Position numbers and translations under genes: made by a program
Part shown: piece after piece, positions 1 to 35,234 of the stretch
How positions within the stretch are numbered: the stretch's first letter is position 1
How the letters are laid out: each line of letters opens with the position of its first letter
The notes under the pieces: model-generated
Databases searched by the model: none
What the model was told of the DNA's origin: nothing
Seen by the model: only the letters and a program-made list of their open reading frames with translations
Assembly: GCA_913056195.1 (NCBI GenBank)
Contig: CAJXMF010000033.1
Coordinates: 1-35,234 of the forward strand
Direction: 5' to 3'
DNA length: 35,234 nucleotides
Origin: an uncultured Methylococcaceae bacterium
GTDB lineage: Bacteria > Pseudomonadota > Gammaproteobacteria > Methylococcales > Methylomonadaceae

Positions 1-21
1 AAACATGGGTTATCTCTTAAC

Positions 22-87
22 TTAATGGCAGTGAACCTAACCCAGCGTTCTCAAATAGCGTTTAGGAAAGTAAAAGAAGGTTCTGCG
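22..87 (+). repeat. 66-bp dispersed repeat, copy A
   Basis: This stretch matches, in inverted orientation, 28596-28661 with about 60 of 66 positions identical and no gaps by my hand alignment. It ends 17 bp before the stop codon of the minus-strand gene at 105-728. The other copy likewise lies about 12 bp after a stop codon. Part of it (from about position 16 to 33) recurs as a third fragment at 28743-28760. It is a dispersed intergenic repeat of unknown family. Confidence 0.8.
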
Positions 88-104
88 CACCATCAATTAA
101 CCAC

Positions 105-728
105 TTATTCTGACTGCTCAAGCCTGGGTGGGGGCGCCTCGCCCAGGTTTTGCAGCAAGCGCTGTTTTTTATGCGCCAGCCGCTCATGTCGGGCACGGAT
201 AATGTAGCCGGTCAGGCCGCTGCCGGTGGCCACCATGACCATCATGCCTAAGGTGATCAGTTGGCTGACAATCATGACACCCCCTGCAGTCGCGGCCAGA
301 CCAAAGGCCAGGCCGACTTTGAGATTGGCACGGCGATTGGCCTTGCGGGTTTCCTGTTCAATTTTTTGATAACTTTCCTCCAGCATGCGCCGTTTTTCTT
401 GCTCGGCCTTGAGTAATATGCTTTCGCGCTCACGCGCATGCTGATCTTGCAGCGTTAGCTTTTGTTGATCGACTCTGGCTTTTTCCTGTTCGGCTTGTTT
501 GACCAGTCTGGTTTTTTCAGCCGCATGTTTATCCAGTAACAGCTTCAATTCCTCATTGAATAAATTAGAAGCAATCGCTGAAAACCAGAATGCGGTCAAC
601 ACGGCACATATCAAGCCGATGCCGACCAACACCCAGCTTAATTGCATGTCTTCAAGACTCGTCGCGGCGACAACCAACGCCGCCGTGATCAGTTGCAGCA
701 GAATGAGACCAGGTAAAAATGCACGCAT
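105..728 (-). CDS. Membrane protein with central coiled coil, function unknown
   Basis: I do not recognise this 207-residue protein. Two hydrophobic segments lie near residues 4-21 and 33-52. A long charged stretch rich in Lys, Glu, Gln and Arg follows (about 57-130) and should form a coiled coil. One or two further hydrophobic segments (about 135-175) and a basic tail come last. The shape suggests an inner-membrane protein with a cytoplasmic helical arm. I chose the ATG at 728. An in-frame TTG at 794 would add 22 residues, but neither start has a strong ribosome binding site. The gene is divergent from the radical SAM gene, and the 112 bp between them contain a 22-bp palindrome that could control both. 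The reading frame itself is fairly secure; the function is open. Confidence 0.7.
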   Translation of the reverse strand: MRAFLPGLILLQLITAALVVAATSLEDMQLSWVLVGIGLICAVLTAFWFSAIASNLFNEELKLLLDKHAAEKTRLVKQAEQEKARVDQQKLTLQDQHARERESILLKAEQEKRRMLEESYQKIEQETRKANRRANLKVGLAFGLAATAGGVMIVSQLITLGMMVMVATGSGLTGYIIRARHERLAHKKQRLLQNLGEAPPPRLEQSE

Positions 729-816
729 AGTAGAATTATCGGTAAATAAACCATTGGACAGACCATACACTAAAAGTGCCCGCTTAATTGGCAAAATATC
801 GGCTTTGTATCCCTAT

Positions 817-838
817 GTGAAGAGTATATACTCTTCAC
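817..838. promoter_or_regulatory. Perfect 22-bp palindrome before the radical SAM start
   Basis: The half site GTGAAGAGTAT is followed directly by its exact reverse complement, with no spacer. It ends 2 bp before the ATG at 841 and lies between two divergent genes. TATACT at 827-832 inside it resembles a -10 box, with a weak TTGTAT 16 bp upstream. If that box is used, the transcript would begin almost at the ATG and be leaderless, which would fit the lack of a Shine-Dalgarno sequence. An operator overlapping a promoter is the simplest reading. An RNA hairpin blocking translation is the alternative. Confidence 0.65.
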
Positions 839-840
839 GC

Positions 841-2742
841 ATGAACATCCTGCTGCTGACGCCCCCGATGACTCAACTCAATACGCCGTATCCTGCAACG
901 GCTTATCTTACCCGCTTTCTTCGGCAGCAGGGGTATACGGTTGAACAGCGAGATCTGGCCATTGAGCTGTTGCTGGCATTATTGAGTCGTCCCGGCATGG
1001 ATAGCATCTTTGCCGTGGTCGAGAATAATTTTTCTGCCTTTGACGATGCTGAACTCCCCGACAGTATCTATCATTTTTTCAGTCATTTTGAAGCCATCAA
1101 ACGCGCTGTCGAGCCGTGTGTGCGTTTTTTACAAGGCAAGGATCCATCACTGGCGCTGCGTATCGTCAGCCGCCGTTTTCTCCCGGAGGGGCCGGCCTTT
1201 GAAAGCCTTTATCAAATGCAACAGCACACCGACGACGCGCTGTTACAGGCCTTTGGTGAGCTGGGTATTCAGGACCAGGCTAAACATCTGGCCACGCTGT
1301 TTATCAATGATGTCTGCGATGTCATCAAAACCGGTGTAGACCCTTTATTTGAAGTCTCGCGCTATGGCGAACAGCTGGCCGCGTCCGCACCGTCATTTGA
1401 CAATCTGTATCAACAGCTTCAACAGCCTGAAACCCTGGTTCAAGCCACCCTTGAACAATGTCTGCATCCACATTTACAAGACACCCAACCCGATCTGCTC
1501 GGCATTACGGTGCCGTTTCCGGGCAATCTTCTGGGCGCATTACAGATTGCGAAAATCTGCCGCCGTATCCGTCCCCAGTGCAAAATCGCCTTGGGTGGTG
1601 GCTATGTCAATACCGAATTACGCGATTTGAAAGACCCCGGAATTTTTGAATTTGTCGATTTCATCACTCTGGATGATGGCGAACGCCCGCTGTTGAATTT
1701 ACTCGATTATCTGCAAGGAAAATGCGCGACCAGCAATTTATGCCGCACCTATAGATTGGAAAACCAGCGTTTGGTCTATCATTCACAAGATACCTCACAG
1801 GTTGATTTCCCCCACCAGCAAACAGGCTACCCCAGTTATGCGGGGCTGGCACTGGATCAATACTTATCGCTTTGCGAAATGCTCAACCCCATGCACAGGA
1901 TATGGAGTGATGGGCGCTGGAATAAACTCACCATCGCACATGGTTGTTATTGGAAAAAATGCAGCTTCTGCGATATCAGTCTGGATTATATAGGCCATTA
2001 CGACGAAGCCGGGGCCGAAATTATTGCCGACCGAATGGAACAAATCATCGCCGAGACCGGACAGACGGGATTCCATTTTGTAGATGAGGCCGCGCCACCT
2101 AAATTACTGTTTGCGCTGGCTGAGACATTACTGGCTCGCAACCTGGTAGTCACTTGGTGGGGCAATATCCGCTTTGAAAAAACATTTAATGCCGAGCGCT
2201 GCCAGTTACTGGCCGACGCCGGCTGTATCGCTGTCAGTGGCGGCCTTGAAGTCGCCTCCGACCGTCTGCTCAAACTTATGCAAAAAGGCGTCAGTGTTGA
2301 ACAGGTCGCGCGGGTAACGCGAAATTTTGTTGATGCCGGGATTCTGGTTCATGCCTATCTCATGTATGGCTTTCCTAGCCAGACGACCCAAGAAACCATT
2401 GATGCGCTGGAAATGGTACGCCAGATGATGCTGTATCAATGTTTTCAGTCTGCCTACTGGCACCGCTTTGCCGCCACGGTTCACAGCCCTGTCGGGAGAA
2501 ACCCGCAACAGTTCGGCATTACCCTGTTGCCTGAAACCAATCGAACCTTCTCCGAAAATGGTATTGATTTTCATGACCCGGTTAATACAGACCATGCTAT
2601 GTTAGGTCGCGGCCTTAAAAAGGCTCTGTACAATTATATGCTGGGCATGGGCCTTGAGTATCCGGTAAGCTTCTGGTTTGACCACCCTGTACCGGAAACG
2701 GACATCGACCCTGATTTTATTCGTAAGGCTATCGAAAAATGA
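841..2742 (+). CDS. B12-binding-type radical SAM protein
   Basis: The 633-residue protein has the layout of cobalamin-domain radical SAM enzymes. The N-terminus is Rossmann-like (ILLLTPP near residue 3, then GGGY and DDGE motifs near 260-290), and a radical SAM barrel follows. The cluster cysteines are C369, C374 and C377, a CX4CX2C spacing rather than the usual CX3CX2C. FVDEAAPP and GGLE downstream fit the barrel. I see no DxHxxG motif, so cobalamin binding is uncertain. The frame is open upstream to 499, but the ATG at 841 begins the conserved N-terminus. The stop overlaps the start of the next gene by 4 bp (ATGA), so the two are probably translationally coupled. The substrate is unknown; a lipid or acyl substrate is suggested only by the hot-dog neighbour. 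Confidence 0.88.
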   Translation: MNILLLTPPMTQLNTPYPATAYLTRFLRQQGYTVEQRDLAIELLLALLSRPGMDSIFAVVENNFSAFDDAELPDSIYHFFSHFEAIKRAVEPCVRFLQGKDPSLALRIVSRRFLPEGPAFESLYQMQQHTDDALLQAFGELGIQDQAKHLATLFINDVCDVIKTGVDPLFEVSRYGEQLAASAPSFDNLYQQLQQPETLVQATLEQCLHPHLQDTQPDLLGITVPFPGNLLGALQIAKICRRIRPQCKIALGGGYVNTELRDLKDPGIFEFVDFITLDDGERPLLNLLDYLQGKCATSNLCRTYRLENQRLVYHSQDTSQVDFPHQQTGYPSYAGLALDQYLSLCEMLNPMHRIWSDGRWNKLTIAHGCYWKKCSFCDISLDYIGHYDEAGAEIIADRMEQIIAETGQTGFHFVDEAAPPKLLFALAETLLARNLVVTWWGNIRFEKTFNAERCQLLADAGCIAVSGGLEVASDRLLKLMQKGVSVEQVARVTRNFVDAGILVHAYLMYGFPSQTTQETIDALEMVRQMMLYQCFQSAYWHRFAATVHSPVGRNPQQFGITLLPETNRTFSENGIDFHDPVNTDHAMLGRGLKKALYNYMLGMGLEYPVSFWFDHPVPETDIDPDFIRKAIEK

Positions 2743-3665
2743 TCCAAAATACCTTTTCTTTCGATCAGATTCACCTGGAAGTCGCCCGCAATGCTTCTGA
2801 TGATTTCAATCTGTTTCATGACAAACACAAATGGTCACAAATCACCCATAACCCGTTTAAAGGCCCTATTGTTCTGGGCTTTCAGCTCAATACCCTGATT
2901 GAGTATCAGTTTTACTTGCATCGCATGGCGCATCATGAAAACCAGATTATCGAGGAGAATCAACTGCGCTTCAGCAATTATCAAATCACCTTTGTCAACG
3001 CCTTAAGGCCTCAGCAAAACTTTGAATTGATCCTGAAGAAAACCCTGATCCAGACCATTCCCGAACTGAGCCTGACTAACCGGATCGCCATTAAAGCAGA
3101 GAATAAGACTATTTTACTGGGCTACAAGAAAGAAACGTCCGCGCCATTGTTTTTAGCGAGCACCGATCTTAACGCATTACCCGATTTAAATGCCTTGCCG
3201 GATAAAAGCGCTGTACCCGATACGCCTTTTTTTCTGAAACGAAAATTCATCAACAAAGGCAATGTCAAAAATTTTCTGGCCGGCTCCTTAGCTGAACCGT
3301 CAGACTATTTTGACGAACTCGCCCATATGGCACGGTATCCTGAAATATTTCCATGCAGCCTGAGCTCCGGCGCCTTGCTCGAAAAAGCACAGATGGAAGG
3401 CCATGATTTTAAACAAAATCCAATGGTCTACACCTCGCATGAGATTTCGGTGGATCGTCACATTCTCAAGCAGGTTAAAGATAATGAAAAATTGCATATT
3501 CTGGTTCACCAACATCCAGAATCACCCCGCAATACCTTAAACCAAACCGACATCCAGCTCAGAAGCTATGACTGCTTCGGTCTGCTGAAAAACAACGATG
3601 TCCTGTTCCGAATTCGGCTGAACCTTGCCCCCTTAGAAGGCATCTTAAAGAATCTTAAACGCTGA
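2739..3665 (+). CDS. MaoC-like (hot-dog fold) protein, possible double hot-dog
   Basis: The 308-residue protein begins with a segment like the MaoC/(R)-hydratase family. ASDDFNLFH near residues 19-27 carries an Asp22-X4-His27 pair, in the spacing of the catalytic dyad of (R)-specific enoyl-CoA hydratases. A hydrophobic helix (GPIVLGFQLN) follows, as in that family. The second half (about 165-308) could be a second hot-dog domain, but similarity is weak. A linker near residues 140-160 repeats LNALPD. The start overlaps the radical SAM stop by 4 bp. Hydration or dehydration of an acyl thioester is the likely reaction type, inferred from the dyad. The substrate, and whether it is free CoA or a carrier protein, cannot be told. 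Confidence 0.65.
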   Translation: MIQNTFSFDQIHLEVARNASDDFNLFHDKHKWSQITHNPFKGPIVLGFQLNTLIEYQFYLHRMAHHENQIIEENQLRFSNYQITFVNALRPQQNFELILKKTLIQTIPELSLTNRIAIKAENKTILLGYKKETSAPLFLASTDLNALPDLNALPDKSAVPDTPFFLKRKFINKGNVKNFLAGSLAEPSDYFDELAHMARYPEIFPCSLSSGALLEKAQMEGHDFKQNPMVYTSHEISVDRHILKQVKDNEKLHILVHQHPESPRNTLNQTDIQLRSYDCFGLLKNNDVLFRIRLNLAPLEGILKNLKR

Positions 3666-3769
3666 CGATATCCGGCGTAGTGATAATGATGACTTGCATT
3701 GTCCCCCTTTAAGCGTTTAGTATCAGAACAACCCAGTATAAAAGTTAGACTCATCTTCGGAGAAGCGCT

Positions 3770-6004
3770 ATGAGTGAAAATTTTACCGATATTGCCGGCC
3801 ATCCGATCACCGAAACAGATATTAACATGCTATTACTCGGTTTTAATTTAAAAGACCGTTATCAGATGCCACCTGAGGCCATGGGCTCCCATAAACCAGC
3901 GGATGCTTCAGGACTCCTACAAAAAGATGCCTTTAAAGCATTGGGTTTAAATCCAGACCGCTCAATCCGCGAGCAATTGGGCGGGCCGAAAAATTACACG
4001 TATCAAATTCATAAATCAAAATCTGATAACACGGTCTTTTATCTGAAACTTGAACCGGATGACAACAGCAATTCTATCCTGTGGTACAAATTCACAGCAA
4101 AGCCCAATATAGATCCTGCCCGTGCACCCACTGTGACAGATGAACAAATTGCCCAAACTGAACGTGCCGCCGAGACACTGAGCCAACTCTCTTATGCATT
4201 GGCGCCCTATAATATTCCGCCAAAACATCTACAAATCGCCCTGGCGACAAGCGACCGATCGCTAATTGGCGAGGATATGGCGCGCATCAACAAGGCCGGC
4301 CAATTACCCCAGTTTTCAGAGGACGTAATCAATGCCGTCATGCCGCCCGAAAAGAACCAGGATGGCACGGATGCAACAACCGAACAGATTGAAGCCAATA
4401 AAATTCGTAACGAAATCATGGCCGACAATCTGCATGCCACAATTCTCAGTGAATTATTATTGCATCAAAAAGCGACTCTAAACGATGGACGCGTCTATAA
4501 AACGCCCGACACAATTGCTAATGAAGTTGATGACAAGTTAAAGCAACTCAACCAGCTCCGCAAAGATCTGAATATCCCCAGCATGGAGCCCATGTATTAC
4601 AGCATTGACAAACAAATGGCGCTTTTCAGCAGCGGCCAACCCTATCACCGAAACGATATTATCCGTTATGAGGTATTAAACAAAATTCAGGAAATCGTCA
4701 CCCCTGAAGCCGACATGAGCGAGCCGGAATTTGTCTGGGGTAATCGTGTGGTGTTCATGGCTGATGGCTTTAAGGCCTTTAATCAACGTCTGGCAGACAT
4801 TGACCGCCTGATTGCGCTGGCTGAATCCGGTAAATCTGTGACTTATGATTATACGGTTTGGAAGCACTATGACGATAAACCAGCCGACCCACATCATCTA
4901 GGCGTTAAACTGCGTGACAAATTATTACAATTAGCCGATGCCGGTGCTCAGTGTCACATAACCGTGGATAGAACTGTCGCATTTCGCGACCCTACGGTGA
5001 TTGTCGTCGATCCGGATAGCGGAACCGTTTTAGGGGGCCTGCTGGCGCCGCTTGCTGAACATCCGAATATCAATCTCAGTTTTTTTAACAATGATGAACG
5101 CGGTACACCAGGCGACTCCAATCATTCAAAATCAGCCGTTGCCGATGGCTATCAAAAAGATGCTTCAGCAATCGTGGGTGGCCGAAATATTCATGGCAGT
5201 TATTTTTTCGATTGGCTGGATGGAGAGTTTTTTATTGAAGGTGAACTCGCACAATCCGTACAAAAAGCAGAAGATGATATGTGGATTCAACAAGCCCGCA
5301 TGCATCAGAAACCCAATCTCATCCGTCAAAACACAGGCTTTCAAAAGCCGGATAAAAAAGGCGATATTATCGGACTGGCAACACATGAAATGCCTGGGCC
5401 TGATTCGACCTTCAACGGCCTTATCGGCGTATTAAGTGGCTTTGAAATTTCCGGATTTGAATTCACCTTGATACAGGCTTATGTTTTACCGCCCATTCCC
5501 GGTGCAAAAATCGACCCTACCCTGGAAGTCATAAAACGCGCTGTTCGAGATGGCCGCATTATCAATATTGTGACTAACTCACCTGAAACCATCGATGTTC
5601 CTCAAATCAGCAGCGCCATCGTCAAATATGCCGCACATCTGCTCGAACAGGTCAATAATATGCCGGATGCAAGTGGCGCCCTGCGTATATTCATGAAAAA
5701 GAAATGGGACGGCATCGGCGGCGGCACACTGCATGCCAAAATTGCTTATGATGATAAATGGTATGTCAGCGATACCAGCAACAATCTTCATGCCAATGGC
5801 TTTTTACAACACGAAAGCCAACGTTATTATTTAGATGACGAACTGAACGAACCGGTACGAGCATGGGGCAAACGGCTTATCGAACGCTGTGATATGTACA
5901 CGGCGCCACAGCAACTTTGGGATATAGCGAAAAAAATCGATGCTTCTAACGCATTAAATCCGGCGCTTAATGCATTGCTGACTTTATTTCCTTATCAGGT
6001 GTAA
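3770..6004 (+). CDS. Phospholipase D superfamily protein, two HKD motifs
   Basis: The 744-residue protein has two HxKxxxxD motifs: H452/K454/D459, followed by GGRNI as in cardiolipin synthases and phospholipases D, and H655/K657/D662, followed by SNN. Two complete motifs in one chain would form one active site. The first 400 or so residues are unlike anything I recognise and are mostly soluble and charged, with no signal peptide or obvious membrane segment. The family cleaves or transfers phosphodiesters of lipids or nucleic acids through a phospho-His intermediate; the substrate here is unknown. A GGAG-like ribosome binding site precedes the ATG. The next gene, a serine hydrolase, starts 13 bp after the stop, so the two probably form an operon. 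Confidence 0.82.
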   Translation: MSENFTDIAGHPITETDINMLLLGFNLKDRYQMPPEAMGSHKPADASGLLQKDAFKALGLNPDRSIREQLGGPKNYTYQIHKSKSDNTVFYLKLEPDDNSNSILWYKFTAKPNIDPARAPTVTDEQIAQTERAAETLSQLSYALAPYNIPPKHLQIALATSDRSLIGEDMARINKAGQLPQFSEDVINAVMPPEKNQDGTDATTEQIEANKIRNEIMADNLHATILSELLLHQKATLNDGRVYKTPDTIANEVDDKLKQLNQLRKDLNIPSMEPMYYSIDKQMALFSSGQPYHRNDIIRYEVLNKIQEIVTPEADMSEPEFVWGNRVVFMADGFKAFNQRLADIDRLIALAESGKSVTYDYTVWKHYDDKPADPHHLGVKLRDKLLQLADAGAQCHITVDRTVAFRDPTVIVVDPDSGTVLGGLLAPLAEHPNINLSFFNNDERGTPGDSNHSKSAVADGYQKDASAIVGGRNIHGSYFFDWLDGEFFIEGELAQSVQKAEDDMWIQQARMHQKPNLIRQNTGFQKPDKKGDIIGLATHEMPGPDSTFNGLIGVLSGFEISGFEFTLIQAYVLPPIPGAKIDPTLEVIKRAVRDGRIINIVTNSPETIDVPQISSAIVKYAAHLLEQVNNMPDASGALRIFMKKKWDGIGGGTLHAKIAYDDKWYVSDTSNNLHANGFLQHESQRYYLDDELNEPVRAWGKRLIERCDMYTAPQQLWDIAKKIDASNALNPALNALLTLFPYQV

Positions 6005-6017
6005 CAGGAGCCTTATC

Positions 6018-7235
6018 ATGTCTATACGTTATTTTGCGACTAACCGCGATAATGAGAATTTAGGCCAAAATGAAAATCGGGATAAACGCATCAAATTACA
6101 ACGAGGCGGTTATCATTTTGTCGATATGCGTAACTATATGTCCCATTACCTGGCCGAAGTTGAAAATGAAACAATCCCGACTTCAGCTAATGTTACCGAC
6201 TCTCAAACCGAAGTCATGGATAACTATCTCGCCAATCCACGCATCGGAAATGTTGTCGTCTGTGTACATGGTTTTAATGTTAAGTTTCATGATGCGCAGA
6301 CCTGGTTCAGTATTTTGACTGATTCCATGCGCCATACGTCCGGCCTGCAGAATACTCTGATAACTGACCCGCTCGACGGTGGCAAAGATCAAAAAAAACT
6401 ACACGCCAAATCTGTAAAACCGGGTAGCCTGACTGCTTTTATCGGTTTTTCCTGGCCCTCTAATGGCAATGTCTTCAGTTACAATAGCGACCAGACGGAA
6501 GCTATACGTTCTGCCACCAGCCTCGCTAATTTAATCGCACGCTTGCGCCTGTTACCCAACCAGCCCTCTATTAACCTGCTTTGTCACAGCATGGGTAATT
6601 TCCTCACCTGTCATATGCTTCGGCAGTTAGTCAATCAGGAAATTCTGCCCCAGCCATCCTTAACCAGTCCCGAACAAACTCAATACTTTGATGATTTGAA
6701 AAAACGTATTCACCGTTTGAGTCGATCTGACGAGAAAAATAACAACTGGAAAGATTTATTTTTTGTCGACCGCTACATCATGTTAGCGCCTGACATCGAA
6801 CGCCGCCATGTCAGCAAATGTATAGAAGACCCTAAGACTTTACACACCAACCAGGAACAAGCCAGCTATGTCGGGCCATTTTTCAGCGGCTTATGGCATT
6901 TAGTCGGCGAAGCGCACAATTTTTATTCCCGCTTTGATAGCGCCCTGGCCATATCCAATATCGAAAAAGACGCCCGTAAAGTCGCTGTTGGGGCTAAAGA
7001 CATTTTAGATAATTTAACCTTCAACCTATTAGATTTTTTGCAACGTAACCCTGATCAAAAATGGGAACAACGCTTAGGTGCAACGCAACAGCCCATCAAT
7101 GCTCCCGGCAATATGCATTCATACAATGCGGTGGAAATCTCCGGCCGAAAAATCAATCATAGTGATTATATTGATAGTCATGAAATCGTCACGGCTATTG
7201 CAGATATTTTAACATCACCGATTAAACGGAAATAA
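6018..7235 (+). CDS. DUF900-type alpha/beta hydrolase
   Basis: The 405-residue protein fits the DUF900 (PF05990) alpha/beta hydrolase family. VCVHGFNVKF forms the oxyanion-side HGFN motif, FSWPSNG follows, CHSMGN carries the presumed nucleophile Ser191, and LAPDIE carries a candidate acid. A C-terminal His near HSDYIDSHE could complete the triad. The nucleophile elbow has Cys where GxSxG enzymes have the first Gly, and DUF900 members commonly have Ala there. No signal peptide is evident. An AGGAG site precedes the ATG. The gene directly follows the phospholipase D gene, which suggests joint action on a lipid or ester. Members of both families also occur among secreted antibacterial lipases, but no secretion or immunity gene is seen here. 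Confidence 0.8.
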   Translation: MSIRYFATNRDNENLGQNENRDKRIKLQRGGYHFVDMRNYMSHYLAEVENETIPTSANVTDSQTEVMDNYLANPRIGNVVVCVHGFNVKFHDAQTWFSILTDSMRHTSGLQNTLITDPLDGGKDQKKLHAKSVKPGSLTAFIGFSWPSNGNVFSYNSDQTEAIRSATSLANLIARLRLLPNQPSINLLCHSMGNFLTCHMLRQLVNQEILPQPSLTSPEQTQYFDDLKKRIHRLSRSDEKNNNWKDLFFVDRYIMLAPDIERRHVSKCIEDPKTLHTNQEQASYVGPFFSGLWHLVGEAHNFYSRFDSALAISNIEKDARKVAVGAKDILDNLTFNLLDFLQRNPDQKWEQRLGATQQPINAPGNMHSYNAVEISGRKINHSDYIDSHEIVTAIADILTSPIKRK

Positions 7236-7398
7236 TATTTGTCCTTAAATAATACAGGTGGTTTAATAAGCTTTCAGACCATCCATCAAGTTTTGCTAAC
7301 ACTATGTATTCCAGCAGTCCAAAACAGCATCGTTACAATTGGCCCTTTGACATGCATCCCAAAGTGCCTTTCACGCTGAAACTCACGGTATAAACGAT

Positions 7399-8595
7399 AT
7401 GCGAGCCATTCTTCTCATTATCAATACCGGCTCATCCAGTATCAAATTTGCTGTTTTTTCAGCGCAACAACTCAGCTGTTTATACCGGGGACAAATCCAG
7501 GGTATTGGCATCACGGAAGGTTCTTATTTCTCAGTTCAGAACTTAAACGACAACAACCCGCCAACCAAACAAAAAACGGTCGCCGACACCCATCGACAAG
7601 CCCTGGCAACACTGATGCAGTGGCTGGCGGATCATCTTGCCGACTTTCATTTACAGGCTGTCGGCCACCGTATTGTTCATGGTGGTCATCAATTTACACA
7701 ACCTGTGGTCATTGATGCCGACGTTATGCAACAGTTGCGCAAACTGATTCCACTGGCCCCGCTGCATCAACCGCATAATCTGGCCGCTATCGACATCTTG
7801 CAACACCTGCATCCTGATTTAACACAGGTCGGCTGTTTTGATACGGCCTTTCATCATACTCAACCTAAAGTCGCGCAAACCTTTGCCTTACCGAAAGACT
7901 TGTTTACAGAAGGCGTCCGCAGCTACGGGTTTCATGGTTTATCTTATGAATATATCGCTAACGTCCTGCCGGATTATGCCGGCGTTGCCGACACCGGTAA
8001 AACGGTTATCGCTCACCTTGGACAAGGTGCCAGTCTGTGCGCCTTACAGAACCAGAAAAGCCTGGCGACGACCATGACTTTTACGCCGCTTGACGGCCTG
8101 CCTATGGGAACCCGTTGCGGCGCGATAGATCCGGCTATCGTGCTGTATCTGCTCCGGCAAAAACAACTTTCGCTGACCGAAGTTTCCGATATGCTGCACT
8201 ATCAATCGGGGCTTCTCGGCTTATCGGGCATCAGCGGTGACATGCAGATTTTACTCAATAGCGACCATCCCGATGCCGCATTTGCGATTGACGCCTATGT
8301 CTATCGCATCGTTTGCGCTATCGGCTCGATGACAGCGGCTATTCAAGGACTCGACAACCTGGTTTTCAGTGCCGGAATTGGCGAACATGCGCCGCTGATT
8401 CGCGCAAAGATTTGCCAGGGACTTGGCTGGTTGGGCGTTAAGCTCGATGACAGCGCCAACCGCGAAAATGCGACAAAAATAAGCGGCCAACACAGTACCG
8501 TCAACATCTGGGTCATCCCCACGAATGAAGAAAAAATGATTGCAATACATACCCATTCATTAACTCATGGAAAAACCAATGAAGCAACCGACTGA
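7399..8595 (+). CDS. ackA: Acetate kinase
   Basis: This interconverts acetyl-phosphate plus ADP with acetate plus ATP in the cytoplasm. At 398 residues it has the usual family length. Visible signatures are NTGSSSIKF at residues 9-17, GHRIVHGG with Arg91 (the conserved substrate arginine), [10 protein letters not shown], the [10 protein letters not shown] loop, and GLSGISGDM. The ATG at 7399 has no strong ribosome binding site. The gene overlaps the phosphoketolase start by 17 bp, so the two are almost certainly co-translated. With phosphoketolase upstream in the pathway it would capture acetyl-phosphate energy as ATP. It is the first gene of an eight-gene cluster, behind 163 bp of non-coding DNA in which I found no convincing promoter. 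Confidence 0.97.
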
Positions 8596-10963
8596 AAATT
8601 TTGAGAAACCGCTTTCTGATGATGAATTAAGACGAATGGATGCCTATTGGCGGGCCGCGAATTATTTATCTGTCGGCCAGATTTATCTGATGGACAATCC
8701 CTTGTTGAAACAACCTTTAGAGCTTTCGCATGTTAAGCCACGATTGCTTGGACATTGGGGCACCACGCCGGGATTGAATTTTATTTATGTCCATTTCAAC
8801 CGCGTCATTAAACAACGCGAGCTCAATGTCATTTATATTACCGGCCCGGGCCACGGTGGCCCGGGATTGGTCGCCAATACTTACCTGGAGGGAACATACA
8901 GCGAAATTTATCCGAATGTTTCTCAGGATGAACATGGCATGAAACGGCTGTTTAAACAGTTTTCATTTCCCGGCGGTATCCCCAGTCATGTGGCACCCGA
9001 AACTCCCGGCTCGATTCATGAAGGCGGTGAATTAGGTTATTCACTCGCGCATGCCTTTGGCGCTGTGTTCGACAACCCTGACCTGATCACCTGTTGCGTG
9101 GTCGGCGATGGTGAAGCGGAAACCGGCCCTTTGGCCACCAGTTGGCATGGGAATAAATTTTTAAATCCTGAACGCGATGGCGCCGTGTTGCCTATCTTGC
9201 ATTTGAATGGCTATAAAATTGCCAATCCCACTGTTTTAGCACGTATTGATCATGATGAATTGAATGCCTTATTTGTGGGGTATGGCTATAAACCCTATTT
9301 TGTTGAAGGTGATGAGCCTGAATTGTTACATCAGCAGATGGCAGCGACCCTGGACAAGGTGCTGGATGAGATAAAAGCCATTCAACAGAATGCGCGCCAA
9401 AATGGCTTCCAAAAACGCCCCGCCTGGCCCATGATTATTCTGCGTACCCCCAAAGGCTGGACCGGACCGAAAAAAGTGGATGGCATACCGATAGAAAACA
9501 CCTTCCGCTCACACCAGGTTCCCTTAACCGGCTTCAGCGAAAACCCCGAACACCTGAGACTGCTGGAGCAGTGGATGCAGAGTTACCGGCCGGAAGAACT
9601 GTTCGATGAAAACGGCAAACTCATCGATGAATTGGCCGAACTCGCACCCACCGGCGAGCGCCGCATGGGCGCCAATCCGCACGCCAATGGCGGGACTCTG
9701 CTCAAGGCATTGCGTATACCGAATTTTCGCGATTATGCTGTCGATATGCGCCAACCGGCAACGACAATCGCCGAGGCCACCCGGATTATGGGACGCTTTC
9801 TCAGGGATGTCATGCAGGCCAATAGCGACAGCCGGAATTTCAGAGTCATGGGGCCCGATGAAACGGCATCCAACCGCCTGACTGCGTTATTCGATGTCAC
9901 TGATCGCGTGTTTACGGCCGAAACGCTGGATGGCGATGATCATCTCTCTGCTGATGGTCGGGTCATGGAAATCCTTAGCGAACACCAGTGTCAAGGCTGG
10001 CTGGAAGGTTATTTGCTCACCGGTCGCCATGGATTGTTCTCCTGCTATGAAGCCTTTATCCATATCGTTGACTCGATGTTCAACCAACACGCCAAATGGC
10101 TGAAAGTCACCAATCAAATCCCCTGGCGCCGCCCTATCGCCTCACTCAACTACCTGCTGACCTCTCATGTCTGGCGGCAGGATCATAATGGTTTCAGTCA
10201 TCAGGATCCTGGCTTTATCGATCATGTCGTCAATAAAAAATCGGACATCATTCAGGTTTATCTCCCCCCCGATGCCAATACACTGTTATGGGTAACTGAC
10301 CACTGCCTGCGCAGCCGGGACAAAATCAATGTCATTGTCGCCGGCAAACAGCCGGAACTCCAATATCTCTCCATGGACGCGGCCATTAAGCACTGCAGTG
10401 CCGGCATCGGCATTTGGGAATGGGCCAGCAATGACCAAAATACTGAACCGGATGTCGTGATGGCCTGTGCCGGCGATGTACCGACACTGGAAACGCTCGC
10501 CGCAGTTTCATTATTGCGCCAGTATTTCCCTGACTTGAAAGTCCGCGTTATCAATGTCGTCAATCTGATGACCTTGCAACCGCCATCAGAACATCCCGAT
10601 GGTTTGTCTGACCGTGATTTTGATTCGCTGTTTACGAAAGAAAAACCCATTATTTTCGCTTTTCATGGCTATCCGTGGTTAATCCATCGCCTGTGCTATC
10701 GTCGAAGCAATCATAAAAACCTGCATGTGCGAGGCTATAAAGAAGAAGGCACAACCACCACACCGTTTGACATGGTCGTTTTAAATGAACTCGACCGATT
10801 CCATCTGGTCATTGATGTGATTGACCGGGTTGAAAAATTAAATGTCACCGGTGCGCATGTCAAACAAGCCATGCATAATCAGTTAGTCGAACATAAGGAA
10901 TACATTACCCGTTTTGGCATCGATAAACCGGAAATACGCAACTGGAACTGGCCTGTGGAATAA
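8579..10963 (+). CDS. xfp: Xylulose-5-phosphate/fructose-6-phosphate phosphoketolase
   Basis: This thiamine diphosphate enzyme splits xylulose 5-phosphate (and often fructose 6-phosphate) with phosphate into acetyl-phosphate and an aldose phosphate. At 794 residues it is full length. Family motifs include GPGHGGPG at residues 89-96, [10 protein letters not shown], the cofactor motif [19 protein letters not shown] and [10 protein letters not shown] chose the ATG at 8579, with a GGA about 8 bases upstream; an ATG at 8567 would add four residues. It overlaps ackA. Phosphoketolase next to acetate kinase is known from aerobic methanotrophs and lactic bacteria. Whether it prefers the xylulose or the fructose substrate cannot be read from sequence. 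Confidence 0.97.
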
Positions 10964-10976
10964 CATAATCAAGCTC

Positions 10977-11012
10977 TGTCGGACAGGCTATACGTTACTT
11001 CCCTGTTCGACA
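10977..11012 (+). other. Hairpin between xfp and the small cysteine-rich gene
   Basis: TGTCGGACAGG (10977-10987) can pair with CCTGTTCGACA (11002-11012), 11 bp with one G-U pair and a 14-base loop. No T-run follows, so it is probably not an intrinsic terminator. Lying inside an apparent operon, it could set the stability or relative level of upstream and downstream mRNA segments. Its role is inferred. Confidence 0.55.
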
Positions 11013-11032
11013 CGCGCTAAAAATAAGGATAA

Positions 11033-11377
11033 ATGATGATAAATAATAAAAATAAATCAGTGTCTCTGCCTGCTCAGCAGGTTTCAGAAAAACAGCACAA
11101 TCACAAAAAAAATCCTGCCGAATTGCTCATCAATATCTATATCCATCAATGCTATGAAGATGGCGGCATTACACTAGTCAATCTACGGCATCTGGCGCAT
11201 TTGCTTGGCATTAAAAATCATGACACGTTCGATTCCGAAGAAGAACTGCTGAAAGCCATTCAGAAAGCCGTGCAAAACCGCACTTGTTTTCGTTCAGATC
11301 AGTCTGAAAATTGTCCTGAGACAGACTGTCAATGGAAAACCGAATGTAAAAAAATAATCGCCGAGTGGCTACGATGA
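11033..11377 (+). CDS. Small cysteine-rich protein, function unknown
   Basis: I do not recognise this 114-residue protein. The N-terminus is polar. The middle (about 30-80) should be helical, with a GGITLVNLRHLAHLLGI stretch that could be a small helical domain. The last third holds four cysteines, C85-X8-C94-X4-C99-X5-C105, plus an isolated C40. The cluster could bind zinc or an iron-sulfur centre. AAGGA precedes two consecutive ATGs (11033 and 11036), and either may be used. The stop overlaps the next gene by 4 bp (ATGA), so it is probably translated together with the acyltransferase. That coupling suggests an accessory or regulatory role at the acetyl-phosphate node, but nothing in the sequence proves it. 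Confidence 0.72.
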   Translation: MMINNKNKSVSLPAQQVSEKQHNHKKNPAELLINIYIHQCYEDGGITLVNLRHLAHLLGIKNHDTFDSEEELLKAIQKAVQNRTCFRSDQSENCPETDCQWKTECKKIIAEWLR

Positions 11378-12297
11378 ATAATGATTATCAACCCCGCCGA
11401 CTCCAGGAACTGATTAAACTGGCCCAGTCCCTCCCTGCCGTCACTGTTGCTGTCGTAGATGCCGGCGAAGAGCATGTGCTGAGAGGTGCTTTTGAGGCGG
11501 CTGACGCCGGTCTTATCAACCCCATTCTGGTGGGTCAACAAGAAAAAATTGCTAGTCTTTGTCAACAACTGGGTTATTCAAGTCAACGTTTTACACTGAT
11601 TGAAGCAAACTCTGAACAAGAAGCCGCGCAAAAAGGTATCGAGCTGGTTCAGACCGGGCAAGCGCAAGCTTTGGCCAAAGGCTGGATTCATACCGACGCG
11701 TTGATGCGGCCGGTATTAAAATACTTACGCACAGAGCGCCGCGTCAGTCATGTCTTTGTTGCCGACCTGCCCGCTTATCATAAGCTTCTGTTTATTACCG
11801 ATGCCGCAATCAATATAGAGCCCGATTTAATGACCAAAGCGGCCATCGTCCAAAATGCCGTTGATCTGGCTCAAATTTTAGGCGTACAACAGCCTAAAGT
11901 TGCCGCATTATCTGCGGTGGAAGTTGTTAAGCCGGCCATTCAGTCAACCTGTGATGCGGCCTGCCTGAGCAAGATGGCGCAAAGAGGTCAGATCAGCAAT
12001 GCCATCGTTGATGGCCCCTTGGCTTTTGATAATGCAATTTCCAGACAAGCGGCCGAAATCAAACGCATAAACAGTGATGTTTCCGGTGATGTGGATATTC
12101 TGCTGGCGCCAGATTTGCCGGCAGGCAATATTTTAGCCAAAGATCTGGAATACCTGGCTAATAGCGCTTTAGCCGGTATTGTCATTGGCGCTCGAGCACC
12201 CGTTATACTGACCTCCCGTTCAGATGGTGAAGTTGCCCGCATTGCCTCTGCGGCTATTTGTTCACTGGTCAATCAACATTGGAAGACAATAGACTAA
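11374..12297 (+). CDS. Phosphate acetyl/butyryltransferase family enzyme
   Basis: The 307-residue protein belongs to the PTA/PTB family, which exchanges acyl-CoA and phosphate with acyl-phosphate and CoA. The N-terminal AGEEHVLRGAFEAADAG and the C-terminal GDVDILLAPDLPAGNILAKDLEYL segment are typical of the short Ptb-like branch, which is also found fused to enoyl-CoA hydratase domains. No such fusion is present here. I chose the ATG at 11374, which overlaps the preceding stop; an in-frame GTG at 11365 would add three residues. Between xfp/ackA and pyruvate dehydrogenase, acetyl-phosphate/acetyl-CoA exchange is the likely job. Butyryl or other acyl specificity cannot be excluded. Confidence 0.9.
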   Translation: MNNDYQPRRLQELIKLAQSLPAVTVAVVDAGEEHVLRGAFEAADAGLINPILVGQQEKIASLCQQLGYSSQRFTLIEANSEQEAAQKGIELVQTGQAQALAKGWIHTDALMRPVLKYLRTERRVSHVFVADLPAYHKLLFITDAAINIEPDLMTKAAIVQNAVDLAQILGVQQPKVAALSAVEVVKPAIQSTCDAACLSKMAQRGQISNAIVDGPLAFDNAISRQAAEIKRINSDVSGDVDILLAPDLPAGNILAKDLEYLANSALAGIVIGARAPVILTSRSDGEVARIASAAICSLVNQHWKTID

Positions 12298-12338
12298 ATT
12301 CATAACCCGAATTTTACCCGAACAACCAGGAGCCACTG

Positions 12339-13391
12339 ATGGAACGAGAACAAATTCATAAAATGTTGCGTGATATGCTGCGTGCCAGAGCCTTTGAAGA
12401 ACGTGCTGCCGAAGAATATAGCAAGGGAAACTTTACCGGTTTCCTGCACCTTTATCCGGGTGAGGAAGCTGTCGCTGTCGGCGTCATACACGCGGCCGAA
12501 CCCTCTGATTATATTGTCACGACATACCGCGAACATGTCCATGCGTTAGTTCGAGGCACGCCATCAAAGGCAATTATGGCTGAATTATTCGGTCGCCGGG
12601 ATGGGGTTTGTAAAGGCATGGGCGGCTCCATGCATCTGTTTGATGCAGAGCGCAGGTTTATGGGCGGCTATGCCATTGTCGGTGAAACCTACCCGATTGC
12701 TATTGGTGTGGGCTATGCTGTGATGTTACGTAAGCTGCCGGAAGCTGTTATCTGTTTTTTTGGCGATGGTGCGGTCAATCAAGGCACATTCCATGAATCG
12801 CTCAATATGGCAGCTTTATGGCGGCTGCCGGTATTATTCGTCTGCGAAAACAACCACTATCAAATTGGCACCGAAATTCACCGCCATTCTGCGGTGACTG
12901 ATGTCTATAAACGTGCCGCGGCTTACAATATTCCGGCTGAAAAAATAAATGGCATGGATGTGCTCACTGTTAACCGCACTACCCAGCGCCTTCTAAAACA
13001 AATCAGATCCGGTGGCGGCCCATATCTTCTGGAACTGGAGACCTATCGTTTTCGAGGCCATTCAATGGCAGATCCTGGCACTTATCGTCCAGCTGTTGAG
13101 GTGCACTCTTTTACGACACAGGATCCTATTTCTATTGCCGCACACGAAATAGAACTGAATTATCCTACGACCGATCAAATCGCTGAAGTCGGCCCCGACT
13201 GTATTACATTATTGACGCAACATGCACAAGAAAAAGGGCAATTGATTGAACAAGAACTCGCTTTAATGAAAGATGATATTGCTAAGGAAATTGATGCTGC
13301 TGTTGATTTTGCCTTGCAAAGCCCCCAACCCACCTTGGAAGAATGCCTGGATGATTTCAATATTAATCAACGGACTGAAATTCTTATTTAG
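12339..13391 (+). CDS. pdhA: Pyruvate dehydrogenase E1 component, alpha subunit
   Basis: The 350-residue protein is the thiamine diphosphate-binding alpha chain of an alpha2beta2-type 2-oxoacid dehydrogenase. The cofactor motif starts at GDGAVNQG (G142-D143-G144 to N147) and ends at CENN. RFRGHSMADPGTYR is the conserved phosphorylation-loop region of E1 alpha chains. KGMGGSMHLF favours a pyruvate or acetoin-type enzyme over the branched-chain type. An AGGAG site lies about 8 bases before the ATG. Many gammaproteobacteria use a single-chain AceE instead, so this is a different type of complex. It is followed by pdhB after 12 bp. Pyruvate is the most likely substrate; acetoin remains possible. 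Confidence 0.93.
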   Translation: MEREQIHKMLRDMLRARAFEERAAEEYSKGNFTGFLHLYPGEEAVAVGVIHAAEPSDYIVTTYREHVHALVRGTPSKAIMAELFGRRDGVCKGMGGSMHLFDAERRFMGGYAIVGETYPIAIGVGYAVMLRKLPEAVICFFGDGAVNQGTFHESLNMAALWRLPVLFVCENNHYQIGTEIHRHSAVTDVYKRAAAYNIPAEKINGMDVLTVNRTTQRLLKQIRSGGGPYLLELETYRFRGHSMADPGTYRPAVEVHSFTTQDPISIAAHEIELNYPTTDQIAEVGPDCITLLTQHAQEKGQLIEQELALMKDDIAKEIDAAVDFALQSPQPTLEECLDDFNINQRTEILI

Positions 13392-13394
13392 GAG
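13390..13394 (+). promoter_or_regulatory. pdhB ribosome binding site overlapping the pdhA stop
   Basis: AGGAG overlaps the pdhA TAG stop and lies 9 bases before the ATG at 13404. It selects that ATG over the in-frame TTG at 13398, which would be too close, and suggests coupled translation of the two E1 chains. Confidence 0.75.
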
Positions 13395-13403
13395 ATTTTG
13401 ATT

Positions 13404-14387
13404 ATGCGTGAAGAAAAGAATTATTGGCAGGCACTTAATCTGGCGTTGGACATGGCCATGGCTGAAGATTCTTCCGTGTTTATTCTCGGTGAAGATGTCG
13501 GCTTGTACGGCGGTACTTATCGTGTCACTGAAGGTCTGTATGCGAAATATGGTGAAGAGCGTGTCCGCGACACCCCTATTTCAGAAAACAGTTTTACCGG
13601 TCTTGGTGTTGGTGCGGCCATGGTTGGCATGCGCCCTGTCGTTGAAATCATGACCATTAATTTTGCCTTATTGGCACTGGATGCCATTATCAATATGGCC
13701 GCTAAAATTCCCTTTATGTCGGGTGGACAATATACAATACCTTTAGTTGTAAGGATGCCTGGAGGAGTGGCAAAACAATTGGCAGCACAACATTCACAGC
13801 GTTTGGAACATACCTTGATGAACGTCCCCGGTTTACGAATTGCTGTCCCCTCGACGCCTCAGGATGCTTATTGGCAACTAAGGCAGGCCATCAACAGCAA
13901 TGACCCCATTATTTTTCTGGAGCATGAATTGCTTTATTTCACGAAAGGCATTCTGGATTCCAGTATTGAGCCCTTACCCATACATCGCGCACAAGTCAGA
14001 CGAAAAGGAAAGCACCTCACCATCATCAGTTATTCCCGTCATGTTTTATTATGTTTGCAGGCCGCCGAACAATTGGCTAAACAAGGTATTGATGCTGAAG
14101 TCATTGATTTACGCAGTCTCAAACCGATTGACTGGGACACCTGCGCACAATCATTACAACATACCCATCGTCTACTGGTGGTTGAAGAAGATTGCCAGTT
14201 TGCAGGCAGTGGTGCAGAAATTGTGACGCACTTGACCGAACGTTGTTTTTTTGAATTGGATGAAGCGCCCATACGGGTGGCCGGACGTGATATCCCTACG
14301 CCTTTCAACGCACAACTGGAAGCCGCCAGCATTCCTCAAGTTGCAGATATCATCGCCGCCGCACAGCGCTTTCGTTATCCTTCCTGA
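13404..14387 (+). CDS. pdhB: Pyruvate dehydrogenase E1 component, beta subunit
   Basis: The 327-residue protein is the transketolase-like beta chain partner of PdhA. Signatures include ILGEDVGLYGG near the N-terminus, RVRDTPISENSFTGLGVGAAM, a conserved PGGVAKQLAAQHSQ segment and the C-terminal AGRDIPTPFNAQLE. It supplies the pyrimidine-activating part of the thiamine diphosphate site at the subunit interface, and E1 hands the acetyl group to E2. A strong AGGAG lies at the pdhA stop. pdhC begins 19 bp after its stop. Length and motifs are normal, with no sign of truncation. Confidence 0.94.
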   Translation: MREEKNYWQALNLALDMAMAEDSSVFILGEDVGLYGGTYRVTEGLYAKYGEERVRDTPISENSFTGLGVGAAMVGMRPVVEIMTINFALLALDAIINMAAKIPFMSGGQYTIPLVVRMPGGVAKQLAAQHSQRLEHTLMNVPGLRIAVPSTPQDAYWQLRQAINSNDPIIFLEHELLYFTKGILDSSIEPLPIHRAQVRRKGKHLTIISYSRHVLLCLQAAEQLAKQGIDAEVIDLRSLKPIDWDTCAQSLQHTHRLLVVEEDCQFAGSGAEIVTHLTERCFFELDEAPIRVAGRDIPTPFNAQLEAASIPQVADIIAAAQRFRYPS

Positions 14388-14406
14388 TAAAAGTGAGTAC
14401 TCTATT

Positions 14407-15630
14407 ATGAAATATGAAATAACCTTACCCGTTCTGTCAGACACGATGACAACTGGTAGATTAGCACGTTGGTTAAAAAGGCCGGGGGATAAAATCAACA
14501 AAGGTGAGGCCATTGCTGAAATTGAATCGGATAAAGCGATTATGGAAATGGAGGCTTTTCACAGCGGCTATCTGGCAGAACCATTGGCGCCGACCGATAC
14601 GGATATTCCGGTAGGTCAAATCATCGGTTATATCGTCGATGAACAAGAAGCGGCTACTGCCCAAACACATTCAGAAACGAGTCCCGAGTCGTCCGCCGAA
14701 CCAGAGACCACTAAGCCAGAGATGGCTAAACCTGAGGCTACAGAACCAAAAATAGAAACTCCGGAAGCGATAACCACACCTGCAGAACCCATTTCTACTG
14801 AGCAAAAATCTCCTTCGGTATCTGGGGTAACCTCGCCTGAACCAAAAACCATTCCGCCAGTACATGGAAAACGTATTGCCTCACCCCATGCGCGGGCACT
14901 GGCACTGAAATTAGGCGTCGACTTATCGCATGTTCCACCCGGAAAAGATGGCCGCATTTTAGCCGAGGATGTTTTAGCCGTTGCCCATCAAGCACCAACA
15001 TTGAATCTGGAAGCCGGCCCTCCTTTCCGGTTGGAGCCTTTGACATTGATGCAGAAGGCCATAGCCAATAACATGATTGCAACACTTTCGACACCAACGT
15101 TCAGAACCACGGCGCAAATCAGTCTTGAAGCCATCAAACAATCGGCCGAACAACAACAAATTTCGCTGACGTTGTTATTAGCGATAGCCTGTGCTAAAAC
15201 CATTAAGGCTCATCCTCAATTCAATGCTGTTTATACCCCGGAAGGCATGGCGTATCGTGACCGCGTCGATGTTGGCATCGCTGTCGATGTTCCCGGCGGA
15301 TTGGTAACGCCTGTGATTCGTGATGTTGCAGAACGCTCTATGGATGAGCTAGCCGAAGATTGGAGAACCCTAAAAGATAAAATAAAGCAACAACGTTTAA
15401 CCCAACAAGAGTATGAAGGTGCAACCTTTTATCTATCAAATTTGGGGGTTTTTCCGATTGTTTATAGTTTTGATGCCTTAGTCCCGCTTGGCGCGGCAGC
15501 CATTCTGGCAATCGGAGCAGAACATAACGGACGCTGTTCCTTTACACTCAGCTGTGATCACCGTGTTGTCTCAGGTGCCGACTCGGCACGTTTTTTGACA
15601 TCATTACAAGAACAATTAAACGCTAACTAA
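14407..15630 (+). CDS. pdhC: Dihydrolipoamide acetyltransferase E2 with catalytic Asp replaced by Ser
   Basis: The 407-residue E2 has one lipoyl domain (about 1-78; Lys43 in ESDKAIM is the lipoylation site). A Pro/Glu/Thr-rich linker follows (about 85-150), then an E1/E3-binding domain (SPHARALALKLGVDL to DGRILAEDVL, about 158-195) and the catalytic domain. The catalytic motif reads DHRVVSGA: His385 is present, but Ser389 stands where most E2 enzymes have Asp. Plastid and cyanobacterial E2s also vary at this place, so the enzyme may well be active. The frame is open upstream to 14251, but the lipoyl domain begins at the ATG at 14407, which has only a weak ribosome binding site. No E3 (lipoamide dehydrogenase) gene lies in the window; it must be elsewhere. 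Confidence 0.93.
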   Translation: MKYEITLPVLSDTMTTGRLARWLKRPGDKINKGEAIAEIESDKAIMEMEAFHSGYLAEPLAPTDTDIPVGQIIGYIVDEQEAATAQTHSETSPESSAEPETTKPEMAKPEATEPKIETPEAITTPAEPISTEQKSPSVSGVTSPEPKTIPPVHGKRIASPHARALALKLGVDLSHVPPGKDGRILAEDVLAVAHQAPTLNLEAGPPFRLEPLTLMQKAIANNMIATLSTPTFRTTAQISLEAIKQSAEQQQISLTLLLAIACAKTIKAHPQFNAVYTPEGMAYRDRVDVGIAVDVPGGLVTPVIRDVAERSMDELAEDWRTLKDKIKQQRLTQQEYEGATFYLSNLGVFPIVYSFDALVPLGAAAILAIGAEHNGRCSFTLSCDHRVVSGADSARFLTSLQEQLNAN

Positions 15631-15647
15631 TTTTTATTGGACCTATT

Positions 15648-16592
15648 ATGAAAGAAACATACCAAACGAGCCTCTTCCAATCATTCCAAAAGATGCTTAT
15701 TTGTTTTTCACTATTGATAATTAGCTCTACAGCGTATTCTGATGATGTCAGTACACCGCCCCCTTCATCGCCTGTCGAAGGCCATTTAGTCTTTACCGGT
15801 TCAATCGCTTTAGGCAATCTGATTAGTGAATTGTCGCAGCAATTTTCTGAATATCATCCATTAGTTACAATAACGATTGCCAGCCCAGGAAGCATGGCGG
15901 GCGTGAATGCCTTAATCTCGGGCAGTGCTGATATGGTTTTAGTCAGCACGCCGCTCAGTGATAAACAAAAACAACACTTTAAAGAACGTTTTGGTTATTT
16001 ACCTGAAATCATTCCAGTGGCAATGGATGCCGTAGCCATTTATGTTAATAATTTAAACCCTTTAACCTATATCAACCATAAAGACCTGGATGCAATATTT
16101 TCAGATACGCATCGTTGTGGAAAAGAGCAATCGATAAAAACCTGGGGTGATTTGGGTGTGAAATCCATATTATCCCAGCGCCAGATTCATACTTATGGCT
16201 TGACAATTGATACCGGTGCAACTGATTTATTCAGGCAGGTGGCGTTATGCGGAGGAGACTTTATTAAAGATTTTCAAGCATTACCAGGCCCGGCGGCTAT
16301 TGAAGAAGCACTGACTTCAGATTATGCTGGCATTGCATTTTCCAACAGCGCATTACGCTCATCTGAACTCCATGCACTGGCCATTAGCTTTGATGACAAC
16401 ATGCCCCCCATTGCGCCTAACGAAGCAAACATTCGTTCAAAACGGTATCCAATGAGCCGTACATTATCCATTGTGATCAATCACCCTGTTAATCAACCGA
16501 TTCCTGCGCCATTACAAGCTTTTATAAATTTCACACAGTCTGAACAAGGCAAAGATATTATTCGCAAAGAAGGCTATATTACGCTACCGTAA
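15648..16592 (+). CDS. PstS-like periplasmic phosphate-binding protein
   Basis: The 314-residue protein resembles phosphate-type periplasmic binding proteins. A signal peptide is likely: a basic N-terminus, a hydrophobic core near residues 15-28, and possible cleavage after TAYS. The mature part begins VFTGSIALGNLISEL. SPGSMAGVNALISGSADMVLVSTPLS then parallels the phosphate-binding loops of PstS, and DTGATDLF parallels a later loop. No pstC, pstA, pstB or phoU gene is adjacent. It starts 17 bp after pdhC, and an intrinsic terminator follows it, so it is the last gene of the acetyl-phosphate operon. Phosphoketolase and acyl-phosphate chemistry both use phosphate, which may explain its place. 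Other small oxyanions are possible ligands. Confidence 0.82.
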   Translation: MKETYQTSLFQSFQKMLICFSLLIISSTAYSDDVSTPPPSSPVEGHLVFTGSIALGNLISELSQQFSEYHPLVTITIASPGSMAGVNALISGSADMVLVSTPLSDKQKQHFKERFGYLPEIIPVAMDAVAIYVNNLNPLTYINHKDLDAIFSDTHRCGKEQSIKTWGDLGVKSILSQRQIHTYGLTIDTGATDLFRQVALCGGDFIKDFQALPGPAAIEEALTSDYAGIAFSNSALRSSELHALAISFDDNMPPIAPNEANIRSKRYPMSRTLSIVINHPVNQPIPAPLQAFINFTQSEQGKDIIRKEGYITLP

Positions 16593-16622
16593 TCCGCCTG
16601 GCTTATTGATAAGATACAGAAG

Positions 16623-16645
16623 CGGCATGATTTTGCCGGTTTTTT
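16623..16645 (+). terminator. Intrinsic terminator after the acetyl-phosphate cluster
   Basis: CGGCA (16623-16627) pairs with TGCCG (16634-16638) around a six-base loop and is followed by G and six Ts. It lies 30 bp after the PstS-like stop and 110 bp before the next gene, so it should end the operon transcript. Confidence 0.75.
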
Positions 16646-16699
16646 GACGACCCTGATCAAACAATCCATAAATAATTGTTTTTTAATTATTATATTTTT

Positions 16700-16716
16700 T
16701 TGGCATAAAAATAGCT
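16700..16716 (+). promoter_or_regulatory. Sigma-54-like promoter of the GGEEF cyclase gene
   Basis: TTGGCAT (-24 element) and TAGCT (-12 element) carry GG and GC ten bases apart, the spacing required by sigma-54. The six YTGGCA positions match the known consensus. The -12 element has TA rather than TT before GC. A start near 16727 would leave a leader of about 30 bases with GAGG before the ATG at 16756. An activator site upstream was not identified; the AT-rich stretch at 16670-16699 could bind a bending protein. Confidence 0.6.
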
Positions 16717-16755
16717 TGAGTCCATACAAAATCATCAAGACATGAGGATATTGTC

Positions 16756-17646
16756 ATGGACTCAAAAGTTATTCCGTTAGCCGTTGTAGACAATAAAGCG
16801 CTGGATTCTGCGCAAGCCGCTAATTTAAAACATTTCGACATCAGCAGCGCGCTACAGACCACGTTGGATTTTAAACAAATCATCACGATCTTCAGCGAAA
16901 AGATTCAAGCGCTGATTCCACATAGTGGCTTTGTCTATCAAAACACCGACTTCAATTTACTGTACAAACAAGGCATTGAAACCCGCTATGCCTGCAATTA
17001 CAGCCTGTCTATCGAGCAGCAGAATCTGGGTGATTTAAAATTAATGCGGCAACAGCAACCGTTTACAGAGCATGATCTGGAACAACTGGAAACACTGCTA
17101 TGCTGCTTGATTTATCCCTTAAAAAACGCCAGCTTATACCAACATGCCATTAACATGGCACATACCGATCCATTGACCCAGCTGCAAAACCGGACGGCAT
17201 TCGATGATGCCATTCGTCGGGAATATAGCCTCAGCCACCGCAATCAGCAGTCGCTGTCGTTGATTTTTATTGATATTGATCACTTTAAACAAATCAATGA
17301 TGTGTATGGTCATCAATGCGGCGACTTCGCGTTGCGCAGCGTCGCCCATTGGATTACAGAATCGGTACGCGACTGTGATATGGTGTTCCGTTACGGCGGT
17401 GAGGAATTTGTGGTCTTGTTGAGCAACACCGGCTTGGGCAAAGCCCGTACCATTGCCGAAAGAATCCGCCTGTCTATTGAACAGCATACCTTAGCCTATG
17501 AAATGCAAACCCTCCGACTGACTGCCAGCATGGGTGTCAGCGCATTATCCGGGAATGAAACGACTGAGGACTTTATTAAGCGCGCCGATGAAGCCATGTA
17601 TCAAGCTAAAAAGACAGGTCGTAACCGCGTGCTGGTCAGGGCATAA
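16756..17646 (+). CDS. Diguanylate cyclase (GGEEF) with N-terminal sensory domain
   Basis: The 296-residue protein makes cyclic-di-GMP from two GTP. The C-terminal GGDEF domain (about 135-296) has DPLTQLQNR at its start, FIDIDHFKQIND, an intact active-site loop GGEEF at 214-218, and a product-inhibition I-site RDCD (R205-D208) exactly five residues before it. The first 125 or so residues look GAF-like, with no membrane segment, so it is probably a cytoplasmic sensor-cyclase. The GAF call rests on position and fold pattern only. A sigma-54-like promoter precedes it. It converges with a large GGDEF-EAL gene 69 bp away. Confidence 0.92.
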   Translation: MDSKVIPLAVVDNKALDSAQAANLKHFDISSALQTTLDFKQIITIFSEKIQALIPHSGFVYQNTDFNLLYKQGIETRYACNYSLSIEQQNLGDLKLMRQQQPFTEHDLEQLETLLCCLIYPLKNASLYQHAINMAHTDPLTQLQNRTAFDDAIRREYSLSHRNQQSLSLIFIDIDHFKQINDVYGHQCGDFALRSVAHWITESVRDCDMVFRYGGEEFVVLLSNTGLGKARTIAERIRLSIEQHTLAYEMQTLRLTASMGVSALSGNETTEDFIKRADEAMYQAKKTGRNRVLVRA

Positions 17647-17715
17647 AATCGGTCGGGGTTTCCCGGCTCAGTTTTGCTTATTGTTTAACAATGGCACCCG
17701 CTTGCTTATAGTGCG

Positions 17716-20700
17716 CTACGCCATGATATATTGAGTAAAGGCTTCAACCGGCAACGGTTTGCTGAAATAATAACCCTGAAAAACTTCGCAGCCACGGACT
17801 TCCAGAAATTCCTTCTGGCCTTTATCTTCTACCCCTTCGGCCACAATTTCTAACCGCAGGTTGTTAGCCATCTGGATAATCGTTTCGACAATTACCGCAT
17901 CGTTCGGGTCTATTAGAATATCACGTACAAAACTTTGATCGATTTTGAGCTGATCCAGTGGCAGTGATTTTAAATAGGCCAGAGAAGAATAACCGGTACC
18001 AAAGTCATCAATAGATATTTTCACCCCGATTTCTTTTAAGGCACGCATTTTTTCGACTGTTTCATTGATATTTTTAAGCAATATACCTTCCGTGAGCTCA
18101 ATAAATAAGGTCGAAGGTTGAATACCGGAGCGTTCTATCGCCTGCCGCACACTTTCCACAAAATAGTCTTGAGAAAATTGCCGGGCGCTGACATTCACGG
18201 CGACATGATCCAATAAAATTCCGCGCTCTGACCACTGTCTTAAATGTTGACAGGCTTGATTGAGCACCCATTCGCCGATTTCGATAATTAATCCGGTTTC
18301 TTCGGCTAAGGGAATAAATTGCGCCGGTGAAATAACGCCTTTTTCAGCATGCTGCCAACGAATCAATGCTTCGGCACTATGCACCTTGCCATCCTTGTCG
18401 AGTTGTGGCTGATACACCAAAGTGAAATTATTTTGTTTTATAGCCCTGCGTAACTCCTTCTCCAAATAAAGCCTTTCATCAGCTTGCTGCTGCATGGTGA
18501 TGTGGTAAAAACACACGGCATTGCGCCCCTGTGCCTTGGCCGCATACATAGCCTTGTCTGCCTGCTGTAATATCTCGTTTGCCGACACACTTCCTTCCGG
18601 AAAAACACTGATCCCAAAGCTCGATGAACAAATATGTTCATACTCGCCCATTAAATACGGTTGTTCCAATACTTTACGGATTTTTTCAGCCACTTTATGC
18701 GCGGCCTCATGAATCTGCTCCAGTAATTCTGTATGCGGGCGAATCAATATCACAAACTCATCGCCACCTAAACGCGCCGCCAGGTCTTCATCGCGTAATA
18801 CCGACTGAATTCTGCTGGCCACCTGTTTGAGTAATGCATCGCCAACATGGTGACCCAGGGAATCATTTAAAACCTTGAACCGATCCAGATCCATAAAAAT
18901 CACAGCGCCATAAAGGTTATTCCGTTTGGCAATGCTGATTTCGGTTTGCAGTTGATTTAACAAAAGGCGCCGGTTCGCCAACCCCGTCAACGCATCATAA
19001 AATGCGAGTTGGGTAATCTCCTGTTCCGATTTTTTTTGTTCCGTGATATCGCGAATACTGATTAACACCAACTGCTCACCCAATGAAGGCAGCAATGTCA
19101 TCGTAATAGCACATAAAATTTTCTCACCTGCCTTATTGAGATGAGTCCATTCAAACTCAACCTGTCCCTGTTTGCTGGCTTGAGCCATTTTTTCCTGCGC
19201 CATCTGCAAACTGGGCTCTCCATTATCCTGAAACTGGGGCGAAAAGCTCATAGGATCAAGCCTTTCCAAGCCTTGCTCGGGTAATCCAAATAAATGCAAT
19301 GCTTTGGCATTCGCTTCGACAATTTTAAAGCGGTCAATATCGAAAACAATCAAGGCGTCAAAGCTGCTTTCAAATAAGGCTCGGTATTTGCGTTCCTTAA
19401 AACGCAACTCGTCTTCAATGTCATAATATGCGGTAACATCAACCATCACGCCCATAAAACGACTCACATTGCCGTTAGCCGCCTTTTCCACCGTAACGAT
19501 ATCCCTGATCCAGACGATATGCCCTTTTTTATGCAGCATACGATAATCGATTTGATAACTTTTTCTGGCTTTACTCTGTTCCTGGCAAAATGCTGGCGCC
19601 CATTTCCGATCGTCTGGGTGCATGTTTTTTAACCAAAAATCATGTTCCAGCCATTTTTCGGGTGGATATCCCAAAATAGTTTTAACCTGATCACTGACAA
19701 AGGTAAATTGAAAGGTTTCCGCGTCTGCCTGCCAAAAAACCGCCTGTTGTGATTGAATCAACGCCCGAAACTTTTGTTCACTTTCAGCCAGTTCCCGCGT
19801 GCGCGCTTCAACCTGTTGCTCAGTACGCAGGGTACGTCCTGTCAGCATCAACACACCCGCAGTCACTAATGTCGCGAAGATAAAACCAATAATAACCAGG
19901 CTGTAAAAATAACTGTGTACCGATTCGACAAAAGATGGTGCGGGAAAATAGGAAAGAGTCCAGGTTTGATTGGCAATCTGAATCGTATCTTTTATTTTAA
20001 AGCCACGTAACACTTTCAGGGCTTCAGGTGTATAGTTCTGATAAATAACCTGGCCTTTTCGTGAAATCTGCACAAAAAGCTTAAGCGTTGGCCACTGCGT
20101 AAAAAAATCGCTCAGCATGTCATCGATCACTGAAACCGTTGCAACGACACCTAAGAACGCATCACGCCTCTGCGCTACAGTTTTTAGTGTATAGCCCTTA
20201 ACATAAACCGGTGCATAAAATATGAGGCCCGCTTTAGATTGCTTTGTTTGCACAAGATTAACGGGTGCTGCGGCCTGTATTTTTCCGGAATCACACGCTT
20301 CATACAGTACTTTTTGTGCAGCCGGGTATGACGCCACATCATACCCCCTGGCGGCTAGATTATTTTCGACCGGGTAAAGATAGCGAATCGCATAATACGC
20401 ATTCCTGTCTGCCGCCACTACAGGCGGCCCGAATTGACGCCATTCCGTAATTTTGTGATTTAGCTCGTGTTCAAATTGTGACCTTTTATACGCGGGAACT
20501 TTTTCAATCCATTCAAATGCACGAATATAAGCATTTTTTGCCAACAAAGGTTTAACCAAAGCAGTAAAGTTCTGCGCGGACACATCAGGTACACTATCAA
20601 AAAAGTTTTTGACAAATTCGGTCAGCGCTTGCTGGTCAGAAAAATTCCTTCGCAATAGCGTAGAAACGCGCGCACTGTTTTTCTGAAACACGGCAAACAG

Positions 20701-21372
20701 GCGTTTTTGTTCGAGGGCTGTGCCGACTTGAAAAAAAGAAATCAAGAGAACACTGAGCATTAACAGCGGCCATGCGACCAATCTAACGCGCTGCCGCCAG
20801 ATGGCTTTAGGCCGGCCAATCCAGCAAAGCAACAGCGGGGTAAAGACCATAACCCCTAAACTATCACCCACCCACCAGGTCACACACAAATCAGTCACAT
20901 CTTGCCAGGGGATGGATTTAAACATCACCAACACAACAGCGCCAAAAACAGGCGCAATAGTGCAACTGAGTATTCCTCCGGCCAAAAAGATCAGGATACT
21001 TTGATCGTCCAGCAGCGGACTATTTCGGCCATTGAAATATTCAATCCCACGCACACCCACAACAGCCTGCACGCTACTCCCAAGCGTACTTAACAAGGCT
21101 ATCGCCAAATTTTCGTTAAAACCGACCACATCGACACTAAAAGACAACCAGTCGGCAAAAAAAATGCCCAGCACTAAACCAGGCAAAATTTTACTGCGAT
21201 AAACCCATACCGCCGCCAACGCCAGCCCGGCCGCCGGCCAAAAGGGACTCACATACCCTGACAGCAATGTCATGTCCATACTAAAAGAAGCCAGTATGAT
21301 ATACCCTGCAGCGACAGCAATATTTCGGATAACCCATTGATACAGAATCGGTAATGTTGACAATTTCATCAT
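17716..21372 (-). CDS. MASE1-CHASE-PAS-PAS-GGDEF-EAL membrane protein
   Basis: The 1218-residue protein joins sensing to cyclic-di-GMP turnover. The order is: a multi-pass MASE1-type membrane region (about 10-220), a periplasmic CHASE domain (about 225-450, with ALEQKRL and AYIRAFEWIEKVP), a further membrane helix (about 485-510), two PAS/PAC regions (about 530-780), GGDEF and EAL. The cyclase loop GGDEF is intact at 869-873, with an I-site RDED five residues before it. EAL is intact at 1001-1003, and DDFGTGYSSL in the phosphodiesterase loop is complete. Both activities are therefore possible; which dominates cannot be read. The start has two adjacent ATGs and a weak ribosome binding site. 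It appears to be transcribed alone, about 200 bp beyond fsa. Confidence 0.94.
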   Translation of the reverse strand: MMKLSTLPILYQWVIRNIAVAAGYIILASFSMDMTLLSGYVSPFWPAAGLALAAVWVYRSKILPGLVLGIFFADWLSFSVDVVGFNENLAIALLSTLGSSVQAVVGVRGIEYFNGRNSPLLDDQSILIFLAGGILSCTIAPVFGAVVLVMFKSIPWQDVTDLCVTWWVGDSLGVMVFTPLLLCWIGRPKAIWRQRVRLVAWPLLMLSVLLISFFQVGTALEQKRLFAVFQKNSARVSTLLRRNFSDQQALTEFVKNFFDSVPDVSAQNFTALVKPLLAKNAYIRAFEWIEKVPAYKRSQFEHELNHKITEWRQFGPPVVAADRNAYYAIRYLYPVENNLAARGYDVASYPAAQKVLYEACDSGKIQAAAPVNLVQTKQSKAGLIFYAPVYVKGYTLKTVAQRRDAFLGVVATVSVIDDMLSDFFTQWPTLKLFVQISRKGQVIYQNYTPEALKVLRGFKIKDTIQIANQTWTLSYFPAPSFVESVHSYFYSLVIIGFIFATLVTAGVLMLTGRTLRTEQQVEARTRELAESEQKFRALIQSQQAVFWQADAETFQFTFVSDQVKTILGYPPEKWLEHDFWLKNMHPDDRKWAPAFCQEQSKARKSYQIDYRMLHKKGHIVWIRDIVTVEKAANGNVSRFMGVMVDVTAYYDIEDELRFKERKYRALFESSFDALIVFDIDRFKIVEANAKALHLFGLPEQGLERLDPMSFSPQFQDNGEPSLQMAQEKMAQASKQGQVEFEWTHLNKAGEKILCAITMTLLPSLGEQLVLISIRDITEQKKSEQEITQLAFYDALTGLANRRLLLNQLQTEISIAKRNNLYGAVIFMDLDRFKVLNDSLGHHVGDALLKQVASRIQSVLRDEDLAARLGGDEFVILIRPHTELLEQIHEAAHKVAEKIRKVLEQPYLMGEYEHICSSSFGISVFPEGSVSANEILQQADKAMYAAKAQGRNAVCFYHITMQQQADERLYLEKELRRAIKQNNFTLVYQPQLDKDGKVHSAEALIRWQHAEKGVISPAQFIPLAEETGLIIEIGEWVLNQACQHLRQWSERGILLDHVAVNVSARQFSQDYFVESVRQAIERSGIQPSTLFIELTEGILLKNINETVEKMRALKEIGVKISIDDFGTGYSSLAYLKSLPLDQLKIDQSFVRDILIDPNDAVIVETIIQMANNLRLEIVAEGVEDKGQKEFLEVRGCEVFQGYYFSKPLPVEAFTQYIMA

Positions 21373-21425
21373 TCAAGGCAATTGTGGATTATTTTTTAGT
21401 TTATTCAGTTCATTGGCAGTACATA

Positions 21426-21512
21426 AATATTCAGAACTCCTTGCTATTTGACACCTTCATCCCAGCCTTCTTGCAAAGGAAGAAGGCGAAATTGAGAGGG
21501 GCTCTGAATATT
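21426..21512. repeat. Nested inverted-repeat element between fsa and the GGDEF-EAL gene
   Basis: AATATTCAGA (21426-21435) and its exact complement TCTGAATATT (21503-21512) bound 87 bp. Inside, GCCTTCTT (21465-21472) pairs perfectly with AAGAAGGC (21480-21487) around a seven-base loop. The outer arm pairing continues imperfectly inward. No T-run follows on either strand. It could be a small MITE-like element, a structured leader of the GGDEF-EAL mRNA, or a small RNA; none is proven. Confidence 0.6.
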
Positions 21513-21573
21513 CAGGGTTCAGTAAGTATAGATCAGATTTTGCATAATCGCGCTGCTCGCCGATTAACAACGC

Positions 21574-22248
21574 TTAACTTTGAAATGATTTTTTATCGCC
21601 AAACGTATGCTGCCAATCCTGATCAAATTGCTTGATGGCCGCCTCTATCCCCGCGTGGTCTAGAAAGCCGGTCGCTACATCCAAAGGCAAAGTGATGGCA
21701 GCTATGCCCGTCTGAATCACAGCCATCGCCTGGTGAATACTTTTAAAACTGGCGGCTAGAATTTTGCACTCAGGCCGATGCGTTTGTAGCAATTGTTGTA
21801 AATCTCCGACCATTTCAACGCCATCTGCACCGCCTGCTTCAATGCGATTGATATACGGTGCCAGATAGTCCGCGCCCGCTAACGCCCCCATAAAGCCCTG
21901 TTGGAGGGTATAAATTGCTGTTGCCAAAACGGGAATATTATTGGCGCTGAGGTGACGAATCGCCGCCAGACCGATTTCATTCGCCGGAATTTTGACCACG
22001 ATATCGTAGGGCAAAGCGTTTAATTGTTTCGCCTCATCCACAATATCTTCGACCGTTTGACTGACGACTTGCACATGAAAACGTGCCTCAGGCCCCATGA
22101 CCTGCGTGACTTTTTCAAGCAGTGCATTCACACCACACCCTGATCGTGCCAGAATCGAGGGATTGGTCGTTATTCCTGTTAGCGGTAGAAACTGTTGAAA
22201 ATGGGTGATTTGCGCCACATCGGCGCTATCCAGGTAAAGTTCAAACAT
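21574..22248 (-). CDS. fsa: Fructose-6-phosphate aldolase (FSA/TalC family)
   Basis: The 224-residue protein closely follows E. coli FSA along its length (ELYLDSADV, GITTNPSI, ADYLAPYINRI, ILAASFK, ITLPLDVA). The Schiff-base lysine is Lys86 in IVVKIP. Gln60 and Tyr132 occupy the positions (Gln59 and Tyr131 in E. coli numbering) that mark fructose-6-phosphate aldolase rather than transaldolase. It would cleave fructose 6-phosphate to dihydroxyacetone and glyceraldehyde 3-phosphate, or run in reverse. The ATG has no clear ribosome binding site. It lies 57 bp after rapA on the same strand and may share its transcript. In a methylotroph it could link to formaldehyde-derived hexose phosphates, which is inference. 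Confidence 0.9.
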   Translation of the reverse strand: MFELYLDSADVAQITHFQQFLPLTGITTNPSILARSGCGVNALLEKVTQVMGPEARFHVQVVSQTVEDIVDEAKQLNALPYDIVVKIPANEIGLAAIRHLSANNIPVLATAIYTLQQGFMGALAGADYLAPYINRIEAGGADGVEMVGDLQQLLQTHRPECKILAASFKSIHQAMAVIQTGIAAITLPLDVATGFLDHAGIEAAIKQFDQDWQHTFGDKKSFQS

Positions 22249-22305
22249 GATTTAGTTAGACAATAAGTTGTATGTATGGAAAATGCGCCAGGAACACATG
22301 CAGCA

Positions 22306-25077
22306 TTATTTTGTAATCACAAAACGAACCGCGTCGAGTTTCAGTTGTGTCTGCTGAAGATTATCATGCCCTAACAGGGCGAGCTCTTTGAGCTGTTCAA
22401 TTTCGTCTTGTTTAATGCCAGGATTCACTTGCTTCAAGCGTGTCAGTCGTTTGATTTCCGCCCGATAGGCCAGCAATAATTGTTGACAACTGTTTTCAAT
22501 CAATGCCTGCATTTTGGATTCTGCCGTCTGTTCTGCCAGCCTTATCATGGCATTGATGACATCACGTTGATGATTCAAAAACTGGGTAATCTGTTGCTTA
22601 TCAAAACGGTCACCGGTATCTATCATACTGTGATGACTGATGTCGTCGCTGCGGTCATGCTGCGTCTGATCGATTAAAATCCGAATCGGTGTTGGCGGTA
22701 AAAAACGGTTGATTTGCAATACCGGCGGTGCGCTACATTCGACGACAAACAACATCTCCAGCAAAAATTGCCCACCTTTTAACGCGGGATGTTGAATCAC
22801 GGCCACCGAGGCATTGCCGGTATCACTGGACAACACTTGATCCATTGCCGCCATCACCATGGGATGCTCATCGGTCAAAAACTGCATATCTTCACGCGCC
22901 AACGCAATGTCGCGATTGATCGTGACGGTAACGCCATCGTCTTCCAAGCCTGGAAAATGGGCATCCCGCCTATTTTCAGTCGGCTTCAGGATATAACAAT
23001 CGGCAGAATGAAATTCGCTATTGACGCCATAACACTCAAAAACCTGTTCCATATAAGGCCACAAATCACTCTTAAGCTCGCGTTTATTCACTTCATCGAT
23101 TAAATGCCGAGCCTGTTCGGGACGGCATGAATTCAATTCCAGCAAGGGATCGCGGCCCTTATGTAATTGTTCCTCCACCTGCTTCAGTATCTGCTTCGTT
23201 TTGCTGATCAGTCCATTGATGTACACACTGTTGTCGGGGGCTCTCATCGCCTGCTGGCGTTCTGTCTGCACCTGTTGCAACACTTGGTCGGCACCGTTGC
23301 AGTTATGCTGAAAGGCATTCAAGCCCTCGTGATACCAGCGAAACAAAACATGCTGCGGGCTGTTTTCAATATATGGAATATGGATTTGAATCACATCGGT
23401 CTGGCCAATACGATCCAGACGACCGATGCGCTGCTGTAATAGATCGGGATTGTCGGGTAAGTCATACAACAACAGATGATGCACAAACTGGAAATTTCGA
23501 CCTTCGCTGCCGATTTCCGAACACAGCAGTATCGTGGCCGCCGATTCCGGGTCAGCAAAATAAGCGGCCGCTCGATCGCGCTCGACAATGCGCATACCCT
23601 CATGAAAAACGGCGGCGGCAATGCCGTGTTTTTCCCGCAACCATTTTTCCAGCGCGACCACTGTCTCCGCCTTGTGGCAAATCAGCAAGGCTTTTTCAGA
23701 TCCCAGTTGTTTGATTTTATCCAGCAGCCACTGTTGATAAACCGCTTCTGGCATGTCGCCGTTCGCCACCAACGGATAAGCATGACATTGCCGATCGGGA
23801 AAGCCTTTGACCGTCTGTCTGGAATTGCGAAACAAAATACGGCCGGTGCCGTGTTGATCGAGCAATAATTGTATCAATTCATCCCGCACCGCCCTGATAT
23901 CATCGGCCTGATTCACCTGTACCAGCAATGTCTCAGCATGATCATGACGAATAAGGTCTTCCAGCATGCTAATTTCAGCTGCCGTCAAAGGGCTATCGGA
24001 CAATAGCCGGTAGGTAATTTCAGCAACCGGTTTATACTGTTTCTGTTCCGCCTGAAACGCCTCAAAATCATAAAACCGGTCTGGATCTAATAATCTCAAA
24101 CGGGCAAAATGACTCTTTGTCCCCATCTGTTCCGGCGTCGCCGTCAGTAAAACCAGGCCGGGCGTAGCTAAGGCAAGATTTTCAACAAAACGATATTCAG
24201 CGCTCGGCTGCTGCTCGTCCCATTCGATATGATGGGCTTCATCAATCACCACCATATCCCAGCCCGCCTCCAGAACCTGTTGTTGTCGCTTAAGATGTTG
24301 CGCCAGAAAACTCTGACCGCATAACACGAGCTGTTCGGTTAAAAAGGGATTGTCATCCGCATCGGCGGCAGCCTGGCAACGTTCTTCATCAAATAAGCTG
24401 AAACGTAAATTAAAGCGCCGGATCATTTCAACCAGCCATTGATGCAACAAGGCATCCGGCACGATAACCAGAATACGCTGGCTCAAGCCATTAAGCAGAC
24501 GGTGATGCATAATCAGCCCGGCTTCAATGGTTTTACCTAAACCAACTTCATCGGCCAACATAACCCGGGGTTGAACCCGATTGGCGGCCTCATGGGCAAT
24601 ATAAATCTGATGTGGAATCAATGCCGCTCGCGCGCCTTGCAAACCTTTAACCGCTGACTGCTGAAACGCTTCCTGCCGCCGCCAGGTTTCATAGCGCAAT
24701 TGAAACCAGGTGGGCGGATCGAATTGACCACTGAACAGGCGATCTTGCGGCTTGTTAAACTGAATATGAGGATTCAGGTCCATTTCTTCCAGCGTAACAG
24801 GTTCCCCGTTTTCATTTTTACCGCTATAGACCAAAATACCGTCTTGTTCCTGAACGGCATCAATCCTGATGTTTTCGCCATCGATCGATTCTATGCTATC
24901 ACCTGGCGAAAATTGTACCCGCGTCAACGGCGCATTGGCCCGGGCATAAATACGCCGTTCCCCTGTCGCCAGATACAACACGGTAACCCGATTAAACTCG
25001 ACCTCCAGAATAAGCCCCAAACCTAATTCGGCTTCGGTATTACTCATCCAACGCTGTCCAGGAACCATCGTCGTCAT
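22306..25077 (-). CDS. rapA: RNA polymerase-associated helicase RapA
   Basis: RapA is a Swi2/Snf2 ATPase that binds RNA polymerase and promotes its recycling. The 923-residue protein is slightly shorter than E. coli RapA (968). The N-terminal Tudor-like region begins GQRWMSNTEAELGLG, near-identical in pattern to E. coli. Walker A is DEVGLGKT (176-183) and DEAH is at 279-282. GSEGRNFQF and RIGRLDRIGQ mark helicase motifs V and VI, and the RapA C-terminal domain follows. Met4 (25068) is an alternative start. It sits between trpS (77 bp upstream) and fsa (57 bp downstream), all on the minus strand. Confidence 0.96.
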   Translation of the reverse strand: MTTMVPGQRWMSNTEAELGLGLILEVEFNRVTVLYLATGERRIYARANAPLTRVQFSPGDSIESIDGENIRIDAVQEQDGILVYSGKNENGEPVTLEEMDLNPHIQFNKPQDRLFSGQFDPPTWFQLRYETWRRQEAFQQSAVKGLQGARAALIPHQIYIAHEAANRVQPRVMLADEVGLGKTIEAGLIMHHRLLNGLSQRILVIVPDALLHQWLVEMIRRFNLRFSLFDEERCQAAADADDNPFLTEQLVLCGQSFLAQHLKRQQQVLEAGWDMVVIDEAHHIEWDEQQPSAEYRFVENLALATPGLVLLTATPEQMGTKSHFARLRLLDPDRFYDFEAFQAEQKQYKPVAEITYRLLSDSPLTAAEISMLEDLIRHDHAETLLVQVNQADDIRAVRDELIQLLLDQHGTGRILFRNSRQTVKGFPDRQCHAYPLVANGDMPEAVYQQWLLDKIKQLGSEKALLICHKAETVVALEKWLREKHGIAAAVFHEGMRIVERDRAAAYFADPESAATILLCSEIGSEGRNFQFVHHLLLYDLPDNPDLLQQRIGRLDRIGQTDVIQIHIPYIENSPQHVLFRWYHEGLNAFQHNCNGADQVLQQVQTERQQAMRAPDNSVYINGLISKTKQILKQVEEQLHKGRDPLLELNSCRPEQARHLIDEVNKRELKSDLWPYMEQVFECYGVNSEFHSADCYILKPTENRRDAHFPGLEDDGVTVTINRDIALAREDMQFLTDEHPMVMAAMDQVLSSDTGNASVAVIQHPALKGGQFLLEMLFVVECSAPPVLQINRFLPPTPIRILIDQTQHDRSDDISHHSMIDTGDRFDKQQITQFLNHQRDVINAMIRLAEQTAESKMQALIENSCQQLLLAYRAEIKRLTRLKQVNPGIKQDEIEQLKELALLGHDNLQQTQLKLDAVRFVITK

Positions 25078-25154
25078 TTAACCCAGCCTTGCCAAAGTAA
25101 ATGGTCAAAAGAAAGTTTCAGCAAATCCGCAAGTTTTTGTGTGTGCATAGAATT

Positions 25155-26168
25155 TTAGACGCTGATTTTTGAAATACCGACCGCCTCTCTAAGCTCCTGA
25201 ATAAACGGTGTTGCAATTGCTCGTGCCTTTTGCGCGCCCTCTTGCAACTGCTCTTCAATATGTTCAGGGGCATCCAGCAAGGCCTGATAACGCTCCCGTG
25301 CCGGGGCAATTTCTTCGTTTATTTTTTCAAATAAAATCTTTTTCATTTCGCCCCAGCCAATGCCTTCGGCATAACGATGGCGCATTTCGGCCACTTCAGA
25401 CGCATGCGCAAACGCCTGATAAATCCCAAACAAGGTACAGCCTTCCGGGTCTTTAGGCTCGCCCGGCTCCAGGGAGTTGGTTTTGATTTTATTGATCAAT
25501 TTACGGAACTTTTTCTCATTTTCAAACAACGGAATGGTGTTGTTATAACTTTTACTCATTTTGCGCCCATCCAGCCCCAGCAATGTTGCCGCATTGTCCT
25601 CTACCACAGCTTCCGGCAAGGTAAAATGTTCACCATAAATATGATTAAATCGACTGGCAATATCGCGCGCCATTTCAATATGCTGTATCTGATCTTTGCC
25701 AACCGGTACCTTGTTGGCATTAAACATTAAAATATCGGCCGCCATTAAAATTGGATAACTGAACAGGCCCATGGTGATGCCTTTGTCCGGATCCTTGCCG
25801 CCGGCTTCTTCATTTTCAGCAACGGCGGCTTTATATGCATGCGCCCGATTCATTAAGCCTTTCGCTGTCACACAGGTCAACATCCACGTCAATTCCAGAA
25901 TTTCAGGCACATCTGACTGGCGATAGAATACGGCATTGGAGGTATCTAACCCCAACGCCAGCCAGGTTGCCGCAATTTCCAGACTTGATTGTTTCACCCG
26001 TTCAGGCTCTTGACATTTAATTAAGGCATGATAATCAGCCAGAAAATAAAATGGCCGGACATCATCATCTTTACTCGCGGCAATCGCGGGCCGAATCGCA
26101 CCGGCATAATTGCCTAAATGGGGTGTTCCTGTGGTGGTAATTCCGGTAAGAACGATGGACTTGTTCAT
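25155..26168 (-). CDS. trpS: Tryptophan-tRNA ligase
   Basis: TrpS charges tRNA-Trp. The 337-residue class I synthetase shows the HIGH-type motif PHLGN (16-20), KMSKS at 203-207, and [17 protein letters not shown] of the dimer/substrate region. Length is normal for bacterial TrpS. AAGGA precedes the ATG at a good distance. The 249 bp upstream is shared with the divergent Fic-zeta gene. A small hairpin, TGCGAA (26199-26204) with TTCGCA (26211-26216), lies about 31 bp upstream of the start in the likely leader; I see no leader peptide or T-box. Confidence 0.97.
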
Positions 26169-26417
26169 AAATTATCCTTAAATTTTTAAGTTAACTCATG
26201 CGAAAAACAATTCGCAAAATAAAATACTCAGGGAGTTTAACCCCTTGACCACAAACGGACAAATATGCCCGCGTGCTTTTGAGTAAATAGCTGATCTTTA
26301 ACCGGTAATTATAGCCTAAACCGCCCTGCTTCAGACGCTTTGCATTTAAACACGTTCTTCCCACCGGTAGGTTACAATAGCCAGAAAAAACAGGTTACAG
26401 ATTAAGAGGATGACCGC

Positions 26418-28583
26418 ATGAATAATAATGATAATAAAAAATTTCCCGCCGCCAACCAGTTAAAAAAACTCAGAACAACACTGGCCATCTTGCAAGGCAC
26501 CCACCTCTTATCCACATTGTCTCGAGAAGCTGAAGCGACTGTTTCTCATGACCAGACCAAACGCGTCACCTATTTGACCATGTTATTCACCCGTATCCAT
26601 CGGGATATTTTTCATGACTGGAAAGACCAGGCCAGTGTCAATCACAGACCAGGCATCATTATTTCCGCCGTCACTCGAAAACGCTTTCGTAACACCATTG
26701 GCCAGCTGGTGCTTGATGGCCAAAAAAACAAAGACACGGCGATATTCGACAACAATGGCTTTGTCATCTACACCGAAAATATTGCCGATCGACTGGCGTG
26801 TTTTTATCAGGAAATGCGACACATACGACCATTTTCCTATGGCAACCGGATTACACTTGATTTATTTATGAGCACGCTAGGACGTTTGCCAGCCTTTAAA
26901 GCCGTTTATGAAGCCGGAATTGATTTTAGACGATTGGCCAAAGGCGACGCCGCCATTCTTCATCGTCCAGACAGCAACCTTAAGCAAATCAGCCTCGCCT
27001 TTCAACACGCATTAGATCCAATCCGCAATAAAACCCTGGCAAACAAAGCAAATAACTACGGCACCTGGCCGGAAAACAAATATTTTCTGTCAGGCATTCC
27101 GTTTCTATCGCATACCACAGAAGATGGCGTGTTGTGTTTAGTCACCGTAACAGGTGGACTGGTGCCAGTTAATAGCATTACCGGAGACCCATTCAGCGAA
27201 GGCAAACACCTGGCCGACAGTCCTTTGAGTATTGCCGAAAAAATAATCGGCTATCTGCCGGGCACAGAATACCTTCGACATCCCGATAAACGACTGATTG
27301 ATGGTATCCCCATTCGAGAAGATGGCGTTGCCCCCTTGTTTTGCCTGGATGTCAATATGCTGACCGGCCTACGCACCCCCAGTCACATGGAGTTTCTGGA
27401 TCTTCTAAAAGAATGTGAAGGGGATAAAAAGCATTTATTTAAAGTTGCCAATAACGAGCCGCTTAAAAAACGTCTGCTTGCCGCCGCCGATGGCGATAAA
27501 CGCCTGGAACGAACCGTTGAAATCGCCTATGACAGACTCTGCCGCATCCAACGGATTTTAATCAATACCCGACAAAAAATATTCGAGGGTAAATCCCCCG
27601 TCCTCAAGCCTAAACTATTCATGAGCATGGGGGGCGCCGGCGCCGGAAAAACCGCCGTCGAAGAAATCGCCGCCGCCCAATGCGGCGACAACTATGTCAT
27701 CGCTTCACTGGACGAATTCCGTAAATTAAGTGATTTATACAACATCCTGACCGCAGCCAACCACCACAGTGACGACTATGTTTATGTCGAGCCCTTTGCC
27801 AATCGACTGCGCGATATGGTCGCGCAACACGCCAAAGAAGCCGGTATCAATATACTCTACGATGGCACTGGTATCCCCTATCAACCACGCTACTCTACCA
27901 TTATTCAGGAATTTAAAGCCGCCGGCTTCCATACTCAAATAACCGCCGTCGATGCCTTTCTGGTCAAGCCACATGGACGTGAAACCGAGCTATCCCGCTG
28001 CGGCGTTATCGAAAGCGTTAAAGAACGCTTTAAACGTACCGGCCGCGCCTTACCCTGGGTCATTACCATCGACAAACATATCCGCGCCCCGCGTTCGTTT
28101 CTAACCGCTGTCGAAGATCCGCACCTGGAAAAAATCACCTTATTTGCCAATGATGGCGATATTGACCAGCATTACCTGGTCGCTGAAAGTTTTACTTTAT
28201 CTGAACGCGAAATCAATGCCTTACAACAACACCAGTCCCAACATTCACTGCAACCCTTTTTAAAAACATTAATTCTTGAACACCCGGACTCATTTCTAAA
28301 AAAACTGGCAGGACATCATCAACAGAAATTGCAATTATTGATTCAACGCAACCCCGACTTTACTGAAAACAATGTAGCTTACCAAATTTACAGCAATCCA
28401 TTCGGTTTACGCGGTCTGGTTATCTATAACAGTCAACGCTGGATAGACTTCCTGCAGAAAAGACAACTCAACCCCAATGCATCGGGCGAAGAAGGCTTAT
28501 TACATAAATCTGATGCCTTGATCTTTCACGTCGACCCTTTAGCTGACACCCCCTGGATCACCCGTTTGCAAGGTGAAGATTGA
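26418..28583 (+). CDS. Fusion protein: degenerate Fic-like domain and zeta-toxin-like kinase
   Basis: The 721-residue protein appears to hold two toxin-type folds. Residues about 50-175 resemble Fic: IHRDIFHDW, a long helix pair, and RPFSYGNRITLD at 137-148. The usual HPFx(D/E)GNGRxxR has lost its His (Arg137), acid (Tyr141) and later Gly-Arg, so classical AMP transfer is unlikely. Residues about 175-395 are unrecognised. Residues about 398-590 resemble zeta toxin kinases: Walker A GGAGAGKT (405-412, Lys411), LDEFR as the substrate-side acid motif, then ILYDGTG and GRETELSRCGV. Zeta toxins phosphorylate UDP-N-acetylglucosamine precursors or nucleotide-like targets; the target here is unknown. 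The tail (about 600-721) is unrecognised. GAGGA precedes the ATG. No epsilon-like antitoxin is adjacent. No signal peptide is seen. Confidence 0.72.
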   Translation: MNNNDNKKFPAANQLKKLRTTLAILQGTHLLSTLSREAEATVSHDQTKRVTYLTMLFTRIHRDIFHDWKDQASVNHRPGIIISAVTRKRFRNTIGQLVLDGQKNKDTAIFDNNGFVIYTENIADRLACFYQEMRHIRPFSYGNRITLDLFMSTLGRLPAFKAVYEAGIDFRRLAKGDAAILHRPDSNLKQISLAFQHALDPIRNKTLANKANNYGTWPENKYFLSGIPFLSHTTEDGVLCLVTVTGGLVPVNSITGDPFSEGKHLADSPLSIAEKIIGYLPGTEYLRHPDKRLIDGIPIREDGVAPLFCLDVNMLTGLRTPSHMEFLDLLKECEGDKKHLFKVANNEPLKKRLLAAADGDKRLERTVEIAYDRLCRIQRILINTRQKIFEGKSPVLKPKLFMSMGGAGAGKTAVEEIAAAQCGDNYVIASLDEFRKLSDLYNILTAANHHSDDYVYVEPFANRLRDMVAQHAKEAGINILYDGTGIPYQPRYSTIIQEFKAAGFHTQITAVDAFLVKPHGRETELSRCGVIESVKERFKRTGRALPWVITIDKHIRAPRSFLTAVEDPHLEKITLFANDGDIDQHYLVAESFTLSEREINALQQHQSQHSLQPFLKTLILEHPDSFLKKLAGHHQQKLQLLIQRNPDFTENNVAYQIYSNPFGLRGLVIYNSQRWIDFLQKRQLNPNASGEEGLLHKSDALIFHVDPLADTPWITRLQGED

Positions 28584-28595
28584 TAACTGATGTTA

Positions 28596-28661
28596 CGCAG
28601 AACCTTCTTTTACCTTCCTAAACACTGATTGAGAACGCTGGGTTAGGTTTACTGTCATTAA
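28596..28661 (-). repeat. 66-bp dispersed repeat, copy B (inverted)
   Basis: This is the inverted counterpart of 22-87, with six mismatches in 66 positions by hand alignment. It starts 12 bp after the stop of the Fic-zeta gene. Copy A also abuts a stop codon, which points to an intergenic repeat family placed at gene ends rather than to chance. Confidence 0.8.
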
Positions 28662-28742
28662 ATGCGAATTTCCTTGTTTGTATGATTAACTTTCACTCAA
28701 GACCGCTCCCAAACCTAAGCATAAGAACGAGCTAACACTTTC

Positions 28743-28760
28743 CTTAACTTAATGGCAGTG
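28743..28760 (+). repeat. 18-bp fragment of the dispersed repeat region
   Basis: CTTAACTTAATGGCAGTG is identical to 16-33 at the window start and then diverges. It lies 82 bp from copy B in opposite orientation, so the 28584-28828 gap looks like the decayed remains of a larger repeat element with inverted ends. Confidence 0.6.
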
Positions 28761-28828
28761 TGCGTGACGTTGGACTTTTTATGTATATTAATGTTTAATA
28801 ATGTTCTGTTTTATTTACGGAAAAGGCC

Positions 28829-29545
28829 ATGATTTTCAGACAATTTATTGAACCGGTCAGCAGCACCTACACCTATTTACTCGGTTGCGAATACAGCGGT
28901 AACGCGATCTTGATCGATACGGTCACCAGTCAAACAGAGTTTTACATTCAACAATTGGATGATCTGGATCTGGATTTGATCTATACGGCTGAAACCCATG
29001 TCCATGCCGATCATATAACAGCCGCGGCTGTCTTGCGCGAACGTTTGGGCAGTAAAAGTATTGTCCACCGCGATGCAGGTGCCTCGTGCGCCGATTTAAT
29101 GGTCACCGATGGCGTCATTTTGCAGGTGGGGGAAATTATCATCAAGGTACTGCATACGCCGGGACACACCAATGGCTGTGTCAGTTATTTACTGGATGAC
29201 CGTGTTTTTACCGGTGATTGTCTGCTGATTAACGGCTGCGGTCGCACCGATTTTCAGCAAGGCGACGCCAAAACCATGTATGAAAGCATCACCCAAAAAC
29301 TGTTTACCTTGCCTGACGATACGCTGGTTTATCCCGGCCACGATTATAAAGGGATGACGGTATCGACGATAAAACAGGAAAAAGCGTTAAATCCACGCCT
29401 GGGTAATCAGAAAAGCTGTGAAGAATTTATCGAGATCATGAATAACCTCAATCTGCCCTATCCTAAATTTATCAACGAAGCCTTACCCGCCAACCAATCC
29501 TGCGGACAGGTTGACGCTGATGCCGGCCAGGTTATTCAAGGCTAA
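28829..29545 (+). CDS. Persulfide dioxygenase (ETHE1-like metallo-beta-lactamase fold)
   Basis: This family oxidises glutathione persulfide to sulfite with molecular oxygen. The 238-residue protein has the HVHADH motif (H57, H59, D61, H62). The likely iron ligands are H57, H113 (TPGHTNG) and D130 (FTGDCLL), the ETHE1 pattern; the latter is followed by GCGRTDFQQG, and YPGHDYKG (H171) closes the site. There is no fused rhodanese domain and no signal peptide. GGAAAAGG precedes the ATG. A sulfite-exporter-type permease starts 12 bp after the stop, which fits removal of the sulfite product. Among metallo-beta-lactamase-fold hydrolases the GCGRTDFQ signature makes the dioxygenase call fairly firm. 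Confidence 0.9.
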   Translation: MIFRQFIEPVSSTYTYLLGCEYSGNAILIDTVTSQTEFYIQQLDDLDLDLIYTAETHVHADHITAAAVLRERLGSKSIVHRDAGASCADLMVTDGVILQVGEIIIKVLHTPGHTNGCVSYLLDDRVFTGDCLLINGCGRTDFQQGDAKTMYESITQKLFTLPDDTLVYPGHDYKGMTVSTIKQEKALNPRLGNQKSCEEFIEIMNNLNLPYPKFINEALPANQSCGQVDADAGQVIQG

Positions 29546-29557
29546 GGACGCAAAAAC

Positions 29558-30445
29558 ATGACGCTTATTGCGCTATTATCGATTGTTATCGGTATTTTAC
29601 TGGGTTTGCTTGGTGGCGGTGGATCAATTCTGACCGTCCCTGTTCTGGTCTATCTCGCCAAGCTTTCAGCCCAGGAAGCCATCGTCACTTCATTGATTGT
29701 GGTGTGCCTCACCAGCCTGATTGCGGTCGTTCAACATGCTCGACATCGGCGTGTCTGTTGGAAAACGGGGCTGACCTTTGGTACCGCCGGCATGCTGGGC
29801 GCATTTTACGGTGGCCAATTATCAGCCTATATTCCAGATGCTATTTTGCTGGTGCTGTTTGCACTGATCATGATCATAGCGTCAATCTCGATGATTCGGA
29901 AACCCAAAAATGCACCCGCACCGATACAAAACTGCGAAGAAAACTTCTGCCCCAAAAACCTTCCCGTTTCGGCAATTTTGCTGGATGGTGTGCTGGTGGG
30001 CCTGATTACCGGTTTAATCGGTGTCGGCGGTGGTTTTTTGCTGGTTCCGGCATTGACGTTGTTGGCGGGCCTCCCGATTCAGGCGGCGATTGGCACATCC
30101 TTGTTTATCATCGTCTTGCAATCGATTTCGGCATTGGCAGGTCACGCTGGCCATATTGATTTAAATATTCCACTCACAGCGACAGTGACACTCTGTGCCA
30201 TTGTTGGCAGCTTTGTTGGCAGCTATTTATCTCACATCATCCACACACGTCACCTGAAACCAGGATTTGGGGTGTTTGTATTATTGCTGGGCAGTTTTTT
30301 GCTTTATCAGGAAATGTCGCAACAATTGATAGTGCAAATCCATGATTTAATCATCCAGAACAAGGAATTTCTGCTCGGCGGCCTGAGCATTCTACTCATC
30401 CTGGCATTTTACCGTTTCTGGGCCTGGTTGCATCGGCCCAGCTAA
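29558..30445 (+). CDS. TauE/SafE family permease, probable sulfite exporter
   Basis: The 295-residue membrane protein has the internal duplication of the TauE/SafE family: GLLGGGGSILTVPVLVYL near residue 16 and GLIGVGGGFLLVPALTLL near residue 152, each followed by membrane helices. About eight or nine membrane segments are likely. A central loop with two cysteines (near 128-132) separates the halves. Members move organosulfur anions or sulfite across the inner membrane. The close downstream position to the persulfide dioxygenase favours sulfite export. It ends 5 bp from the convergent hppA stop, so any terminator must lie inside one of the two genes. Confidence 0.88.
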   Translation: MTLIALLSIVIGILLGLLGGGGSILTVPVLVYLAKLSAQEAIVTSLIVVCLTSLIAVVQHARHRRVCWKTGLTFGTAGMLGAFYGGQLSAYIPDAILLVLFALIMIIASISMIRKPKNAPAPIQNCEENFCPKNLPVSAILLDGVLVGLITGLIGVGGGFLLVPALTLLAGLPIQAAIGTSLFIIVLQSISALAGHAGHIDLNIPLTATVTLCAIVGSFVGSYLSHIIHTRHLKPGFGVFVLLLGSFLLYQEMSQQLIVQIHDLIIQNKEFLLGGLSILLILAFYRFWAWLHRPS

Positions 30446-30450
30446 GTTTG

Positions 30451-32481
30451 CTAGGCCAATAACGGCGCAATAACCAATGACACAATCGACATCAGCTTAA
30501 CTACGATGTTAAGCGAAGGCCCTGAGGTATCCTTGAAGGGATCACCCACCGTATCGCCGCAAACAGCAGCCTTATGCACATCACTGCCTTTACCACCATG
30601 CGCGCCACCTTCAATCAGTTTTTTGGCATTGTCCCAGGCACCCCCGGCATTCGCCATAAACAAGGCCATTAAGACGCCTGCCAGCAGGGAGCCTGCCAAC
30701 AAGCCGCCTAATGCTTCTTTATTCAACAAAAAACCCACCAACACCGGCGTTGAAATCGTCACTAAACCGGGCAAAATCATTTCCCGCAACGAGGCTTTGG
30801 TTGAAATTTCGATACAGCGGGCCGAATCAGGTTTGACATCGCCTTCCATCAGGCCTGTGATTTCACGAAATTGACGACGCACTTCTTCCACCATCGCCTG
30901 CGCCGCTTTGCCCACCGAGTCCATCGTCATCGACGCCACCAGAAAAGGCACTGAACCGCCAACAAATAAACCAATCACCACGAGCGGACTCAATAAATCG
31001 ATTTTGTCCAGATGAGCAGCCTGGGCATAGGCAGAAAACAGTGCTAACGCCGTCAATGCCGCCGAACCAATCGCAAACCCCTTCCCCACCGCGGCGGTGG
31101 TGTTGCCAATCGCATCCAGCGAATCGGTGATTTTTCGTGTTTCAGGGCCTAATTCCGCCATTTCACTGATGCCACCGGCATTATCAGCAATCGGTCCATA
31201 GGCATCCACCGACATCGTTACGCCTGTTGTCGCCAACATGCCCACGGCAGCGATGCCAATACCATATAAACCAGCTGAATAATAAGACACAAATATCGCC
31301 GTACAAATCCCCAAAATAGGCCATACAACCGAACGCATACCGATACCCAGCCCGGCGATAATATTGGTCGCGGGCCCGAATTTAGACGCTTCGGCAATTT
31401 TTTCAATCGGGCTTTTAGCGGTGTAATAATCGGTTACGCGGCCGATAAACACCCCGGCCAATGTGCCGCCAAACAAGGCCCAGAATGGCCCATCCACTGA
31501 TGTGATCCGTTCGTCGTGATAAAACTGAATCCCGGTTTGATGAATCAGAACATACGCCATCCCTAAAAACAATAACGCTGCAATCCAGGTTACCGCTTCC
31601 AAGGCGTGTGCGGGGTGACGGTGTTTTAAAACCTGCATCGCCAACACGCCGATGATCGAAGCGAAAAGTCCTAATACGATCAGTGCAATAGGCAAAATCA
31701 ACGCTTTTGTCTGCATGGCGTCGCTATCGACAAAATTTGTCGCAGCCGATGCAATGACAATGGAAGCCACCACTGACCCGACATAAGACTCGAAAATATC
31801 GGCCCCCATCCCCGCCGTATCGCCGACATTATCACCGACATTATCGGCTATCGTCGCCGGGTTTCGGGGGTCATCTTCAGGGATGCCGGCTTCGACCTTA
31901 CCCACCAGATCGGCACCGACATCGGCTGCTTTGGTGTAAATACCCCCGCCGATACGCGCAAACAAAGCAATTGATGACGCGCCCATGGCAAATCCACTCA
32001 TAATGGAATAATTCGCCACTTTGGAAGGATCGATCAATAGAAAAACGATGGCCAGGCCGGTCAACCCCAAAGAGGCAACCGAAAGCCCCATTACCGACCC
32101 CCCACCGAAAGCAACCATCAGCGCCGCGCCCATGCCTTTCTGGTTGGCAGCCGCTGAGGTTCTGACATTGGTCTTTGTGGCCGCCTGCATACCAAAAAAA
32201 CCGGCCAGCATGGAACAGGTCGCGCCGCCTAAAAAGGCAAAAGCAGTCGCCGGGTTGATTTTAAAGTAAATCAAACTCGCCACAATCAAAACAAAAATCA
32301 CCAGAATCCGGTATTCTGCTTTTAAAAACACCATGGCGCCTTCGTGAATCAAGTCGGCAATCTGCCGCATTTTTTCACTGCCCGCATCAACTCTCAGAAT
32401 TAACCTGTAAATAATAAATGCCAATAACAAGCCACCTGCGCCGGCAATCGGCGCGGCGGCTGTAAATAATTCGATATTCAA
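30451..32481 (-). CDS. hppA: Ion-translocating membrane pyrophosphatase, K+-dependent type
   Basis: The 676-residue enzyme pumps H+ or Na+ using pyrophosphate. It has about 15-16 membrane helices, the substrate motif [13 protein letters not shown] (187-199) and DNVGDNVGD (213-221). [10 protein letters not shown] (459-468) carries Ala463 and Gly466, where K+-independent enzymes typically have Lys and Thr, so K+ dependence is predicted. The coupling ion is not settled by this: K+-dependent enzymes include both H+ and Na+ pumps. The start is TTG, supported by AGGAGA seven bases upstream (32488-32493). The antiporter gene ends 29 bp upstream on the same strand, so the two probably form an operon. 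Confidence 0.95.
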
Positions 32482-32487
32482 AGGAAT

Positions 32488-32493
32488 TCTCCT
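32488..32493 (-). promoter_or_regulatory. hppA ribosome binding site deciding a TTG start
   Basis: On the minus strand AGGAGA lies seven bases before the TTG at 32481-32479. The next in-frame Met is at residue 38, past the first membrane helix, so the TTG start is well supported. Confidence 0.75.
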
Positions 32494-32510
32494 GTCGTCA
32501 ATATGCGTGA

Positions 32511-34619
32511 CTAATGTATAAATTGTTCAAAACGGGTTTCTTTTTCCAGCAACTCCTTTTGCAGCATAATGCTCAGTTTAGGGCTGATTATTTCATTTTT
32601 TGTTAAATATTTTAATGTTTCCTGCTCTTTCAACAGAATCGTTTTTTTACCTTGTTGCAGATTATAAGCCGTCACAAGCTCATAGTTTTCTTCAATCATT
32701 AAATTGATATTACGTTTCGTGTTCTTTGCAATCTTTTGATACAACGTAATCGTTTTCTGTAACGCTTCAGCGTCATCGAATATTTCCTTGAGACTGGTGT
32801 TTGGCAGGTTCTTAAGCTGGACAATGGCATCCTTTAATAATTTATACTGGACGCGGTAATACACATACAATTCCTGAGGCGTCAACAACGGTGATGGTAA
32901 AAACAAAATACGCCGGATAAAATTGATCACCCCCTCAATCATATCGACCGGAAAGCGCTCGTTGATGGCTTTTAATTGTGGCTGCCCTTTCTCGACCCGC
33001 TTCATTTGTATATCCAAAAGATTCAGGATTTTTTTGTAGATTTTTTCATTAATTTCACCGCTTCGGTAAATTTCCTGCAATTTGGCTTTTTCGGTACCCA
33101 ATACAAAAACGCGCAACAATCTTTCGGAATGCTTCCTGCCATCACCAATTTTCTGATGGAACTCTCGCATGACTTCATCATGCTTTTGCTGATAAATTTT
33201 AATCAGCTGACTATACAAGCGTTGGGTTATTTTTTTCTCCGATAACAAGCGATCCAGCGTTCCTATCACCTCATCGAAAATCAATGCCTTGCTTTTAAAA
33301 TACCCTACATTTTCAAATTCTGTCAGCGCATCGATCTTCAAGAAATTAATGACTTTTTCAATACTCAGCGCTTTGACCAATAACGTAAAATAAATACAGC
33401 CGATGACAATCGCGGCCAGAAACTCCTTGATAGAAAACGCATACTGCCATTGCGGCAGGGTTAAATCATCCGGAATCAACAACACCATGATGACCGCCAA
33501 CGAGCCGCGCAGACTCCCCCAGGACAATAAATGCATCCACCGTAATGGAATCGGCTCTTCTTTTTTGGTCAGATTGAGAAATCCCAAAACCGGATAAATC
33601 GCCACAGCGCGCCCAATCATCACAACGACAATCGCAATCGCAATCGGCATCACCGCGATATGCAAGGAAATAGATTTTTCAACGAATAACAGCCCCATCA
33701 AAATAAACACCAGCGAATTGGCGATAAAGGCAAAATATTCCCAAAACTTCTCCATATATTCTTCAACACCGGATGACATTTTATAACGCCCAAAATTACC
33801 AATAACCATCGATGCCACCGTGGTCGCGATAATCGGTGAAAATTGCATGACATGCCCTGCAATCACGATATGCTCGGAAATCACTTCCGTTAAAATAAAC
33901 GTAAAGTGAGCAACCAGCAGCGTCAATGTGATTTCCAGATGTTCATACTCGCCAACCCATTCGATCAACTTGGAAAACAAAAAGCCCATGAAAAGACCAA
34001 ATAAAACCCCGCCAAACAGCATGATGCAAAAATCCAGCCCGCCATCAAGCAACACCCCCCAATGGGTCTCTCCGCTGGACATAATGCCCAGAATAACCAG
34101 AAAGGCAGCAAATGCCGTTCCGTCATTGAATAAGCTTTCCCCCTCAAAGATCAAGGTCAGGCGCTTTGGTGCACCATATTGTTTAAACAAAGCCAAAACG
34201 GCCACCGGATCAGTCGCTGAAATTATGGCGCCGAATAACAACATCACCATAAGCGGCACGTGAAAGCCAAAATAATTGAAGACATAGTATCCAGCCACAC
34301 CAATAAATGCCGTTGATACCAACAAACCAACGACAGCCAGCAGACTGATAGCACGGATATTAGCCAGCATATCGTCGATCTTGATGTTATAGGCCGATTC
34401 AAAAATCAGGATGGGAAGAAAAACAAAAAACAGTAATTCCGGCGTTAAATCAAGACTGGTGATAAAAGAAAAACTTTCGATACTGGACAATGGCACCAAT
34501 AAAGACCCCACAATCACCAACAAAACGGTGTAGGGAAACTTTATTTTTTCAGCAATGACATAAACAACCAGCGAAATCAGTATCAAACTAAATAACGACA
34601 GGAACACATCAAGATTCAT
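32511..34619 (-). CDS. CPA1-family Na+/H+ antiporter with long cytoplasmic tail
   Basis: The 702-residue protein has about 12 membrane helices in residues 1-420 and a charged helical tail of some 280 residues. ATDPVA (135-140, Asp137) and FNDGTA (164-169, with Asn165 and Asp166) are the ion-binding signatures of CPA1 NhaP-type antiporters, which exchange Na+ or K+ for H+. The tail is rich in Lys, Glu and Leu and could act in regulation, but I recognise no nucleotide-binding TrkA domain in it. The ATG at 34619 has GAAGGA 11 bases upstream. hppA follows 29 bp downstream. Na+ versus K+ specificity is not visible. Confidence 0.9.
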
Positions 34620-34856
34620 TAATTCACCATTCCTTCAACGAGATGAAAAACAGGGGATTCGGACAGACATTCGGCATACCCATCGTTGACTTTTTGTCGA
34701 AAACAAGGCAAAAAAGCAGAGACCAGGCTCTGAAAATTCATATGTGAAGCGTCTTATATGCCAAAAGCACCATTTTACAGTGAACCCCCCCACGGATAAA
34801 GCTTAGTTTACGGATGTTGTACGACTTGGTATTTTTGACACTGTATTGGGATTCCT

Positions 34857-34881
34857 CGTTCCCAAACTCTGTTTGGGAATG
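34857..34881. repeat. Short hairpin repeat of the GTTCCCA type
   Basis: TTCCCAAAC (34859-34867) and GTTTGGGAA (34871-34879) form a perfect 9-bp stem with a three-base loop, extended by a G-T and a C-G pair. Similar CGTTCCCA...TGGGAATG hairpins are widely dispersed in gammaproteobacterial and cyanobacterial genomes. Only this copy is seen in the window. Confidence 0.65.
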
Positions 34882-35094
34882 CTTGGTTTAGAAGCTCTGC
34901 TCCAGTCGTTTAGTTGGCCATATGACGGCAGTGTTCCCACAGAATTTCAGGAACAAGGTGATCCACTATTCCCGTGGCGAAACGACCGCCAAGGAAATAA
35001 CCGGGGCTTGTGAAAAGTAGCGCCCATGCCAATCGCCGCTTCACCCTGTCGTACCTGCCTACAGTGAAATATGAGCTCATGACGTCAAGCTTCA

Positions 35095-35164
35095 ATCGCG
35101 GCTAAAGCCGCTCCTACAACGCTCAAGCCACCTTATTCCCCGTAGGAGCGACTTTAATCGCGAT
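35095..35164. repeat. REP pair (REPIN-like)
   Basis: Two inverted copies of a REP sequence face each other. The left (35095-35117) begins ATCGCGGCTAAAGCCGC, and the right (35142-35164) begins GTAGGAGCGACTTTAATCGC. They match with a few mismatches and are 24 bp apart. This core, with GCTCCTAC, is a common REP type in Pseudomonas-like and methanotrophic gammaproteobacteria. Such pairs are mobilised in trans by RAYT-type transposases; none is present in the window. Confidence 0.85.
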
Positions 35165-35234
35165 CAAATCATCCCAATCAGTAACTACTCAGCGTGTTTG
35201 GGGCTGAAGGCATAGGCTATTGATTTATAAGGAC

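What the first reader, a model, noticed from the sequence alone, without database searches (positions are those of the whole stretch)
26418..28583. Solitary Fic-like/zeta-toxin-like fusion of 721 residues
One protein carries a Fic-like region with a broken motif (Arg137 for His, Tyr141 for the acid) ahead of a zeta-type kinase with intact Walker A and LDEFR. Both folds are toxin or effector modules, usually found alone and with an antitoxin. No antitoxin gene is adjacent. The dead Fic region may serve as an internal inhibitor, a targeting domain or a new activity, while the kinase stays active. About 350 residues in the middle and tail match nothing I know.
Basis: partly seen in the sequence, partly recalled or inferred. 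Interest (0 to 1): 0.72.

Follow-up and report, generated by a model that had tools for sequence, protein, structure and literature searches.

The report
Solitary pseudo-Fic plus zeta-type kinase protein
Many methane-eating bacteria carry an old stand-alone protein that joins a Fic-shaped domain, stripped of its usual catalytic residues, to a toxin-like kinase, and its strong conservation suggests a regulated enzyme rather than an ordinary toxin-antitoxin pair.

Summary
The 721-residue ORF is real. The C-terminal half is a zeta-type kinase: Pfam PF06414 E 1.3e-19, zeta structure Z 14.9, Lys411 and Asp432 in 41 of 41 aligned sequences. The N-terminal 204 residues take a Fic fold in the predicted model (Z 12.2), but sequence evidence alone is sub-threshold, and the Fic motif is lost in all 41: consensus [RK]PFxYGNR. 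The protein matches in 168 of 301 genomes of a methanotroph order; outside it, the class and phylum samples gave one 25% kinase-only match. Genera group together in the gene tree, dN/dS is 0.03-0.09, and no neighbour recurs in more than 6 of 40 loci. This does not look like a mobile toxin-antitoxin module. Two zeta UDP-GlcNAc-site residues are replaced in all 41, so the substrate probably differs. Most likely it is a self-contained kinase in which the pseudo-Fic domain is a regulatory or ligand-binding module; the single-chain zeta EzeT is the nearest precedent. Substrate, toxicity and regulation are untested. My paper searches showed no description of such a fusion.

The parts
26418..28583 (+). 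whole gene, 721 aa pseudo-Fic / zeta-type kinase protein
   Evidence: ORF; matches in 168 of 301 genomes of the order
26418..27029 (+). residues 1-204, Fic-fold domain
   Evidence: AF2 model matched to Bep8 Z 12.2, EcFicT Z 11.5, VbhT Z 11.4; sub-threshold Pfam Fic in some homologs
26826..26849 (+). residues 137-144 RPFSYGNR, degenerate Fic motif
   Evidence: position 137 R in 37 and K in 4 of 41; 141 Y in 40 and F in 1; G142 and N143 in 41 of 41; 144 R in 38; aligned to the EcFicT motif at low score
27030..27335 (+). residues 205-306, middle region without a recognised fold
   Evidence: no sequence or fold match; inconclusive
27336..28487 (+). residues 307-690, zeta-type kinase fold
   Evidence: Pfam PF06414 at 394-580; zeta 1gvn Z 14.9 (model 307-681), PezT Z 13.2, AvrRxo1 Z 10.7
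27630..27653 (+). Walker A, residues 405-412 GGAGAGKT, Lys411
   Evidence: K411 in 41 of 41, 412 T in 33 and S in 8
27708..27722 (+). residues 431-435 LDEFR; Asp432 aligns with the catalytic Asp67 of zeta
   Evidence: alignment; L431, D432, F434, R435 in 41 of 41, 433 E in 38 and D in 3
27861..27893 (+). residues 482-492 DGTGIPYQPRY, altered acceptor-site motif (zeta has EGTGRT)
   Evidence: alignment; D482, G483, T484, I486, P487, R491, Y492 in 41 of 41
28488..28580 (+). residues 691-721, partly conserved C-terminal tail that may fold back on the Fic domain
   Evidence: tail columns; in 17 of 37 Fic rows the structural alignment ends at model residues 709-718; pLDDT 54-84 there

Best explanation
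It is a self-contained, regulated zeta-type kinase of methanotrophs. Shown by computation: a Fic-fold N-terminus (in a predicted model) with a lost Fic motif, a zeta-fold kinase with intact catalytic residues, single-gene inheritance within genera of one order, and purifying selection on both halves. Inferred: the kinase phosphorylates a small molecule other than UDP-GlcNAc. The Fic domain no longer transfers AMP; it works as a built-in regulatory module that binds a ligand or anchors the protein's own C-terminal tail and so sets kinase activity. No separate antitoxin is needed.
For: Zeta HMM and fold. Walker A Lys and catalytic Asp in 41 of 41. Of the five UDP-GlcNAc-binding residues listed for zeta in PMC4938570 (E100, T118, R120, T121, T128; passages), T118 is kept as T484 in all 41; R120 and T121 align with I486 and P487 in all 41; E100 with D466 (majority residue); T128 with T494, which is T in the window but in only 16 of 41. 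Fic fold with the catalytic His and the acidic residue replaced in all 41. dN/dS 0.026-0.089 over seven pairs, 0.043-0.081 for the Fic part and 0.022-0.111 for the kinase part. All 8 genera with two or more rows form one group each in the gene tree. No neighbour family in more than 6 of 40 loci. Small ORFs within 400 bases are alike only between 6 pairs of loci, five of one genus and one of two sister genera. The structural alignment runs into the tail in 15 single-domain Fic rows (NmFic and like) plus 2 Bep rows. Precedent for a zeta kinase controlled in cis: EzeT (PMC4826407; PMC5923241 passages).
Against: No activity, substrate or regulation has been shown. There was no match at E 0.001 in 133 of 301 genomes of the order, 98 of 228 good ones among them, so it is dispensable. 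Sequence evidence for Fic is sub-threshold; profile-profile comparison with 19 Fic proteins of the order gave 3.6% probability, about the same as a control with the middle region, 3.0%. In Foldseek only zeta and PezT chains reached E 0.001; Fic chains came at 0.03-0.05, behind some unrelated P-loop proteins. The five AF2 models differ in mean pLDDT from 84.2 to 68.2, and the Fic part was not folded alone. In the gene tree the families of the order do not separate: L055 (f4) and L058 (f5) fall among f1 rows with support 84 and 94, so old transfers between families are possible, and no species tree was built for comparison. The tail placement rests on first and last aligned residues only. The tail is not uniformly constrained (dN/dS 0.27 in one pair). 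A changed acceptor site does not prove a changed substrate, and the T128 pairing shifts in another alignment.
Confidence: 0.5

Rival explanations
1. A single-chain toxin-antitoxin protein like EzeT: the pseudo-Fic and middle regions are a fused antitoxin that keeps a growth-arresting zeta kinase silent until stress or proteolysis releases it.
For: Zeta kinase with intact catalytic residues and no conserved neighbouring antitoxin gene; EzeT has an N-terminal cis antitoxin and a C-terminal zeta kinase (PMC4826407).
Against: R120 and T121 of the zeta UDP-GlcNAc site replaced in all 41; inheritance within genera and a single match in 161 of 168 carriers is unlike a mobile toxin-antitoxin module, though it does not exclude a resident one.
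Confidence: 0.25
2. The Fic domain has a changed but live chemistry (not AMP transfer) and the two domains act as a bifunctional enzyme.
For: G142-N143 in all 41 and basic residues R134 (41), R137 (R 37, K 4) and R144 (38 of 41) around the motif; Fic part under purifying selection; one Doc-like clade with Gln for the motif His is argued to be possibly active (PMC4454073 passages).
Against: Catalytic His and acid replaced in 41 of 41; in the ungapped reading both motif arginines are lost too (I/L/F at 145, D/N at 148).
Confidence: 0.12
3. A secreted or injected effector or defence protein.
For: Fic and zeta folds both occur in effectors (Beps, AvrRxo1); weak PADLOC PDC-S04 match at residues 119-155, E 0.008.
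Against: No neighbour gene conserved widely (the neighbours were clustered, not all named); no match in the plasmid, phage or viral collections; slow evolution within genera. Secretion signals were not tested.
Confidence: 0.06
4. The N-terminal match to Fic is a coincidence of helical bundles and the region is an unrelated helical domain.
For: Sub-threshold HMM scores, insignificant hhalign result, Foldseek E 0.03-0.05 for Fic chains.
Against: 37 of the 50 listed structural rows are Fic proteins, and no other helical fold is among those 50; the profile aligns the motif stretch with that of EcFicT (11.1 bits); Pfam Fic match over positions 5-85 of 93 in L056.
Confidence: 0.07

Closest known systems
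Zeta toxin / PezT (PF06414)
   Same: kinase fold, Walker A, catalytic Asp position
   Different: no antitoxin gene found; about 300 extra N-terminal residues; UDP-GlcNAc-site residues R120 and T121 replaced by I and P in all 41
EzeT of E. coli (single-chain zeta, known here from PMC4826407 and PMC5923241)
   Same: zeta kinase preceded by an N-terminal domain in one chain, no separate antitoxin
   Different: EzeT is described as a UDP-GlcNAc kinase with an N-terminal antitoxin domain; here the N-terminal domain is Fic-shaped and the carriers are methanotrophs. The EzeT sequence was not compared here
AvrRxo1 (zeta-like NAD kinase effector)
   Same: zeta-type kinase fold, Z 10.7, with changed acceptor residues
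   Different: AvrRxo1 is a secreted effector paired with Arc1; nothing here points to either, but secretion was not tested
Fic proteins, nearest Bep8, EcFicT, VbhT
   Same: helical Fic fold and motif position; EcFicT is also described as having a somewhat degenerated motif
   Different: catalytic His and acid lost; fused to a kinase

Membership tests
Zeta toxin family (PF06414) | HMM score above curated cut-off | tested here: met
   70.9 bits against 22.3; also above cut-off in all ten homologs shown singly
Zeta toxin family (PF06414) | Walker A Lys and catalytic Asp | tested here: met
   K411 and D432 in 41 of 41
Zeta toxin family (PF06414) | UDP-GlcNAc-binding residues E100, T118, R120, T121, T128 | tested here: not met
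   align with D466, T484, I486, P487, T494; R120 and T121 replaced in 41 of 41, T484 kept in 41, T at 494 in 16 (residue list)
Type II epsilon/zeta toxin-antitoxin system | adjacent antitoxin gene | tested here: not met
   no conserved neighbour or small ORF; contrast L033, where a 118-codon ORF overlaps the start of the zeta gene
Zeta toxin family (PF06414) | toxicity on expression | not testable with these tools
   needs an experiment
Fic/Doc family (PF02661) | Fic fold | tested here: met
   Z 12.2, rmsd 3.4, 170 aligned, on a predicted model
Fic/Doc family (PF02661) | Pfam score above cut-off | tested here: not met
   no match for the window protein at E up to 10; best homolog shown 16.5 bits against 24
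Fic/Doc family (PF02661) | motif HxFx(D/E)GNGRxxR | tested here: not met
   His and acid replaced in 41 of 41; motif arginines also replaced in the ungapped reading (motif as given)
EzeT-like single-chain zeta | N-terminal domain inhibits the kinase in cis | not testable with these tools
   needs an experiment
AvrRxo1-type NAD kinase | phosphorylates NAD | not testable with these tools
   needs an assay

The most novel reading that the evidence does not exclude
A new kind of signalling enzyme in methanotrophs: a former AMP-transferase pocket has become a nucleotide or anion sensor, plugged by the protein's own C-terminal tail, that switches a zeta-fold kinase acting on a metabolite not previously known as a zeta-kinase substrate.
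Probability: 0.25. Interest if true: 0.75.

Novelty: new variant of a known kind. Interest (0 to 1): 0.5.

Why it matters
Zeta kinases and Fic proteins are studied mostly as toxins kept in check by partners. Here both folds sit in one slowly evolving protein with no partner found. It offers a testable case of how toxin folds are turned into resident regulation, in bacteria that consume methane. The 41 aligned sequences and their invariant residues make the substrate and the role of the dead Fic half directly testable.

Tried and rejected
Mobile toxin-antitoxin module: judged unlikely, because genera group together in the gene tree, no neighbour family recurs in more than 6 of 40 loci, and no match was found on plasmids, phages or viral contigs. 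Against a simple picture: some loci do share two or three neighbours across genera and even families (L049 with L058, L053 with L055, L046 with L057). In one search L054 dropped out (its gene was not picked), so the count is over 40 loci including the window.

Homologs outside the order: the class sample (369 genomes, a few of them of the order) gave one hit outside the order, a 25% match to residues 392-509 only, in what looks like an ordinary two-gene zeta locus. The phylum sample (398) gave only the window's own genome. An N-terminal profile on 274 class genomes gave, besides G000 and G008, one hit at E 0.006, in a frame that by eye resembles a hydroxyisourate hydrolase (name recalled). A kinase-part profile on 248 class genomes gave only the window's own at E 1e-6. 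These samples overlap and do not cover other phyla. The genome-contig scan was made with a single protein and found one locus; an alignment query would have been more sensitive.

Middle region: residues 203-392 were folded alone; no Foldseek match with E under 0.001, and best VIA Z 3.4, on its helical part. This does not show a new fold. A profile of the same stretch found nothing among PDB sequences. In the same kind of search with the Fic part the best hit was an unrelated phosphatase, E 0.12, ahead of EcFicT at 0.23. Profile-profile comparison used 19 of the 24 motif-bearing Fic proteins (one truncated and four of the GNKR kind were left out): not significant, control about equal.

Upstream motifs: among 38 upstream stretches (L034, L064 and L073 left out as near-copies) only A/T-rich words reached or slightly passed the background maximum. 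Class III inhibitory motif [ST]xxxE[GN] in the tail: not seen by eye; E691 and E692 vary.

Literature: searches for a Fic-zeta fusion or a methanotroph zeta protein returned no paper whose listing describes this protein. None of the 15 papers listed (of 550 holding two or more terms) holds 'zeta toxin'; the rest were not seen. Full texts of the hits were not read.

Full report
Setting. The window is contig C33 of a 2.5 Mb genome in 76 contigs. 35 of 41 genomes searched, its own among them, carry a PmoA/AmoA-family gene. I therefore take the order to be Methylococcales; that name is inferred and is given by no call (the taxonomy of the endosymbiont says only unclassified Gammaproteobacteria).

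Observation. The ORF at 26418-28583 (+) encodes 721 residues. Pfam finds Zeta_toxin at 394-580, E 1.3e-19; the other three families listed score below their cut-offs. Sequence search of PDB finds zeta (E 2.2e-07) and PezT (4.8e-05). Fic is not found by sequence in the window protein. Of 41 sequences (the window and 40 homologs) 7 match Fic weakly; of ten homologs looked at singly, two match it, at 16.5 and 14.5 bits against a cut-off of 24, over 81 and 85 of 93 model positions.

Structure. The best AlphaFold2 model from 41 sequences has mean pLDDT 84.2 and pTM 0.82; the other four models average 78.1 to 68.2. Of the 50 structures listed by VIA-align, 37 are Fic proteins and 13 are P-loop kinases. 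Best rows: zeta 1gvn Z 14.9 (rmsd 3.4, 223 aligned, model 307-681), PezT 13.2, AvrRxo1 10.7; and for model 2-204 Bep8 12.2 (rmsd 3.4, 170 aligned), EcFicT 11.5, VbhT 11.4. Foldseek alone gives zeta E 1.9e-08, with only zeta and PezT chains under 0.001, and Fic chains at E 0.03-0.05 with probability 1.00, behind several unrelated P-loop proteins. Mostly helical models can reach Z near 13 by chance according to the tool's note, so the Fic call rests on the uniform list of Fic proteins and on the motif position, not on Z alone; the Fic part was not folded by itself. The middle region, about 205-306, has no match.

Tail. In 17 of the 37 Fic rows the last aligned model residue is 709-718: 15 entries of NmFic, EfFic, HpFic and Mycoplasma Fic, plus two Beps. 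In the other 20 (FicT, VbhT, other Beps, human FICD, and the NmFic S182A/E186A entry, whose own chain is aligned only to residue 168) it is 209 or less. NmFic is the class III example, with its inhibitory helix at the C-terminus (PMC3667792 passages); that EfFic and HpFic are class III is recalled. This suggests that the tail (conserved at L684-A688-S689, L694-K697, W713, L717-Q718) returns to the Fic domain near the inhibitory-helix site. It is a lead, not a demonstration: pLDDT there is 54-84 and only range ends were seen.

Fic motif. The position of the catalytic His is R in 37 and K in 4 of 41; the acidic position is Y in 40 and F in 1; Gly142 and Asn143 are in all 41. The profile aligns this stretch with the EcFicT motif, at 11.1 bits. 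EcFicT itself is described as having a somewhat degenerated motif (PMC5033356 passages).

Kinase site. Lys411, Asp432 and Arg435 are in all 41; 412 is T or S; they align with zeta K46, D67, K70 and T47 (residue list). The zeta UDP-GlcNAc residues E100, T118, R120, T121 and T128 align with D466, T484, I486, P487 and T494. T484, I486 and P487 are in all 41; 494 is T in the window but in only 16 of 41, and its pairing shifts in the profile alignment. The ordinary-looking zeta protein in L033 keeps the R-T pair (EGTFRT) and has a 118-codon ORF overlapping its start. Arg537 and Arg543 are invariant and may be lid arginines; this was not aligned.

Distribution and inheritance. 168 of 301 genomes of the order match at E 0.001, 130 of 228 good ones, 30 of 50 genera. 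159 of the 168 have a best E of 1e-200 or lower; nine are weaker, one of them (G271, 1.9e-10) perhaps another zeta protein. 161 have one match; 7 have two, all in assemblies of 160 or more contigs, not checked further. In the gene tree of 41 sequences all eight genera with two or more members form one group each, and the 25 labels need 24 changes, the minimum. The families do not separate: L058 (f5) sits with two f1 genera (support 94) and L055 (f4) with others (84). Seven close pairs give dN/dS 0.026-0.089 overall, 0.043-0.081 in the Fic part and 0.022-0.111 in the kinase part; the middle and tail vary more (tail 0.27, middle 0.15 in L035/L036); dS is above 1 in four pairs, so those values are rough. 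No neighbour family recurs in more than 6 of 40 loci, though some loci share two or three neighbours across genera.

Reading. The broken Fic half is constrained about as strongly as the kinase in close pairs, so it is not debris. A partnerless kinase with a changed acceptor site and inheritance within genera fits a resident, self-regulated enzyme better than a toxin-antitoxin module. The single-chain EzeT shows that cis control of a zeta kinase exists (PMC4826407, parts 1 and 2 of 3 read; the primary EzeT paper was not read). That review mentions zeta fused to phosphatase and peptidoglycan-binding domains, and separately multidomain Fic proteins; in the parts read it does not mention this combination. 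Function, substrate and regulation remain inference.

Noticed in passing
window 7399-12297: Acetate kinase, phosphoketolase and a phosphate acetyl/butyryltransferase lie close together, a phosphoketolase route to acetyl phosphate and acetate.
   Followed up: partly
window 3770-6004: 744-residue ORF with two HxKxxxxD-like stretches (phospholipase D-like by eye) and no Pfam or NCBIfam match at the limits used, followed by a DUF900 alpha/beta hydrolase.
   Followed up: partly
window 28829-30445: Metallo-beta-lactamase-fold hydrolase followed by a TauE-type exporter, a pair suggestive of sulfur handling, downstream of the finding.
   Followed up: partly
G000:C52:3338-3625 (L087) and G000:C34:31881-32126: The same genome has two separate Fic matches above the Pfam cut-off; the one in L087 has a canonical HPFMDGNGR motif.
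   Followed up: partly
L033 967-2264: What looks like an ordinary two-gene zeta locus in another gammaproteobacterium; the 118-codon upstream ORF has no Pfam match.
   Followed up: partly
L049 and L058; L053 and L055: Loci from different families of the order share three neighbouring genes at different distances from the kinase gene, perhaps relics of an older shared location.
   Followed up: no
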